Assembly (NCBI RefSeq): GCF_000170755.1
Contig: NZ_ABCK01000003.1
Location: forward strand, 62,001-126,000
Length of the DNA: 64,000 bases
Reading direction: 5' to 3'
Origin: Lentisphaera araneosa HTCC2155
Lineage (GTDB): Bacteria; Verrucomicrobiota; Lentisphaeria; Lentisphaerales; Lentisphaeraceae
In this document: one piece after another, positions 1 to 64,000 of the stretch
How positions within the stretch are numbered: the first letter of the stretch is position 1
Layout of the letters: every line of letters starts with the position of its first letter
The notes under the pieces: model-generated
The model's database searches: none
Told to the model about the DNA's origin: nothing
The model's input: the letters and a program-made list of their open reading frames with translations, nothing else
Made by a program: the position numbers and the translations under genes

Positions 1-1209
1 GCTGTTGATAAAGTTAGAGATTTAGAGGGGAGTGATTCACTAATCGAAGCCAAACATGGTGAGAATATAAAGTTGACCATCGATGAAGAGGCTCAGAAAA
101 TTGCTTATAATCTCATGAAAGATAAGCATGGCTCTATGGTGGTGATGGATATATATACGGGTGCTATTCTAGTGATGGTTTCGACTCCCTCTTTCGATTT
201 AAGTCGAATTAGAGAAGTGGATTATTATAGACAAATAGTTTCCGATGATAAGACAAAGCCTTGGGTTCAACTGCCTCGTCCCATGCATAATCGTGCTGTA
301 CAGGGAGCTTATATGCCTGGATCTATTATAAAGCCCTTAGTAGCTGGTTTGGCTTTGGAGCGTGGAATTATTGATGAGCATAGTACATATGATTGCGATG
401 GCGCCTATCACTTAGGACCTCGTAGTAGAATAAGATGTGCGGCTAGGTGGGGGCATGGCAAGATTAATGTGACGAAAGCTTTGGAAGTCAGTTGTAACCC
501 GTTTTTTATTGACCTTGCGGTGCGCTTGGGGATGGAAGATTTGGTTGGCTTTTATGAGCATGTAGGTTTAGGTAAAATGCCGATTTATGAAGAGGGCGTC
601 CATAAGCGTTTGTCTTATGAGAGCGCTGGGACTTTAGCAGATGTGGAAATCCACAATCGAATAGGTGAACTGGCTTACCTTGGTATCGGGCAGGGCAAGA
701 TTGAGCTCAGTCCTGTGCAGGCTTGTGCGTATATTGCGGCTATCGCAAATGGAGGCAAACTTGTTAAGCCCTACATTGTTGATGAGGTATGGAATTCATT
801 AGAAGAAAAGATGATCAGTAAACACAAAAATTACTTTCATGGAGATTTAAATTTCTCACCAAAAACAATGAATTTAGTGAGTCAGGGAATGTATGATGTG
901 ATTCATGGTCGCAATGCTTCTGCAAAAACAGCGCGTTCTGATGATGGCATTGTTTTAGCGGGTAAGACAGGTACGGCACAGGTGCCCTATTATGAAAAAA
1001 ATGCCGAGGGTAAAACAAAGCTTGGTCCAGATGGTAAAGCTATAAGGAAAATCCAAAAGAATTGTTGGTTCGCAAGTTATGGCCCCTATAAAAGTCCAAA
1101 GTATGCAGTTATTGTTTTGGTGGAAGCAGGAGAGAGCGGGGGTACGAGTGCGGCCCCAGTGGTGCGTCAGTTTTTTGATACTTGGAGCGAGACAAAGCCT
1201 GCTGAGTAA
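1..1209 (+). CDS. mrdA: Penicillin-binding protein 2, transpeptidase part (5' end outside window)
   Basis: This is the C-terminal transpeptidase half of a class B penicillin-binding protein that cross-links peptidoglycan in the periplasm. The frame is open from base 1, so the gene begins upstream. The three active-site motifs are visible: SxxK in PGSIIKP (bases about 319-340), the SCN triad in LEVSCNPFF and KTG in LAGKTGTAQV. The HGKINVTKALEVSCNPFF region favours PBP2 (cell elongation, RodA partner) over FtsI. The N-terminal anchor and dimerisation domain are not in the window. The protein ends in a short hydrophilic tail (SETKPAE). The PBP2 identity is firm at family level; the gene symbol is inferred. 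Confidence 0.9.
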   Translation, partial: AVDKVRDLEGSDSLIEAKHGENIKLTIDEEAQKIAYNLMKDKHGSMVVMDIYTGAILVMVSTPSFDLSRIREVDYYRQIVSDDKTKPWVQLPRPMHNRAVQGAYMPGSIIKPLVAGLALERGIIDEHSTYDCDGAYHLGPRSRIRCAARWGHGKINVTKALEVSCNPFFIDLAVRLGMEDLVGFYEHVGLGKMPIYEEGVHKRLSYESAGTLADVEIHNRIGELAYLGIGQGKIELSPVQACAYIAAIANGGKLVKPYIVDEVWNSLEEKMISKHKNYFHGDLNFSPKTMNLVSQGMYDVIHGRNASAKTARSDDGIVLAGKTGTAQVPYYEKNAEGKTKLGPDGKAIRKIQKNCWFASYGPYKSPKYAVIVLVEAGESGGTSAAPVVRQFFDTWSETKPAE

Positions 1210-1229
1210 AGAATTTAGGCAAAAAAAAT

Positions 1230-1315
1230 GACAAGAACAATAGTCGCTCAGTCTTATAATAACTTTAGGGCTGCAAGGCCCGGATGCATGAATTACACAG
1301 AGGATTGTTCTTGTC
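1230..1315. repeat. 12-bp perfect inverted repeat enclosing a smaller hairpin
   Basis: Bases 1230-1241 (GACAAGAACAAT) are the exact reverse complement of 1304-1315. The 62-base interior contains another short stem, GGGC (1268-1271) with GCCC (1278-1281). It follows the PBP2 gene by 20 bases. There is no T-run after it, so it does not look like a simple terminator. I do not recognise an attC core or a known RNA family in it. Confidence 0.45.
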
Positions 1316-1416
1316 GTATTAATATAATAATCATAAAAGAATGAATAGCAAATAGCTGTCGTAAAGAAAGTGGGAATATTCTGTAACTGATCTGTATAAA
1401 GTATCCTTGAGCAGGA

Positions 1417-1448
1417 CGAAAAAAGCCGAACAGAATTTGTTCGGCTTT
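1417..1448 (-). terminator. Rho-independent terminator of the prepilin gene
   Basis: A perfect 10-bp stem (1423-1432 with 1438-1447) has a 5-base loop and is followed on the minus strand by six T. It lies just downstream of the minus-strand prepilin gene that ends at 1471. Confidence 0.85.
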
Positions 1449-1470
1449 AAGAGTTGTCTTTAGCGCTTGC

Positions 1471-1947
1471 TTATTCCCAAGTGCTGATCTCATCACCATC
1501 TTTGTCTAAACACCAAAGAGCGACTTTGTCAGCGACGTCTTGGTCAGAATTTTTGCCTATGCCAGTGATTTGATTTGTGTAGTCATCGTCTACTGCTAGG
1601 TTGTAGACACCTCCCCAAGGGTTTTGGTTAAGTTCACCCTTGATAAAGGATTGTTTTCTAGCATTCGTCGGGTTGCTTTTATAGGGGGCTCCTGTCAAAT
1701 ATGCCCATGTAGTTTCCCAGGCAGGGTCGTCGCTTTTGATACTTGTTCCGGTAAATGGAAACTCCTTAAAGGTTGATAGGTATTGCGTAACCGCCATTTT
1801 AATTTGTTGCATTTCTGCTTTAGCTCGGGTTTCTCGTGCGGACTCACGGGCAATGCCGATACCAACGAGTAGCATGCCGACAATCAAGGAGATGATGGCG
1901 AGGACGACTAACATTTCGATAATTGTGAATTGTTTAGATTTTTTCAT
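1471..1947 (-). CDS. Prepilin-type protein, type IV pilin/GspG-like
   Basis: A 158-residue protein with a class III (prepilin) signal: a short basic leader (MKKSKQ), then FTIIEMLVVLAI with the conserved Glu at +5 and a hydrophobic helix of about 20 residues. The mature part has an acidic, Asp-rich C-terminus with the pattern NPWGGVYNL and DKDGDEISTWE, like the GspG major pseudopilin calcium site region (known family feature). The start has a ribosome site (TAGGT) 6-9 bases upstream. It stands alone with its own terminator. Likely role: subunit of a pilus or type II secretion pseudopilus, cleaved by a prepilin peptidase that is not encoded in this window. PVC genomes often carry many such lone prepilins, so a specific partner cannot be named. 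Confidence 0.85.
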   Translation of the reverse strand: MKKSKQFTIIEMLVVLAIISLIVGMLLVGIGIARESARETRAKAEMQQIKMAVTQYLSTFKEFPFTGTSIKSDDPAWETTWAYLTGAPYKSNPTNARKQSFIKGELNQNPWGGVYNLAVDDDYTNQITGIGKNSDQDVADKVALWCLDKDGDEISTWE

Positions 1948-2182
1948 AAGTGTTTACCTAATTAGTTTTAAATCTTATTAAAAGCTAAGACAAGGGGCTA
2001 CGCTTGTAAAGCGAGTTTGTGTGAAATCTATGTGACGCTTCGTCGAATTTTAGATGAAAAAGCAGTTTAGATGAAAAAAAGAGCGTTTTAAATAAAGTTA
2101 GGCCCTAATGCTGAAAAATTTGCCTTTGGTCTCGTGGTGCATAAGTTTAAATATAATCTTAACGAAAAATAGGAGACAAAAT

Positions 2183-3004
2183 ATGGGTTTACACGGACGT
2201 GGTAAAAAGCCAGTCAAGGCTTATGAAAATATGGATTTCATCAACTCTTCAGATGGACGGCTTCTGCGGATAATGTCGGAAATGATTGAGCCTCGCCGAA
2301 GGTTTACTAAGCAGAATGTACGCGATAGTATAGCTTTTTTTGGTTCAGCTCGACTCTTGTCTAATGAAGATGCGGGGATTATGCTCGAACGTGCAGAGCT
2401 TACGGGTGATGAAAGAAAGATAAAGAAAGCTCAAGCAGCAGTGAAAATGTCGCGTTATTACGAGGATGCGGCTGAGTTAGCGGAGATGCTAACCAAATGG
2501 TCTATAGAAAATGACTTCGGTTATTATATTTGTTCGGGTGGTGGCCCGGGAATTATGGAAGCCGCCAATCTTGGAGCGACTCGCGTCGAAGATGGACAAT
2601 CAATTGGTTTAAATATTTCCCTGCCTTTTGAGCAAGAACCAAACCCCTATATTAGCTCTGAATTAAATTTTGAATTTAATTATTTCTTTATTCGCAAATT
2701 CTGGTTCACTTATTTAGCCAAGGCGATTGTGGTTTTTCCTGGCGGTTTTGGAACTTTTGATGAGTTTTTTGAAATATTGACTTTAATTCAAACGGGTAAA
2801 ACTACCAAGACTATTCCAATTGTACTCTACGGTAAAGAGTTTTGGAGTAATATTGTGAATTTTGATTACTTGGTTGAAGCAGGAGTCATATGTGAAAAAG
2901 ATTTAGATCTCTTTATATGGGCAGATAGTCCAAAAGAAGTGTTCGATTACTTAACTGCAGAACTTAAACTGCAGCGTCGTTTACATTCTGAATTCTATCA
3001 GTAA
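2183..3004 (+). CDS. LOG family protein (TIGR00730-type Rossmann fold)
   Basis: A 273-residue protein with the lysine-decarboxylase-like/LOG signature PGGFGTFDEFFE near residue 186 and the earlier nucleotide-binding GGGPGIMEAANLGA. Characterised LOG proteins release the free base and ribose 5-phosphate from nucleotide monophosphates such as cytokinin riboside monophosphate; the substrate here is unknown. The start at 2183 is chosen because AGGAGA lies 7 bases upstream; an in-frame extension to 2108 has no ribosome site. A TATAAT sits at 2152-2157 but without a clear -35 box. The long N-terminal part (about 90 residues before the Rossmann core) is typical of the longer LOG subgroup. Monocistronic, with a terminator at 3024. 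Confidence 0.85.
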   Translation: MGLHGRGKKPVKAYENMDFINSSDGRLLRIMSEMIEPRRRFTKQNVRDSIAFFGSARLLSNEDAGIMLERAELTGDERKIKKAQAAVKMSRYYEDAAELAEMLTKWSIENDFGYYICSGGGPGIMEAANLGATRVEDGQSIGLNISLPFEQEPNPYISSELNFEFNYFFIRKFWFTYLAKAIVVFPGGFGTFDEFFEILTLIQTGKTTKTIPIVLYGKEFWSNIVNFDYLVEAGVICEKDLDLFIWADSPKEVFDYLTAELKLQRRLHSEFYQ

Positions 3005-3023
3005 TTCACTGATTATTATCTCG

Positions 3024-3056
3024 AGCCCCTTGGTGTTGACATCAAGGGGCTTTTCT
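3024..3056 (+). terminator. Rho-independent terminator after the LOG gene
   Basis: Stem AGCCCCTTG (3024-3032) pairs perfectly with CAAGGGGCT (3043-3051) across a 10-base loop and is followed by a T-rich tract (TTTCTTGTTTG). Confidence 0.85.
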
Positions 3057-3158
3057 TGTTTGTAAGCTTGCAAAAGATCAGGACTTTGAGCTCTCGGCTT
3101 GCAAAGTTCCAAAGGAGGTTTTAATTCTCCCGAAATAAAGAATAATTTTAGGTTAAAA

Positions 3159-4235
3159 ATGATTGATATTAGCGAACGCGTAGAGCGCCTACGAATGCGA
3201 TTTAAGCAGGTGGAAAGTGAGTTGTCAGATCCATCAGTTTTTGACGATAAAGACCGTTATCAGGATTTGAGTAAAGAGCACCAACGTCTTTCGTCCTTAG
3301 TACAGACTTATGATCGTCAAGAAGAAGTAAAAGCTGAGCTTGCAGATAATAAAGAAATGCTTTCAGGTGAGTCTGATGAAGAGCTCAAAGAAATGATAAA
3401 ACTGGATATGGCGGGTTTAGAAGAAGAATTGCCCCTTCTTGAAAAGAAACTCATGATGCTCATTGTTCCGCCCGACCCCAATGATTCTCGCAACTGTATC
3501 GTAGAAATTCGTCCTGCTGCAGGTGGTGATGAGGCGGCGCTATTCGCAGAAGATTTAATGAAGATGTATCAGATTTACAGTTCGAATAAAAGCTGGAAAG
3601 TCGAGGTTATGGAATACACTCCTAGTGACCTTGGTGGTTTAAAGGCTACGGTATTCAGCGTTAAGGGAGAAGATGTATTTCGTGAATTAAATTTCGAAAG
3701 TGGTGTTCACCGTGTCCAGCGAATTCCTAAGACTGAAACACAGGGGCGTGTCCACACGTCAACTGTGACTGTAGCGGTGCTTCCCGAAGCCGAAGAAGTT
3801 GATTTACACATAGATCCTAAAGAATTGAAATTTGATACCTATCGTTCTAGTGGTGCTGGTGGTCAGTGTGTAAACACAACTGACTCGGCTGTTCGCGTTA
3901 CTCACATTCCTACCGGTTTAGCTTGTTACTCACAGCAGGAGCGTTCTCAGCACCAAAACAAAGAAATTGCTATGCAGTTACTACGTTCAAAATTACTTGA
4001 TGAAAAAATTCGTCAAGAAAAGCAGAAGATGTCGGATGAACGCCGTGGCCAAATTGGTACGGGTGACCGTTCAGAGCGTATCCGCACTTACAATTACCCT
4101 CAGAGTCGTATTACTGATCACCGTTTTGGTGTGACAGTGCACAACCTTCCCGATGTGATGGCAGGGAAGTTTGCTGATGTGATGGATAAAATCCTCGCAA
4201 TTGATGCTGAGCAACGCTTAGCTGAAGAAATGTAG
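3159..4235 (+). CDS. prfA: Peptide chain release factor 1
   Basis: A 358-residue class I release factor that reads UAA/UAG and triggers peptide release on the ribosome. The catalytic GGQ is at residues 234-236 (SGAGGQCVNTTDSAVR), and the tripeptide PKT at 190-192 occupies the PxT stop-codon anticodon position of RF1 (RF2 would have SPF). Length matches E. coli RF1 (360). I start at ATG 3159, giving the usual N-terminus MIDISERVERL; a TTG at 3099 would add 20 unlike residues. Oddly, the strongest Shine-Dalgarno (AAAGGAGG, 3111-3118) lies 40 bases upstream of this ATG, while the near one is only TAGGTT. The next gene (ABC-F) follows after 21 bases, a plausible operon of translation genes. Confidence 0.95.
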   Translation: MIDISERVERLRMRFKQVESELSDPSVFDDKDRYQDLSKEHQRLSSLVQTYDRQEEVKAELADNKEMLSGESDEELKEMIKLDMAGLEEELPLLEKKLMMLIVPPDPNDSRNCIVEIRPAAGGDEAALFAEDLMKMYQIYSSNKSWKVEVMEYTPSDLGGLKATVFSVKGEDVFRELNFESGVHRVQRIPKTETQGRVHTSTVTVAVLPEAEEVDLHIDPKELKFDTYRSSGAGGQCVNTTDSAVRVTHIPTGLACYSQQERSQHQNKEIAMQLLRSKLLDEKIRQEKQKMSDERRGQIGTGDRSERIRTYNYPQSRITDHRFGVTVHNLPDVMAGKFADVMDKILAIDAEQRLAEEM

Positions 4236-4256
4236 TCGCGGTAACTAGAGAGTCTT

Positions 4257-6200
4257 ATGTTTCGATTTGATAATATTCGTAAAGCCTATGCGGGACGCAT
4301 GGTCTTGGATGACACTAGTTTTCACGTTCATCCAGGTGAGCGTGCTGGTTTAGTTGGCCCTAATGGCGCAGGTAAAAGTACGATTTTCCGTATCCTTACG
4401 GGGCAAGAAAGTTCTGATAAAGGTGATGTGAAACTTCGCAAGAATATTCGCATCGGTTGGTTGCGTCAGAATATTCCCGATGAATTGAAACATTTACCCC
4501 TTTTAGAATTCGCTTGTAAAGCGCGCCCGGATTTAGAGGCCATTCAAGAAAGAATTATTGAATTAGAAAAAGGTTTTTCTCAAGCAGCTGATCAGGATAA
4601 ACTCTTGGCTCAAATTGGTGATCTTCAGCACGAGTTTGAAGCAGGTGGAGGTTACCTTATCGAAACGGCGGCTCGGACGTGCTTGTCTGGCCTAGGTTTT
4701 AGTGAAGCTGAATTAGAAAAACCTATTTGTGAATTTTCTGGTGGTTGGCAAATGCGTGCCGAGCTGGTGCGAGTGGTGATTTCTGATCCGGATTTACTCT
4801 TACTTGATGAGCCAACAAACTACCTTGACGTACCTGCAGTAGAATGGTTACGTGAGTTTATGGTGAACTTCCGAGGAACTTTATTGCTGATCTCGCATGA
4901 CCGATACTTACTCAATGAATTGACTGATGTGACTTATGAAGTTTACGGAGGTCAGGTGACGCGTTACCCAGGTAATTATGATCAATACAAAAAGGTTCGC
5001 GATGAACGCATGGAGCGTTTGGAAGTTGAATCAGAAAAACTTGAGCGCAAAAAAGAGAAACTTGAGGGCTTCGTTAATCGCTTTAAAGCAAAAGCGAGTA
5101 AAGCCACACAGGCTAAAAGCCGCATGAAACAACTCGAAAAGCTTGAGAGCGTTGACACAATGGTGAAAGTATCGAGTGTGGATCTTCGTTTGGGTACACC
5201 GCCTGCGGGAAGTCCCGTTCCGGTTGAACTCGAAGATATGAGTAAGACTTACGATGGCGAGCGCTACATTTATCAAAATCTTTCTATGGCGATTCAAGAT
5301 GGTGAAAAAATTGCTGTGGTTGGTTCTAATGGTATGGGTAAATCGACTTTGTTAAAGATTTTGGCTAATAAGCTTCCTATTGAAGAGGGTAAAGTGAGCT
5401 TTGGACATAAAACAACTATTGGTTATCATGCGCAAGAGCTAACTGAAAATTTTAGTAACTCCCTTAATTTGATCGAGCAATGTAAGTCATTTGCAGCTGA
5501 CACGACTGAAGGTCGTTGCAGGCAGTTGCTCGGTAGTTTTGGTTTTCATGGGGATGATGTTTTTAAATTGACTGGCGTTTTATCTGGTGGAGAGAAAATT
5601 CGTCTTTCCCTTCTTAAACTTTTGCTAGCTCCGCAAAACCTTTTATTACTCGATGAGCCCACAACTCACTTGGATATTCAGGCAGTGGAGTCTTTGCAGG
5701 ATGCCCTCAAAGAATTTCCAGGTACAGTTTGTTTTGTGAGTCACGATATTGAGTTTATCCGAGGCGTGGCCGATACGATTTTTGAAGTGACTCCCGAAGG
5801 TTTTAGAAAGTTTCATGGTGATTATGATTACTATATGTCGAAGATCAAGGATGAAGTGACTTTAGAGGAACAGCAAGAAAAATCGAAAGTTCAGGAATCA
5901 TCTGGTTTAAATCGTAAAGAGCAGCGTCGTAAGGAAGCTGAAGAGCGTAAGAGCTTGAAGAAAAAACGTGGCCCTTTAGAGAAGCGTACACAAGCCCTTG
6001 AGAAACTCATTGCTGATTTAGAGGCAGAGGAATCGGCTTTGGTCGAAGAGTTTTATCAGGAGCCTCCTTCAGATCGGATGCAGGTAATGAATAATCGTTT
6101 AGATGAAATCTCTACAGAAAAAGAATCTGCTGAAGCAGAATGGGAAGAGAAGTTAGGCGAACTCGAGCTCGTTTTGGCTCAGATTGAGGAAGGGAGTTGA
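4257..6200 (+). CDS. ABC-F family ATPase (Uup/YheS-like)
   Basis: A 647-residue soluble protein with two ABC ATPase domains and no membrane segments. The first has Walker A GPNGAGKST at residues 34-42, signature FSGGW near 160 and Walker B with LLLDEPTNYLD; the second has GSNGMGKST near 356, LSGGE near 442 and LLLDEPTTHLD. Between them is the charged helical linker (about 250-310) typical of ABC-F proteins, which bind the ribosomal E site and influence translation. A C-terminal Lys/Glu-rich coiled coil (about 540-647) resembles that of Uup, which binds DNA or branched nucleic acid. Which ABC-F subfamily it belongs to cannot be fixed by eye. It lies between prfA and an AEC transporter, with a 4-base overlap to the latter. 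Confidence 0.9.
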   Translation: MFRFDNIRKAYAGRMVLDDTSFHVHPGERAGLVGPNGAGKSTIFRILTGQESSDKGDVKLRKNIRIGWLRQNIPDELKHLPLLEFACKARPDLEAIQERIIELEKGFSQAADQDKLLAQIGDLQHEFEAGGGYLIETAARTCLSGLGFSEAELEKPICEFSGGWQMRAELVRVVISDPDLLLLDEPTNYLDVPAVEWLREFMVNFRGTLLLISHDRYLLNELTDVTYEVYGGQVTRYPGNYDQYKKVRDERMERLEVESEKLERKKEKLEGFVNRFKAKASKATQAKSRMKQLEKLESVDTMVKVSSVDLRLGTPPAGSPVPVELEDMSKTYDGERYIYQNLSMAIQDGEKIAVVGSNGMGKSTLLKILANKLPIEEGKVSFGHKTTIGYHAQELTENFSNSLNLIEQCKSFAADTTEGRCRQLLGSFGFHGDDVFKLTGVLSGGEKIRLSLLKLLLAPQNLLLLDEPTTHLDIQAVESLQDALKEFPGTVCFVSHDIEFIRGVADTIFEVTPEGFRKFHGDYDYYMSKIKDEVTLEEQQEKSKVQESSGLNRKEQRRKEAEERKSLKKKRGPLEKRTQALEKLIADLEAEESALVEEFYQEPPSDRMQVMNNRLDEISTEKESAEAEWEEKLGELELVLAQIEEGS

Positions 6201-7150
6201 GCCCAGCGATCCATGCATCGCTCTTAGTCGTCGTTATTTCTGCAGCTGGTTTTATCGCTCATAGAAAAGAGGTCATTAAGCAAGGGCATAGTTCGAGCTT
6301 AACGAATTTACTGATAAAAGTTCTTATGCCAGCACTCATTTTTTCTTCTATCACACAAAATGAAAGTTTTTTGACTTCTAACTTGGTGTTCATGGCGCCG
6401 ATCATGGGCTTTGCTTTTGTATCTATTAGCTTCATTGTGAGTTACATTTTTGCTAAGCTCTTTTTGCGAGGTAAAGATCTTAGTGATTCGGAGAATATCA
6501 GAAGTTTTGTCACTGCCTGCGGGATGCAAAATTATGGTTTCGTGGCCATTCCAGTTATTGTCACATTATTTCCCAATGAAAATCTAATTGGCCCTTTATT
6601 GATGCATAATGTTGGAGTCGAAATCGCTATGTGGACGGTTGCTTGTTCAACTTTGCGTGGGAATTTTGATAGAAAGTCCTTAGGACAGATTTTGAATATG
6701 CCCTTTATAACGGTAATTTTTTCTTTAATTGTCTTGTTTTCCGGTGTGTATAAGTATATACCCGCTTTTTTTGCGGATGCCGCGAAAGCAGTCGGTCAGA
6801 CAGCGATACCCATTGGTCTGATTTTAGTGGGAGCGACTTTAAGTGAGCTTATTAAAGAAGGTCTATTTGAAGGGAAGACAAGCCGTGTAATCAAATTGTT
6901 GAGCTTAGGGCTGATTAACCGTCAAGTTTTACTTCCCCTCATTTGGTTTGCCTTGATCGCAATTATTCCCATGAGCGCGGAGTTAAAAAAGATTATGTAT
7001 GTTCAGGCAGCAATGCCGGCAGCTTTCTTTACTATTGTCTTGGCGAAGCATTTCGGAGGCAACGTAAGAACGGTGGCCGGCGTTTCAGTGGCCTCTTTTA
7101 TCTTGTCACCCATCTCAATCAGTATCTGGCTGAGTTTGGCGCCAAGTTAA
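6197..7150 (+). CDS. AEC family transporter (auxin efflux carrier-like permease)
   Basis: A 317-residue integral membrane protein with about ten hydrophobic segments in the two-fold pattern of the AEC/BASS fold. Family hallmarks are LLIKVLMPALIFSSIT near residue 38 and the later VQAAMPAAFFTIVLA. Bacterial members export or import small carboxylates or similar anions; the substrate is not predictable. Translation begins at TTG 6197 inside the stop codon of the ABC-F gene (TTGA overlap), with GAGGAAGGGA just upstream, so it is translationally coupled. The gene ends one base before the convergent HldD-like gene. Confidence 0.8.
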   Translation: MSPAIHASLLVVVISAAGFIAHRKEVIKQGHSSSLTNLLIKVLMPALIFSSITQNESFLTSNLVFMAPIMGFAFVSISFIVSYIFAKLFLRGKDLSDSENIRSFVTACGMQNYGFVAIPVIVTLFPNENLIGPLLMHNVGVEIAMWTVACSTLRGNFDRKSLGQILNMPFITVIFSLIVLFSGVYKYIPAFFADAAKAVGQTAIPIGLILVGATLSELIKEGLFEGKTSRVIKLLSLGLINRQVLLPLIWFALIAIIPMSAELKKIMYVQAAMPAAFFTIVLAKHFGGNVRTVAGVSVASFILSPISISIWLSLAPS

Positions 7151-8110
7151 TTACTCTTCGCCGAAGCGGATTTGTTTGTAGAAGTAATTGTTGTGGTAGT
7201 CTGCCAAGGCGCGCTCGAGTGAGCGGTAGTTGTGGCGGAAGCCAGTCTTCTTGAGACGTTCCATATTGAGTCCAGCAGGAAGAATCTTGTAGTGCTGAGG
7301 GAGTTCAATACTAGGGTCGAGAAGGTGAGATTCTTTACCGCAGGCTTTAAGACAGAGCTTGGAGATTTGGCTCAAGGAAAATGAGGTGCCTGTGCCGGCG
7401 TTATACAGCCCATTGAGTTCGGGGTTGTCCATCAAGAACAGCAGGATTTCCACGGCGTCTTTCACATAGATCAAATCAATGACATAATCTTTGTCTTCAT
7501 CTTCAGCCGTATAGACGGTTTTTCCATCATCAATCGCATTAAAGTTATTGGTGATGAGGCTAGGCATCTCTGTTTTGTGATATTCATTAGGGCCAAAGAC
7601 GTGTGAGAATTTGAGGCCGCTGATACGATTGAGGATTTGGTTTTTGTGTGCCCACATATCAAACATCTGCTTTGAATAAGCGAGAGGTGTGGTGGGGCGA
7701 AGTTCTTCGATTTTTTCTTCACTATCATTTAGCGAGGCCTGGCCTTTGCCGTAAGTAATTGCGGAAGACGCATAAATAAAGCGAATATGTTTATTTAAGC
7801 AGTAGCTGGCTAGGGCCTGAGAAAACTTAAAATTACTCTCGGTTAAATAGGATTTATTTTTTTCTAAAGGGTCAGTACAGGCGCCAAGGTGAATCACGGA
7901 GGTGATGTTGTCTGGGAGTGCATCGCTACTCATTGCCTGAAGAAAGGAGTCTTTCTCTATGTAGTCAATATAACTAAGTGGGACGAGGTTGCGCCATTTT
8001 TCTGATTCGCCCAAGTGATCAACAATGAGGATGTTTGAACGATTTCGGCAGTTGAGTGCCCAGACAAGTGCGCTTCCAATAAAGCCTGCGCCGCCAGTTA
8101 CTACAATCAT
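7151..8110 (-). CDS. HldD-like NAD-dependent epimerase (ADP-heptose 6-epimerase family)
   Basis: A 319-residue extended SDR. The N-terminus has GGAGFIG (6-12) and the HldD-specific stretch ILIVDHLGESEKWRNLV, so the closest family is ADP-L-glycero-D-manno-heptose 6-epimerase, which makes the heptose of the LPS inner core. However, the catalytic Tyr of the YxxxK motif is replaced: the sequence reads TTPLAYSK, with Leu 143 at the Tyr position and Lys 147 kept. The codon is CTC, so this is not a misreading of one base. Tyr 145 is close by and might substitute. A diverged epimerase or a dehydratase-like activity is possible. It lies downstream of the Spx/ArsC gene on the same strand (47-base gap). 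Confidence 0.75.
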   Translation of the reverse strand: MIVVTGGAGFIGSALVWALNCRNRSNILIVDHLGESEKWRNLVPLSYIDYIEKDSFLQAMSSDALPDNITSVIHLGACTDPLEKNKSYLTESNFKFSQALASYCLNKHIRFIYASSAITYGKGQASLNDSEEKIEELRPTTPLAYSKQMFDMWAHKNQILNRISGLKFSHVFGPNEYHKTEMPSLITNNFNAIDDGKTVYTAEDEDKDYVIDLIYVKDAVEILLFLMDNPELNGLYNAGTGTSFSLSQISKLCLKACGKESHLLDPSIELPQHYKILPAGLNMERLKKTGFRHNYRSLERALADYHNNYFYKQIRFGEE

Positions 8111-8157
8111 AATGAACCTTTAGATAAATTGAGTTAGATTAATAAAGTCGCTGAGAA

Positions 8158-8517
8158 CTAGAGAGAAAAGAATTCTTTCCAAGTTTCTTCTTTAAAAGCG
8201 ACCATGGCTTTGTCGCCATCAATCACAAAGGGACGCTTAACGAGGTTGCCGTTGCCCATGAGTAAATCGAGTTGTTCGTCTAAAGAGAGCTCAGCAAGCT
8301 TTTTGCCGAGTCCTTGGGCGCGGTAGTCTTGGCCGGAAGTGTTAAAGAGTTTTTTGATGTTGCCGTCATAGGCATCGAGCATTTGGAGGAGTTCGTCTTT
8401 ACTTGGTGCTTGCTCGCGAATGGGGATGGAATCATAGCTGATATTATTGGCTTCTAGAAACTTGATGGCTTTAACGCATGTGCCACAGCGTTTGTATTGA
8501 TAGATTTTTACTGACAT
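8158..8517 (-). CDS. Spx/ArsC (arsenate reductase-like) family protein
   Basis: A 119-residue thioredoxin-fold protein with a CxxC motif (CGTC) near the N-terminus followed by KAIKFLEANN, and the family pattern KKLFNTSGQDYRAQGLGKKL and LVKRPFVIDGDK. The family includes glutaredoxin-coupled arsenate reductases, E. coli YffB and the Spx/MgsR redox regulators of Firmicutes. The RPF segment and the lack of a neighbouring arsB or arsR argue for a YffB/Spx-type housekeeping role, not arsenic resistance; this is inference. Expressed from the minus strand, divergent from rpsP. Confidence 0.85.
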   Translation of the reverse strand: MSVKIYQYKRCGTCVKAIKFLEANNISYDSIPIREQAPSKDELLQMLDAYDGNIKKLFNTSGQDYRAQGLGKKLAELSLDEQLDLLMGNGNLVKRPFVIDGDKAMVAFKEETWKEFFSL

Positions 8518-8722
8518 GGCTTAAGTTCTTTGTTAATTAAAGTGAATGAAACTAATTTACTCCCTCACTTGCTTCTTTATATAGAATGTGTGTAAAAAGT
8601 CGTGGTTTTTTGACTTTGATTTGAGCGTGAGTTTTAAGTGACTAGTTATTGTTGATGGGGGCCTAAAAGAGTCATGGAAAGGTCGTTTTCTTAAGTTGGT
8701 AATTGTTAGTGGCTTATAAATA

Positions 8723-8750
8723 TTGACTTGCGCTGGATAAAAGCGATAAA
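8723..8750 (+). promoter_or_regulatory. Candidate sigma-70 promoter for the rpsP operon
   Basis: TTGACT (8723-8728) and GATAAA (8745-8750) are spaced 16 bases apart, 149 bases upstream of rpsP. The rest of the 381-base divergent gap (8518-8898) holds a CCCTAGGG palindrome at 8799-8806 in the presumed leader and no gene that I can see. Position and match only; not proven. Confidence 0.45.
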
Positions 8751-8898
8751 GCTATTTGCGCTTTTTGCATCTTCGGTTACTTTACCCGTCTCCGAAATCC
8801 CTAGGGGTTAATAGGTGCTTTTGATTCTTAGTTTTCAATTAAAGCTAAGATAGGTATCTAAAAGAAAACAGCAGAAAGCTAAACAAGGAAATAAACAT

Positions 8899-9258
8899 AT
8901 GGTCAAAATCAGACTGACAAGAACGGGTAAGAAGAATGCCCCCAGTTACAGAATTGTTGTAATGGACGCTCGCGTTCGTCGTGACGGTGCTTACATTGAA
9001 AAACTCGGTCACTATGCGCCACTTCGTGATGAAGAAGTTGTGAATGTTGAAAGAGCAGAATATTGGATCGCCCGTGGTGCTCAACCTTCAAGCACAGTAA
9101 GTGACATTATTAGAAGAGCAAAAACTGGCGAAGCAACTCGCGGTCTGAAAGGCCAGAAAAAGAGTGAAGAGCCGAAAGCTGAAGTTAAAGAAGAAACTGC
9201 TGAAGCAGTAGAAGAAGTAGCAGAACAAGTAAAAGAGGCTGCTGAGGCGGCTGAGTAA
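8899..9258 (+). CDS. rpsP: 30S ribosomal protein bS16
   Basis: A 119-residue bS16 with the standard start MVKIRLTRTGKKNAPSYRIVVMDAR and the body YIEKLGHYAPL. It binds 16S rRNA during early 30S assembly. Residues from about 85 onward form an Ala/Glu/Lys-rich acidic tail beyond the conserved core, as in many bS16 proteins of other phyla. The stop codon overlaps the next start by one base (TAATG), so khpA is coupled. First gene of the rpsP-khpA-trmD-rplS cluster. Confidence 0.97.
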   Translation: MVKIRLTRTGKKNAPSYRIVVMDARVRRDGAYIEKLGHYAPLRDEEVVNVERAEYWIARGAQPSSTVSDIIRRAKTGEATRGLKGQKKSEEPKAEVKEETAEAVEEVAEQVKEAAEAAE

Positions 9259-9575
9259 TGCTAAGTTTTCTCAAAAAACTTTTTGGTCTTGAGTCATCTA
9301 ATGCTGGTGATTTTTACCCTCAGCCTGTAGGCGGAGATGAAGATTTGGTGCAATTGGTGAAATTCATGGTCGTACGTATGGTTGATGAGCCTGAAGCAGT
9401 TCAGGTTCGTGGCGAAAACAACGACAAAGGATTTCAGATTACTGTAAAGTGCAACCAATCGGATATCGGTAAAATCATTGGTAAAGCTGGTAAGAATATT
9501 CAAGCTTTACGTGCCCTAGTCAGCGGAGCTGGCGTTCGTGGTAGTCGTAGAGTGAGCGTTGAAATAGAGGATTAA
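9258..9575 (+). CDS. khpA: KH-domain RNA-binding protein KhpA
   Basis: A 105-residue protein with a single KH domain; the GxxG loop is GKAGKNIQALR near residues 77-87, and the domain starts at DLVQLVKFMVVRMVDEPEAVQV. KhpA-type proteins (often paired with KhpB/Jag) bind RNA and affect cell size and division in Gram-positives. The place between rpsP and trmD is the conserved one for this gene. An extra N-terminal stretch of about 28 residues (MLSFLKKLFGLESSNAG...) is longer than the roughly 76-residue standard form. The Shine-Dalgarno is inside rpsP. Confidence 0.88.
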   Translation: MLSFLKKLFGLESSNAGDFYPQPVGGDEDLVQLVKFMVVRMVDEPEAVQVRGENNDKGFQITVKCNQSDIGKIIGKAGKNIQALRALVSGAGVRGSRRVSVEIED

Positions 9576-9580
9576 TCCCC

Positions 9581-10264
9581 ATACTTCATATAGATATCAT
9601 TACCTTATTTCCGGAAGTTTTTACTGAACCCATGTCGAGCTCCATTATTGGACGGGCAGTTGAAAGCGATTTAGTAAAAATTTCAATCCACAATTTGCGT
9701 GAGTATAGCACTGATAAACATCGCAGAGTGGATGACCGCCCTTACGGAGGTGGACCGGGAATGATTATGTCTTGTGAAACGATTTTTAGAGCTGTTGAAG
9801 ATTTAAAAACGCCCACAAGTAAAGTTATCTACATGAGTCCAAGCGGTGAAGTGTTTAAGCAACGCCTAGCCGAAGAACTTGTTGAAGAAGAGCATTTGAT
9901 ACTTCTTTGCGGTCATTACGAAGGTGTTGACCAGCGAGTTTTGGATGGAATTATCGATAGAGAGATATCGATTGGAGATTATATACTCAGCAACGGAAAT
10001 CTTGCTGCAATGGTTATAAGTGATGCAGTTATTCGTTTGATTCCAGGAGCCCTAGGCTGTAGCGAATCAGCAATTGACGAATCTTTTAACCAAGAAGATG
10101 GACTGTTGGAACATCCGCAGTACACAAGACCCGAAGAATTTAGACACATGCGTGTTCCAGAAGTTCTCTTATCTGGAAACCATAAAAAAATTAAAGAATG
10201 GCGTAGTGAGCAATCCTACCAGAAGACGCTGACTCGCCGACCTGATTTATTAAAGGAGAAATAA
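9581..10264 (+). CDS. trmD: tRNA (guanine-37-N1)-methyltransferase, apparent AUA start
   Basis: TrmD methylates G37 next to the anticodon of several tRNAs with SAM and prevents +1 frameshifting. The conserved trefoil-knot segments are clear: DKHRRVDDRPYGGGPGMIM, LLCGHYEGVDQRV and GDYILSNGNLAAMV. The family N-terminus (here LHIDIITLFPEVF) is encoded upstream of the first ATG (9632). Between the upstream in-frame TGA (9560-9562) and that ATG there is no ATG, GTG or TTG. The best start is ATA 9581, nine bases after AGAGGA (9566-9571) and six after the khpA stop. Using ATG 9632 would delete the LFPE motif (residues 9-12 of the longer form). I therefore annotate 227 residues from AUA. Followed by rplS after one base. 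Confidence 0.9.
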   Translation: MLHIDIITLFPEVFTEPMSSSIIGRAVESDLVKISIHNLREYSTDKHRRVDDRPYGGGPGMIMSCETIFRAVEDLKTPTSKVIYMSPSGEVFKQRLAEELVEEEHLILLCGHYEGVDQRVLDGIIDREISIGDYILSNGNLAAMVISDAVIRLIPGALGCSESAIDESFNQEDGLLEHPQYTRPEEFRHMRVPEVLLSGNHKKIKEWRSEQSYQKTLTRRPDLLKEK

Positions 10265-10265
10265 A

Positions 10266-10607
10266 GTGAATAAGATGCAACAAATTGCTCGCGAAAACGA
10301 GCGTACAGATCTTCCTGCATTCAATGTAGGCGATACTTTAAAAATTCAATACCGCATTGTTGATGGCAATAACAGCCGTTTGCAGGCGTTCCAAGGTAGC
10401 GTAATCGCTATTAAAAATAGTGGTAATAGCAAGACTTTTACACTTCGTCGTGTAACAGCTGGCCAAGGTGTAGAAAGAACTTTCCCTTTCAATTCACCTA
10501 ACCTTGATTCTGTTTCAGTAGAAAGAAAAGGACGTGTTCGTCGTTCTAAACTTTACTACCTCAGAGAGAAGATTGGTAAGTCTGCACGTATCAAGGAAGC
10601 TAACTAG
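10266..10607 (+). CDS. rplS: 50S ribosomal protein bL19
   Basis: A 113-residue bL19, located at the 30S-50S interface. Family signatures: LPAFNVGDTLKIQYRIVDG, RLQAFQGSVIAIK, FTLRRVTAGQGVERTFPFNSP and RRSKLYYLRE. It starts at GTG 10266 with AAAGGAG seven bases upstream, inside the end of trmD. Standard gene order trmD-rplS. Confidence 0.97.
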   Translation: MNKMQQIARENERTDLPAFNVGDTLKIQYRIVDGNNSRLQAFQGSVIAIKNSGNSKTFTLRRVTAGQGVERTFPFNSPNLDSVSVERKGRVRRSKLYYLREKIGKSARIKEAN

Positions 10608-10618
10608 TAGCTTAGTCC

Positions 10619-11266
10619 TTGGACGAATTATTTACCATGCCGGAGCCGGATATGTTCTTTTTCGAAGAACATTACCGGCTTCTTGGTTTTCAGGCCATTG
10701 GGGGCGTCGACGAAGTCGGACGTGGGCCACTGGCAGGCCCTGTAGTGGCGGCCTGTTGTATAATTAGAGAAGGAGTAGTATTGCCCGAAGGGGTAGATGA
10801 CTCAAAGAAGTTGAGCAGAAAAAAACGCCGACTTATTTACGATCAGCTACTAGAGGTAGAAGGTGTGAATTACGCCTTGGGAATCGTAGAAGCTGAAGAA
10901 ATTGATGAAATAAATATTTTACAAGCCAGTCATTTGGCGATGCGAAAAGCAGTTAAAGCGATGAAGGTTAAGCCAGATTATCTATTGATTGATGGTTTGC
11001 CTGTCCCGGGTTTTGAGCAAGATAGCCGTAGTATTGTGAAAGGGGATTCCCGTTCGGTATCTATTGCAGCTGCGAGTATATTAGCGAAAGAATTTCGCGA
11101 TGATTTAATGATTGAGTATTCAAAAAAGTATCCCGAATATGGTTTTGAAAAACACATGGGTTATGGAACCAAATTGCATATGGAAGCTTTGAAGAATTGC
11201 GGTCCTTGTCCACTTCATCGACGTTCCTTTGCTCCAGTGAGAAAGGCAGAAGATGAATTTAAGTGA
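10619..11266 (+). CDS. rnhB: Ribonuclease HII
   Basis: A 215-residue RNase HII, which removes ribonucleotides and RNA primers from DNA. The D-E pair is in GGVDEVGRGPLAGPVVAACC (Asp 31, Glu 32); DSKKLSRKKR, LLIDGLPVPG and SIAAASILAKEFRD carry the other conserved residues. It begins at TTG 10619; an ATG at 10637 would shorten it by six residues and is equally possible since neither has a good ribosome site. Eleven bases after rplS, as often seen in bacteria, and overlapping bioA by 14 bases. Confidence 0.93.
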   Translation: MDELFTMPEPDMFFFEEHYRLLGFQAIGGVDEVGRGPLAGPVVAACCIIREGVVLPEGVDDSKKLSRKKRRLIYDQLLEVEGVNYALGIVEAEEIDEINILQASHLAMRKAVKAMKVKPDYLLIDGLPVPGFEQDSRSIVKGDSRSVSIAAASILAKEFRDDLMIEYSKKYPEYGFEKHMGYGTKLHMEALKNCGPCPLHRRSFAPVRKAEDEFK

Positions 11267-12578
11267 TTTACAGAAAAGAGATTTAAAGCATTTGTGGCAT
11301 CCTTGTGCTCAGATGAAAGATTATGAGAGTTTTCCTCCCATGGAAATTGTTTCGGCTAAGGGAAGTTTACTTCAAACGGCAAATGACGGAGAAATGATTG
11401 ATATCATTAGTTCATGGTGGTGTAAGAGCTTAGGGCATGGTCATGAAGATATTCAGCAGTCAGTGAAAAATCAGATGGACAAGTTTGAGCATGTAATTTT
11501 AGCAAATACCTCCAATGAACTCATAGTGAATCTATGTGAAAAAATGATTGCTTTAAATCCTGCTTATGATAAAGTTTTCTTTGCAGATAGCGGTTCAGAT
11601 GGTGTTGAAGTGGCCGTTAAGATGTCCCTGCAATACCAACAGCAGAATGGGCAAGAGCAGCGTAAGAAATTCATGTCTTTACAGAATGCTTATCATGGCG
11701 AGACAATACTTACCTTAGCCTTGGGTGATTGTGGTCTTTATTCAGCTCCTTATGCAGCGTTGATGCCCGAAGTAAAAAAGATTTTAGATGTTCCCTATGT
11801 TACGGGACGAGTTGAAGACTTGGAAGAAGAAGATTTCTCAGAGCTGTTAAAGCCTCTTGAGGAATATGAAGACGAATTAGCGGGGATTGTTATAGAGCCG
11901 GTTCTTCAGGGAGCAGGTGGAATGTTGTTTTATCACCCGAGTTTCATAAAAGCCTTGCGCGAATGGACCAGTGAGCGAGGAGTTCACTTGATTGCAGATG
12001 AAATTCTAACTGGTATAGGGCGTTTAGGTAAGGCGCGTGCTTGTGAGTTCGCAAATGTAGTTCCAGACTTTTCGGTCTTTTCGAAGAGTATGACGGCTGG
12101 TTTTACTCCGATGAGTTGCGTTTTGACCACTAATGAAATTTTTGATGGTTTCTATGACGAATACGAGAGTGGCCGCGCTTTTATGCATTCGAATACCTAT
12201 ACAGGGAATGCGATTTCGGCTGCTGCTGCAGTCGCTGCTATTGATTATTATGAGAGGGAGCAAGTTTTTGCGAGAGTCGCAAAGGATTCTGCTTATATGC
12301 ACCAGCTTTTTGAGGATGTGGCAAAAGACACAGGTGCACTGCTCAATGTGAGAAGTTGTGGCTTTGTAGCTGCCGCTGATTTAGATGTGAGCTTGAAGGG
12401 TTTAGATAAAAAGCGTTGTGGTTATAGCCTGTATAAAAAGGCTGTTAAGAAAGGCTTACTCCTAAGGCCGTTGGGGGATACGGTTTACTTCCTGCCACCG
12501 TTAAATACTTCAAATGAATTGCTTGCGAAATCCGCAGATATTATGAAAGAGCTTATTTTTGAGGAGCTTCGTTCTTAG
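11253..12578 (+). CDS. bioA: Adenosylmethionine-8-amino-7-oxononanoate aminotransferase
   Basis: A 441-residue fold-type I, PLP-dependent aminotransferase that converts KAPA to DAPA in biotin synthesis, using SAM as amino donor. BioA features: HLWHPCAQMKDYE at the N-terminus, DIISSWWCKSLGHGH, FADSGSDGVEVAVKM, QNAYHGETILTLALGD, and the PLP lysine in FSKSMTAGFTPM near residue 279. It overlaps rnhB by 14 bases and so is translated from the same message. No other biotin gene is in the window. Its last 26 bases overlap the convergent 44-residue gene. Confidence 0.92.
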   Translation: MNLSDLQKRDLKHLWHPCAQMKDYESFPPMEIVSAKGSLLQTANDGEMIDIISSWWCKSLGHGHEDIQQSVKNQMDKFEHVILANTSNELIVNLCEKMIALNPAYDKVFFADSGSDGVEVAVKMSLQYQQQNGQEQRKKFMSLQNAYHGETILTLALGDCGLYSAPYAALMPEVKKILDVPYVTGRVEDLEEEDFSELLKPLEEYEDELAGIVIEPVLQGAGGMLFYHPSFIKALREWTSERGVHLIADEILTGIGRLGKARACEFANVVPDFSVFSKSMTAGFTPMSCVLTTNEIFDGFYDEYESGRAFMHSNTYTGNAISAAAAVAAIDYYEREQVFARVAKDSAYMHQLFEDVAKDTGALLNVRSCGFVAAADLDVSLKGLDKKRCGYSLYKKAVKKGLLLRPLGDTVYFLPPLNTSNELLAKSADIMKELIFEELRS

Positions 12579-12687
12579 CTTCATCTTTGGCGGGCTCCTT
12601 GCATTGCTCGTCTTGATCAGAGCAGCAGGGGCCGTTGTGGACTTGTTCGATCCAAGCTTCTATTTCTTCGGGGCTTAATTTTGACAT
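12553..12687 (-). CDS. Small Cys-containing protein, 44 residues
   Basis: A short gene that starts within the stop codon of the upstream epimerase (TAATG, one-base overlap), so it is translationally coupled. The product begins MSKLSPEEIEAWIEQV and has Cys 21, Cys 22 and Cys 29 in GPCCSDQDEQC, followed by a Lys/Glu-rich tail ending EAPQK. The Cys cluster could bind a metal, but it is too short to assign. Codon usage looks natural and the coupling is the main evidence. The 3' end runs antisense into bioA by 26 bases. Function unknown. Confidence 0.6.
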   Translation of the reverse strand: MSKLSPEEIEAWIEQVHNGPCCSDQDEQCKEPAKDEAKNEAPQK

Positions 12688-13631
12688 TATTTGCTCTGTG
12701 AAGCGTACCAAGCAGCGGCTTTTCTGAGGCCATTAACGAGGTCGGTTTGAGGCTCATAGCCGAGGTATTTTTTGGCGCTCGAAATATCGGCTACATAATG
12801 AGTGACTTCACCAACGCGCGAAGGTTCAAAGCTGAGGTCGGCCTTTACGCCAAGTTCTTCTTGGAAAACGTCTGCAACAGTTCGCAGTGGATTGCCAGAG
12901 CCATGGGCGAGGTTGAAAGTTTTGTTTTGTACTTCGCCAGTAAGGATTTTATCGACACCAGAAGATATACCCGCAACACAGTCATCTACATAGGTGAAAT
13001 CAAGGACTTTATCTTCACCATAAATAGTGATGGGTTCGCCATTTTTGATTTTCTCATAGAAGAGGGGGATGACACGTTCCATTCTTTCAATATCATTATC
13101 GTAGCGACCGTAGACGTTGCTAAAACGGTAGCAGATATAGGGTAGGCCGTAGCATTTTGAATAGGAGTAGAGAAAAGCCTCTCCAGATATTTTACTTGCT
13201 GAGTAAGGGCTTTCAGTCGTATGGAAACTTGCATCAGCCTCGTTGGTTATGTAGCGCTGGATATCGCCATAGACTTCACGAGTAGAGGAGTAGATGATAG
13301 GGATGTTGTTATTTCGACAGTATTCAATCATGTTGAAAGTCATCATGAAGTTATCTAAAGCTCGTGTTGGGTATTCGACTAATTCATGGACTTTGGCATT
13401 TGCCGCTAAGTGAATAACTAAATCTACTTTCCCGTAATCTAGGCAGCCGAGGCCGTCTGTGAAGTTGTCGTAACGGCTAGATAAATCTTGGTGGACTGTC
13501 GTGAGGTCATTTGTCCATGTGTTCTGTCGTTTATCAATACCAAAGATTTCGAAACCTTTGTCGATGAGATTGTAGGCTAGGTTTGTTCCGATTTGGCCAC
13601 TAATACCAGTAATTAAAATTCGTTTCTTCAA
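12687..13631 (-). CDS. NAD-dependent epimerase/dehydratase (extended SDR)
   Basis: A 314-residue sugar-nucleotide epimerase/dehydratase. It has the NAD-binding GISGQIG near the N-terminus, DLVIHLAANAKV, the catalytic SPYSASK (YxxxK intact), YRFSNVYGRYDNDIERMERVIP and LDFTYVDDCV. It resembles UDP-glucose 4-epimerase and related dTDP-glucose or GDP-sugar enzymes; the exact substrate is open. I place the start at TTG 13631, preceded by CGGAG, giving MKKRILITG. The longer reading from 13673 would add 14 residues unlike the family and overlap the upstream gene. Confidence 0.82.
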   Translation of the reverse strand: MKKRILITGISGQIGTNLAYNLIDKGFEIFGIDKRQNTWTNDLTTVHQDLSSRYDNFTDGLGCLDYGKVDLVIHLAANAKVHELVEYPTRALDNFMMTFNMIEYCRNNNIPIIYSSTREVYGDIQRYITNEADASFHTTESPYSASKISGEAFLYSYSKCYGLPYICYRFSNVYGRYDNDIERMERVIPLFYEKIKNGEPITIYGEDKVLDFTYVDDCVAGISSGVDKILTGEVQNKTFNLAHGSGNPLRTVADVFQEELGVKADLSFEPSRVGEVTHYVADISSAKKYLGYEPQTDLVNGLRKAAAWYASQSK

Positions 13632-13644
13632 AGTATGTCTCCGA

Positions 13645-14556
13645 TTAAAATTCAAAGTCGTAGTATTTCGCACCAGGGTGCTTAGCTAAAGGTGAGTTCG
13701 ATATGCTGATGTTTTTGGAAGACATGAGGTTTTCTAAGTCTACTAAAGGGAGTGCCTTTGGGGCGTAGTCAAATTCACTAGGGTTGAAGTCGATTTTAGG
13801 GTGCTTCCATTTATTAGCAGCGAGAATGTAGCCATTGTCTTGATAGATTCCGGCAGCAATTTCTTTGCGTTTAACGGGGAGCGCAATTTGAATGGCTTGC
13901 TTGCGAAGGCCTTCTACAAGTGTTGTTGTGGGCATCCACTTATTTCGATACATAGATATGCCGTATTTTACATAGATGCCTTTACGGATTTTGTCTTTTA
14001 TTGCAGTAATTTGGTTTTTCTTTTTAAAATTATAGTCATGCTCAAGTCCATTGGCGTAGTTTTTGACAAGTTGAACAGCCTTTTCGGGAAAGAAGCGGGC
14101 GGTGTCTCTTCTGCTGATATCAATTACAGGGATTCTTTTGTTGCCAATCTTTAGCATGCCATAAGAGTCGACGCCGTAGAATTTGCCTTCAACTTTAGGG
14201 TTGCTGCCAAGGGATTTTGTCTTATAGATGGTGATTGTGTCTCCCTTCTTATAAGGAGCATAGTATTCTTGTGCTTCTGCTAAAAAATCCTTAGAGCTTT
14301 TTGCGTCATTTGATTTTGAATACTCCTTTTCAGCGGCAAGTACTACGAGTTTTTCTGTTTCAGCAATGCTTTGTGCTTTTGGGGCAGGCCAAATTATTTT
14401 GTGTTGAGCGGCGATCTTTTCAGTTGTGATTTGTTCTTTTAAAGCTGTGGCGGCGGCTTCTCTTGCCTGGGAAATGATTTCTTGGTTAGAGAGGACGGTT
14501 TGGTCTTGTGCTTGAAGGGCAAAGATACTGAAGAGTAGGCAAGGAAATAATTTCAC
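13645..14556 (-). CDS. Secreted protein of unknown function
   Basis: A 303-residue protein with a signal peptide (MKLFPCLLFSIFALQAQ, probable cleavage near residue 16-18). The rest is Lys-rich, with an N-terminal helical part (about 25-100) and a central region, KKGDTITIYKTKSLGSNPKVEGKF, that looks like a small beta-barrel (SH3-like) followed by DSYGMLKIGNKRIPVIDI. A later segment GIYVKYGISMYRNKWMP and GYILAANKWKHP repeat a similar K-W pattern. I do not recognise a named family. It lies between pgsA and the epimerase on the minus strand with short gaps (9 and 13 bases), so is probably co-transcribed with both. Confidence 0.75.
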   Translation of the reverse strand: MKLFPCLLFSIFALQAQDQTVLSNQEIISQAREAAATALKEQITTEKIAAQHKIIWPAPKAQSIAETEKLVVLAAEKEYSKSNDAKSSKDFLAEAQEYYAPYKKGDTITIYKTKSLGSNPKVEGKFYGVDSYGMLKIGNKRIPVIDISRRDTARFFPEKAVQLVKNYANGLEHDYNFKKKNQITAIKDKIRKGIYVKYGISMYRNKWMPTTTLVEGLRKQAIQIALPVKRKEIAAGIYQDNGYILAANKWKHPKIDFNPSEFDYAPKALPLVDLENLMSSKNISISNSPLAKHPGAKYYDFEF

Positions 14557-14565
14557 AAAAGCTCC

Positions 14566-15132
14566 CTAAATATTTTTGTTGAATAGATTCTTGTTGTTGG
14601 TAAAGTACCTATAACCCGAAGTGAGGGTTATATATGCAGTAACAAGCATGAGGATGTTGATGAAAGTAGATAGGTTTTTGTTGTGGATGACTTGAGTGTT
14701 GCCTTTGATAGTCCAAAATAAAGCAATTATGCCAAGATAGGTGAACTGTAAAACAGTTTTTATTTTTCCAAATTTATCGGCTTGGATGATTATGTTTTTA
14801 CTGGCGGCAATTTGCCTTAAGCCCGTTACTGCAAATTCACGTGTCACAATAATAATGGCAAACCAATCGGGTATTACGCTCTTTTTACACAAAACAAAAA
14901 ATGCTGCAGCGACTAAGATTTTGTCAGCAAGGGGATCCATGAGCTTGCCGAAATCAGTGATGAGCTTGTGTTTTCTCGCAAGGTAACCATCTAGGAAGTC
15001 GGACAGTGCCGCAGTGATAGCAACAAGGAGGGCTGCCCAGCGAAAGAAGGCATTTGAGTCAAACTGAGCTAACACGACAAATACTAATGTTAAGCCGAAA
15101 CGGCTCACTGTGATTTTGTTGGCGATATTCAT
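14566..15132 (-). CDS. pgsA: CDP-diacylglycerol-glycerol-3-phosphate 3-phosphatidyltransferase
   Basis: A 188-residue inner-membrane enzyme that makes phosphatidylglycerol phosphate from CDP-diacylglycerol and glycerol 3-phosphate. The CDP-alcohol phosphotransferase motif is complete: D48-G49, A52-R53, G62, D66 and D70 in DFLDGYLARKHK and FGKLMDPLADK. About five transmembrane helices follow. The N-terminus MNIANKITVSRF is typical of PgsA. Its ATG overlaps the stop of the PurN-like gene by four bases. Confidence 0.93.
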   Translation of the reverse strand: MNIANKITVSRFGLTLVFVVLAQFDSNAFFRWAALLVAITAALSDFLDGYLARKHKLITDFGKLMDPLADKILVAAAFFVLCKKSVIPDWFAIIIVTREFAVTGLRQIAASKNIIIQADKFGKIKTVLQFTYLGIIALFWTIKGNTQVIHNKNLSTFINILMLVTAYITLTSGYRYFTNNKNLFNKNI

Positions 15133-16010
15133 TCTGCGAAAACAATTTCCTTTTGGTTTTGACTGTACTCAATATATTCAATGGGTAGATAATTGCCATT
15201 GGTATCAAGGTGGAGTTGGCCTTTTTCATCGATTGCAAAGCGTCCAGAAGCGAAATCATTGACTGATGGAGGGAATACAATCCAATCTCCATCAACTTTA
15301 AGGGCTTCTTGGTTTTCGTTTGCCATGTCACGAAGAGCGTCCTTTGCTTTGCCTTGGCGCTGTGCATAAATGGATTTGTATGACTCGAGATCTGTGTTTT
15401 TGAAATCTATGTCAACTTCAGGGGATAGGCCAATGATTGAGCCTTCGTCCATGCCTGCCCCTGAGCTGCTATAGGCACTGGCTACGATGACGGTAGTTCG
15501 CATGTGATCGAGATTGTTGATGACAGCAAGTTCGATGGGGATAGCATGTAGGCCAACTAGTAAGCGTTGCTTGTTGTCGTCGACCACTGTTAAGTCTCCC
15601 GGGTGCACGTTGAGGCATGGGAGTTTTTCTGTGATATTGCAAAGTGGAATGAATCCTGCGAAAATCGCAAATTCTAGAGGGAATTGTTCGAGTTTAGTGA
15701 TTAGCCCTTTGGTCCAGGCTTCTCTGGCTATTCGTCCTTCTTCTGATGCAAGAGAGATGGTCTTGAGTCCAGCCTCTTTATAAAATGTGAAAATATCATG
15801 TTCTATAAGCGGGATATTGAACTGCTTTGCTATGTCACGAGCAGCGCATCTTTCGGGTCTATCGGTAACGATGCAGGAGGGGATGAAGTTGCAGTTTTCG
15901 GGGTCTTTTTGCCAAAACTCTAGGATTTTGACTGCATTGGTACCGGAACCACTGATAAAAATGGCTGTTCGAGCTTTGCCATTGGGAGGGATTTCGAAGA
16001 ATTTTTTCAT
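15129..16010 (-). CDS. PurN-like formyltransferase with extended C-terminus
   Basis: A 293-residue protein of the formyltransferase fold. PurN features are SGSGTNAVKIL at the N-terminus, IFAGFIPL, the catalytic Asn-His pair in CLNVHPGDL, and the later Asp in AGMDEGSIIG. PurN makes formylglycinamide ribonucleotide in purine synthesis. Two points differ from E. coli PurN (212 residues): HPSLLP is replaced by HPGDL, and there are about 80 extra residues at the end containing DGDWIVFPPSVNDFASGRF. It could be the cell's PurN or a relative acting on another amine. First gene of the minus-strand run 16010-12553, overlapping pgsA by ATGA. Confidence 0.75.
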   Translation of the reverse strand: MKKFFEIPPNGKARTAIFISGSGTNAVKILEFWQKDPENCNFIPSCIVTDRPERCAARDIAKQFNIPLIEHDIFTFYKEAGLKTISLASEEGRIAREAWTKGLITKLEQFPLEFAIFAGFIPLCNITEKLPCLNVHPGDLTVVDDNKQRLLVGLHAIPIELAVINNLDHMRTTVIVASAYSSSGAGMDEGSIIGLSPEVDIDFKNTDLESYKSIYAQRQGKAKDALRDMANENQEALKVDGDWIVFPPSVNDFASGRFAIDEKGQLHLDTNGNYLPIEYIEYSQNQKEIVFAE

Positions 16011-16129
16011 ACAGGTCTTTGTGGAGCTTGATTTCAGATTTTATTTACAAGGATCAACACTATATTGAAATTGCATTTGCCTCAAGCAGGCAGGGAAAAA
16101 TAAAGATTAAATTTAAGGTTCGTTTTTTC

Positions 16130-16693
16130 ATGAGGAATTTATTAAAAGTTTCAACTATTTTCGTATTAGCACTCTTTTTTGTTCTACGCCCACAAGCTGA
16201 AGCAGCAATTGAGAATAAAGAAAGTGATGTGAGTACACTGATTGTTACAGGTTATTCATTGCATTCACGTTTGTTAGCAGATCTTTTGCAATTTCATACA
16301 AAGCAACCGGTGATTTTCATTACGAGTCCAAATGCTAAAGAAGTTTTATTTGTCCCAGCACAGAGGAAAGATGTGCCAGCTCAGAAGCCATTGAAGGTTT
16401 TGGCTGCTGAGTTTCATAATTTTGTCAACTTCGCACATCCAAAGCAAGTGGTGCTTTTGGGGGAAGAGAAATTCATTCCAAAGCACTATCGTGATGTACT
16501 CAACCCCAATATCAAAACATATGCATTGACGGATAAAGATTGGAAAATCATTGCGACTCAGTGTGAAGAGCTCTTCGGCATTAGTGGCCTTGCGGCTAAA
16601 TTCCAAGCTGAACTTGATCGTTTAGCACGTGGTGGAGCCAATATTGGTACACAAGAAAGCCGTGAGCCTCAAATCGTTTTGCCAAAGAAGTAG
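16130..16693 (+). CDS. Secreted protein of unknown function
   Basis: A 187-residue protein with a signal peptide (MRNLLKVSTIFVLALFFVLRP, cleavage expected after QAEA). I start at ATG 16130 because AAGGT lies ten bases upstream. The mature part has alternating beta and alpha character: TLIVTGYSLHSRLLADLL, PVIFITSPNAKEVLF, VVLLGEEKFIPKHY and a helical end LAAKFQAELDRLARGG. This looks like a small Rossmann-like or solute-binding fold, but I recognise no family. It lies nine bases before an ABC-2 permease and may be its extracytoplasmic partner (inference from position only). Confidence 0.7.
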   Translation: MRNLLKVSTIFVLALFFVLRPQAEAAIENKESDVSTLIVTGYSLHSRLLADLLQFHTKQPVIFITSPNAKEVLFVPAQRKDVPAQKPLKVLAAEFHNFVNFAHPKQVVLLGEEKFIPKHYRDVLNPNIKTYALTDKDWKIIATQCEELFGISGLAAKFQAELDRLARGGANIGTQESREPQIVLPKK

Positions 16694-16702
16694 CAAGCGA
16701 AT

Positions 16703-17665
16703 TTGCACAATACATTCCACATCGCGCGTGGAGCTTTTTTAGAAAGCCTAAGAGATCCCGCAATTATAGTGATCTTTTTTGTTACGGCTTTAATTAATAT
16801 TATTTTACCAGTAACAGCATTGTTTGTATTTAGAGAGCAGTTCCGCATGATTGTCGATAATTTCATGGCCACTATTTTATTGGGTGGTTTGATATTATCA
16901 GTTTTTAGTGCCGATCGTGTGATGGGCAAAGAAATTTCTCAAGGAACAGCGGGTTTTATTTTTTCTAAACCTGTAAGCCGTGTTGAATATGTCTTAGGTA
17001 AATTGTTAGGTGTAATGACTCTGATGGTATTTTACGGTTTCTGCAGTTCAATGGAACTGTTGATTTCTTTAAGGTGTGCAGGAGACCAGTTTAGACTTGA
17101 ATGGGGAATTTACGCAATGCTTATTGTTGCGAGTTTAGTCCTTCCTTATTTAGGGGGAGCTTTACGCAATTTTCTAAAGGGTGGAAACTTTTGTCAATCT
17201 AGTATGCTGATATTGCTAGTTTCATTAATAGTAGCGACTAGCATTGCTCATTTCTTGCCAGGCCACTCAAAAGGAGAAGAAGGACTTAATGGGCAAGTGG
17301 CCATAGGTTTTATGATACTGAGTTTTGCTTTAGCATTAATGGGTAGTGTTGCGATAACAATGATGACCCGCTTACGAGTTACAGGAACCTTTATTATGAT
17401 GTTTTTAGTTTTTTTAGGAGGCGCCACTGCGGATTACTTCTTTGGGATTGCAGCTGATAAAGGAAATGTTTTTGCTCGCCTCATGCATGTAATGCTGCCG
17501 AATTGGCAGTCTTTTTGGCAGGCTGAAGCTCTGGCAATTAAGATTAATATACCAACTGCCTATCTTATATGGTCTTTTATTTATATGTTGACTATGATTT
17601 GTTTCTTTTCATCATTGGCATGTTTTTTATTTCAAGGCAGAGAATTACATGGAGAAGCGAGTTAA
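16703..17665 (+). CDS. ABC-2 type transporter permease, no ATPase nearby
   Basis: A 320-residue membrane protein with about seven hydrophobic helices. The N-terminal part ARGAFLESLRDPAIIVIFF and the segment VFSADRVMGKEISQGTAGFIFSKPVSR are typical of ABC-2 permeases of the kind associated with NosY/CcmB-like exporters. Starts at TTG 16703. An ABC ATPase would be expected next to it, yet none is in this neighbourhood; the ATPase may be encoded elsewhere. Its stop overlaps the LysR start (TAATG). Confidence 0.75.
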   Translation: MHNTFHIARGAFLESLRDPAIIVIFFVTALINIILPVTALFVFREQFRMIVDNFMATILLGGLILSVFSADRVMGKEISQGTAGFIFSKPVSRVEYVLGKLLGVMTLMVFYGFCSSMELLISLRCAGDQFRLEWGIYAMLIVASLVLPYLGGALRNFLKGGNFCQSSMLILLVSLIVATSIAHFLPGHSKGEEGLNGQVAIGFMILSFALALMGSVAITMMTRLRVTGTFIMMFLVFLGGATADYFFGIAADKGNVFARLMHVMLPNWQSFWQAEALAIKINIPTAYLIWSFIYMLTMICFFSSLACFLFQGRELHGEAS

Positions 17666-18567
17666 TGAATATAAATCTACATCATTTAGAGTTGTTCTAT
17701 TATGTTGCTGAAGCAGAGGGAATTTCCAATGCAGTAAAAGTAATGCCTTACGCTATTCAACAACCCGCAATTAGTCAACAGATTGTGAGTTTGGAGAAGC
17801 ATCTAGGGGTCAAGCTATTCGAAAGACGACCTTTTTGTTTAACAGATGCGGGTCGAGTTCTTATTGCGGTAGTGGCTCCGTTTATGGAAAAACTAGCTAC
17901 AATAGAAGATGAATTGCGAGACCTAGATAAGCAACGTTTACGCTTGGGTTGTGCTTCGCTCATTGCTGAGCATTATATACCTCAGATTTTACCAGATTTA
18001 ATGAAGAAATATCCTAAACTGATGCCCGTAATTAACGAGCTTGAAGGGCGCTCCCCATACAGAGACTTAATTAGTGGGGATCTAGATGTGGTGATTTCCT
18101 CAGAACCTTTGCCGAGAAGCAAAAAATTTAATAACGAGACTTTGCTTACTATTCCCTACAGAGTGATTGTTAAAAAAGAGAGTCCTTTGGTGCAAAATTT
18201 CCAATGGTCGGAGCAGTGTTTAGATTCAATGAGTTGGGTTGCTTTACAGGAAGATAGTTATAGTATGAACTTGCTCAAGCAAGAGATGAGGAAGCATGGT
18301 TGTGCCCCCGTATATGGAGCCTTGACTAATACAATTTCTGCAGCTTTAAAATATATTCAGCTTGGTTTGGGAGCTGGTTTTATGATTACTCCGCCAAAGT
18401 TTTTGTTAGAAAGTCATGGTTTAGTTGCACTCAATACAGATTTTCTTGCGGAAGCAGAAATAGGTCTAGCCTGGCGAGAAAAAGATGAGCTCAAAGATAT
18501 TTTATCGTCGTTTCGAGAGTTAGCACGTGATTTGATTATGAGTCGCCGTAGCGATTTTGTGTCATGA
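17665..18567 (+). CDS. LysR family transcriptional regulator
   Basis: A 300-residue LTTR with a winged helix-turn-helix at about residues 5-65 (HHLELFYYVAEAEGISNAVKVMPYAIQQPAISQQI is the recognition region, split here only by description) and a periplasmic-binding-protein-like effector domain after residue 90. The phrase ISQQIVSLEKHLGVKLFERRPF is the standard LTTR segment. Starts at ATG 17665, overlapping the permease stop by one base. Unlike most LysR genes it is not divergent from a target but embedded in a co-directional run; its target is unknown. Overlaps rnhA by four bases (ATGA). Confidence 0.92.
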   Translation: MNINLHHLELFYYVAEAEGISNAVKVMPYAIQQPAISQQIVSLEKHLGVKLFERRPFCLTDAGRVLIAVVAPFMEKLATIEDELRDLDKQRLRLGCASLIAEHYIPQILPDLMKKYPKLMPVINELEGRSPYRDLISGDLDVVISSEPLPRSKKFNNETLLTIPYRVIVKKESPLVQNFQWSEQCLDSMSWVALQEDSYSMNLLKQEMRKHGCAPVYGALTNTISAALKYIQLGLGAGFMITPPKFLLESHGLVALNTDFLAEAEIGLAWREKDELKDILSSFRELARDLIMSRRSDFVS

Positions 18568-19031
18568 AAAAAGAAGTTTTATTAGCGACAGATGGGGCAT
18601 GCAAAGGGAACCCAGGGCCCGGAGGATATGGAACAATTCTAATATTTAATCAATATAGAAAAGAGTTTGCGGAGGGATTTCGCCTCACAACAAATAACCG
18701 TATGGAAATGCTAGCGGTTATAAAAGGTTTGGAGGCTTTGAAAGAAAGCTGCAAAGTGAAAGTACTAAGTGATAGCAAGTACATCGTAGACAATGTCAAA
18801 GGGGGTCATCCTTGGAAATGGCAAGCACGGGGCTGGGTATTGGCGAGTAAAAAACCTGCAAAGAATTCTGATTTGTGGGAGGATCTTTTAAACTTACTCG
18901 CTAAACATGAGGTCGAATTCGAATGGGTGAAAGGCCATAGTGGGCACGAACTGAATGATCGAGCTGACGAGTTGGCGACTGGCGCAGCTGAACAGGGAAC
19001 TTTGCTAGAAGATTACGGTTTTGAAAAATAA
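18564..19031 (+). CDS. rnhA: Ribonuclease HI
   Basis: A 155-residue RNase HI that cleaves RNA in RNA-DNA hybrids. The active-site carboxylates are in place: Asp 10 (ATDGACKGNPGPGGYG), Glu 48 (NNRMEM), Asp 70 (LSDSKY) and Asp 135 (NDRADELA); the basic handle region GWVLASKKPAKNSDLW is also present. Length equals E. coli RnhA (155). It overlaps the LysR gene by four bases and is followed two bases later by the S41 protease. Confidence 0.96.
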   Translation: MKKEVLLATDGACKGNPGPGGYGTILIFNQYRKEFAEGFRLTTNNRMEMLAVIKGLEALKESCKVKVLSDSKYIVDNVKGGHPWKWQARGWVLASKKPAKNSDLWEDLLNLLAKHEVEFEWVKGHSGHELNDRADELATGAAEQGTLLEDYGFEK

Positions 19032-19033
19032 AT

Positions 19034-20281
19034 ATGATTAAAAAACTTCTATTATTAGTCACTGTGATTAATTTGGCTTTTGGAGCTTACTACTATTATA
19101 AAAAGAATTCTATGAACCCTAAGTTTAGTGAAAATTTTTATTTACTTGAAGAAGCGAGTGATAAATTAAAGAGTTCTTATGTGGACGAAAGTAAAGTTGG
19201 GAATGAGGATTTGACCAAGGGCGCCTTGAAGGGGATGCTTAAAGGTTTAGATCCTTATTCGACCTATTACACGCCTAGTCAAAATAAAGATCAAGAAGAA
19301 GATCTCAAAGGGAAGTTTGCTGGGGTAGGGATTCTTTTTAGAGTTGAAGATGATGGTGTTTATGTAAGGAAGGTGTATGAAGATTCTCCAGCAGAAAAAG
19401 CTGGTGTTCAAGGTGGGGATTACGTAGTACAAGCTAATGAAGTTAGTCTAGTCGGCCTTGATAGTCGTGGTGTAGTTGGAGAGTTAAAAGGTGAGCCAGG
19501 TTCAAAGCTAGATGTGCATGTAATAAGGGGAGAGGATAAGTTGACTTTGACCTTAGAGCGTGGGTATGTAAGTGTTCCCACAATTAAATTGGCCAAGATG
19601 TTGGACGATGAAATTGCGTATATGTATATTTCTCAATTTGGAGCATCAACCTCGAGTGAATTTAGAAAAAAAATAGGTGCATTAACTGAAGCTGGTATGA
19701 AGGGCTTGATTCTTGACTTGAGGTTCAATGGTGGCGGTTATTTGAACTCCGCAGTGGGGATTTGTTCAGTCTTTTTAGAATATGGCTCTTTAGTAGCTTA
19801 TAAAGAAGGTAGAGATGCGGATAGAGAAGATCTTTTAGATATGACGGATGAATCACTGGATCACATTCCTTTGGTTGTGCTAGTCAATGAAGATAGTGCG
19901 TCAGCTTCTGAAGTTACGGCGGCTTGCCTAAGGGATTATGAGAGGTGTATTTTGGTAGGCGAAAAAACTTTTGGGAAGGGGTCAGTTCAAGTTATTACGC
20001 AGTTGAGTAATGGTGGTAGTATTCGTTTTACCATTGCGAAATATTTTACACCAGGAGGTTATATAATCCATGGTAAGGGTTTAGATCCTGATGTCGAAGT
20101 GGAATTGAACTCGACTGAGAAACAGGATTTGAGCAAGCAAATATCAAATTATTCTACAGTGGATTCTGAAGATCCGAAGGATAAGCAATTTGTTAAAGCT
20201 TATGAGGCACTTCAAGTAGAATTGCAGTCCTCAAGAACTAAGGCTCCCTTTTTTGTTGAGTTAACGAACGATGAAAAGTGA
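19034..20281 (+). CDS. S41 family C-terminal processing peptidase
   Basis: A 415-residue periplasmic protease anchored by an N-terminal hydrophobic segment (about 4-21). A PDZ domain lies at about 92-175 (GVGILFRVEDDGVYVRKV, SPAEKAGVQGGDYV), then the tail-specific protease core: LILDLRFNGGGYLNSA, the Ser motif SASASE (288-293) and the Lys in KTFGKGSVQ (Lys 315). Family members trim C-termini of periplasmic proteins. It is close to CtpA/CtpB in size. The 3' end overlaps the next small membrane protein gene by 11 bases. Confidence 0.93.
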   Translation: MIKKLLLLVTVINLAFGAYYYYKKNSMNPKFSENFYLLEEASDKLKSSYVDESKVGNEDLTKGALKGMLKGLDPYSTYYTPSQNKDQEEDLKGKFAGVGILFRVEDDGVYVRKVYEDSPAEKAGVQGGDYVVQANEVSLVGLDSRGVVGELKGEPGSKLDVHVIRGEDKLTLTLERGYVSVPTIKLAKMLDDEIAYMYISQFGASTSSEFRKKIGALTEAGMKGLILDLRFNGGGYLNSAVGICSVFLEYGSLVAYKEGRDADREDLLDMTDESLDHIPLVVLVNEDSASASEVTAACLRDYERCILVGEKTFGKGSVQVITQLSNGGSIRFTIAKYFTPGGYIIHGKGLDPDVEVELNSTEKQDLSKQISNYSTVDSEDPKDKQFVKAYEALQVELQSSRTKAPFFVELTNDEK

Positions 20282-20639
20282 AGACTTAGAAAATCCTTTA
20301 GAAGAGAAGCCAAATTCTCGCCCTAGGTTTATGAGTTGTGTCTATAGTGCGACACTATTCTCAGCTAGTATGCTAGTCAGTTCAGTTATTTATGCATTTT
20401 TTGTAATCTATTTTGTTCCAACAGATGTTCTAGAAAGTGAAAATTGGCAAGTCTTTTCCGCGTTTGAACACCTTGGAGTCATAATGCTTGTGAGTATGAT
20501 TATGATGCCATTTGTCGTTCTATTTCAATTAATTACGGGTGTGTGTTTATCGCGAAAACGCTTTTTGATCGAATGTATAGCTTTTCTTTTAAGCATCTTA
20601 TTTTGTTCGCTTTTTTTCTGGCCAGGCATTTTTGTGTAG
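20271..20639 (+). CDS. Small membrane protein of unknown function
   Basis: A 122-residue protein with a hydrophilic, acidic N-terminus (about 20 residues) and three predicted transmembrane helices (around 27-52, 67-92 and 100-120). No family is recognised. It overlaps the protease gene by 11 bases, so the two are co-translated; a membrane partner or regulator of the protease is possible but untested. The stretch 20640-20744 after it contains no convincing gene. Confidence 0.65.
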   Translation: MKSEDLENPLEEKPNSRPRFMSCVYSATLFSASMLVSSVIYAFFVIYFVPTDVLESENWQVFSAFEHLGVIMLVSMIMMPFVVLFQLITGVCLSRKRFLIECIAFLLSILFCSLFFWPGIFV

Positions 20640-20744
20640 ATTTCAGTAAACAAAAGAGTTCTTTTTATGAAATTCAGAATTTGTAACCTTTTATTTGCTA
20701 TTTTAGTCATGTAAATTATCACCGAAATTAAGGTGAGTGTCGTT

Positions 20745-21656
20745 ATGAATTTTGCAGATTTATTAAATCCAAAATTAATTTTATGTGACCTTCAGTCAGA
20801 AAGTCATGAAATGGTGTATCTAGAAATGCTAGAAGCACTTAAGGGGCAATGTAAAGATATTGCGGAGCCACGTGATATATTAAAAGATATACTTGAGCAT
20901 GAAAGCTTAGTTGAAATGCCTTATAACTCGGGTTTCGCTATTCCTCATACGCGTTCGGCAGGAGTAAATGATCTTCATTTAGTTCTGGGGATTCACAAGC
21001 AAGGAATTAAGCTTCAAGAACATGATTTAGAAAAAAGTAAGATTATTATTTTATTTTTAGTTTCTAAAGAAACTTCCAAAATTTACTTATTAATTCTTAA
21101 GGCTTTGGCACGTTATTTCTCTAATCCAGGTGTGAGTGACCAGCTCGCTGAATGTGCAACGGCCCAAGAGGTTACGGACGTTTTTCAAAAGGATAAAGTT
21201 GAGGTAAATCATAGTATTACAGCTGAAGATATCATGAGTGACTCAATGGACTGTATGCCGGGATCAGGAATGTTGGGTTCAGCGATAGATGTACTGGCTC
21301 AAACCAAGCGCTTACATATTCCTATTGTAGATGGGGATGGAAGATTGATTGGAGATTTTAATATCGATTCCATTCTCAAAGGCTCCGTGCCTGATTATAT
21401 AAAAATGATGGATAATCTAAGTTTTTTACCAGAATTTGAACCCTTTGACAAAATTTTAAAAAATGAAGATAAGACACCCGTTGATAAATTTATTGATCAT
21501 GAACCAAAATTTTGTAAACGTGAGACGGCATTGATGGAAGTTGTGATTCGCTTTATTAAAGATCAAGTCAACTGCCTGTATGTGGTAGATGAATCAATGA
21601 GGCCTGAAGGTATCATTACCAAGCATGAACTCATAAATAATTTGTTGAGGTCGTAG
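20745..21656 (+). CDS. PTS EIIA(Ntr)-like domain fused to a CBS pair
   Basis: A 303-residue cytosolic protein. Residues 1-145 form a PTS IIA domain of the fructose/nitrogen type with the phospho-acceptor His 68 in GFAIPHTR. After a short linker two CBS motifs follow (about 160-215 and 240-303; TAEDIMSDSMDCMPG, RLHIPIVDGDGRLIGDF, CLYVVDESMRPEGIITKHEL), which usually bind adenine nucleotides. I start at ATG 20745, preceded by AAGGTGAG, and not at GTG 20733, which lies inside that site. It abuts the ArsB/NhaD-type permease, with adjoining stop and start codons, suggesting that phosphorylation state and adenylates regulate the permease (inference). Confidence 0.88.
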   Translation: MNFADLLNPKLILCDLQSESHEMVYLEMLEALKGQCKDIAEPRDILKDILEHESLVEMPYNSGFAIPHTRSAGVNDLHLVLGIHKQGIKLQEHDLEKSKIIILFLVSKETSKIYLLILKALARYFSNPGVSDQLAECATAQEVTDVFQKDKVEVNHSITAEDIMSDSMDCMPGSGMLGSAIDVLAQTKRLHIPIVDGDGRLIGDFNIDSILKGSVPDYIKMMDNLSFLPEFEPFDKILKNEDKTPVDKFIDHEPKFCKRETALMEVVIRFIKDQVNCLYVVDESMRPEGIITKHELINNLLRS

Positions 21657-23036
21657 ATGTTCTGGATAGGAACTCTAATATTTGTGGGGACATATATTGT
21701 TATTGCAAGTGAGAAAGTTCACAAGAGTGCAGCTGCCATGGGTGGTGCTATGCTTATGCTTTTGTTTATACTCGAAGGTCCCAGTCATGGAAAGAAAGCC
21801 GATGCAAGTTTAGATCAGAATGGTCAGACTACAGAAATTGTGCAGCCGAGTGAACCTTTGGTTTCTCAGTTAGATTCTTTCGCTCAAAATATCAATTTCG
21901 ATGTTATATTTACTTTAGCGGGGATGATGGTTCTCGTTAATATCCTAAGTGAAACGGGTTTATTTCAGTATGTAGCTATTAAATCAGCAAAAGTAGCAAA
22001 AGGTTCTCCGCTGAATACGCTGTTGCTTTTAGTGTTTGCAACGGCGATTTTATCTGCATTTTTAGATAACGTGACCACCATTTTATTAATTGCACCTGTG
22101 ACATTAGTTGTTGCTGCTGAATTGGAAGTCCCTCCAATCCCTTTTTTATTATGTGAGACGATGGCATCCAATATTGGGGGTACCGCAACCTTGATTGGTG
22201 ATCCGCCCAACTTAATTATTGGTTCCTATGCAGGTCTATCTTTCAGTGCCTTTATGGTTAATTTGTCCCCATTTATTGTGGTTGCTCTTCTGATTTATAT
22301 GTTTGTCTTATGGTTCTATTACCGCGATAAAATGAAGGTGACCATCGAGAAAAGAGCTCGGATTATGGCCTTTAATGAGAAAGAAGCTATCACGGATAAA
22401 AGTAAACTTCGTAAAGGTGGTCTCATTATGATTTTTACTTTAATTGGCTTCTTATTACATGGGATGTTGCACTTAGAGCCTTCAGTTGTTGCCATGGCGG
22501 GAGCGACCTGTGGTTTGATTGCCTGTTGTGATAATGTGGACCATGCTTTAGAGAAAATTGAATGGGGAACTCTATTCTTTTTCATTGGGTTATTTATTCT
22601 CGTGAAAGGAGCAGAAAAAGCTGGTTTAATGGCCGAGTTAGGTGAACTCCTTGTTCATATGAATGACTGGCACCCATTAGCGATTATGCTGACAATTATG
22701 TGGGTTGGCGGTATATGTGCAGCGATTATGAATAATGTATCATTCACGGCGGCAGCCGTAATTATCATCGGTCAGTTTATGTCCACACATGAATTCTTCC
22801 AAATTCGACTACACGAAGAACTTCTCTGGTGGGCTTTGGCTTTAGGTGTTTGCTTAGGTGGTAATGGTTCGGCTGTTGGTGCGGCGGCTAACATGTGTGC
22901 AATTGGTATTGCCGAGAAAAATGGTCATAAAATATCTTTTAAAGACTTTTTGATCTATGGTGTTCCTGTTACTATTGTTAGTCTTATTGCTGCGAGTCTT
23001 TATGTGTCTCTGAGATATTATCAGTTGGATTTATAG
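21657..23036 (+). CDS. ArsB/NhaD-type ion transporter (IT superfamily)
   Basis: A 459-residue permease with about 11-12 transmembrane helices. Diagnostic segments: DVIFTLAGMMVLVNILSETG, FLDNVTTILLIAPVT, and MASNIGGTATLIGDPPNLIIGS, shared by NhaD Na+/H+ antiporters, ArsB and the P protein, plus the second half IMNNVSFTAAAVIIIG and LGGNGSAVGAAANM. Without arsenic genes near it, Na+/H+ exchange or carboxylate transport is more likely. It starts directly after the IIA-CBS gene. Its last 53 bases overlap the convergent SUMF1-like gene. Confidence 0.85.
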   Translation: MFWIGTLIFVGTYIVIASEKVHKSAAAMGGAMLMLLFILEGPSHGKKADASLDQNGQTTEIVQPSEPLVSQLDSFAQNINFDVIFTLAGMMVLVNILSETGLFQYVAIKSAKVAKGSPLNTLLLLVFATAILSAFLDNVTTILLIAPVTLVVAAELEVPPIPFLLCETMASNIGGTATLIGDPPNLIIGSYAGLSFSAFMVNLSPFIVVALLIYMFVLWFYYRDKMKVTIEKRARIMAFNEKEAITDKSKLRKGGLIMIFTLIGFLLHGMLHLEPSVVAMAGATCGLIACCDNVDHALEKIEWGTLFFFIGLFILVKGAEKAGLMAELGELLVHMNDWHPLAIMLTIMWVGGICAAIMNNVSFTAAAVIIIGQFMSTHEFFQIRLHEELLWWALALGVCLGGNGSAVGAAANMCAIGIAEKNGHKISFKDFLIYGVPVTIVSLIAASLYVSLRYYQLDL

Positions 23037-24546
23037 ACTTATAAAACTCATCCCAAGCTTCACGATTTTTTAACTGCTGTTCTAAAGGCAATTCTTTCAT
23101 CGTATAGAGAGGGCGAGAAGCTCTCATGCCTAAATAGGAACCTTTGTCATTGTTAGAATGCGTAAAACGCATGGCAGCTCTGGAGTACTTGAGATCCATA
23201 GCCCAAGCACCACCACGTACTATTTGGTAGCCACTTTTATAGCGCTTGTACTCGTTGTAGCCCCATATTTCTTCGCCAGGATTCCAAGTGAAGTCATTGT
23301 TTTTGTCGTTGTAATAAAGGTTTCCATTAATGCCACGTATTTGGTCGAATGTAGAAGTGTCAGTTTCTCTGTTTTGGTCTCCTCTCCAGATGAAGGTGTC
23401 CCTATTTTTTTTGTAAACGGGATCTAAAGAATCTTTTGTGGACCAAATAATTTCACTGTTTGTCCAGAGGCCATCGCCATTAGCATCATGAAAGTAAAGG
23501 CCTGTTTGTCTCCCTTTCGTTCTGATTTCGACATTAAAATTATTTCTTGGCAGGTCAATGTCTTCAGGGTGGTCACCATCGTATATTTTAAAGTCCCAGG
23601 AATGGGCATACTGATTTTCTTTACACTCATAGATAAAAAAGGGTGAGCGCGTAAACTCTTGCATGTTGCCGTGAGTATTGAAAAGGCCAAAAGCATTTGG
23701 TAATAGGTGACCTTTTTCATATCGTGGATCCACATTATATTTTGATATTACATAAGCGGGGGCTAATGATTGGTCGTCCCCAAAATGCCAAGGGGTATTT
23801 GAGCCGGCGCGAGTGGCGTATTCCCATTCTTTTTCTGAAGGGAGGGTGTAGCTATGTTGTTCGAGTCCCAGTTTTTTGTTGAGTTCTTGGAAAAAGATGA
23901 GGCAGTCATTAAAACTCACATCTTGGATGGGGAAATTGAGTCGAGGCTCCTTTGCGGGGTTTTGCTTACGCACATCGACCCAGGTTTTTTGAGTCGTTTC
24001 AAATTTTTGTAAATAGAAGGGGTACTTGATTTCACTCTCATGGAGAAGTTCAGTGTGGGTACGGCCCACTTCATTCTGTGGACTGCCCATCAAAAATTGG
24101 CCAGGAGGGATAAGTCGAAACTTCATTCCAAACTGATTTTCAACTTCAAGTGGTAGCCCGTATTTGATAAGGCTTTCTCTCTGCAAGATTAGGGTTTCGT
24201 GCATTTCTGGATTGTCTTTCGGAGCAATGATAAAGCTATAAACATCAGAGCTTTTTAAGTCAGTAGGTAATTGTGAAAATGGTGGAGAGAAGTTGGCTTT
24301 CTCCACATAAGAAATGAGTTCACTTTTATCTATGTGATGAGCGATAGCAACTTTTGAGCTTCCATCCAAGAAAGATAAAGCTAGAGCTAGACTAACTAAT
24401 AACAGACCAGCGAGTATAAAGATGCTCTTGTTACTCGATTTTTTTACCGTGTTTAATTGGTTTTTTAGTTGCTGTTCAGCTAATTTGACCTTTAAGTCTT
24501 GAGCTAATTTTAGTTGTTCTTTGCTTAAGTTGTTTTTTTTACTCAT
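22984..24546 (-). CDS. SUMF1/FGE-domain membrane protein with inserted EF-hand pair
   Basis: A 520-residue protein: a coiled, Lys/Gln-rich N-terminus, one transmembrane helix at 42-60, and a formylglycine-generating-enzyme-like (SUMF1) domain from about 140 to 480. SUMF1 landmarks are FRLIPPGQFLMGS, FPIQDVSFNDCLIFF, YTLPSEKEWEYATRAG, NAFGLFNTHGNMQEF and IVRGGAWAMDLKYSRAAMR. The catalytic Cys pair of true FGE is not present in the RGGAW segment, so enzymatic sulfatase activation is unlikely. Between residues about 301 and 438 the domain is interrupted by an insert with two EF-hand-like loops (Asp 354 to Glu 365 and Asp 414 to Glu 425). Likely a structural or ligand-binding protein on the outer face. 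Followed closely by an LptF/G gene upstream. Confidence 0.85.
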   Translation of the reverse strand: MSKKNNLSKEQLKLAQDLKVKLAEQQLKNQLNTVKKSSNKSIFILAGLLLVSLALALSFLDGSSKVAIAHHIDKSELISYVEKANFSPPFSQLPTDLKSSDVYSFIIAPKDNPEMHETLILQRESLIKYGLPLEVENQFGMKFRLIPPGQFLMGSPQNEVGRTHTELLHESEIKYPFYLQKFETTQKTWVDVRKQNPAKEPRLNFPIQDVSFNDCLIFFQELNKKLGLEQHSYTLPSEKEWEYATRAGSNTPWHFGDDQSLAPAYVISKYNVDPRYEKGHLLPNAFGLFNTHGNMQEFTRSPFFIYECKENQYAHSWDFKIYDGDHPEDIDLPRNNFNVEIRTKGRQTGLYFHDANGDGLWTNSEIIWSTKDSLDPVYKKNRDTFIWRGDQNRETDTSTFDQIRGINGNLYYNDKNNDFTWNPGEEIWGYNEYKRYKSGYQIVRGGAWAMDLKYSRAAMRFTHSNNDKGSYLGMRASRPLYTMKELPLEQQLKNREAWDEFYKSINPTDNISETHKDSQQ

Positions 24547-24550
24547 GGGT

Positions 24551-25627
24551 TCAGTCCTTTAAGCTTGTGAAAAGTCCAAAGCTTATGAATATAAATGTGC
24601 CAATACCCGCAGCCATCATGGGTGGGAGAATGTCGTTGCGACCAAGATTAGTGAATGCACTATTTATAATGTAATAAACAAGCATGATACCAATGGCTCG
24701 TGATGCAGCACTCATGCCCGGAGAGCGCTGGCTACTTGTGGCTAAAGGTATGCCAAGTAAAACACCTATGAGGCATGAGAAAGGGGAGAATATTAAGGAA
24801 TATTGACGTGTTTCTAGGAAAGCTTTTCTTTTTGTATCGACAGGACGCCCAGAGTTGAGCTCGCTTTTGATTTGAGCAATTGAAGGAGTGCCTTTTAATT
24901 CATCAATATTACTAAGTATAATGGGGTCATCTTTTATGTCATTTCTCAAATAATTATCATGTTTTTCAATTTTTTTGATCCGATGATCTTCTGAAAATTC
25001 GGCTATGCTTACATTTTTGAAATTCCATCCTATTTCAGAGTTAAACTCGCCAGATAGCGCTTCGATTTCTCTAGTTAAATTATTGTTTTCATCATATTCT
25101 AAGATTTGTATGGCTGAAAAATTATTATCTTCATCTGAGCTGACTGCCCATTTACGTTTTTGCTTGCCATCAAAGGCAGTGAAAATATGAAATTCATGGC
25201 TCCGATCCATGGACTCTGCTCGTGTATTGAGCTCAAAAGTTTTAAGTCGACAATAAGGTTCTAGGTACTGACTCGATAAATAAAGTGAAATGCCGACCAA
25301 AACAGAAAAAAGATAAATGGGGGCACTGAGTTTAGTTAAAGAGAGGCCAGCACTTCTCATTGCAATCACTTCGTGGTTACGGTTGAGACTTGAGAAACAA
25401 TAGATAGTGGCGAGTAGCAACGACATCGGTGCGATGTACGTAAACTTATCAGGTATGAGCAAGAAGTAATAGATGATAATATCTTTTGTATTATCAAGTT
25501 TTAGCATATCTGATAGATCATCTTGAACATTGGCAATGAAGAAGATGAAAATGAAGCCGCAAATACAACAAACAAAAGGGAGAAGCATGCTGCGCATAAT
25601 ATAGCGCGAGAGAATGGAGAAGAACAT
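24551..25627 (-). CDS. LptF/LptG family permease (YjgP/YjgQ)
   Basis: A 358-residue inner-membrane protein with three N-terminal helices, a periplasmic beta-jellyroll-like region (about 125-255) and three C-terminal helices. Family features: LSRYIMRSMLLPFVCC, NRNHEVIAMRSAGLS and FSPFSCLIGVLLGIPLA. LptF and LptG form the transmembrane part of the LPS exporter together with LptB. Only one of the usual pair is here, and I cannot tell F from G. It lies between the SUMF1-like gene and the RDD gene with 4-6 base gaps, so is in the same transcript. Confidence 0.88.
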   Translation of the reverse strand: MFFSILSRYIMRSMLLPFVCCICGFIFIFFIANVQDDLSDMLKLDNTKDIIIYYFLLIPDKFTYIAPMSLLLATIYCFSSLNRNHEVIAMRSAGLSLTKLSAPIYLFSVLVGISLYLSSQYLEPYCRLKTFELNTRAESMDRSHEFHIFTAFDGKQKRKWAVSSDEDNNFSAIQILEYDENNNLTREIEALSGEFNSEIGWNFKNVSIAEFSEDHRIKKIEKHDNYLRNDIKDDPIILSNIDELKGTPSIAQIKSELNSGRPVDTKRKAFLETRQYSLIFSPFSCLIGVLLGIPLATSSQRSPGMSAASRAIGIMLVYYIINSAFTNLGRNDILPPMMAAGIGTFIFISFGLFTSLKD

Positions 25628-25633
25628 TTTTGT

Positions 25634-26305
25634 CTAGCCGAACCTTACATTCACTATTTTAGTTCCTGATAATATCTCATGTAAACTCTTCTTTGTTATA
25701 TAAACTACAAAGGGTTCAAGTGGTAGAAACAAGAAGAAGAAAACGGCATACAAAAAGGATTTAAGGAGCATGACAGGCTTATTGTCGGTGCTTACAGCCA
25801 TTATGCCATAAAAGCGCTGGCCGGGTGTTTGAGCAAAAAAGCCGATGTTAATCGTGTAATAAAGGACAAAGATAAAGTAAATACCTGAAATTAAGTAGGC
25901 TATAGAGCTGCCATAAGCTTCGGTTGCTTGTGCAGTGTCTGGGCTTAAGTTGAGGCCGCCAAGGTGAGTATTTAGCACAAAGGCGAGTGCATAAATGATG
26001 CCGTAAATAATGGCTAAATCAATGATGAATGCAGTCAAACGATGTTTTTTGATCGCTAATTTTATTGAATTAGCCGTTCGGTTCAGCGGTTTCATCTCAA
26101 CGGGGCCACTGTCTTCAGCTTTATTCTCTTCTTTGACGACGTCTTTTAAAAAAGGTAGTTTTTTGGCTTCCTGTGTTCGCTTCATTAAAGAATTGCGAAT
26201 AAGTGTAGAGGCATCTATGTCGCCACTTTTGGCCATATCAATTAGAACCTCTTCGGGATAAGGTCCGAGTTCGGTGTTTTTATCTTTGACTATGAAGAAA
26301 TTCAT
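25634..26305 (-). CDS. RDD family membrane protein with N-terminal GYF_2 domain
   Basis: A 223-residue protein. Residues 1-50 form a GYF_2-like domain (FFIVKDKNTELGPYPEEVLIDMAKSGDIDASTLIRN), common in PVC and delta-proteobacteria at the front of membrane proteins. Residues from about 82 are an RDD domain with three hydrophobic helices (RLTAFIIDLAIIYGIIYALAF, TPGQRFYGIMAV). RDD proteins are implicated in ion transport or membrane insertion; the role here is unknown. First gene of a minus-strand group leading to the LptF/G and SUMF1-like genes. It is divergent from the gene at 26401 across a 95-base gap. Confidence 0.8.
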   Translation of the reverse strand: MNFFIVKDKNTELGPYPEEVLIDMAKSGDIDASTLIRNSLMKRTQEAKKLPFLKDVVKEENKAEDSGPVEMKPLNRTANSIKLAIKKHRLTAFIIDLAIIYGIIYALAFVLNTHLGGLNLSPDTAQATEAYGSSIAYLISGIYFIFVLYYTINIGFFAQTPGQRFYGIMAVSTDNKPVMLLKSFLYAVFFFLFLPLEPFVVYITKKSLHEILSGTKIVNVRFG

Positions 26306-26400
26306 TTAAATCACTTGGCTTATTTTTTATGTGTGTCTAATGTGGTTTAGTAATACTCTTAAGATAACTCTCAAAAATCAAAAAGAAAGAATCTCGCACT

Positions 26401-27009
26401 GTGGATAAGCATAAAAATCACTTAGTATCATACTTACAAAGTACTTTATTAGTATTTGTGATTCTGTGCGTGAGCTCTGTAGAGGCGATTTACTTGGGAG
26501 TGTACTCACTTATAGCAGTTGTATTAGTTCTCCTTATTCAGGCAGCTTTTTCACGGATTTATTTATCGAAAAATGAAGAGAGTCAGTATCCACTGCTCTT
26601 ATGGGTTTTTTGCGCTTGTCTCATTCCCTTTTCAAAGTTTTATAGTGATTATTCCTCAGATACCTATTTTTTGATCATGAATTGTATCGCAGGTGTGGCT
26701 GTAGGGCGCTTGTTAGCGTGTTTTTGTAGGGGTTTGGCTGATAGTTTTGAGAGTTTGGATGAACAGAATTTAGTTGGCGAATCGATTATTTTTGCGAGAG
26801 CGTTGGAACTCTTACCAATGGCCTTTGTTGTTATACTATTTTATTTACTTATGAGTCTACAAAATGGGATCAATGGCTTAGTACTGGTCGGCGATTTAAC
26901 CCTAGTATCAAAATTTCCTATAATAATGTTGATTGGATCGGTATTTCCAATGATCCTCATTATGAAAGCTTTGACGATAATTCACAAAAGAGAAAGAAGT
27001 AATGACTAA
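26401..27009 (+). CDS. Membrane protein of unknown function
   Basis: A 202-residue protein with about six hydrophobic helices and a short Arg/Lys-rich C-terminus (IHKRERSND). It starts at GTG 26401 with only a weak purine-rich ribosome site. Segments such as GVAVGRLLACFCRGLADSFESLDEQN suggest a small integral membrane protein but match no family I know. It overlaps pyrF by eight bases, so is translated from the same message. Confidence 0.65.
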   Translation: MDKHKNHLVSYLQSTLLVFVILCVSSVEAIYLGVYSLIAVVLVLLIQAAFSRIYLSKNEESQYPLLLWVFCACLIPFSKFYSDYSSDTYFLIMNCIAGVAVGRLLACFCRGLADSFESLDEQNLVGESIIFARALELLPMAFVVILFYLLMSLQNGINGLVLVGDLTLVSKFPIIMLIGSVFPMILIMKALTIIHKRERSND

Positions 27010-27691
27010 ATTAATTGTGGCTTTAGATGTAGATTCTTTAGCAGAAGCTGAAAAAGCTGTTGATAAACTAGGTGGTAAAGTTGAATGGTTTAAAGTTGGC
27101 AAGCAATTGTTTACGGCTGAAGGACCTGCAATTGTAGAGATGTTGAAAAAGAAAGGATTTAAAGTTTTTCTTGATCTTAAATTTCACGACATTCCAAATA
27201 CGGTGGCTCAAGCAGTGAAATCTGCCTTGTCCATTGGAGCTGACATGGTTAATTTCCATGCTACAGGAGGAAGTGAAATGATTCGTACTGCCGTTGAAAA
27301 GAATCGTCCCAACTACCCTAATGCGGAATTAATAGCTGTTACAGTATTAACAAGTAGCGGTCAGTCAGTATTAGATGAACTTCAAGTTGCAGGAACACCA
27401 GAGGATGCGGTACTTCGTTTTGCGGGTCTCGCAAAAAACGCTGGAGCAGATGGCGTCGTTTGTTCAGCGCTAGAAATTGAAGCGCTAAAAAAGGCTTATG
27501 GTTCGGAATTTAAAGTGGTTGTGCCAGGTATTCGCCCCAAAGGTAGTTCCGTAGATGATCAGAAGCGCATTATGACTCCAAAGCAAGCATCTGATCTAGG
27601 CGCCGATTATATTGTAGTAGGTCGCCCAATTATGAAAGCAGCTGACCCCGTCGCTGCAGCCGAAGCTGTGTTAGCAGAATTGAGTATATAA
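27002..27691 (+). CDS. pyrF: Orotidine 5'-phosphate decarboxylase
   Basis: A 229-residue TIM-barrel enzyme that makes UMP from OMP, the last step of de novo pyrimidine synthesis. The catalytic K-D-K array is in FLDLKFHDIPNTV; LIVALDVDSLAEA starts the barrel, and VVPGIRPKGSSVDDQKRI and DYIVVGRPIM complete the phosphate-binding end. Size is standard for group 1 PyrF. Overlaps the upstream membrane protein gene. Ends one base before the convergent InaA-type gene; its probable terminator is inside that gene. Confidence 0.95.
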   Translation: MTKLIVALDVDSLAEAEKAVDKLGGKVEWFKVGKQLFTAEGPAIVEMLKKKGFKVFLDLKFHDIPNTVAQAVKSALSIGADMVNFHATGGSEMIRTAVEKNRPNYPNAELIAVTVLTSSGQSVLDELQVAGTPEDAVLRFAGLAKNAGADGVVCSALEIEALKKAYGSEFKVVVPGIRPKGSSVDDQKRIMTPKQASDLGADYIVVGRPIMKAADPVAAAEAVLAELSI

Positions 27692-28459
27692 TTATTTCTT
27701 AATTGAATTTAGTTTTGAAATATAGTCACGCACTTTTTGCGTGGCTTTTTTTTCGCCTAAATAATGGATTAGGAAATAAAGCCTATCACTTTTGCTCCAG
27801 TTTTTTGTACGACGATTAAAGATCGCTATATCCTTTAAAGAGCTATTGCGATCTAAATAACTAATTCTGGCTCGTTCTAAATCAATGAATTTACAAGGCA
27901 AATCATTGTCTCCAGTGAATTGCACATTAAATAAAGACTTATGAACAAAGATGTGCTTGGAGTAGAGGCTTTGAATTTTTATTTTTTTATCGTGAGCTTT
28001 AGCAACTAATTGAGCACAGTGATAAACAATATTTCTTTTTTGCTTTTGGTTTATTTGATCAAGTTTTAATTTTTGCTCAACTACATTTAAAGGGAGGTAG
28101 TCTGAGAGAGACTTGGTAATCAATATGGCATAGTGATTGCCATTCTTTTTTTGCATTCCAAAAAAAGCAGCATCTAAGCTAGGGATGTCGAACTTTTTAA
28201 ATAAACAGATATTTTTGAATTCTTTGTGAGCGAGGTTTTCACCCAAGGGGTGAAAAAAGTTGGCCTTTGTATAGTTCTTCTGTTTTTTAATGAAAAAATC
28301 TTGGCCTTCTAAGCTTATTTTTGAAACACCACTCCAGCTATTCTTATTCTTCCCTTCATTTGGAGCTTCAAACCACTCGACTTTCTTATCCCAAAGTTGT
28401 TGGAAATCACCTAGTTCATTTCTCTGAAACAATTCAGCTATATAATTATTTTTAAACAT
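27692..28459 (-). CDS. InaA/WaaP-type lipopolysaccharide kinase family protein
   Basis: A 255-residue protein kinase-like fold. The N-terminal ATP-binding part has SLEGQDFFIKKQKNY and GENLAHKEFKN, and the catalytic loop region appears as SLYSKHIFVHKSLFNV followed by CKFIDLERARIS, in place of HxDxxxxN and DFG. This matches the Kdo/WaaP/InaA group that phosphorylates LPS core sugars. The catalytic Asp of the HRD-like loop is not obvious, so activity is uncertain. It overlaps mazG by eight bases. Confidence 0.7.
   Translation of the reverse strand: MFKNNYIAELFQRNELGDFQQLWDKKVEWFEAPNEGKNKNSWSGVSKISLEGQDFFIKKQKNYTKANFFHPLGENLAHKEFKNICLFKKFDIPSLDAAFFGMQKKNGNHYAILITKSLSDYLPLNVVEQKLKLDQINQKQKRNIVYHCAQLVAKAHDKKIKIQSLYSKHIFVHKSLFNVQFTGDNDLPCKFIDLERARISYLDRNSSLKDIAIFNRRTKNWSKSDRLYFLIHYLGEKKATQKVRDYISKLNSIKK
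27727..27753 (+). terminator. Probable terminator of pyrF, inside the convergent gene
   Basis: CACGCA (27727-27732) pairs with TGCGTG (27738-27743) and is followed by a T-run (TTTTTTTT at 27746-27753). It falls within the 3' coding part of the minus-strand InaA-type gene. Confidence 0.6.
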
Positions 28460-29228
28460 TTTCCACCTTGATTTGATCCCAGATTTTGTCGAGTTCTTCT
28501 AAGGTGTATTCTTTCCATTCTTTGTCAGAATCTTTTACGACGCGTTCAACTTTTCGAAAGCGTTGATCAAATTTGTTATTGGCAAATTGAAGCGCTTCAT
28601 CGGCTTCAAATTTGAGGCTCCTCGCGAGGTTGGTCATAGAAAACATCAGGTCGCCAAATTCTTCTTTGGCTTTATTGAGCTCATTGTTTTCAATTTCTAT
28701 TTTAAGCTCATTGAGTTCTTCTTGGATTTTGTCGAAACTTCCTCGCCAGTCTTCCCAATCAAAACCCACTTTTGCGGCGCGTTTTTGTATGGTTTGCGCT
28801 TTTCGCAAATTGGGAAGGTGTTTAGGTATGCCATCTAAAACGGAGTCTTTTTTGCCCTTTTCTTTCTCTTTGACTTCTTGCCAGATTCGATCCACATCTT
28901 CTGAGTGTTCAGCATTTTCGTCAGCGAAAACGTGTGGATGTCGACGAATCATTTTTTCGGAGATGTTTTGGGCAACATCGTGAATAGAAAATTGCTTGTT
29001 CTCTTGCGCAATTTGAGCATGAAAGAAAATATTCATAAGCAAATCACCTAACTCATCTTTCAATTCGTCTGGGTCTTTGTTATCGATTGCATCGAGAACT
29101 TCAGAGCATTCTTCGATGAGGTATTTTTTCAGTGTGTCGTGATCTTGTTCTCGATCCCATGGGCATCCATTAGGCGCTCTAAGTTGTGCCATGATTTTTG
29201 CGAGTTCTAAAAGCCAATTTTGATTCAT
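28452..29228 (-). CDS. mazG: Nucleoside triphosphate pyrophosphohydrolase
   Basis: A 258-residue all-alpha NTP pyrophosphatase that hydrolyses (d)NTPs and lowers (p)ppGpp in E. coli. The N-terminal MazG domain has APNGCPWDREQDHDTLKKYL, EECSEVLDAID and ELGDLLMNIFFHAQ; the second domain repeats the EExxE pattern in EEFGDLMFSMTNLARSL. Full-length, two-domain form like the E. coli enzyme (263). Overlaps the genes on both sides (4 and 8 bases). Confidence 0.94.
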   Translation of the reverse strand: MNQNWLLELAKIMAQLRAPNGCPWDREQDHDTLKKYLIEECSEVLDAIDNKDPDELKDELGDLLMNIFFHAQIAQENKQFSIHDVAQNISEKMIRRHPHVFADENAEHSEDVDRIWQEVKEKEKGKKDSVLDGIPKHLPNLRKAQTIQKRAAKVGFDWEDWRGSFDKIQEELNELKIEIENNELNKAKEEFGDLMFSMTNLARSLKFEADEALQFANNKFDQRFRKVERVVKDSDKEWKEYTLEELDKIWDQIKVENV

Positions 29229-29611
29229 GAATCTTCCATTTTTGTGCCAAAAATTTTTTTGTGGAGTTTTGTGTAGAATTGATCAGAAAGCTCCTCGTTA
29301 CCATTTGGCGTTACGTAATAGGAAATAATTGTATCCCAGAAATAATGTTGAGTGAATCGTACTCTTGCACGCTGGTCTTTGCTTATTTTAAACCAAATTT
29401 CGGTGTGATTTCCGTCTTCGTTGACGATCACGCCTGAATAGCGCATCTCTTGTATGATTTGTTTTGTTGAAATGACGGCAAGTTCTTTGTTGCAATTAAA
29501 GGTTTGATAATATTCCCCATTAGATTGCGCTAGTTTTCTGTCAATCCATGAACAAGAACTCGTTGTAGATAGCGTAATCACAAGGCTGAGTGTTAGGAGT
29601 GAAATTCTCAT
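29225..29611 (-). CDS. Putative small lipoprotein
   Basis: A 128-residue protein with a signal sequence (MRISLLTLSLVITLS) and Cys 20 in TTSSCSW, a possible though weak lipobox. The mature part has alternating strands (YSGVIVNEDGNHTEIWFKI, RARVRFTQHYFWDTIISYYVTP), similar in pattern to small DUF3568-like outer-membrane lipoproteins. No firm family. Its stop overlaps the mazG start (ATGA). Confidence 0.65.
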   Translation of the reverse strand: MRISLLTLSLVITLSTTSSCSWIDRKLAQSNGEYYQTFNCNKELAVISTKQIIQEMRYSGVIVNEDGNHTEIWFKISKDQRARVRFTQHYFWDTIISYYVTPNGNEELSDQFYTKLHKKIFGTKMEDS

Positions 29612-29613
29612 TC

Positions 29614-30549
29614 TTAGATTTTTCCTGAAAGTTTAAATTTCATGGATCTAAAAGCAGAGCGAATGAGTTTTGGAGGACTAAAACTTATATCGTTTATGTA
29701 ACTATGGATAAAGTTCTCAGCATGAGAAAAGTTGGGGCTACTTAAAGCCTCATCACAAGACTTTTCGATGTCTCTAAAAATTTCATCTGGGAGAGCCGCA
29801 AATAAAGGTGTTTCCTTAAGCTTATAATTTGCCATTGTCGCAAAAACGTAGTCGAGCTGAAGTGGGTTGTCACTAATGATGATTTTCCCAAAAGGGTGAC
29901 TCTCTCCGCCTCTTGGTCCCTTGATGTGCATAGCTTCGATTCCGTCGGCAATATGGAGGATCGCTTGAGCTTTGCGCGCATTAGCCAGAATCATTTCAGC
30001 GAACTTCACAGGCTCATTTTTACAGAGGTTATGCAAAAGGATTTTTTTCTTGCCTGCAACGCATCCATAGAGGTTTTTACATGCGCCTGTAAAATGCATT
30101 TGTTGGTGAACTTTAAGCTTTGGTAAATTAATCAGGAAATCCCATTCCTTAAGTTCCTTACAAATACTAAGGGTAGAGTAGGGGCCTTGATGCTTAAGAC
30201 CTGGATAGTCTTGATTATTCGAGAATTCCACGACTTCAATGCCTTTTTCAATAGCTTCATCATAGACGCCATGTGTCTTGAGTGCTTTTTTGCATGAGCC
30301 GAAGGCTGGAGACTCGCCGATGCCTACCTTAAAACCCTTATCAAGAAATATTTGAGCTATTGCCATGTAGAAATTAGGTTGTGTGCAAGAGGAGTCGCCC
30401 ACTGGTGAAGGCATGACAAAATTCGGTTTGAGAAGAATCGACGATTTTTCTGGGATTCTACCAAAAAAATCACATTGCTCCAGTTGTGTTAATATCTCAC
30501 TGGAGATTAGGTTACGGTCGTATGTGTCGATGGGTACAATATTTATCAT
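29614..30549 (-). CDS. DUF362 domain protein
   Basis: A 311-residue protein of the DUF362 family: SSILLKPNFVMPSPVGDSSCTQP, KVGIGESPAFGSCKKALK, DFLINLPKLKVHQQMHFTGACKNLYGC and GPRGGESHPFGKIIISDNPLQLD. Related proteins often have ferredoxin-type Cys clusters or bind iron-sulfur centres; here no CxxCxxC cluster is visible, only scattered Cys. I place the start at ATG 30549 (MINIVPIDTYDRN); in-frame starts at 30585 and 30600 exist but lack a ribosome site. Function unknown. Co-directional with the lipoprotein and mazG genes. Confidence 0.82.
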   Translation of the reverse strand: MINIVPIDTYDRNLISSEILTQLEQCDFFGRIPEKSSILLKPNFVMPSPVGDSSCTQPNFYMAIAQIFLDKGFKVGIGESPAFGSCKKALKTHGVYDEAIEKGIEVVEFSNNQDYPGLKHQGPYSTLSICKELKEWDFLINLPKLKVHQQMHFTGACKNLYGCVAGKKKILLHNLCKNEPVKFAEMILANARKAQAILHIADGIEAMHIKGPRGGESHPFGKIIISDNPLQLDYVFATMANYKLKETPLFAALPDEIFRDIEKSCDEALSSPNFSHAENFIHSYINDISFSPPKLIRSAFRSMKFKLSGKI

Positions 30550-30652
30550 GTTTTCGCTCTTGTTTATTGCGTCACAATAGCTCATTGAGCCAAAAATCAA
30601 TTAATTTTCTCGAATTCAAAAAAGAAAATTTATTTTCTTAGGGGCTTATTGC

Positions 30653-32326
30653 TTACTTTTTGAAAGAAGCTTGAAGTTCTTTGGCATGTTCATAAACGAG
30701 CTTACTGTTACTTTCTCCCCCAAGCATACGTCCAATTTCTTGAGTTTTTTCATCTTGTTCGAGGGAGCTTATGGAGCTGACACTTCGTTGCTTGATTTCA
30801 GATTTTTGTACAAGGTAATGAAAATCCCCTGCAGCAGCAACTTGGGGCAAGTGTGTAACGCAGAATAGCTGTCGATTTTGTCCTAATTTTTTTAATTTAT
30901 GTGCTACTTTCGAAGCAGTAATGCCTCCGATATTGGCATCAATTTCATCAAAAATTAGCATGGGTATTGAGTCGACTTTGGCTAAAATACTTTTTACGGC
31001 AAGCATGACTCGAGAGATTTCACCGCTGGATGCAATGTCGCTCAGTAGTTTAGCGGGCTCGCCTTTGTTTGGGGAGAATCTGAACTCGATCAAGTCGATG
31101 CCTTTGGAAGATGCTTTATTATCTTTGACTTGAATATCAAACTCAGAATTAAGGAATTCGAGTTCTTTGAGTTCAGTCGAGATGTCGATAGCTAAATTTT
31201 TGGCTGCTTTTTTTCGTTTAAGGCGGAGTTTTTTAGCATTGTCAAGAAATGATTTTTTTGCTTGTGCAATCTCTTCTTCGAGTTTGCTGTACTCGGAGTC
31301 GAAATTATCTGCGAGATCAATTTTTTCAGTGATCTCTTTGAGGTAATTTAATACTTCTTCGAGTTCTGTTCCGTACTTGCGTTTGATCGAGTTATATGTC
31401 TGCATTCTTTCTTCTAGATATTCTAACTCTTTCGGGTCAAGTACAATCTCGCTCGTGTAGTTTTCGAAATCCATATGCATGTCACAGAGTTCAGCAAGCA
31501 GGGATTCGATTCTTTCAGCAAATTCGCTTCCGGATTTTTTATCTAGACGAGCTAAATCTTGGGCATTGGCTAAGCACAATCTAAGGGAGCTAATGGTTCC
31601 AGTATTATGCTCATTTTCGAAAGAATAACTGAGTTGTTGGGCGAGTTCCATTCTTTCTTGGCCAGAAGCAGCGCTTGAGTATTGATCGTAAAGTGTTGCT
31701 TCTTCATCGGCCTTAAGTTTAGCTTCAATTATCTCGTTGTGTTGGAAACGTAAAATTTCTAATTCCCCTTTAGATGGAAACTGCTGTGCCATTTCTTCGA
31801 GCTTCTGCCGAAGAGCTTTCCAAGTGGCAAAAGCCTTTTTTGTATTTTTGAGTTCATTTGTTCCTCCCATGAACCTATCCAGGATAGATAGTTGTTGGGA
31901 ACTGTCGGCTAGGCTGTGCTGTTCACCAGCGGAGAAAATATCGATAAATTGTTCGCCGATTTGCTTAAGAACTTGTAGGGGGACAGGAGTGGAGTTAATG
32001 AAATTCCTACTATTGCTTTGGCTGATGACTCGTCTTAGAATCAGTTCATTTTTTTCTTCTATCTCAATTTCCTGCTCTTCGAGGACGGAGAGTATTTTCT
32101 CTTGTATTTCACTAGGGATTTCGAGTATGGCACTAATTTCAGCTTTTTGTTCCCCGCTTCTAATGAGGCTCTTTTCAGCTCTTTGGCCCATAAGCAAGCG
32201 CATAGACCCCATGATGACTGATTTGCCGGCGCCAGTTTCACCCGTTATGATATTGAGACCTTGATCAAAATCGATGTTTTGTTGGTCGACGAGGGCAATA
32301 TTCTTAATGTAGAGGTTTTTTAGCAT
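30653..32326 (-). CDS. recN: DNA repair protein RecN
   Basis: A 557-residue SMC-like ATPase that acts early in double-strand break repair. Walker A is GETGAGKS at residues 29-36; the N-terminus MLKNLYIKNIALVDQQNIDF is typical. A long helical middle (about 150-390) forms the short coiled coil, and the C-terminal half has SSGEISRVMLAVKSILA, the Walker B MLIFDEIDANIGG and the switch CVTHLPQVAAAGDFHY. Length equals E. coli RecN (553). Monocistronic, 104 bases upstream of the DUF362 gene; the gap 30601-30652 shows no feature. Confidence 0.95.
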   Translation of the reverse strand: MLKNLYIKNIALVDQQNIDFDQGLNIITGETGAGKSVIMGSMRLLMGQRAEKSLIRSGEQKAEISAILEIPSEIQEKILSVLEEQEIEIEEKNELILRRVISQSNSRNFINSTPVPLQVLKQIGEQFIDIFSAGEQHSLADSSQQLSILDRFMGGTNELKNTKKAFATWKALRQKLEEMAQQFPSKGELEILRFQHNEIIEAKLKADEEATLYDQYSSAASGQERMELAQQLSYSFENEHNTGTISSLRLCLANAQDLARLDKKSGSEFAERIESLLAELCDMHMDFENYTSEIVLDPKELEYLEERMQTYNSIKRKYGTELEEVLNYLKEITEKIDLADNFDSEYSKLEEEIAQAKKSFLDNAKKLRLKRKKAAKNLAIDISTELKELEFLNSEFDIQVKDNKASSKGIDLIEFRFSPNKGEPAKLLSDIASSGEISRVMLAVKSILAKVDSIPMLIFDEIDANIGGITASKVAHKLKKLGQNRQLFCVTHLPQVAAAGDFHYLVQKSEIKQRSVSSISSLEQDEKTQEIGRMLGGESNSKLVYEHAKELQASFKK

Positions 32327-32497
32327 TGTTTAGTGCGCTTTTGAATTAATTGATTGTCTCAGACTATAATTGATTGACGGAGTTTTGAAAAGATTAAAAT
32401 ACTCTGTTTTTCTAATCTAGTCGCATCGGATTCACTTGTTTTCAATTTATGTTCGGACTACTGTTAAACACTATATTATAAATAAGGGAAGATATAT

Positions 32498-33091
32498 ATG
32501 AAATATGCAATGTTAATTTTAGTTGGTGCGGTTCTCGCTTCATGTGGGCCGGATACAAAAAACATCGATATGAATGATGATAGAGCTGATGCAGTTATGG
32601 CTTTAGACCATCGTGATTTTACTAAAGCTGCAGACACAATGATCAAGTCAATGTTAAACTCAAATGCGCTTAACAAAAAAGATGGTTCGCGTTTCGTCGT
32701 TGCACTAAGTACAATTAAAAATGATACTATGCAGAGAATTGATACCTCACAGCTCACAGCTAAGATTCGTAGAGATTTACTCAACTCCGGGAAATGCATC
32801 ATGACTACTGCTGTAGGAACTCAACAGGATGCCATGAATATTGAAGCTCGTAAATTGCGTGAATCGGCCGAGTTCAACCAAGAGACAGTACAAGAACAAG
32901 GTCAATTAGTCGCTCCAGAGCTAAGTTTAGCGGGTAAAATTTTCCAAAGAAATATCAAGCTTGATAATGGTGATCAACAAGTAGAATACTACTTCACTTT
33001 AATGATGACAGATTTAAAAACAGGTTTAGCCATCTGGGAAGATGAAGTGACCATGGGTAAACGCGGTAGCGGGAAGTCTGCAACTTGGTAG
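32498..33091 (+). CDS. LpoB-like lipoprotein (PBP activator family)
   Basis: A 197-residue lipoprotein with lipobox LASC (Cys 16). The mature domain has the LpoB/YcfM pattern: VMALDHRDFTKAADTMIKSMLNS, RFVVALSTIKNDTMQRIDTSQLTAKIRRDLLNSG, SLAGKIFQRNIKL and VEYYFTLMMTDLKTGLAIWEDEV. E. coli LpoB is an outer-membrane lipoprotein that stimulates PBP1b; that role is transferred by similarity. AAGGGA lies upstream of the ATG. The preceding 171 bases (32327-32497) hold a promoter-like TATTAT at 32474-32479 but no gene. It forms an operon with the next lipoprotein. Confidence 0.85.
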   Translation: MKYAMLILVGAVLASCGPDTKNIDMNDDRADAVMALDHRDFTKAADTMIKSMLNSNALNKKDGSRFVVALSTIKNDTMQRIDTSQLTAKIRRDLLNSGKCIMTTAVGTQQDAMNIEARKLRESAEFNQETVQEQGQLVAPELSLAGKIFQRNIKLDNGDQQVEYYFTLMMTDLKTGLAIWEDEVTMGKRGSGKSATW

Positions 33092-33134
33092 TCATTTAAA
33101 GAGCTGCACTAAGGCGCAGCTTTTATTTTTTTTT

Positions 33135-34415
33135 ATGAAAAATATTTTTTATTTCTTATCTACCCTTTTTCTTCTCACTGGCTGCATGAGTGGGAAGTTA
33201 GATAAATTCGATAAAGAGATGTCGAGTGGGGATTATGAAGCTGCTAAGGCTGTCGCTCAAAAAGAAGGCAAAGATCTTTTGTGGACTTTACAAGCGGCAG
33301 CGGCCAGCACAGCTGCGGGGCAGCATCAAGAGAGTAACACGCTCTTTGATAACGCAGAAGATATGTTTATCGCGGCACGCCGAAAAAGCAATGCTGCAGA
33401 TCGTATGGGCACTTTGGCGAAGATATTAGTCAATGATAATGCAGTGGCTTATAAGGGGGAAATGTACGACGGCATCCTCATCAATACTTACAAAGCTCTC
33501 AACTTTATGTTTCTCAAGGAGTGGGATTTAGCGCGGGTTGAACTAAATCGCGCTTATGATCGCCAAAGACGTGCGACGGACTTTTATGCCGAAGAAATTA
33601 AAGAACAAGAGGAAGCTGCCAGCAAAAAAGGTTTTAGAATTGATGTTTCAAAGGTTATGGCTAAGCCCGAAATTCAGCGTTTAAGTGGGCTTGAAGCCTA
33701 CGCCGATTACGTTAATCCCTTAGTGAACCTAATGGAAGTTATCTACCTTAAGCACAAAGGTGATGTGAGTGATGCAGAGCGTTTGCGACAAACGCAAAAT
33801 CGTCTACTGGCTATGACAAAATCAAAACATCTTCAAAAAGAACTGAATCCACAAGATCCATGGACTTGGGTTGTCGTCGAAAATGGTCAAATGCCTAGAA
33901 GGGTTGAGTGGCGCTTGGATTTTCCAATAGGAATATTTTCTGGTTTAATCAGAGAAATGGATAATTTATCCATTGTGAGTATTGCCATTCCAAAGCTCCA
34001 AACCATTCCAGCAGCTTATAATCAGTTTGTCGTTAATGGAGAAAATGTCGATATGATTGCCGATATGGATAAAATTATTGAGGCAGAATACAGTCGTGCG
34101 CTTCCAGGGATTCTTACAAAGGCTTTAGTGTCGATGGCAATAAAAACTATTGCTCAGTACCAAATAGGTAGAGCCAAAGGCCATACTACTGCTTTTTTTG
34201 TAGGTTTGCTACAGGCAGCTTCAACCCAAGCCGATGTGCGTACCTGGTCTGCTATTCCTAAGAACTATCACTTGGCGATTGTTCAAAGTGGCACAATAAG
34301 TTTAACGAGTCGCGGAGGTACTCTAGGCTCGACCGAAACTAAGGGTAATTCACTAGTGTTTTTTAAAGTTTCTCGTGGTGGTCATGTGACTTCTCAAACA
34401 TTAGTTTTGGATTGA
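33135..34415 (+). CDS. Lipoprotein of the COG3014 type, partner of the LpoB-like gene
   Basis: A 426-residue lipoprotein with lipobox LLTGC (Cys 17). The first 150 residues are helical and TPR-like (GDYEAAKAVAQKEG, LNFMFLKEWDLARVELNRAYDRQRRA), and the later half contains RRVEWRLDFPIGIF, SIAIPKLQTIPAAY and RALPGILTKALVSMAIKTIAQYQ. As far as I recall, this architecture is the uncharacterised COG3014 family often found next to LpoB/CsgG-like lipoproteins. It follows the LpoB-like gene by 43 bases. The end overlaps the convergent glycosyltransferase by 22 bases. Confidence 0.75.
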   Translation: MKNIFYFLSTLFLLTGCMSGKLDKFDKEMSSGDYEAAKAVAQKEGKDLLWTLQAAAASTAAGQHQESNTLFDNAEDMFIAARRKSNAADRMGTLAKILVNDNAVAYKGEMYDGILINTYKALNFMFLKEWDLARVELNRAYDRQRRATDFYAEEIKEQEEAASKKGFRIDVSKVMAKPEIQRLSGLEAYADYVNPLVNLMEVIYLKHKGDVSDAERLRQTQNRLLAMTKSKHLQKELNPQDPWTWVVVENGQMPRRVEWRLDFPIGIFSGLIREMDNLSIVSIAIPKLQTIPAAYNQFVVNGENVDMIADMDKIIEAEYSRALPGILTKALVSMAIKTIAQYQIGRAKGHTTAFFVGLLQAASTQADVRTWSAIPKNYHLAIVQSGTISLTSRGGTLGSTETKGNSLVFFKVSRGGHVTSQTLVLD

Positions 34416-35632
34416 TTCTTAGCTTCAATCCATTTGCTCATGAATTTTGTGCTACGATGACTATTGTGCTTGAGGACTTGACCTAGAAAGTTGCCGCTGC
34501 GGTGTGCTTCGATATCTGTCTCAATTTTTTTAATTTTCTCGTAAAAGCCTTCTGCGAAAAGTTCTTTCTGGAACCTATTATTTAAAATTGTGTATCCATC
34601 CTTTTGTTTTTCAATCCAAGTCGATTTGTTCGAGTAGATTTCAATTGCGGACTTCGCAAATTCTTCGGCATGGTCACAGATTGCACCTGACCAAGGTAGA
34701 ATCCCCTTCATTGCTTCAGCTCCGATCTTACTAGTGATACTTGGTGTTCCACATTCCATCGCTTCGAGTAATTTCCCTTTTAGGCCAGCTCCAAAACGTA
34801 AAGGGGCGAGGCATAGTCGTGCCGATTGCATAACGGCTTTGGCGTCTAGAGCCTTGCCTAATACTAAGAAACCTTCTTTTTCATTGTGAAGTTGCTCTGC
34901 TTTAGGAGGAGTGTAGGCACCATATATTTTCATTTTAGCCTCGGGAAGCTCTTTGCGAATGAGTGGCCATATATTTTCCTTTAGGTTCCTGACGGAGTCC
35001 CAATTCGGCTTATGTAAGAAGTTACCAATACTTATGAAATCTTGGCGCTCTTCGTAGTTGAGGTTTGAGAGTTTGGGTGATTGCTTAAGTAAAAAGGGCA
35101 GATAATGAATGATGCTCTCAGGGACTTTAAAAATGTTTTTCAAGAGTTCGACTTCGTACTCTGAAATCATTATACTTAAATCGCAACGCAGTATAGAAGA
35201 AATTTCGCGTAAACTCAATTCGGATTTGAGTAGTGATTCTGCATTAAAATCTATATTCTGATTAAAAGCTTCTTCGCGCGCGTAGCGCAAACAGTGTAGG
35301 TCCTCAGTGTCTAGGATTTTGATTGCATTAGGGCACTGTTCGTGAACTCGCCAAGAATACTGTTCTTCAGTCATGAAACGATCAAACATAACGACTCTTG
35401 GAGAGAGTCCTTTTATAAAAGAATCAAAGCTAGATGAGTTGAGTTCTATCTGTTTTTGATCAATTGCATATTCGCAAAAATCAATAGCGTTATCACTTGG
35501 GTTTGCATGACTTGCAAAGGTAACTTGATACTGCATATCTTGAAAGAGTTCGATGATCTCTAGCATTCTGCGGCCTGCTGCTGAGGAAGTAGGTTCTGGC
35601 CAAACAGAACCAATCACAAGCAGTTTTTTCAT
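34394..35632 (-). CDS. Glycosyltransferase, GT-B fold (family 4-like)
   Basis: A 412-residue protein with a Rossmann-like N-terminal domain (MKKLLVIGSVWPEPTSSAAGRRMLEI) and a C-terminal nucleotide-sugar domain ending in LCLAPLRFGAGLKGKLLEAMECGTPSITSKIGAEAM, which holds the E-x7-E-like motif of GT4 enzymes. FISIGNFLHKPNWDSV marks the start of the second domain. The acceptor is unknown; LPS or exopolysaccharide synthesis is the likeliest use. Overlaps the ion channel gene by four bases (ATGA). Confidence 0.85.
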   Translation of the reverse strand: MKKLLVIGSVWPEPTSSAAGRRMLEIIELFQDMQYQVTFASHANPSDNAIDFCEYAIDQKQIELNSSSFDSFIKGLSPRVVMFDRFMTEEQYSWRVHEQCPNAIKILDTEDLHCLRYAREEAFNQNIDFNAESLLKSELSLREISSILRCDLSIMISEYEVELLKNIFKVPESIIHYLPFLLKQSPKLSNLNYEERQDFISIGNFLHKPNWDSVRNLKENIWPLIRKELPEAKMKIYGAYTPPKAEQLHNEKEGFLVLGKALDAKAVMQSARLCLAPLRFGAGLKGKLLEAMECGTPSITSKIGAEAMKGILPWSGAICDHAEEFAKSAIEIYSNKSTWIEKQKDGYTILNNRFQKELFAEGFYEKIKKIETDIEAHRSGNFLGQVLKHNSHRSTKFMSKWIEAKNQSKTNV

Positions 35633-36450
35633 AACTTATGTCCACAAACCTTACAGTGAATAGCGTCGTGTTCATGAGAATCATGGGCACAGTTGGGGCA
35701 TGATTTGGTGTTTGTGAACTGGTTTTTGACAGCTTGTGTAAGTTCGGAAGTGACAATTCCACTTGGGACTGCGATGATCGCATAACCTAAGAGCATGACG
35801 ATCGATGCAATGAATCGTCCTAGATTTGTTATAGGGGCCATGTCACCGTAGCCAACAGTTGTGATGGTTACAATGGCCCAATAAATACTATGGGGTATAC
35901 TTTTGAATACAGGGTTAGTGGGGCTTTCAACGATATACATGATAGAGCCAAGTATAGTTACTAATACAATGACAGTACAAAAGAAAACAAATATCTTCCT
36001 TTTACTAGCGTGTAAGGCAGTGACCAATATACTGGCTTCTTTTAAGTATTGAGCCAGTTTTAAAATCCGAAAAATGCGCAGTACTCGCAGTAATCTCACA
36101 ATGGCTAGGTAATGACCTTGCCCCGTGATTAGAAGGCCAAGATAAGTTGGTAGGATCGACAGTAGGTCAATAATGCCTAGGAAACTAAAGATATATGATT
36201 TAGGTCGTTTAATACAGACTATTCGTAATATGTATTCTATCGTAAAGGCAATAGTGAAGGCCCATTCGATTTTATAAAGAAGTGTGCCATGGACGGCATT
36301 GATTGATGGGATGCTATCAAGCATAATTGCAATAACAGAAAGAATAATACTAGCAATAAGAGCTAGGTCGAAAAGTTTGCCAGCAGGAGTATCTGCTTCG
36401 TATATGATTTCGTGTATCTTGTCCTGCCAAGTATTTGAGGCCATCTTCAA
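35629..36450 (-). CDS. Voltage-gated-type ion channel with C-terminal zinc ribbon
   Basis: A 273-residue six-helix channel protein. S4 has the regularly spaced arginines RLLRVLRIFRILKLAQYLK, and the selectivity filter is TTVGYGD, so potassium selectivity is expected. After S6 (GYAIIAVPSGIVTSEL) the C-terminus carries two CxxC pairs, CPNCAHDSHEHDAIHCKVCGHKL split as CPNC and CKVC, forming a zinc ribbon. Zinc ribbons at this place occur in some bacterial channels. Located just upstream of the glycosyltransferase, four-base overlap; function in the cell unknown. Confidence 0.92.
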   Translation of the reverse strand: MKMASNTWQDKIHEIIYEADTPAGKLFDLALIASIILSVIAIMLDSIPSINAVHGTLLYKIEWAFTIAFTIEYILRIVCIKRPKSYIFSFLGIIDLLSILPTYLGLLITGQGHYLAIVRLLRVLRIFRILKLAQYLKEASILVTALHASKRKIFVFFCTVIVLVTILGSIMYIVESPTNPVFKSIPHSIYWAIVTITTVGYGDMAPITNLGRFIASIVMLLGYAIIAVPSGIVTSELTQAVKNQFTNTKSCPNCAHDSHEHDAIHCKVCGHKL

Positions 36451-36513
36451 TTCCCTTTGACTTCCATCTTCTATATTAAATTCAATATAGTGGAGGTCTA
36501 AATTATTTAAACA

Positions 36514-36548
36514 AAAAAATCCCTAGTGAAATTCACTAGAGATTTTTT
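36514..36548 (-). terminator. Terminator of pyruvate kinase
   Basis: TAGTGAA (36524-36530) pairs with TTCACTA (36532-36538), with further pairing outward over AATC/GATT ends, and the minus-strand transcript then runs into seven T (36513-36519 as A on plus). Confidence 0.8.
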
Positions 36549-36574
36549 ATAGGTAAAACTTTTAGAAAAAAGGC

Positions 36575-38032
36575 TTAGTTAGTCTTTTTACTTAAAAGCA
36601 TACTGTCTTTACCGATTGTGTGAAGCTTGATAAGGTTTGTGTTACTTGTCTTATCAAAAGGTAAAGCTGCAGCCAAGATGACTTGGTCACCATTATCTAA
36701 GAATGGGTGACGATCAAGAGCTTCTTCCATTTGAGTGAGGGTACTTTCGTCATAGGTTAAATCTTTAAGTGGCATTGGAACAACCGCTTTAGGAAGGGAA
36801 AGCTTACGCAATACATTGTTTTCGTGTGAAGCAAAAGCAAAGATAGGACATGCTGGACGGAAACGTGCAATTCTCAACGCAGTTTTACCAGTATTAGTGA
36901 TACAGATAATACCTTTAACATTGAGTGTCTCAGAAAGGTCAACAATAGATTTACATAAAGCATCAACATCATTACGGATTTCTGGTTGCTCATAGCCCCA
37001 CATGCCCGGCTTAGTCATGAAGTTTCTTTCAGTTTCACGAATGATCTTAGTCATCATTTGTACAGCTTCAACAGGGTAAGAACCACTAGCAGTTTCACCA
37101 GAGAGCATAACGGCTGATGCTCCGTCGAGTACGGCGTTAGCAACGTCAGATGCTTCAGCACGAGTGGGGCGTGGGTTGCGAATCATTGAATCGAGCATTT
37201 GTGTAGCAACGATACAAGGTTTTCCTTGTTCAATACATTTGCGAATCATTGTTTTTTGCGCAACAGGAACTTTCTCAGAAGGGATTTCTACGCCAAGGTC
37301 ACCACGAGCAACCATGAGGGCATCAGATTTTTCAATGATAGCGTCAATGTCGACGAGTGCAGAAGGTTTTTCGATTTTTGAGATGACTGGCTTTCTTTTG
37401 CCTATCTTATCCATAGCTGCGTGGATGATATCAAGGTCTTCCCCTTTACGGACAAAGGATAGAGCAACAAAATCAATAGCATCATTTTCAATGATGAACT
37501 TGAGGTCTCTTTCATCTTTTTCAGTTAAGGCAGGGCTCTGGATGTCAGTTTCAGGAAGGTTGATTCCCTTGTTTGAAGTGAGTTTGCCTGCGACAAGCAT
37601 TTTACAGAAAATTTCGTTTCCTTCAATTCTTTCAACAACAGCTTCAAGTAAGCCGTCATCCATAAGGATTGGATCGCCAACTTTTACTTCACGAGGCAAG
37701 GCTTGGAAAACAGTAGAAATACGACTTCCTTCACCAAGAATTTCATCAGTTGTGATGACGAGCTCTTGTCCAGCTTCAAGCTGAATGCCGCCTTCAATGA
37801 TTTTGCCACAACGAATTTTTGGGCCTTGAAGGTCGCCGAGAATACCAACGGTACGTTTTAATTCAGTTGCGGCGGAGATAACTTCTTGGATTCTTTCTGC
37901 ATGTTCTTCGTGTGAGCCGTGTGAAAAGTTGAGGCGAAAAACGTCGACGCCTTCTTCGATAAGTTCTTTGAGACGACCTTTAGTCGTTGGGCCTAATGTT
38001 GAAACAATCTTAGTTCTACTAAGTTCTCTCAT
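36575..38032 (-). CDS. pyk: Pyruvate kinase
   Basis: A 485-residue pyruvate kinase that makes pyruvate and ATP from PEP and ADP. Landmarks: KIVSTLGPTTKG, VFRLNFSHGSHEEH, ILGDLQGPKIRCG, the catalytic SKIEKPSALVDID, LMVARGDLGVEIP, and TRAEASDVANAVLDGASAVMLSGETASG. The C-terminal regulatory domain is present. A -10 like TATAAT on the minus strand lies at 38072-38077. Followed by a strong terminator, so monocistronic. Confidence 0.97.
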   Translation of the reverse strand: MRELSRTKIVSTLGPTTKGRLKELIEEGVDVFRLNFSHGSHEEHAERIQEVISAATELKRTVGILGDLQGPKIRCGKIIEGGIQLEAGQELVITTDEILGEGSRISTVFQALPREVKVGDPILMDDGLLEAVVERIEGNEIFCKMLVAGKLTSNKGINLPETDIQSPALTEKDERDLKFIIENDAIDFVALSFVRKGEDLDIIHAAMDKIGKRKPVISKIEKPSALVDIDAIIEKSDALMVARGDLGVEIPSEKVPVAQKTMIRKCIEQGKPCIVATQMLDSMIRNPRPTRAEASDVANAVLDGASAVMLSGETASGSYPVEAVQMMTKIIRETERNFMTKPGMWGYEQPEIRNDVDALCKSIVDLSETLNVKGIICITNTGKTALRIARFRPACPIFAFASHENNVLRKLSLPKAVVPMPLKDLTYDESTLTQMEEALDRHPFLDNGDQVILAAALPFDKTSNTNLIKLHTIGKDSMLLSKKTN

Positions 38033-38152
38033 GTATTTCTCCGTATGTATTTTTTATTTTTGATTGCACTGATTATAATTGCTCTTGATTAGAATACGAC
38101 ACATCGTTAACTCAGTTTATCTGCTTTCTGTGTCACCTCAAGTATGGTTTCT

Positions 38153-38224
38153 TTACACGTGTAAGTAATAGGGGGCTTATATATAATATGTGTAAGGCGT
38201 GTTGTTCTCTGATGAGAACGACGC
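38153..38224 (+). promoter_or_regulatory. Palindrome, TATAAT and hairpin in the pyk-rRNA gap
   Basis: TTACACGTGTAA (38153-38164) is a perfect 12-bp palindrome that would fit a dimeric regulator. A TATAAT follows at 38182-38187, with the palindrome occupying the -35 position. A stem of 9 pairs (GTTGTTCTC 38201-38209 with GAGAACGAC 38214-38222, one G-T) with loop TGAT comes next. The whole gap 38033-38504 has no long gene. Whether this promoter drives the small gene at 38505, the rRNA, or a small RNA cannot be told from sequence. Confidence 0.35.
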
Positions 38225-38436
38225 ATTCCAAAGAGTGAATTGCTTAGCTTGAAGATAGGTCATTTAGTTCAGGACTAATAGCGATGGCCTTATGTTTTGT
38301 GACAAAACAAAACCTGATTCTACAAAGTTGTAAAAGAAACCGATTGTTGATTTAATAGAGCTTAGTCCTTGTTTTGAGTAAGCAAGATAAATATTTGAAT
38401 GTGTTATTCTACTAAAATGACTTTTCTTAGAAAAAG

Positions 38437-38466
38437 ATCACTTAGCATCAAAAAGCTCTAAGTGAT
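38437..38466 (+). repeat. 9-bp inverted repeat upstream of the small basic-protein gene
   Basis: ATCACTTAG (38437-38445) is the exact reverse complement of CTAAGTGAT (38458-38466), with a 12-base loop. It ends 26 bases before the ribosome site GGGGA (38492). No T-run follows directly, so a leader structure is as likely as a terminator. Confidence 0.45.
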
Positions 38467-38504
38467 TGATTTAAAAGGTTTATGTCTAAATGGGGACAAT
38501 TGTG

Positions 38505-38663
38505 ATGTTAAGTTTTTTAAGAAAAAGTCAAGAAAAGATTAAAAAGCGGGTTGCGGAAAAAAGAACTGGCGATAACCTAAGGGCCTCGTCAGAAACGACG
38601 GGAACAAAACGAAGCCGAAAGCGTGCTAATCGAGTAAGAAAAAAGAAGATGTTTGATAGTTGA
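38505..38663 (+). CDS. Small very basic protein, 52 residues
   Basis: The gene has ATG 38505 preceded by GGGGA eight bases upstream and ends at TGA 38661-38663; a strong terminator follows. The product has 19 Lys/Arg among 52 residues and only 5 acidic residues. It begins MLSFLRKSQEKIKKRV and ends with KRSRKRANRVRKKKMFDS. This composition is that of small RNA-binding or ribosomal proteins, but I do not recognise it as a known one; bS21 does not match. It lies immediately upstream of 16S rRNA. The ribosome site, terminator and composition are my reasons to call it real. Confidence 0.6.
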   Translation: MLSFLRKSQEKIKKRVAEKRTGDNLRASSETTGTKRSRKRANRVRKKKMFDS

Positions 38664-38682
38664 ATTATATGATAGTAACGGG

Positions 38683-38720
38683 CTCCTAAATCATTTAGAT
38701 GATTTAAGAGTTAATTTTTT
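38683..38720 (+). terminator. Terminator between the small basic gene and 16S rRNA
   Basis: A 12-bp stem with one C-A mismatch (38683-38694 with 38699-38710), loop TTAG, then TTAATTTTTT. It separates the small gene from the rRNA operon, which therefore needs its own promoter in 38711-38778; I see AT-rich sequence there but no convincing -35/-10 pair. Confidence 0.75.
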
Positions 38721-38778
38721 CGAGAGAAAACTCAATATAAAAATATAAGTAATTAAGTCGGATACAAACACAATCAAT

Positions 38779-40294
<1,516 letters not shown>

Positions 40295-40613
40295 TTAAGG
40301 AATGAAAAAGACTAACCTCTTTAAGGCCTCGGCCAGACAAGAGTGCTTTTTACAAGACTTATTACCCCGTTACTATCGTATAATTCAAATATCAAGCGCT
40401 GAGAACAGCACTTCGATATAAGATCTTTGAAAGGAAGAAAACAATAGAATGAAAGAGTCAAAGTATAATTGAGGTCTTTTAACTTTTATAAGTTAAAGGA
40501 ACCAACCAAAAAACAATTTATACCAAGATCGCAAACCAAAAGAATACAAGACAAAGAAAGACTTAGTAGAGATTAGGTGTGTCGCTGAAGATATTATTTT
40601 TAATATTTTTGGT
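40295..40613 (+). other. 16S-23S spacer without tRNA genes
   Basis: About 320 bases. I searched both strands for tRNA cloverleaf and T-loop (GGTTCGA-type) signals and found none. ATCTTTGAAAGG (around 40423) resembles the boxA-type antitermination signal of many rRNA operons. GGTGGACAAGC at the 3' edge (40611-40621) is the 5' half of the 23S end helix. Confidence 0.8.
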
Positions 40614-43530
<2,917 letters not shown>

Positions 43531-43662
43531 CTCTTTTTTAGTTGTCATCACTCGATGCCACCTAAAAAAGATAATAAGCACACACACACTAACTCATACT
43601 AAGTTAGGTCTTATGTCTTGCGATCTTATCTTTCATCACTAAGTTTTCTTCCCAACATTTTC

Positions 43663-43780
43663 CGGCTGGTAACCACAGCGGAGGAGCCACACCCGATCCC
43701 ATCCCGAACTCGGTAGTTAAGACCTCCAGCGCCGATGGTACTGCAGTTAAGACTGTGGGAGAGCAGGTCGTTGCCAGCCT
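43663..43780 (+). rRNA. rrf: 5S ribosomal RNA
   Basis: GGCTGG (43664-43669) and CCAGCC (43774-43779) form the terminal helix. The interior has the standard CCCGATCCCATCCCGAACTC and GTTAAGACCTCCAGCGCCGATGGTACT-like order, typical of bacterial 5S. About 118 bases. A TTTTTT run begins directly at its 3' end. Confidence 0.95.
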
Positions 43781-43861
43781 TTTTTCTACTGCCGTAGGGG
43801 CGGATAATTCTACTAGATAGTTTTATTTCCCTATAGCTAGGCTTCAAGCCGAAATTTTTAG

Positions 43862-43892
43862 AGCGCATATCTTAGGATATGCGCTTTTTTTT
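43862..43892 (+). terminator. rRNA operon terminator 1
   Basis: Perfect 10-bp stem (43862-43871 with 43876-43885), loop TTAG, followed by eight T. Confidence 0.88.
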
Positions 43893-44015
43893 GTAGTATT
43901 ACCACAAAGGCGGATGAGTCTATTAGATAGAAATCATCCTGCCCTAGAGGTAGATCTGGCTAAGTCCGGAAGTGCTACCACACAGGTAGTTCAGGCTTCA
44001 AGCCGAAATTTTTAG

Positions 44016-44048
44016 AGCATCCAAACGTTAGTTTGGATGCTTTTTTTT
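44016..44048 (+). terminator. rRNA operon terminator 2
   Basis: Perfect 11-bp stem (44016-44026 with 44031-44041), loop GTTA, followed by eight T. Same flanks as terminator 1 but a different stem sequence. Confidence 0.88.
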
Positions 44049-44174
44049 GCCTGCGTAGGGGCGGTAAGTTTTTATCAACTTATAAACCTATAGCAATCTG
44101 GCTAAGTCCGGAAGTGCTACCTGTCAAGTCCTGAAAAATAGTTGTCACTTTTGTTTATGTTAATTGACTAATAT

Positions 44175-45011
44175 TTATGCACATTGTGTTTCATGAACAA
44201 CACTTGGAAATGAATATTCCAAAGCTGTATGAGGGCGACAATTATTGTATAAGTAAATAGCCTGCTTAATTGCTTTTTTAGCATCTTTAAAGTTCTTAAA
44301 TGTTTCGCGTAAATGATATTCATACTTCAGTATTCCGTTGACTCTTTCAGCTTTTGAATTTTCATAGCAATGGTTTTCTTCAGTCATACTGACAGGAAGA
44401 TTTCTATTCGTCAAGATTTCAATGTAATCGTGACAGCAGTACTGAGACCCACGGTCAGAGTGATGGATGGGGTATGACCCTTTTGGGAGACTTTTTAAAG
44501 CCATCTTTAATGCTTTGATACATCCTACAGCTTCTAAACTCTCTCCCACATTATAAGCAATAATTTTTCTAGAGAAGGCATCTGTGATTAACGCTAGATA
44601 AACAAAGCTTTTTGCAACTCTGATGTAGGTTATATCACAAACCCACACCTGGTTAGGTGCGGTTAACACCTTATCCTTTATTAGATTTTTGTAGACTTTA
44701 AAACGATGCCTAGAGTCAGTAGTTCGACAGTACTTCCTCTTTCTTTTGATTAATAGGCGTTCTTCGCGAGCTATATCGAATAAGCGATCTCGTCCTATCT
44801 GTATAGAATTCTCTTTGAAGTTATCTACTAACATATTCTGCAGCTTTCGAATTCCGAGCTCAGATTGAATGCAACGTTGTTCTTTAATAAGATCGATCAC
44901 AAGTTTTCTATCTACTTCTTTTTTGGTGCTTAAAGATTTATTTTTATAGAAATTTTGCCGACTCATATGGAGGTGATTACAAAGTTGTTTAACAGTAAAG
45001 TGGCTATTCAT
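44175..45011 (-). CDS. IS3-family transposase OrfB (DDE integrase domain)
   Basis: A 278-residue transposase subunit. The catalytic triad is Asp 126 (VWVCDITYI), Asp 186 (HHSDRGSQY) and Glu 222 (ENSKAERVNG), with the characteristic 35-residue spacing between the second and third. An N-terminal HTH_21-like region (LGIRKLQNMLVDNF, IQIGRDRLF) precedes the rve core. Its ATG overlaps the orfA stop (ATGA). It is probably made mainly as the OrfAB fusion by -1 frameshifting at 45044-45053. Confidence 0.92.
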   Translation of the reverse strand: MNSHFTVKQLCNHLHMSRQNFYKNKSLSTKKEVDRKLVIDLIKEQRCIQSELGIRKLQNMLVDNFKENSIQIGRDRLFDIAREERLLIKRKRKYCRTTDSRHRFKVYKNLIKDKVLTAPNQVWVCDITYIRVAKSFVYLALITDAFSRKIIAYNVGESLEAVGCIKALKMALKSLPKGSYPIHHSDRGSQYCCHDYIEILTNRNLPVSMTEENHCYENSKAERVNGILKYEYHLRETFKNFKDAKKAIKQAIYLYNNCRPHTALEYSFPSVVHETQCA

Positions 45012-45391
45012 TGATCTGACTCTTTTGACCGCTTCACACCGACTTTTTTTTTGAAGGCTTCTTTATCAGATACGCCGAACTCATCACAAGCTATATCAAA
45101 GTAAGCTTTATTCATAACATCACTTATCGCTAGTTCGGTTACTGTTTTCTCTAACTCAGCAATATGCTTTTTAAGAGCTTTAATCTCATCAATATCATTT
45201 TCTGTTTCCACTTTAATCACCTTTGGTAATAAGTCTGTTCTACCATACTTTTTGACCCAGGCTCTTACTGTACAAGAGCCTGATATCCCATAAGCTTGGC
45301 TCGCTTCTCCACAGCTTATAAATTTACCTTTGGAGATCTCGTTTACCACTTTTTGTTTAAATGATTCACTATATCTTATTGTATCTTTCAT
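45008..45391 (-). CDS. IS3-family transposase OrfA (helix-turn-helix)
   Basis: A 127-residue DNA-binding subunit: RYSESFKQKVVNEISKGKFISCGEASQAYGISGSCTVRAWVKKYG is the HTH_Tnp_1 region (described in parts), followed by a leucine-zipper-like coiled coil (IDEIKALKKHIAELEKTVTELAI). The C-terminal KKK codons contain the slippery A-run. Confidence 0.9.
   Translation of the reverse strand: MKDTIRYSESFKQKVVNEISKGKFISCGEASQAYGISGSCTVRAWVKKYGRTDLLPKVIKVETENDIDEIKALKKHIAELEKTVTELAISDVMNKAYFDIACDEFGVSDKEAFKKKVGVKRSKESDQ
45044..45053 (-). promoter_or_regulatory. Programmed -1 frameshift site (A9G)
   Basis: On the minus strand nine A are followed by G, containing the A-AAA-AAG slippery heptamer in the orfA frame (codons for FKKKV). 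From here the -1 frame is open through the orfB start with no stop, so a shift yields an OrfAB fusion, as known for IS3-family elements. Confidence 0.8.
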
Positions 45392-45435
45392 AGGTTTTTC
45401 CTATTTTAGATGACAACCTATATCAGGACAAGACA

Positions 45436-45470
45436 CCTGCCACCTGCCACCTGCCACCTGCCACCTGCCA
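45436..45470. repeat. Heptamer tandem repeat, five copies of CCTGCCA
   Basis: Five exact copies (45436-45470) followed by CCT. The array begins at the IS edge and ends 10 bases before the stop codon region of the murC-murB-ddl gene. It is not in a coding region. Confidence 0.95.
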
Positions 45471-45482
45471 CCTAAGAACTTA

Positions 45483-48400
45483 TTAAGCTTCTATCGCCTT
45501 CTTTGCTAAACCACAGCAGAGTTCTGTGAAGCTGATGCCATCGCGTTTGGCTGCCTTGGGAAGGAGTGAGCTAGAGGTAAAGCCGGGCATAGTGTTGGCT
45601 TCGAGGATTATGAACTTATCTGAATCAGGATTCCAGATCATATCAACGCGCATGAGGTGGCGACCCTTGAGAACTTTGAAGGATTCTTCCCCACATTTTT
45701 TAAGGCGTTCAGAGACATCTTCGGGAATCTCTTTTGGTGGGCAGTTATACTGAGTTTTACCTTTGCTATAAGTGTATTTAGCATCGTAGTCAAAAAAGCC
45801 TTCTGGAGGAATGATTTCAACGACGCTCAAGGCTTTGCCATCAATGAGGCCTACAGTGCATTCTATCCCCTTAAAAAAGCTTTCTACGAGCACTGTGTCA
45901 TCATTTTCAAAAGCGAGATCAATGGCTTTTCTAAGATCTCCTTCTTTTTCCACGAGGCTGAGACTTATACTTGAGCCTTGACGATTGGGTTTGACGACGC
46001 AGGGCAGCGTGATGTTCTGTGAGATTTCTTCATCTTTGGATCGTAAGACAACTGAGTCGCAAACGGGTAGGCCTGAATTGCGCAGTTCGCAAACGGCGGC
46101 GTCTTTGTCGATACAGAGTTCACTCGAAGTGATATCGCAGCCCACATAGGGGAAGCCCTGTCCTTCGATAAGTTTTTGCACTTGTCCATCTTCACCAAAT
46201 TCACCATGTAAAACGGGGAAAACGAGATCGATGTCTTTTGAGATTGCGGGGAGTGAAAAATCGGTAATATCTATTTCAGTGACTTCGTGACCACCATCGC
46301 GGAGGGCTTTAGCAACGGCCTCAGCAGATTGAAGGGAGATGGGACGTTCACTGGAGGGACCACCTTTTAAGACGGCGATTTTGAGCGCCTTTACCACATT
46401 GATTTTGCGCTTGTCACTAAAGACAACTTCTTGTTGCAGGCGAATGCCACAGGCATCGTAGACGCCTTGTTGAACGTATTCCATGAGGCGAGCATATTCA
46501 TCGGCGGAGCATTTGTTTTCATTGACAAAAAAGTTGGCGTGTAAATCCGATACGGCACAATGGGGGAAGCTAATGGATTTAAATCCATACTTATCGATCA
46601 ATTGACCAGCCGCCACATCACCTGGATTGCGAAAGGCACAGCCGGGATTTCTTCCGCCGGGTTGAGTTTTTTTGCGGAAGTCGCGTGTGCTTTGCACAAT
46701 TGCTTTGGAGCGTTGGGGAACGGCTGCTTTGAATTTCATGTCAATACTCGTGACGATAAAATCGTTTGGTAATGAGCAGGACCTGTAGTTCCAAGTGATT
46801 TCATCGTTTTGGTAAGATTTTACTTTGGCGTCTTGGTCGATGCCGTGAACAGCAATGACAAATTCGGATGTTTCTTGTCCTTGCGCACCGGCATTCATGC
46901 GAATGCCGCCACCAATAGAGCCGGGAACAGCTGCCAAAGCTTCTGCACCACCAAGATTATCTTCTTGTAAACGTTTGATGAGTTTGAGCCATTTGACGCC
47001 GGCACCCACTCGGGCGTTTTTTCCTTCGATTGTGATTTCGCTGAATTCACCCAAACGCAAGCGTATGATAATGCCATCAAAAAGTTGGTCACAGCCCACC
47101 ATATTGGAGCCTGCACCCAAGATTAAAGTTTTGAGTGAGTAACGCTTAGCAAACCTCATGAGTTCTTGAAGTTCTTCAACTGTCTGTGGTTCATAGCAAG
47201 CGTGTTGAGTTTTGCCGGCACCAAGAGTGGTGATTTCTGACCATTCAGGTTCGTGCAAGATATTCAAATCGGGAAGGCGTTCAGAGATGCTATGAGAAAT
47301 GAGTTGGTTTTTGAGCCAGGGGATGATGTCTTTGATTGTAGCGGCACCAATTATGGTAATAATGCAGTGCTCAGTAGTCGGGGTTTGGGCGAGTACTTTT
47401 TCGGCATTGTATTCCCAGTCTTCGCTCTCAAAAACCTCTGCTTTTGGTCCAATTAGGACTCGTAGGGCTTCCAGAGAAGGAGTGTCTTGGCGAGATGACC
47501 AAGCCGAGAAGGGGGGAGCAATAAAGACTTTATCAAACTCTTTGAGTTCTTGAGCAAATTGCTCAGTATAGGACTCGAGACGTTCATAGCGGTGAGGCTG
47601 GAATACGGCGATTTTTCGGTAAGGATCGTATTGTTCTTCCAGTGCAGAATTCAGAGCTTTGAGTTCTTTGGGGTGGTGGGCATAGTCTTCAAATAAAGTC
47701 AGAAAAGCGGTTTCGAAATGAACCTGTGAGCGCCTTTGCACACCGCAAAATTCTTGTAAGACTTCAGTCGCTTTCTCTGGATTGATACCTTCGTTTGTGC
47801 AGGCGACAATGGCGAGGCTCGCATTGAGGCGCATGAACTCGCCTTTTTGTATGAGTTTTAAATTAGCTTTTGCGGGCATGAACTCAACGTTTTCAATTCC
47901 TTGCAGTACGGCTAGGCAGGAGTCATCTTGGGAAGCGTAAACTTTTTGACTTTGTTTCGCAAATTTGCGGAAGTTATCGAAGAGCTGATTCACACCACCT
48001 ACACTCCAAGCATGATCATCGTCAGTATTGATGAGGACGCCTGTGCTAGGGCTGAGAGCTGCAATTGTGCCGTCTGATTCATCTGCTTCGATAATGAGTG
48101 GCCCATTAGGAGAGAAATGTGCAGCGGGGAAATCGCTGGAATTAAGATCGCCACCAATCATCCATGAGGCGGGTTCTTGATTTTGTTTAAAAATCCACGC
48201 ACACATAGAGGTGACGGTAGTTTTGCCATGAGATCCACCCACGGCAATCACTTTTGGAAAGCATGCACACAAAGCTTTGAGAAAATCTTGGCGTGAGACA
48301 ATGCTGAGTCCGATGTTTTTCGCATTCTCAAGTTCTAAATTATCTTTCTGAACAGCGCTGCTGACGATGACGAGACTGATCCCAGGTTTAATGAGTTCTC

Positions 48401-48572
48401 CTTCTTGATGATAGGAGATCACGATGCCAGACTCTTCGAGTTCGCGTGTTTTTGCACTCTGTGTTATGTCAGAGCCAGAAACTTTGAGCTTAGCTTGGTG
48501 GAGTAGGGAGGCCATGGCCGATAAACCAGCGCCACCAATACCTATGAAGTGAACATGCTTCCAAGGAAACAT
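45483..48572 (-). CDS. Trifunctional MurC-MurB-Ddl fusion protein
   Basis: One uninterrupted frame of 1029 residues with three complete enzymes of peptidoglycan precursor synthesis. Residues 1 to about 425 are MurC (UDP-MurNAc-L-Ala ligase): FIGIGGAGLSAMA, the P-loop GGSHGKTT at 112-119 and DYAHHPKELKAL. About 435-715 are MurB (UDP-GlcNAc-enolpyruvate reductase): LGAGSNMVG, AVPGSIGGGIRMNAGA, and NPGCAFRNP, where Cys stands at the usual Ser position. About 728-1029 are Ddl (D-Ala-D-Ala ligase): FPVLHGEFGEDG, VKPNRQGSSISL and ILEANTMPGFTSSSL. No stop, frameshift or domain decay is seen. MurC-Ddl fusions are known in Chlamydiae; I do not recall a described triple fusion. The next gene upstream (DUF493) ends two bases before its start. 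Confidence 0.95.
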   Translation of the reverse strand: MFPWKHVHFIGIGGAGLSAMASLLHQAKLKVSGSDITQSAKTRELEESGIVISYHQEGELIKPGISLVIVSSAVQKDNLELENAKNIGLSIVSRQDFLKALCACFPKVIAVGGSHGKTTVTSMCAWIFKQNQEPASWMIGGDLNSSDFPAAHFSPNGPLIIEADESDGTIAALSPSTGVLINTDDDHAWSVGGVNQLFDNFRKFAKQSQKVYASQDDSCLAVLQGIENVEFMPAKANLKLIQKGEFMRLNASLAIVACTNEGINPEKATEVLQEFCGVQRRSQVHFETAFLTLFEDYAHHPKELKALNSALEEQYDPYRKIAVFQPHRYERLESYTEQFAQELKEFDKVFIAPPFSAWSSRQDTPSLEALRVLIGPKAEVFESEDWEYNAEKVLAQTPTTEHCIITIIGAATIKDIIPWLKNQLISHSISERLPDLNILHEPEWSEITTLGAGKTQHACYEPQTVEELQELMRFAKRYSLKTLILGAGSNMVGCDQLFDGIIIRLRLGEFSEITIEGKNARVGAGVKWLKLIKRLQEDNLGGAEALAAVPGSIGGGIRMNAGAQGQETSEFVIAVHGIDQDAKVKSYQNDEITWNYRSCSLPNDFIVTSIDMKFKAAVPQRSKAIVQSTRDFRKKTQPGGRNPGCAFRNPGDVAAGQLIDKYGFKSISFPHCAVSDLHANFFVNENKCSADEYARLMEYVQQGVYDACGIRLQQEVVFSDKRKINVVKALKIAVLKGGPSSERPISLQSAEAVAKALRDGGHEVTEIDITDFSLPAISKDIDLVFPVLHGEFGEDGQVQKLIEGQGFPYVGCDITSSELCIDKDAAVCELRNSGLPVCDSVVLRSKDEEISQNITLPCVVKPNRQGSSISLSLVEKEGDLRKAIDLAFENDDTVLVESFFKGIECTVGLIDGKALSVVEIIPPEGFFDYDAKYTYSKGKTQYNCPPKEIPEDVSERLKKCGEESFKVLKGRHLMRVDMIWNPDSDKFIILEANTMPGFTSSSLLPKAAKRDGISFTELCCGLAKKAIEA

Positions 48573-48574
48573 AA

Positions 48575-48871
48575 TTAAAGTACCATTTTAACGCCATCAA
48601 TGGCGGAGAAGTCGGCTCCGACAGCTCGTAAAGATTCAAGGCTGTAGATGGTGCCCGAGACAATCCAACTTTGGTAGGTGCCCTTTTTAGTTGAGTTCCC
48701 CTTTTTTGGTGTGCTTTTCAAGTCGTGTTGATCGATGACTTTTTGTAAATCTTGGGGGATATTTTCAGCATTGGCCATAGCCATAATGCGAAACTGGCAG
48801 TCGAGGGGGAATTCTAATTGTTTTCCGGGGTCATCTTGCATAGTATTTGTTTCCTGAAATTTTTCTCTCAT
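48575..48871 (-). CDS. DUF493/YbeD-like protein
   Basis: A 98-residue protein with LEFPLDCQFRIMAMANA and a C-terminal half YQSWIVSGTIYSLESLRAVGADFSAIDGVKMVL, matching the small YbeD fold (alpha/beta, ACT-like). E. coli YbeD lies beside lipoate genes; no such genes are here. I chose ATG 48871 because GGAGGTGGGG lies just upstream; 48838 is an alternative. Located directly upstream of the Mur fusion, probably one transcript. Confidence 0.75.
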   Translation of the reverse strand: MREKFQETNTMQDDPGKQLEFPLDCQFRIMAMANAENIPQDLQKVIDQHDLKSTPKKGNSTKKGTYQSWIVSGTIYSLESLRAVGADFSAIDGVKMVL

Positions 48872-48942
48872 TTTAACCCCACCTCCCCATTTTTTCATTT
48901 AAAAATAGAGGATTTCATGAGCAATAGTTATCTTAGAAATGT

Positions 48943-49527
48943 TTAAGGCGCAGCCCAGGTGATGGAACTTGGTTTGACAAAGTCACCCATGGCACGGATA
49001 TTGCCTTTTGGATTGAGGCAGAGGATGTCGATTTTGCGAATAGCGCATTTGATAACGGCAAAGTTATCGTAAGGAAGTTCGCAACTATCTTGGTTGCTAA
49101 AGGAGAAAGGTTGTTTGAGTGCAGCGCCTGGACTCGGTGAAGCAGCGTAGCAGGTTTTGCTGGATTCGCTAAGTTTTTTCCAGTAGGCCTGACAGATGAG
49201 ATCTTGATGATGAATACTCACGCTACATAAAGCGGTGAACTGAAGCCCTAAATCAGCGTTGTAAAAACAAAGGCTCACTTCGGGTTTGGCTTCTAGCGAT
49301 TGGATTTTTGCACTTCTTTGGTCGGTGAAAAAGGTGAGAGTTCCCTTGTGAAAGTCACGAAGCACAATTTTCATACAAAGTGGGGAGCCATTTTGATCGC
49401 AGAGGGCAAGGGTAGCCAATCGCCAAGGGTGACGCGGTTTTTTGCCCGCTTCGTTGAGTTGTAAGAGGCAAAAGTCCCGAAGAGTCTCAGCGGTTTCAAG
49501 TGCGGTTGAAGGGATTTCGATATTCAT
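48943..49527 (-). CDS. Pyridoxamine 5'-phosphate oxidase-like flavoprotein
   Basis: A 194-residue split-barrel FMN-binding protein: ATLALCDQNGSPLCMKIVLRDFHKGTLTFFTDQRSAKIQSL and KPEVSLCFYNADLGLQF are the FMN/PNPOx region, followed by YWKKLSESSKTCYAASPSPG. It is related to PdxH but lacks the canonical PdxH C-terminus (the chain ends SSITWAAP), so pyridoxine oxidation is not assured. Other members are of unknown substrate. 12 bases from rdgB. Confidence 0.8.
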   Translation of the reverse strand: MNIEIPSTALETAETLRDFCLLQLNEAGKKPRHPWRLATLALCDQNGSPLCMKIVLRDFHKGTLTFFTDQRSAKIQSLEAKPEVSLCFYNADLGLQFTALCSVSIHHQDLICQAYWKKLSESSKTCYAASPSPGAALKQPFSFSNQDSCELPYDNFAVIKCAIRKIDILCLNPKGNIRAMGDFVKPSSITWAAP

Positions 49528-49539
49528 GCCTTAGACTCC

Positions 49540-50136
49540 TTAGCTTTTTAATTTATCAAATAAACCATCTGCAATAGCTTTTTCCAAAGCATTTTTACGG
49601 TGGCTTAGGGAGTTCTTGATTTCTTCGCCGAGTTCAGCAAAGCTTTGGTCGTAATCCTTGGGAATAAAAAGGGGGTCGTAACCAAAGCCTTCTTCTCCAC
49701 GCATTTCATCTGAAATATTTCCCAAGCATTTGCCCATGCTCGATCCAATGAGTTTGCCATTTTCGTCGGCGAGGGCAATGACGCAGGCGAAGTAAGCCCA
49801 TCGGTTGTCGCAATTTTTGAGCTCATCAAGGAGTTTATGGCAACGATCCTGGTCGTCGAGTCCGGGGCCTCCGTAGCGTGCGCTAAAGACGCCAGGGCGA
49901 CCATCGAGTGCTTCGACACATAAGCCTGAGTCGTCAGAGAGTACGGGCATGCCCAAGTGGATAGCGGATTCAATAGCTTTTTTACTTGCGTTGCCCACAA
50001 AAGTATCGACATCTTCAATTACATCGGGAATGCCCCCCACTTCGGCAGCGGACAAGACTTCGATGCCGAGTTGTGAGAGGATTGCCTTTAGTTCTACAAG
50101 CTTATGTTTGTTGTTAGTTGCAGCGACAATTTTCAT
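49540..50136 (-). CDS. rdgB: dITP/XTP pyrophosphatase
   Basis: A 198-residue Ham1/RdgB enzyme that hydrolyses non-canonical purine NTPs. Family signatures: IVAATNNKHKLVELKAIL at the start, LSDDSGLCVEALDGRPGVFSARYGG in the catalytic centre, and GFGYDPLFIPKDYDQSFAEL near the end. Four bases from the phoH gene, same transcript. Confidence 0.95.
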   Translation of the reverse strand: MKIVAATNNKHKLVELKAILSQLGIEVLSAAEVGGIPDVIEDVDTFVGNASKKAIESAIHLGMPVLSDDSGLCVEALDGRPGVFSARYGGPGLDDQDRCHKLLDELKNCDNRWAYFACVIALADENGKLIGSSMGKCLGNISDEMRGEEGFGYDPLFIPKDYDQSFAELGEEIKNSLSHRKNALEKAIADGLFDKLKS

Positions 50137-50139
50137 GTT

Positions 50140-51444
50140 TTATAGGAGGTTGACTGCGGCTTCAGCTAATTCACTACGCTCACCTTTGGAGAGCTTGATA
50201 TGTGCTGCTAAGGGATTGTCACGGAAACGTCCGGCAACATAAGCAAGACCGTTTGAGTAACTATCCATGTAGGGGTGGTCAATCTGCTCAACATCACCTG
50301 TGAGGACAATTTTCGAGTTTTTGCCCATGCGAGTGACGATAGTTTTAAGCTCGAGGGGAGAAAGGTTCTGAGATTCATCAATCACCATGTATTGATTCGG
50401 GATACTACGTCCACGAATGTAGGTGAGAGGTTCAATCTGCAGTTCTTCCATGTCCATGAGATTTGACGGCAGAGTGGGTTTGGAGCTACGACGGTCAATG
50501 GAGCGGATGAGTTCGACGGCATCAAAAATAGGTTGCATCCAGGGGCGGAGTTTTTCGTCGATATCACCAGGAAGGTAACCAATATCCTTACCCATGGGCA
50601 TGATTGGACGTGAGACGAGAATCTTATTGAAAGTGAAGTCGCGTAGGACTTGGCGTAAACCTGCGGCCACCGCAAGAAGTGTTTTACCCGTTCCCGCAAC
50701 GCCTTGGAGGCTGACGAGTTTGATGTTCTCGTCCAAGAGCGCTTCCAAGACAAAAGTTTGTTCCATATTGAGTGGACGTAAGCCTGAGATATCTTCGGAT
50801 GAAAAACGCAAGGGGATGATGATATTAGGGGCATGGATAGCTACACGAGCAAGTGCGGCAGTTTTTTCCTTACCTTTAACTTTTAAATTGAGGAACTCAT
50901 TGGGACGAAGTTTAACGTCGCCTTCATAATTGAGGGTGCCGATGGCATTAAATTCATCCAATTCTTCTTGAGAGAGGTAAAGCGTGTGCCAACCGTTATA
51001 ATCCATGATTTCTTCAAAGCGGTCTTTTTCGTAGCCTTCGGCATGAAGGCCCAAGGCATTCGCTTTAAGTCGTAGATTTAAGTCTTTGGAAACAATGATG
51101 ATTTTTTTCTTCGGATGATCATCACGCATGTTTTTGCCGATGGTCAGAACGCTATCGCTTGAGATTCCAACTTCTTCTTTACCATTGATAGCGCGGAAAA
51201 GAATCTGTAGAGTACCTTTATTATTAAGTTCAATACCTTCTGTTAAGGAGCCTCTTTTACGAAGCGTATCCATTGTGCGGTTGAATTCACGGGCATTTTT
51301 ACCCAAGTCATTCATCTCTCGTTTAAATTTATCTACTTTTTCTATGACGCTTAAAGGTATAATGACGTGTTCTTCGGGAAATGAGAAGATGGCGTTTGAG
51401 TCATTGAGAATTACTGTGGTGTCAAGAATATAGATTTTGTTCAT
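50140..51444 (-). CDS. PIN domain-PhoH family ATPase (YlaK-like)
   Basis: A 434-residue protein with an N-terminal PIN nuclease domain (IYILDTTVILNDSNAIFSF, with acidic residues at the expected places) and a C-terminal PhoH ATPase (GVAGTGKTLLAVAAGL Walker A, YMVIDESQNLSPLELKTIVTRMG Walker B region, ILTGDVEQID). This two-domain form is the PhoH2/YlaK group, reported to have RNA helicase and RNase activity. Its promoter should lie in the adjacent 314-base gap. Confidence 0.92.
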   Translation of the reverse strand: MNKIYILDTTVILNDSNAIFSFPEEHVIIPLSVIEKVDKFKREMNDLGKNAREFNRTMDTLRKRGSLTEGIELNNKGTLQILFRAINGKEEVGISSDSVLTIGKNMRDDHPKKKIIIVSKDLNLRLKANALGLHAEGYEKDRFEEIMDYNGWHTLYLSQEELDEFNAIGTLNYEGDVKLRPNEFLNLKVKGKEKTAALARVAIHAPNIIIPLRFSSEDISGLRPLNMEQTFVLEALLDENIKLVSLQGVAGTGKTLLAVAAGLRQVLRDFTFNKILVSRPIMPMGKDIGYLPGDIDEKLRPWMQPIFDAVELIRSIDRRSSKPTLPSNLMDMEELQIEPLTYIRGRSIPNQYMVIDESQNLSPLELKTIVTRMGKNSKIVLTGDVEQIDHPYMDSYSNGLAYVAGRFRDNPLAAHIKLSKGERSELAEAAVNLL

Positions 51445-51758
51445 TGAGTTTCCTTGGTGAATTTCCAGCGTTAGTTAGGTGGAGGAGCCCTATTAACTCC
51501 CTAAGATAAAATGACCTTATAACTTAAGGCTTACAAATTATTTTGACTTGAGAAAGAGATAAAGTTAGATGTTTTTCACCCTCAGCTTTTATGACCGATT
51601 AATAGGAGAAGAGCTTAAAATAAGTCTGATGGCATTTGCTGGGAGTTTTGGATTAAATTATGACCTATTTGTAAGTGAAATTACCTGACAAAGAGCTGAG
51701 CAGAACTTGTTCCTAGCAGATTTTTGATATAAGATGGGGCTAAAATTTAGGAAGTGCT
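51445..51758. other. Divergent intergenic region, phoH and kinase promoters
   Basis: No gene is supported here. A possible plus-strand promoter is TTGTTC (51707-51712) and TATAAG (51728-51733) at 15-base spacing, in front of the kinase start at 51759 with AGGAAG as ribosome site. AT-rich, otherwise unremarkable. Confidence 0.5.
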
Positions 51759-53714
51759 TTGTTATTTAAATGTGAAAATTGTGGTGGAATGGTCGATTCC
51801 GCAGGCTGTGATTACGGCGAAGAGATTATATGCGGTCATTGTGAGGCGTCTGCAATAGTTCCATCATCAATGTTTTCGACAAATGCGATCATTGATGACT
51901 TTGTCATAGAGAAATTTCTAGGTAAAGGTGGGATGGGTATGGTGTATCGTGCTCATCAGATATCTTTAGACCGCACGGTTGCTTTAAAAATCCTCACTCC
52001 TTCAGAGGATATGGGAGCTGAAGCTGTTGATGATTTTGTTAAAGAAGCTCGAAGTGCCGCGAGTCTTAATCACCCCAATATTGTTCAGGCTTATGCAGTG
52101 GGTAAATATGAAGATATTTACTATTTTGGTATGGAATATGTCGAAGGTCAGACAGTTAAGGAACTCATGAGCAAAGAGCCTGTCCTTGATGAAGACAGTA
52201 CCTTAGCCATTGGTTTAAATATTGCTGAAGCTTTGCGTGAAGCTTGGGATCGTAAAAAAATCATTCACCGTGATATAAAACCAGATAATATCATGTTGAC
52301 CGATGAGGGTGTGGTGAAGCTTATGGACTTGGGACTTTCGTGTACACATACTGAAAGTGCAAATGAAAGTGATACAATAACAGGTACACCACAATACATA
52401 TGCCCTGAGCAAATTATGGGAATAGAAATGGATATTCGCGGCGATCTCTACAGCTTAGGCGCTTCCATGTACCATATGATGACAGGTGAGTTTTGTTTTA
52501 ATGGCATTGGTTATGATGAAATTCTAAGAGGTCATTTAGAAAGAGATGCTAAACCTTTAACAGAATTTGGTCGCAATATTTCACTAGGAGCTTGGGAAGT
52601 GATTAAAAAGCTTCTTGAAAAAGATCCCGATGATCGTTATCAAACAGCACAAGATCTAATTAAAGCGCTTCATGAGACTCGTGCAGGCAAGACGGGCTTG
52701 CCAGATACTTTAACGCCGCCTAAGGGTGTCAAGAAGCCGGAAGGCTTAAAAAAGCCAGCTCCCCTACAGCCCCCAAACACAGTCTTGAGTTCAAGTGAAC
52801 TGCCAGAGAATTCCAAGAAAGACTTATTAAAATCTAAGAAGTTCATGATCATGGGTGCTGTTTTAGCGGTGCTCATTATTTTAAGACTCGTCGTAAGTTT
52901 GAGTTCTGAAGATCAAGAAGTAGCGATTGAAAAACAGCTTGAAGAGCAAGCCTTGTTAGCAAAGAAAAATCAGGAAGCCCGCAAAGCTAAGGAACAGCAA
53001 GCGAAAGAAACTGAGAAGAAAGCATTGGCCGCGAAGAACGCCCAACGGGCCGAAAAGAAAAAACTTGAAGAACAGGAGGCCGCAAAAAAAGTGGCTGAAG
53101 CTAAAGAAGCTGCGGAAGTCGCAAAAAAAGCAGCCTTGGCAAAGCCAGTTAATCCGAACGTAGATATAATTTCGAGAAGTTTTTTATGGAGCTATAATTA
53201 TACCGCTAGTTCAGTTGCATCGAATTGGATGAAACCAGACTTTAATGATTCAATATGGAAAAAAAGCAATGCGCCTATTGGCTATGGAACTACGAAGCCA
53301 GCCGTAAAAACCCAGTTGCAAAGAGCAAAAAGAGGTGTGGGGATTCTTTATGTAAGAAGGAAGTTTGTTCTAAAAGAAGTGAATAAAGACTTGGACTATC
53401 GCATAGCATTCATGGTTGATGATGGGGCGGGCGCATGGGTTAATGGCTCACGAGTGGCTGTCTATAATATGGATACAAAGAATCTGAAGCCTAATGGTCT
53501 TGCGAAAAGTGAAAATAAGGACACAACACTAAAATTTAAGGGTTGGATGCCGATTCCTCACAATAAATTAAAAGCAGGACTCAATGTTATTGCAATAGAA
53601 GTGCACCCTGCGAGCTCTAGAACGCCAGATATGTTCTTTGATATGAAGCTGATTTCGCGTCCAAAAGGAGCTAATAAAAAGAAAAAAAGCGGAAATAAGA
53701 GCAAACAGCGTTAG
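51759..53714 (+). CDS. Ser/Thr protein kinase with zinc ribbon, membrane anchor and sensor domain
   Basis: A 651-residue protein beginning at TTG 51759 (AGGAAG upstream). An N-terminal zinc ribbon has Cys 5, 8, 25 and 28. The kinase domain (about 48-310) has the glycine loop GKGGMG (55-60), Lys 77 (VALKIL), HRD at 170-172, DNIML, and DLG at 190-192 in place of DFG. One transmembrane helix at about 362-383 is followed by a Lys/Glu/Ala-rich coiled coil (about 388-470) and an extracytoplasmic beta-sandwich domain (about 475-640) with WMKPDFNDSIWKKSNAPIGYG and AWVNGSRVAVYN, like the galactose-binding-like domains common in PVC proteins. Likely a Hanks-type sensor kinase. Confidence 0.92.
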   Translation: MLFKCENCGGMVDSAGCDYGEEIICGHCEASAIVPSSMFSTNAIIDDFVIEKFLGKGGMGMVYRAHQISLDRTVALKILTPSEDMGAEAVDDFVKEARSAASLNHPNIVQAYAVGKYEDIYYFGMEYVEGQTVKELMSKEPVLDEDSTLAIGLNIAEALREAWDRKKIIHRDIKPDNIMLTDEGVVKLMDLGLSCTHTESANESDTITGTPQYICPEQIMGIEMDIRGDLYSLGASMYHMMTGEFCFNGIGYDEILRGHLERDAKPLTEFGRNISLGAWEVIKKLLEKDPDDRYQTAQDLIKALHETRAGKTGLPDTLTPPKGVKKPEGLKKPAPLQPPNTVLSSSELPENSKKDLLKSKKFMIMGAVLAVLIILRLVVSLSSEDQEVAIEKQLEEQALLAKKNQEARKAKEQQAKETEKKALAAKNAQRAEKKKLEEQEAAKKVAEAKEAAEVAKKAALAKPVNPNVDIISRSFLWSYNYTASSVASNWMKPDFNDSIWKKSNAPIGYGTTKPAVKTQLQRAKRGVGILYVRRKFVLKEVNKDLDYRIAFMVDDGAGAWVNGSRVAVYNMDTKNLKPNGLAKSENKDTTLKFKGWMPIPHNKLKAGLNVIAIEVHPASSRTPDMFFDMKLISRPKGANKKKKSGNKSKQR

Positions 53715-53716
53715 GC

Positions 53717-54784
53717 TTAAATCGTTGTTAAAAGAAGCTTGAGCTGTTTGCCGTAATCTTCAATTAAAGAGATAGAGCAATACTCATTATCCTTGTGGGC
53801 TTGTGCGGTTAAGCCAGGCCCAAAGTTGAAGCAAGGAACTCCCATTGCACTCAATTGTGCGACATCAGTCCAGGCTTGCTTAGCTTGTACGGGAAAAGCC
53901 AGTATATCGCAAGCTCTAGCAAAAAGAGGACTTTCGTGAACGGTGCCTGAAGGTGAGTTATCTTTGATATTGATTTCGAGACCATCCACTTTTAGATCGT
54001 TGACAAAATTGAGCACGTAATCTTCAGCTTCTTGCGGAGTGCGTACAGGTGCATAGCGGAAGTTGACGTTTGCTTCCCAGCGACCGGGGATTGATGTGCG
54101 GCCAGGAGTACAGCTTTCTTCAGTGATCGATAAGACATCGAAAAAATCACAGCCAAAAACTTCGTGTTTTACAGGTTCGATTTCCGCCATTGCAGAGATG
54201 AATGGAAGTGCTTTGTAGAAAGCATTTTCACCATTCCAAGGACGAGCGGAATGGCAGGCCATGCCAGTGCTAACAACACGTGCATGTAAACTACCGCAGC
54301 AGCCAATTTGTATGGTGTTATCAGTGGGTTCACCGACAATGGCTAGATCAATACTTTTAAAGAAGTCGGGATACTCGCCAATCAGATCGTATAGGCCGTT
54401 GTCTTCCATCTTGGTTCCTTCTTCACGGGAATAGATCACAATACTTATACGAGCACGTTTTAAAATGTCTTCGTGATTGTCTGCAGTGATGCGGAAAAAA
54501 GCGGCTTCGGCAGCAAGCATATCAGAACCGCCAGCTCCGTAGAGTTTATCATCCTCTATATAAGGTTTGAACCATTGCGGTACAACATCAGAGTGGCCCA
54601 CCATAGTGATGTGTGGGAGGTGAGTATTTTCTTTGCCTAATTCTATGATGAGGCAGTCTTTAAACTCTCTGATTTCTGGCTGAGGAAAGTTGTCTTCGGC
54701 AAACTTTTTGATGAAGGCAGTCAATTCTTGTTCGTGAAAAGTGGGAGAAGGAATAGAGAGCATTTCTGTGAGAAGTTTAATCAT
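53717..54784 (-). CDS. dapE: M20 family peptidase, probable succinyl-diaminopimelate desuccinylase
   Basis: A 355-residue zinc metallohydrolase. Zinc ligands are in TMVGHSDVVP, GAGGSDMLAAEA, SREEGTK, GEPTDNTIQIGCCG and the C-terminal GLTAQAHKDNEYCS. A dimerisation domain (about 180-290) is inserted. DapE, ArgE and other M20 members share this pattern; DapE is favoured by the neighbour dapC. It overlaps that gene by four bases (ATGA). Confidence 0.8.
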   Translation of the reverse strand: MIKLLTEMLSIPSPTFHEQELTAFIKKFAEDNFPQPEIREFKDCLIIELGKENTHLPHITMVGHSDVVPQWFKPYIEDDKLYGAGGSDMLAAEAAFFRITADNHEDILKRARISIVIYSREEGTKMEDNGLYDLIGEYPDFFKSIDLAIVGEPTDNTIQIGCCGSLHARVVSTGMACHSARPWNGENAFYKALPFISAMAEIEPVKHEVFGCDFFDVLSITEESCTPGRTSIPGRWEANVNFRYAPVRTPQEAEDYVLNFVNDLKVDGLEINIKDNSPSGTVHESPLFARACDILAFPVQAKQAWTDVAQLSAMGVPCFNFGPGLTAQAHKDNEYCSISLIEDYGKQLKLLLTTI

Positions 54785-55947
54785 GAGGGACCTTTAATAT
54801 TGAGTGATTGGATGCGTTTTGCGATTTCTTCGCATTGATTGAGAGTGGAGCAATAAACCATGCGAATGAAACCTTCGCCATCTTTGCCGAATGCAGTACC
54901 CGGAGTGAGCACGAGGTGCTGTTCAATAAAGAGTTCCATGAGCTGTTCAGAGCTGGAGAATTGGGGGTGGGAGAACCAGAGGTAGAAACTGGCATCGCCA
55001 CCAAAAATTTCGAAGCCTTTAGATTCGAGAGCTTCGCGAATGATTTTTTGCTTAATTTTGTATTCTTCGGAGAATTGTTTTGGGTGCTGATCATCATTCC
55101 AGGCAGCAATAGCGGCATCTTGGATGAAGTCTGGGGTTCCAACTCCTAAGGCTGGGCGCATGAGCAAAATCTTCTTCATGAGTTCAGTGTTTTGACTCAA
55201 TAGGGCCCCTGACCTAAAGCCAGTCATGTGCGAGCGCTTGGATAATGACCGTATACAAAGCCAGTTTTGACTCTCGGGGAAGTCGAGGATGGAGCTAGGG
55301 AGGTCTTTGTAAAAAATGTCGTTATAACATTCGTCAGAGCAAACGAGGAAGTCGTATTGTTCAGCAAGCTTTAAAAGCTTTTGGAGATAGTCTTTCGAGG
55401 CAATCGCACTAGTGGGGTTATGTGGCGAGTTGATCCAAAACATTTGGCATTTGTGCCAATCATTTGCGGAGATCGTATCCAAGTCGGGAAGAAAGTTAGT
55501 TTCTCGTGAGACGGGAAGTTCGCGAAAGGGGATATTGAAAAGACCAGCACTCGACGCATACACAGGGTAAGAAAGAGAGGGAGCCCATATTTCTTGACCT
55601 TCAGACCAATCAAAAAGCAAAGCTAAATGAAAGACTGCTTCCTTTGAGCCATTGGTAGAGCAGACCTGAGTATCAGGATTGAATTCAATCTTATGGTTAC
55701 GCTGGGCCCAATCCGCAATGCTTTGACGCAAGCTGACTTTGCCTTTAAATGAGGGGTACTGAGAGATTTTACGGTTAGTTAAGCTTTCTTCCATGGCTTT
55801 GTAAGCTTCAGGATAAGTTCTTTCTATGGGGTCGCCAGTAGTTAAGTTGATAACGTGGTGTCCATCTGCTTTGAGTTGATTTGCCAAGTTATGGTACTTA
55901 CTCAAAGAGTATTCATTCTTGCTACTTAGGTAAGTGTTGTATTTCAT
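54781..55947 (-). CDS. dapC: Class I/II aminotransferase, probable succinyldiaminopimelate transaminase
   Basis: A 388-residue PLP enzyme. YSLSKYHNLANQLKADGHHVINLTTGDP, STNGSKEAVFHLALLFDW, WINSPHNPTSAIASKD, VCSDECYNDIFY and RSLSKRSHMTGFRSGAL (PLP lysine in SLSKRS) are class I landmarks. Linked and coupled to the dapE-like gene, so DapC function in the succinylase route to meso-DAP is the best reading; a general aromatic or alanine transaminase is the alternative. First gene of the pair. Confidence 0.8.
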   Translation of the reverse strand: MKYNTYLSSKNEYSLSKYHNLANQLKADGHHVINLTTGDPIERTYPEAYKAMEESLTNRKISQYPSFKGKVSLRQSIADWAQRNHKIEFNPDTQVCSTNGSKEAVFHLALLFDWSEGQEIWAPSLSYPVYASSAGLFNIPFRELPVSRETNFLPDLDTISANDWHKCQMFWINSPHNPTSAIASKDYLQKLLKLAEQYDFLVCSDECYNDIFYKDLPSSILDFPESQNWLCIRSLSKRSHMTGFRSGALLSQNTELMKKILLMRPALGVGTPDFIQDAAIAAWNDDQHPKQFSEEYKIKQKIIREALESKGFEIFGGDASFYLWFSHPQFSSSEQLMELFIEQHLVLTPGTAFGKDGEGFIRMVYCSTLNQCEEIAKRIQSLNIKGPS

Positions 55948-56083
55948 GGAATTTTGTATGCCTGTAAAAACTAATAATAATTACTTCAAACATAGAGCAA
56001 ACTGTGTTTTTTCAAGAAAATTATGATTTTTTCTTCAATTTTACTGGATAAGGAAAAGACTGGGAGTATTATCCCTCCCACAC

Positions 56084-56154
56084 GGCGCGATAGCCAAGCG
56101 GTTAGGCAGGGGTCTGCAAAACCTTTTAGACCGGTTCGACTCCGGTTCGCGCCT
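56084..56154 (+). tRNA. tRNA-Cys (anticodon GCA)
   Basis: Acceptor GGCGCGA (56084-56090) pairs with TCGCGCC (56147-56153), discriminator T at 56154. D-arm AGCCAAGCGGTTAGGCA, anticodon loop CTGCAAA with GCA at 56116-56118, T-arm CCGGTTCGACTCCGG. The CCA end is not encoded. Followed by its own terminator at 56162. Confidence 0.96.
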
Positions 56155-56161
56155 CTTAAAA

Positions 56162-56193
56162 AAGCCTCAGAAGTTATCTTCTGAGGCTTTTTA
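56162..56193 (+). terminator. Terminator of tRNA-Cys
   Basis: Perfect 11-bp stem (56163-56173 with 56178-56188), loop TTAT, then a T-run. Confidence 0.88.
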
Positions 56194-56243
56194 TTTCTCT
56201 TTGGCATAAGCCTTTAAAGCCTTAGTTTCTAGACGTACATCAA

Positions 56244-56276
56244 CAAAAAAACCTCAGTGATTATTCACTGAGGCTT
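56244..56276 (-). terminator. Terminator of the sialate O-acetylesterase gene
   Basis: Perfect 9-bp stem CCTCAGTGA (56252-56260) with TCACTGAGG (56265-56273); on the minus strand it runs into seven or more T. Confidence 0.85.
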
Positions 56277-56298
56277 TCGAGGGCGTATAAACTAAGTT

Positions 56299-57924
56299 TT
56301 ATTTAGTCTTAAATACTGAGGCAGGGATACCTTCTTTATTATAGAGGTTAGCGCCTTTTGCATTGGCAGCCCAGGCATAGCGAACTTCTACTGGAGTAGA
56401 AACTTCTGGGTGCGAGACTTCAACCTGATTCTTAGAAATGATTTTTGCATTGGCCCATTTCCATACATTATCTGCACCTTTGATTTGGAAGTGTTTAAGT
56501 TCTTCTTGAACTTCAACGACGGGATCGAGTAAGATTTTTTTACCCGTCATCAGGCCTGCGCCGACGCTGTCAAAATCAATGATGACTTTTGAACCTTCAA
56601 TTTTACTGGACTTATAGAGAGGTCCACTATGAGCTGCGAGGTCCTTACCATAGGTTTTTGCAAGAGCCCAAAGAGATAGACGCTTACCAGCATCAACTTT
56701 GTTGTGCGGGTGAATATCGTTAGCTTCGCCGATGTCGTTAAGAACGGCCACTCCAGTGTTAGGAACCGCGAGTGCAGTGAGGAATTGTTGATAGATGACG
56801 TTGACCCAACCATCGTTATCTATTGGTTTTGTTACGGGGTCTCTAAATTGCGCTAGTTGGCAGAAGTAGAAGTCGAGACGATCTTGGTCCCAAGCCGTTC
56901 TCCAGCCTTCAATGAGGGCAGAAAAGTGTTTTTGGTACTTATCATTTTGGTAGCCTGCGTTTGATTCACCTTGATACCAGATAGCGCCTTTGACGGCGTA
57001 AGGGACAAGCGGAGCAATCATGCCGTTGTAAAGTGTAGAAGGGATGCGGTTGCTTTTTGCAGGATCTTGGATCATGCGTGGTTTACGCTTATTGAATTTT
57101 TTGCCTTTTTCTTTGGCTTGAGCTTTTTGAGTTTCCCATTCAGCAAGTTTTTCTTGATGCATGGCTTTAGCTTTCTCAGGTGTCCACCACTTGCTAGCTT
57201 TCTCGAGTTTAGCCACTTTTTCTTCGGCGTAGAAAGCTTTGAGTTCATCGTTAGTTTGATATTTAGGCATGGGAACCCATGGCTCGACGAGAGTGCCGCC
57301 CCAAGCGCATTTAATGAGCCCAACTGGAACATTGAGTGTTTTGCGGAGTTCGCGAGCGAAGAAGTAGCCTGTTGCAGTGAAGTTAATACTATTGGCGGGT
57401 GCTACTGGTACCCAATTGCCGTTAATGTTTTTCAGTTCGGCATCAGGGGAAACTTCTTTCTTGACTTCGATTTGACGTAAAAGGGGGTCGTTCGCAGTTT
57501 CAATTTCTTTTTTCACATATTCTGAAATAGGATTGTAGAAGGGATCACGAGCAGGCTTTGTCAGTTGAGTGAGGCGCCAGTCCATATTTGATTGACCTGA
57601 GCAGATCCAAACTTCGCCAACGAGGATATCGTTAACAGTCAAAGTTTCGGCACCACTTTTCACTGTGAGTTTACGCGATTCTTCAGAAGCTTTAAGGGAG
57701 TCGAGTTTAATCATCCATTTGCCAGATTGATCTGCTTTTACTGATTTTGTTTGGCCTGCAAAAGAGACTTCGACAGTAGTGCCGGCATCAGCCCAGCCCC
57801 ATACGGGTACAGTTTGGCCGCGTTGGAATACAGCGCCATCGGAAAAGAGTTGGTGGAGTTTGATTTCAGCTGAGAGCTGAAGCGAACAGAAGAAGGCAAG
57901 CATTGCCAAGAGAAGTTTATTCAT
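56299..57924 (-). CDS. Sialate O-acetylesterase family esterase
   Basis: A 541-residue secreted protein with signal peptide MNKLLLAMLAFFCSLQLSA. It has an N-terminal beta-sandwich (IKLHQLFSDGAVFQRGQTVPVWGWADAG...) and an SGNH-hydrolase core with the nucleophile in CSGQSNM (Ser at residue 112), KGAIWYQGESNAGYQ and a later DIHPHNK that holds Asp/His. Such enzymes remove acetyl groups from sialic acids or plant polysaccharides; they are numerous in glycan-degrading PVC bacteria. Followed by a terminator. Confidence 0.9.
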   Translation of the reverse strand: MNKLLLAMLAFFCSLQLSAEIKLHQLFSDGAVFQRGQTVPVWGWADAGTTVEVSFAGQTKSVKADQSGKWMIKLDSLKASEESRKLTVKSGAETLTVNDILVGEVWICSGQSNMDWRLTQLTKPARDPFYNPISEYVKKEIETANDPLLRQIEVKKEVSPDAELKNINGNWVPVAPANSINFTATGYFFARELRKTLNVPVGLIKCAWGGTLVEPWVPMPKYQTNDELKAFYAEEKVAKLEKASKWWTPEKAKAMHQEKLAEWETQKAQAKEKGKKFNKRKPRMIQDPAKSNRIPSTLYNGMIAPLVPYAVKGAIWYQGESNAGYQNDKYQKHFSALIEGWRTAWDQDRLDFYFCQLAQFRDPVTKPIDNDGWVNVIYQQFLTALAVPNTGVAVLNDIGEANDIHPHNKVDAGKRLSLWALAKTYGKDLAAHSGPLYKSSKIEGSKVIIDFDSVGAGLMTGKKILLDPVVEVQEELKHFQIKGADNVWKWANAKIISKNQVEVSHPEVSTPVEVRYAWAANAKGANLYNKEGIPASVFKTK

Positions 57925-58012
57925 GTGTATCCTTATTGCTTGTGTTTTAAGTGTGACTATAGTTATTATGCTCGTCAGAGGACAAATCTTACAGAATTTG
58001 TGAAGAAAGTCA

Positions 58013-58043
58013 CAAAAAAGGCTGAAGTTATCAGCTTCAGCCT
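58013..58043 (-). terminator. Terminator of cysK
   Basis: GGCTGAAG pairs with CTTCAGCC around a short loop at 58019-58042 and a T-run follows on the minus strand (AAAAAA on plus at 58013-58018). Confidence 0.85.
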
Positions 58044-58063
58044 TAGAGACCTGATCTTAGAGA

Positions 58064-58993
58064 CTACATTTTGTAGTCTTCGAAGAGCCAAGTAGAGAGG
58101 TAACGTTCGCCAGTATCAGGGAGGATGCAGACGATTTTTTTACCTTTGTTTTCAGGGCGTTTGGCGAGTTCGAGTGCTGCAGTCATTGAAGCACCGCAGG
58201 AAATGCCGCAGAGGATGCCTTCTTTTTGAGCGAGCTGGCGAGCTGTCTCGCCTGATTGTTCATCGCTCACTTTGATGACTTCGTCGAGTAGCTCTGGTTC
58301 CATAACTCCAGGGATGAAGCCTGCGCCAATACCTTGGATTTTGTGCTTGCCAGGACCTTCGCCGCTGAGTACTGCAGAAGTTTCTGGTTCAACCGCAACG
58401 ATTTTCACATTGGGGACTTCTTTCTTAAAAGTTCTCGCGCAACCAGTAACTGTACCACCTGTACCAACACCAGCAACAAAGTAGTCGAAGTCGCCATTCA
58501 TGTCGGCAATGATTTCTTTAGCGGTTGTTTTCTCATGAATCGCTGGGTTTGAAGCGTTCTCAAACTGTTGAGGGATCCATGCTCCATCGATGTCTTCGGC
58601 GAGTTCAGCGGCTTTGTTGATCGCGCCTTTCATGCCGTCTGCACCCGGAGTTAAAACGAGTTCAGCACCAAAAATACGCATCAGCTGACGACGTTCAACT
58701 GACATTGAGTCAGGCATGCAAAGAATAAGTTTATAGCCACGCACAGCGCAGGTCATGGCAAGGCCAATTCCTGTGTTACCAGAAGTTGGTTCAATGACTG
58801 TCATGCCGGGCTTTAAAGTACCATTGGCAATTGCATCATCAATCATAGCTTTTGCGATACGATCTTTTACACAAAAACCTGGGTTAGATGATTCTGTTTT
58901 AGCGTAAACTTCGGCGTAAGCGCCCTCAGTTAATTTATTGATTTTTACGAGTGGAGTATTTCCACACAATTCGAGTACATCATTTGCTTTCAT
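58064..58993 (-). CDS. cysK: Cysteine synthase A
   Basis: A 309-residue PLP-dependent O-acetylserine sulfhydrylase. PLP Lys 43 is in SNPGFCVKDRIAKAM; TSGNTGIGLAM, GVGTGGTVTGCAR and GILCGISCGASM are the cofactor and substrate loops. Length is standard. Its ATG overlaps the stop of the frameshifted hydrolase gene (ATGA), so it lies downstream in the same transcript. Confidence 0.95.
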   Translation of the reverse strand: MKANDVLELCGNTPLVKINKLTEGAYAEVYAKTESSNPGFCVKDRIAKAMIDDAIANGTLKPGMTVIEPTSGNTGIGLAMTCAVRGYKLILCMPDSMSVERRQLMRIFGAELVLTPGADGMKGAINKAAELAEDIDGAWIPQQFENASNPAIHEKTTAKEIIADMNGDFDYFVAGVGTGGTVTGCARTFKKEVPNVKIVAVEPETSAVLSGEGPGKHKIQGIGAGFIPGVMEPELLDEVIKVSDEQSGETARQLAQKEGILCGISCGASMTAALELAKRPENKGKKIVCILPDTGERYLSTWLFEDYKM

Positions 58994-60164
58994 TTTCTAT
59001 CTCTCCCATAGTTGATGAGTTGCTGTTTAAGGTGTGAATTTCTTTGAATGGCTCCGAGGCTGAAATGGCTAAAACCATGAACTCTTGGGTCTTGTTCACA
59101 GCGCTTTATTTGTCGGATGAGCTCGTCGGGTTCTGTGCGCCAAGAGGCTAAGCCAGGAACCATTTTTTTGTTCTTTGGATTTTGATACTTCCACCAATTG
59201 AGCAAGGAAGAAAAGCGTTGTTGGGGAGCTGACTCGGGCCAGTAGAGTTGAGGTGAAAGGTAGTCGACCCAGCCTTCGCGAATCCATCTGCGACTATCGC
59301 AAGCAAGATTATCAAAGGCACTGGTGCCTTTGACGTCACGAGGATAACCGGGTTTCCAAATGCCAAAGGGACTTATACCAAATTCTACATGGGCTTAAGG
59401 CGTTTGAGTCCTTTGTGCAGGCTGTAAATGAGCGTATTGACTTGATGACGACGCCACATTTCTTTGTCCATGACTTTTTGCGGCTTGCTGCTGAGGTAAG
59501 CGGAATATTCCTTATGATCGGGAAAGCCCGTCGCCGGAAGAAAATCTTTGTAGGGGTAGAAGTAGTCGTCGAGATGAATGCCATCAATATTGTAGCGACG
59601 TGCGCAGTCGAAAACCACGGTTTGCACGTACTGGCGAACAGCTTTTGAAGCTGGGTTGAGCCACACATAACCTTTCTTCAAATAGATGCACCAAGGTTTG
59701 GCTTTACGTTGTAAAGAGTTGCTGGCAAGAGGTTCTTTTACCGTGGGATGCTGAACTCGATAAGGATTAAACCACGCATGGATTTTTAGCTTTCTCTTGT
59801 GGCATTGATCGATCCAATATTGCAAAGGATCGTAGCCTGGGTACTTACCTTGAATTCCTGTAAGACGATCAGACCAAGGCTCAAAGGAGGACTTATAGAG
59901 GGCGTCCCCATGAGGACGAACCTGGAAGATGATCGTATTGAGTTTGAGTTGAACTGCTAGATCTAGTAGATCACGACATTCTTTTTGTTGTTGAGCCACA
60001 CTCAAGCCTTGCTTGCTAGGCCAATCAGTGTTGGCCACAGATGCAACCCAAGCCGCACGCATTTTAGTTTGTGCGTTGAGAGGATTGAAGAGAGATAATA
60101 TTAAGCATAGGAGTAGAGGCCTTAAAAGGCTGTTGGAGTTTAAGGCCTGTCCATAATGCGTCAT
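58990..60164 (-). pseudogene. Glycoside hydrolase-like (GHL10/DUF187 type), one-base frameshift
   Basis: Reading from 60164 gives signal peptide and TIM-barrel start: TKMRAAWVASVANTDWPS, LNTIIFQVRPHGDALY, GLKIHAW-type KLKIHAWFNPYRVQHP, and the catalytic-like GIHLDDYFYP. At 59391-59393 (CCC on the minus strand) the frame stops after KRLKPM; one base later it resumes as HVEFGISPFGIWKPGYPRDVKG and continues to TGA at 58990-58992. Adding one C would give a single 392-codon reading frame of normal family length. This may be a true pseudogene, a phase-variable site or a sequence error. Related proteins are putative lipoprotein-type glycan hydrolases. Overlaps cysK by four bases. Confidence 0.8.
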
Positions 60165-60167
60165 TAT

Positions 60168-61187
60168 TTACTGTTGAGTCGCTGCGCTGAGTTTATCGAG
60201 TATTTCGAGTGCGGCACCACTATCAATAGAGTGGGCTGCGAGCTCAATGCCTTGGGCAAGATCCTTGGCTTTACCTGAAGAGTATATCCCTGCACCAGCG
60301 TTGAGGAGGACAGCATCTCGGTAAGCTGATTTTTCGCCTTTTAAAAGGGTGCGCAAGGCATCGGCATTATATTGGGGCTCGCCACCTTGAATATCTTTTA
60401 GATCAGCTGTTTTGAGTCCAAAATCTTCGGGGCAGATTTGGTATTCTTTAATTTTCGAAGCTTTGACTTCGTAAATCTTTGTTGGCGCGCAGATAGAGAT
60501 CTCGTCCATGCCATCACAGCCATGAACGAAAAGCATATGATCAACACCAAGAACTTTTGCGCTCTCCGCTAAGACTTTGCAGTATTGCTCGGAGTAAACG
60601 CCGATTAAACCACGTCGGACACCAGCGGGATTGCACATGGGACCGAGTAGATTAAAGAGGGTTCTAACACCGAGAGTCTTTCTTACTTCAATCGTGTGCT
60701 TGACGGCGGGGTGAAGTAGGGGGGCAAAGAGGAAAGTCATGCCAATTTGTTCTAAACATTCGGCCATTTTTTCAGGAGTTATTTGAGTGTTGATTCCCAA
60801 ATGACTGAGAACGTCTGCACTTCCCGATTTGCTAGAAAAGGCACGATTGCCATGCTTGGCCACGCTTACACCTGAGCCTGCAGCCACAAAAGCGGAACTG
60901 GTTGAGATATTATAGGTGTGGTGTCCATCGCCACCCGTACCAACAATATCAATGGCATTGGGGTCAGAAGACTTGACTTTTACGGCGCCTTCGCGCATGA
61001 CTTGAATGCAAGCTGCGAGTTCCTCGGCAGTTTCACCCTTGGTGTGCATGGCAGTTAACCAACCCGCTTTAAGGATGTCGTTTGCTTCACCGCAAAAAAT
61101 CTCTTGCATGATTTTACGTGTGAGTTCAGCACTTAAATTGCGATCAGCGCAAATTTCATTGATGGCAGTTTTGATAGAGTCAGACAT
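60168..61187 (-). CDS. trpD: Anthranilate phosphoribosyltransferase
   Basis: A 339-residue enzyme transferring phosphoribose to anthranilate in tryptophan synthesis. Landmarks: DIVGTGGDGHHTYNISTSSAFVAAGSGVSVAKHGNRAFSSKSGSADVL (described in parts), FLFAPLLHPAVK and GPMCNPAGVRRGLIGVY. I use ATG 61187; a GTG at 61196 is three codons further upstream. No other trp genes are in the window. Overlaps sixA by eight bases and is followed by the frameshifted hydrolase gene. Confidence 0.93.
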   Translation of the reverse strand: MSDSIKTAINEICADRNLSAELTRKIMQEIFCGEANDILKAGWLTAMHTKGETAEELAACIQVMREGAVKVKSSDPNAIDIVGTGGDGHHTYNISTSSAFVAAGSGVSVAKHGNRAFSSKSGSADVLSHLGINTQITPEKMAECLEQIGMTFLFAPLLHPAVKHTIEVRKTLGVRTLFNLLGPMCNPAGVRRGLIGVYSEQYCKVLAESAKVLGVDHMLFVHGCDGMDEISICAPTKIYEVKASKIKEYQICPEDFGLKTADLKDIQGGEPQYNADALRTLLKGEKSAYRDAVLLNAGAGIYSSGKAKDLAQGIELAAHSIDSGAALEILDKLSAATQQ

Positions 61188-61692
61188 GGTCACCACAGCG
61201 AGTTATCATTGGAGAAAAAGCGGAAAGAGTTCTGCCCATGGCTTTATGTTTATTGATATCGATACGAAGAGCAAAGAAGTCGCCAGAGTAGATGGGGTAG
61301 GGATATTGACTGTCTTCACCTTGAAAGAGTTGGCCTAAAATATAGGAGATATCGGGTTCGTGTAAAATGACCATCGCAGCTTGCTGGTTTTTTGGATCAA
61401 AAGTCGAGAGGCAATTGAGAACGTCGCTGAGGCCAGCTCCGGGGAGGAGGCTAGTATCCATATGTACAGGGATATCACCAAGTTCACGAGAAATGATTTC
61501 ACCACTCATTCTTGAACGATTAAAGGGTCCAGTGAAGACGCCGTGAGGCTTGTATTCCATTTTTCTCATAAAATCACTGACAACTAAAATATCGCGTTCG
61601 CCAGGGCCAGAAAGAGGTCTTTCGGCATCGTACTGAACGTTAGATTCTTCTAGAGCTAAAGCGCGCCCATGGCGCATAAGATAGAGGTACAT
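61180..61692 (-). CDS. sixA: Histidine phosphatase family protein SixA
   Basis: A 170-residue phosphohistidine phosphatase with the RHG motif in YLYLMRHGRALALEE, the second core part FTGPFNRSRMSGEIISREL and ILHEPDISYILGQLF with the later catalytic His. SixA dephosphorylates phosphohistidine proteins such as ArcB or NPr in E. coli. A relation to the PTS IIA protein at 20745 is possible but not shown. Overlaps trpD by eight bases. Confidence 0.88.
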   Translation of the reverse strand: MYLYLMRHGRALALEESNVQYDAERPLSGPGERDILVVSDFMRKMEYKPHGVFTGPFNRSRMSGEIISRELGDIPVHMDTSLLPGAGLSDVLNCLSTFDPKNQQAAMVILHEPDISYILGQLFQGEDSQYPYPIYSGDFFALRIDINKHKAMGRTLSAFSPMITRCGDHV

Positions 61693-61697
61693 CTTTT

Positions 61698-62735
61698 CTA
61701 GTTCTCCTGTTTCGAACTTGGTTTGAGTTCAATTTCTTTCATAATATGACTAAAATAATCAGCGCCTGCGACACTGTCGGAAATTTCGAGCTGTAATATA
61801 ACTCCTAGAACTCGACCTTTTTCTTCCCAAAAAAAGAAGCGATCCAAGTGAACCACGTCATTGCGTTTAGTGTAGAGATCTAAACCTTCAATGATTTCCT
61901 TATTGCGCATAGCTTTCGCAGGTCTAGTGGGGGTGGCTTCGAGAGTGTATTCCATGGCGCGATAGTTTTCGATGAATGAATTAACCACGTACTGACGAGT
62001 CTCGTTTATATTGCTCCCCGCTTTGTAGACTTGAACCATGAGGCTCGGACTGAGCTCGCTTTTGAAGCGGTAAATCGAGCAGTTTTTTTCACGGTTTTTA
62101 CTTAGGCTTAAATCACGTGAATAAGAAAGAATAACTTCTTTGTCTTCGTAGTTTTGGAAGAGGTTTTTGCGCATGCTGATTTTGAGTTCTTTGCCATCCG
62201 CAGTTTTGTAAATGCCTTCTTCGTCTTCATTAAGAGGGATTTCTTTGCCATCGATAACAACTGTGTAATTGCGTCGATCCTTTTTAAGGTCTGCGGCGAT
62301 TTCGCGTTGGAAAACGTTAATGATAAAGAGAGGCTGGATATACCAGACTCCACCGACTTTACTGAGGTGAATGGGGAATCCGTACTCAATCATTTTGACA
62401 CGAGCAATTTGATGGCGCTTGGTGATCATATTTTCATTAACGGAGAAAACTTTGCCACTCCAGCGAAAGGAATCACCTTCTTCGAGCCAATCAATATCAA
62501 GTTTGCTGAGTTCGCGTTTGGCTTGATCTCTTTGGTCTTGATTCTTTTTGTCTCCTGTCCAGAGAGCTTTTAAATTGTGGTGATCCAAGCAGAGGGCGCG
62601 GATGTTAGCTTCGTTTTTATCAATTAAAGCGTGGATAAAGCGGCGAACAAGTAATTCAGTTTCCGACATTTTATCCTCAGCTGAGGCAAAAAAACAGAAG
62701 AATGTAAAAAAGAGAAGTAATTTCACTTTCAACAT
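61698..62735 (-). CDS. Secreted protein of unknown function
   Basis: A 345-residue protein with a signal peptide (MLKVKLLLFFTFFCFFASA). The N-terminal third looks like an NTF2/SnoaL-type alpha+beta fold (TELLVRRFIHALIDKNEANIRALCLDHHNL), with later beta-rich sections (NYTVVIDGKEIPL, YRFKSELSPSLMVQVY). No named family. Five bases before sixA, so a shared transcript is likely. Confidence 0.7.
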   Translation of the reverse strand: MLKVKLLLFFTFFCFFASAEDKMSETELLVRRFIHALIDKNEANIRALCLDHHNLKALWTGDKKNQDQRDQAKRELSKLDIDWLEEGDSFRWSGKVFSVNENMITKRHQIARVKMIEYGFPIHLSKVGGVWYIQPLFIINVFQREIAADLKKDRRNYTVVIDGKEIPLNEDEEGIYKTADGKELKISMRKNLFQNYEDKEVILSYSRDLSLSKNREKNCSIYRFKSELSPSLMVQVYKAGSNINETRQYVVNSFIENYRAMEYTLEATPTRPAKAMRNKEIIEGLDLYTKRNDVVHLDRFFFWEEKGRVLGVILQLEISDSVAGADYFSHIMKEIELKPSSKQEN

Positions 62736-62854
62736 AGATCTAGCTCCAAGTTTAATTCAATTCGTAGAACTTAATAGCTATTTATATTTTTGTTAGTCCA
62801 CGTACATTGGAGTTTATCATAAATAATATTTTTTCTTATCAAGGTGAGTCATAA

Positions 62855-63934
62855 TTGTCGCAAAACACAACAGATCAAAGTATTTATTTCCGCTGTAACT
62901 TTTGCTACAGTCATTTAAATGCTGAAGCGGACTTGGCAAAAAGCAAGATTGCTTGTCCTTATTGCCACAGGCGAGTCACGGTTCCTAAGCCCTCTTTAGA
63001 TCGTGGATACCTGATGAAGGACTGGGAAGTCGTACGCTTATTAGGGCAGGGTTCTATGGGCGAAGTGTATGAAGTTAGCAATAGCTCAGGCAAGCGTGGA
63101 GCCATGAAGGTCGTTCATCAGGACTGTATGAGTGAAGAAGAAACGCAGTACTTACAAGATGAAGCTCAAATTCTACTTAAGTTACGGCATAAAAATATCG
63201 TAAAAGTTCACGAAGCGGGTTTCGATGGGCTGCAATACTTTTTTGTGCAAGAGTTGGTTTTAGGTCGTAATACAGGCTCAACTTTAAAAAAATATGGAGC
63301 GTTTAAGCAATTAGAGGCTTTTCGGATCTGCCGAGATGTGGCATCAGCCATGCAGTATTTATGGGAAGAAGCAAAGATCATTCATCGGGACATTAAGCCC
63401 GATAATATCATGCTAAGCCGTGAAGGCGTGGTTAAACTCATGGATTTGGGAGTGGGTATGACTCAGGAGCAAGCCCAGACGCAGGGTTATGGGGCGGGGA
63501 CTCCATATTATATGAGTCCTGAAATGATACAGAAGCCAGCTCTTTGCGATTTTCGCACGGATATATACTCACTTGGGATTAGTTTAGTCGAAATGCTTTC
63601 AGGGAGTAAACCTTATATGGCAGCTGACCGCAATACTGTCTTTGATAAGATTCTGTCTGAAGATGTTAAGTTATCAGCACTTCCTTGTTCAGATGAGGGG
63701 AAGCGAGCCATTGCGAAATTGATTCATCGCAATTATAAAAAACGCCCCGCTTCCTGGGCTGAATGCGTGGCAATGTTTGATCTTATCTTAGAGAAGGGAG
63801 TGCAAGGAAACGCCAAGAAAGAAGTGCAGTATATTTATGATCTCGGGCAAGATAAAGCTTTTATGGCTAAATATTATGCCCTGTTAATTTCGTTTTTTGT
63901 GGCGCTTTTGATACTGATTTATGTCGTGATATAG
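62855..63934 (+). CDS. Ser/Thr protein kinase with N-terminal zinc ribbon and tail anchor
   Basis: A 359-residue Hanks-type kinase starting at TTG 62855 (AAGGTGAG just upstream). The zinc ribbon has Cys 14, 17, 34 and 37. The kinase domain (about 57-320) has the glycine loop GQGSMG, Lys 85 (AMKVV), HRD in IHRDIKPDNIML and MDLG in place of DFG, as in the kinase at 51759. A transmembrane helix at the very C-terminus (YYALLISFFVALLILIYVVI) anchors it, so no sensor domain exists outside. A distinct paralogue of the first kinase with the same N-terminal layout. The preceding gap 62736-62854 has no clear promoter. Confidence 0.92.
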   Translation: MSQNTTDQSIYFRCNFCYSHLNAEADLAKSKIACPYCHRRVTVPKPSLDRGYLMKDWEVVRLLGQGSMGEVYEVSNSSGKRGAMKVVHQDCMSEEETQYLQDEAQILLKLRHKNIVKVHEAGFDGLQYFFVQELVLGRNTGSTLKKYGAFKQLEAFRICRDVASAMQYLWEEAKIIHRDIKPDNIMLSREGVVKLMDLGVGMTQEQAQTQGYGAGTPYYMSPEMIQKPALCDFRTDIYSLGISLVEMLSGSKPYMAADRNTVFDKILSEDVKLSALPCSDEGKRAIAKLIHRNYKKRPASWAECVAMFDLILEKGVQGNAKKEVQYIYDLGQDKAFMAKYYALLISFFVALLILIYVVI

Positions 63935-63959
63935 AGCTGAAGTAAGCTCCAGCTCTATA
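63930..63959. terminator. Hairpin after the second kinase gene
   Basis: TATAGAGCT (63930-63938) pairs perfectly with AGCTCTATA (63951-63959); a weak T-rich tract follows. It could serve both converging transcripts. Confidence 0.5.
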
Positions 63960-63967
63960 ACAGGATT

Positions 63968-64000
63968 TTACTTACTTGGCTGAGTTTTTTGTTGAGCCTT
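63968..64000 (-). CDS. Possible C-terminus of a minus-strand gene
   Basis: Reading from base 64000 backward, an open frame KAQQKTQPSK ends at TAA (63968-63970), just beyond the hairpin. Only ten residues are in the window, so the identity is unknown and the gene is uncertain. Confidence 0.3.
   Translation of the reverse strand, partial: KAQQKTQPSK

Follow-up and report, generated by a model that had tools for sequence, protein, structure and literature searches.

A single-chain MurC-MurB-Ddl fusion in Lentisphaera, predicted to be a trifunctional peptidoglycan-precursor enzyme

The closest described system is the MurC-MurB ("MurB/C") fusion of Verrucomicrobium spinosum, a member of a related lineage in the same superphylum. 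It complements E. coli mutants in murB and in murC, and cell extract leaves it uncut; its MurB activity could not be demonstrated in vitro (PMC4803751). The gene is essential (PMC12283558). The Lentisphaera protein described here likewise carries MurC and then MurB from the N to the C terminus. It differs in that Ddl lies in the same frame, whereas the V. spinosum fusion has no Ddl domain and leaves ddl as a gene of its own, which in that group is usually adjacent. The MurC of MurC-MurB fusions from other classes is also of a divergent lineage (about 240 versus about 600 bits to the HMM of the class that includes Lentisphaera, hereafter the class). A MurC-Ddl fusion is known from Chlamydia (McCoy and Maurelli 2005, as cited in PMC4803751). 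That protein (NCBIfam NF011171) likewise holds MurC and Ddl in one chain with MurC first, but it has no MurB between them, where the Lentisphaera chain has one.

A sequence-only reading of the locus had proposed a three-enzyme chain and had named the chlamydial fusions as known. The chain is real, and the chlamydial fusions are on record both in NCBIfam and in print. The reading had overlooked the closest precedent, that of V. spinosum (PMC4803751), as well as the two-domain MurB-Ddl and MurC-MurB versions within the class. In the class MurB-Ddl fusions, the seam is homologous to that of the triple chain and the domains are related, but MurC is encoded separately. No report of a triple chain or of a MurB-Ddl fusion was found in a search of open-licence papers. 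Automatic database entries presumably already label the protein as multidomain. The triple chain goes one step beyond the published two-enzyme Mur fusions, and we regard its novelty as moderate.

The window is the whole stretch of DNA analysed, 64,000 nucleotides (64 kb) from the genome of Lentisphaera araneosa HTCC2155. The genome contained 6,023,180 bases in 81 contigs and was 96.7% complete. The murC-murB-ddl fusion gene lies at 45483..48572 on the minus strand; the sequence-only reading gave no strand. It contained 3090 bp with an ATG start and zero internal stops in the ORF translation of the window, and it encodes 1029 amino acids. The translation and the Pfam and NCBIfam matches bear out the single uninterrupted MurC-MurB-Ddl frame first read from the letters. 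All parts are on the minus strand. By HMM boundaries, the MurC domain spans residues 2-422 (47307..48569), the MurB domain residues 434-718 (46419..47273), and the Ddl domain (D-alanine--D-alanine ligase) residues 731-1024 (45501..46382). From these boundaries, the seams are just 11 and 12 residues long. The MurC-MurB seam (about 11 residues, 47274..47306) is in frame and 87-91% identical across the genus, and the MurB-Ddl seam (about 12 residues) is at 46383..46418.

Each part of the protein matched two Pfam families above the gathering cut-offs. These were Mur_ligase (6-103) and Mur_ligase_C (281-374) for MurC, FAD_binding_4 (460-584) and MurB_C (625-718) for MurB, and Dala_Dala_lig_N (up to 812) and Dala_Dala_lig_C (833-1019) for Ddl. 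The MurB model TIGR00179 passes (149.5 against a cut-off of 144.5), as do the NCBI Ddl models NF002378 (294.9 versus 243) and TIGR01205 (259.2 versus 245.65). The MurC equivalog TIGR01082 scored 276.5, below its cut-off of 335, with the Pfam Mur ligase domains present. The chlamydial bifunctional MurC-Ddl model NF011171 scored 278.7 bits versus a cut-off of 1015. A PDB search returned zero solved structures covering two of the MurC, MurB and Ddl domains together. An AlphaFold2 model of the fusion, built from a two-row alignment, was discarded at a mean pLDDT of 27.7.

The Ddl domain keeps all 15 of the 15 sites tested in a site alignment to the catalytic residues of E. coli DdlB. In the MurB domain, Y596, R597, N649 and E715 match E. 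coli Y158, R159, N233 and E325. The general-acid position, Ser229 in E. coli, aligns with C645 (codon at 46638..46640, minus strand). The sequence-only reading had pointed out this Cys in place of the catalytic Ser. The substitution stands; its oddness does not. Cys is the commoner state at this position (44 of 64 aligned MurBs), and it is also found in the MurB of the solved structure 2gqt, a Thermus enzyme. The domain does not contain the stretch that bears E. coli Y190 and Y254, and 61 of the 64 aligned sequences are gapped there too. MurBs without the Tyr190 loop are the type II subtype.

The MurC domain contains the P-loop GGSHGKTT. Its catalytic sites follow the Mur ligase literature, in E. 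coli numbering. Six of the seven are kept: K117, E162, H187, N250, R281 and D296 correspond to E. coli K130, E174, H199, N296, R327 and D351. The seventh, the equivalent of the usually conserved N293, is M247. This position is Met in the three Lentisphaera species and Asn in the other ten triples. A different change was observed in the separate MurCs of the MurB-Ddl families, where a pattern that ends in F/Y-Q (N293 to Gln) takes the place of the GxHN motif. These MurCs came from G012, G020, G026, G030, G077, G082, G094, G096 and G142 (loci L145, L102, L148, L143, L098, L147, L097, L146 and L084).

A DUF493 gene lies directly upstream of the fusion (48575..48871, minus strand), and its stop codon is 2 nt before the fusion ATG. 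A homologous DUF493 gene is directly upstream in all five of the five triple genomes of the window's family. The usual cell-division cluster was not present around the gene in any of the class loci with identified neighbours, which were few. Downstream, an IS3-family element with two overlapping ORFs (44175-45391) ends 91 nt from the fusion stop. The Lentisphaera marina locus has no ORF matching this IS3-type element. A promoter and terminator scan did no better than shuffled sequence. Farther along the window, the genes at 53717-55947 resemble two enzymes of diaminopimelate synthesis, DapE (desuccinylase) and a DapC/DapL-type aminotransferase. Diaminopimelate is another peptidoglycan precursor.

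The fusion is intact in the two sister Lentisphaera genomes, which are in 2 and 3 contigs. That of L. marina contained 1030 amino acids with 85% identity and an open frame. That of the third Lentisphaera genome (two contigs) contained 1027 amino acids and is likewise complete and in frame. Within the genus, purifying selection on each of the three domains is strong. Against the two other genomes, dN/dS was 0.056-0.058 for MurC, 0.031-0.075 for MurB and 0.028-0.059 for Ddl, ratios that are rough because synonymous sites are near saturation. Both seams are 85-92% identical in protein within the genus. The three species share no start codon near the seams that is preceded by a Shine-Dalgarno-like sequence.

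The window's genome contained one MurB_C match, the fusion itself, and one Ddl match to a query with the entire Ddl domain. Two further weak ATP-grasp matches vanish with this query. The genome contained one good MurC. The runner-up was a Mpl-like ligase of about 480 residues and 31% identity, and there are four other Mur-ligase-type genes besides it and the fusion. The two sister genomes had no second MurB, Ddl or proper MurC among the matches listed. The sequence-only reading had asked for separate murB or ddl copies to be sought, and none was found in this genome or its two sisters. Another genome of the window's family, G003, has a separate, distant MurB (L058 8005-9036) and a single Ddl (L109 2533-3441) that shares 54% identity with the Lentisphaera domain. 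This draft genome yielded no proper MurC.

A MurB match was recovered from at least 170 of the 198 genomes of the class. The domain search across relatives that the sequence-only reading had suggested recovered the triple MurC-MurB-Ddl chain from at least 13 genomes in five families. These are f1, whose triples span two genera, and f7, f12, f13 and f17, which lie outside the window's own family. Among the matches listed, MurC-MurB is the architecture of f14, f15, f16 and f18, and MurB-Ddl that of f5, f9, f19, f20, f21 and f24. Judged by frame length among these matches, MurB-Ddl is the commonest architecture in the class, and MurC in its genomes is a separate gene located elsewhere. A separate MurB was found, again among the matches listed, in f2, f3, f4, f11, one f1 genus and one f5 genus. 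In f11 and f2, murC directly adjoins ddl (L111 2347-4552 and L112 4148-6385), and murB, of a distant type, lies at another site. The arrangement looks as though a murC-murB-ddl unit had lost its MurB and another had taken over. Some fusions carry additional sequence. The MurB-Ddl fusion of G142 (L052 7690-11262) has a C-terminal stretch of about 580 residues with no Pfam family match. The MurC-MurB fusion of G049 (L049 7715-10693) is extended at its N terminus by about 260 residues that match no Pfam family, and several other-class MurC-MurB proteins have similar N-terminal extensions (L119, L120 and L121).

In other classes of Verrucomicrobiota, MurC-MurB is usual, with about 670-960 amino acids in the loci read. 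There ddl mostly overlaps or directly follows the fused murCB. G378, which is outside the class, encodes murC, murB and ddl as three abutting genes. The four longest frames listed outside the class (G250, G379, G263 and G309) were considered as triples and rejected. They are MurC-MurB proteins with N-terminal extensions and a separate ddl.

We built quick trees at the domain level, without a species tree. In the MurB tree, one group (37 rows, SH-aLRT 100) holds all fused MurBs of the class and, nested among them, three single ones. In the Ddl tree, one group (33 rows, SH-aLRT 96) unites all fused Ddl domains with four single ones; the Ddl of the MurC-MurB families and of f3 is a different and distant one. 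In the MurC tree, a single clade of the fused MurCs of the class plus f3 is compatible with the data (p 0.377), a set that was picked after the tree was viewed. The same clade without f3 is rejected (p 0.022). Triples alone as one clean clade were rejected in all three trees (AU p 0.003-0.033), since they are interspersed with nested MurC-MurB chains and single genes. The MurB-Ddl joint is of equal length (16 residues in most MurB-Ddl relatives, about 12 in the window's protein) in double and triple chains, with similar flanks.

The domain trees fit a history with one old MurB-Ddl seam, later breaks, and swaps of Ddl and MurB. Several separate fusion events are a possible alternative. A bolder account is that one early triple fusion in the class was a real multienzyme unit, in which MurB handed UDP-MurNAc to MurC with Ddl nearby, and that it was then repeatedly broken at different seams while single modules were swapped. 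The swaps would be a foreign Ddl after MurC-MurB, and a foreign MurB that left murC and ddl adjacent. We hold this account to be tentative and rather doubtful. As for how the chain itself formed, the stops and starts between adjacent murC, murB and ddl may have been lost. The triple chain probably arose in this way because the three genes were neighbours in the ancestral order of cell-wall genes. The abutting trio of G378 and the overlapping or adjacent murCB and ddl of most other-class loci support this.

Very probably, the product of the gene is a cytoplasmic enzyme with three functions in making peptidoglycan precursors; it is translated as one chain and provides the only MurB and Ddl identified in the genome, and the only proper MurC. 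The MurB domain would reduce UDP-GlcNAc-enolpyruvate to UDP-MurNAc, and the tethered MurC domain would add L-Ala to it. The Ddl domain would independently supply D-Ala-D-Ala for MurF. One chain would fix the enzymes at a 1:1:1 ratio and keep MurB beside MurC. All three domains are predicted to be active in the uncut protein.

Other explanations have to be set against this trifunctional enzyme. The join could be a sequencing or assembly artefact between neighbouring genes, a concern raised by the sequence-only reading. The frame is open at the same length in independent Lentisphaera genomes, which rules out chance and assembly error; the same frame also occurs in four other families, and we give this explanation practically no weight. 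Alternatively, cleavage of a polyprotein, or translation from internal starts, could yield separate enzymes, and the fusion would then be a mere co-expression device. Tethering is not essential to the enzymes, since one or both joints are missing in other families of the class, and this would suit such a device. Against cutting, the seams are only 11-12 residues long by HMM boundary, and the V. spinosum MurC-MurB fusion is left uncleaved by extract of its own cells (PMC4803751). Internal starts are opposed by the lack of a conserved seam start with a Shine-Dalgarno sequence in the three species. We consider a divided product unlikely.

It is less likely still that one domain, most likely MurB or MurC, is a weak or dead scaffold and that another enzyme does its reaction. 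The change of MurC N293 to Met in Lentisphaera, the undetectable MurB activity of the V. spinosum fusion in vitro and the Mpl-like Mur ligase in the genome would fit a dead domain. However, the other key residues are all kept, each domain is under strong purifying selection, and no alternative MurB or Ddl was found in the genome. The V. spinosum fusion, moreover, complements both murB and murC mutants (PMC4803751).

The fusion of the window adds a third catalytic activity to the two that known Mur enzyme fusions combine. It is also a warning for annotation pipelines, because the MurC part scores below the curated cut-off for murC, and murB and ddl seem to be absent as separate genes. Inhibitors of three different targets, for example D-cycloserine via Ddl, should all act on a single protein of this kind. 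Any benefit of tethering may lie in channelling, in assembly or in a fixed dosage; the sequence-only reading had suggested complex formation or dosage. Separate, MurC-MurB, MurB-Ddl and triple versions all occur within one bacterial class, and this set of architectures permits a direct test of whether tethering early peptidoglycan enzymes changes flux. If the early triple fusion were true, the class would be a natural experiment on whether the tethering of cell-wall enzymes matters.
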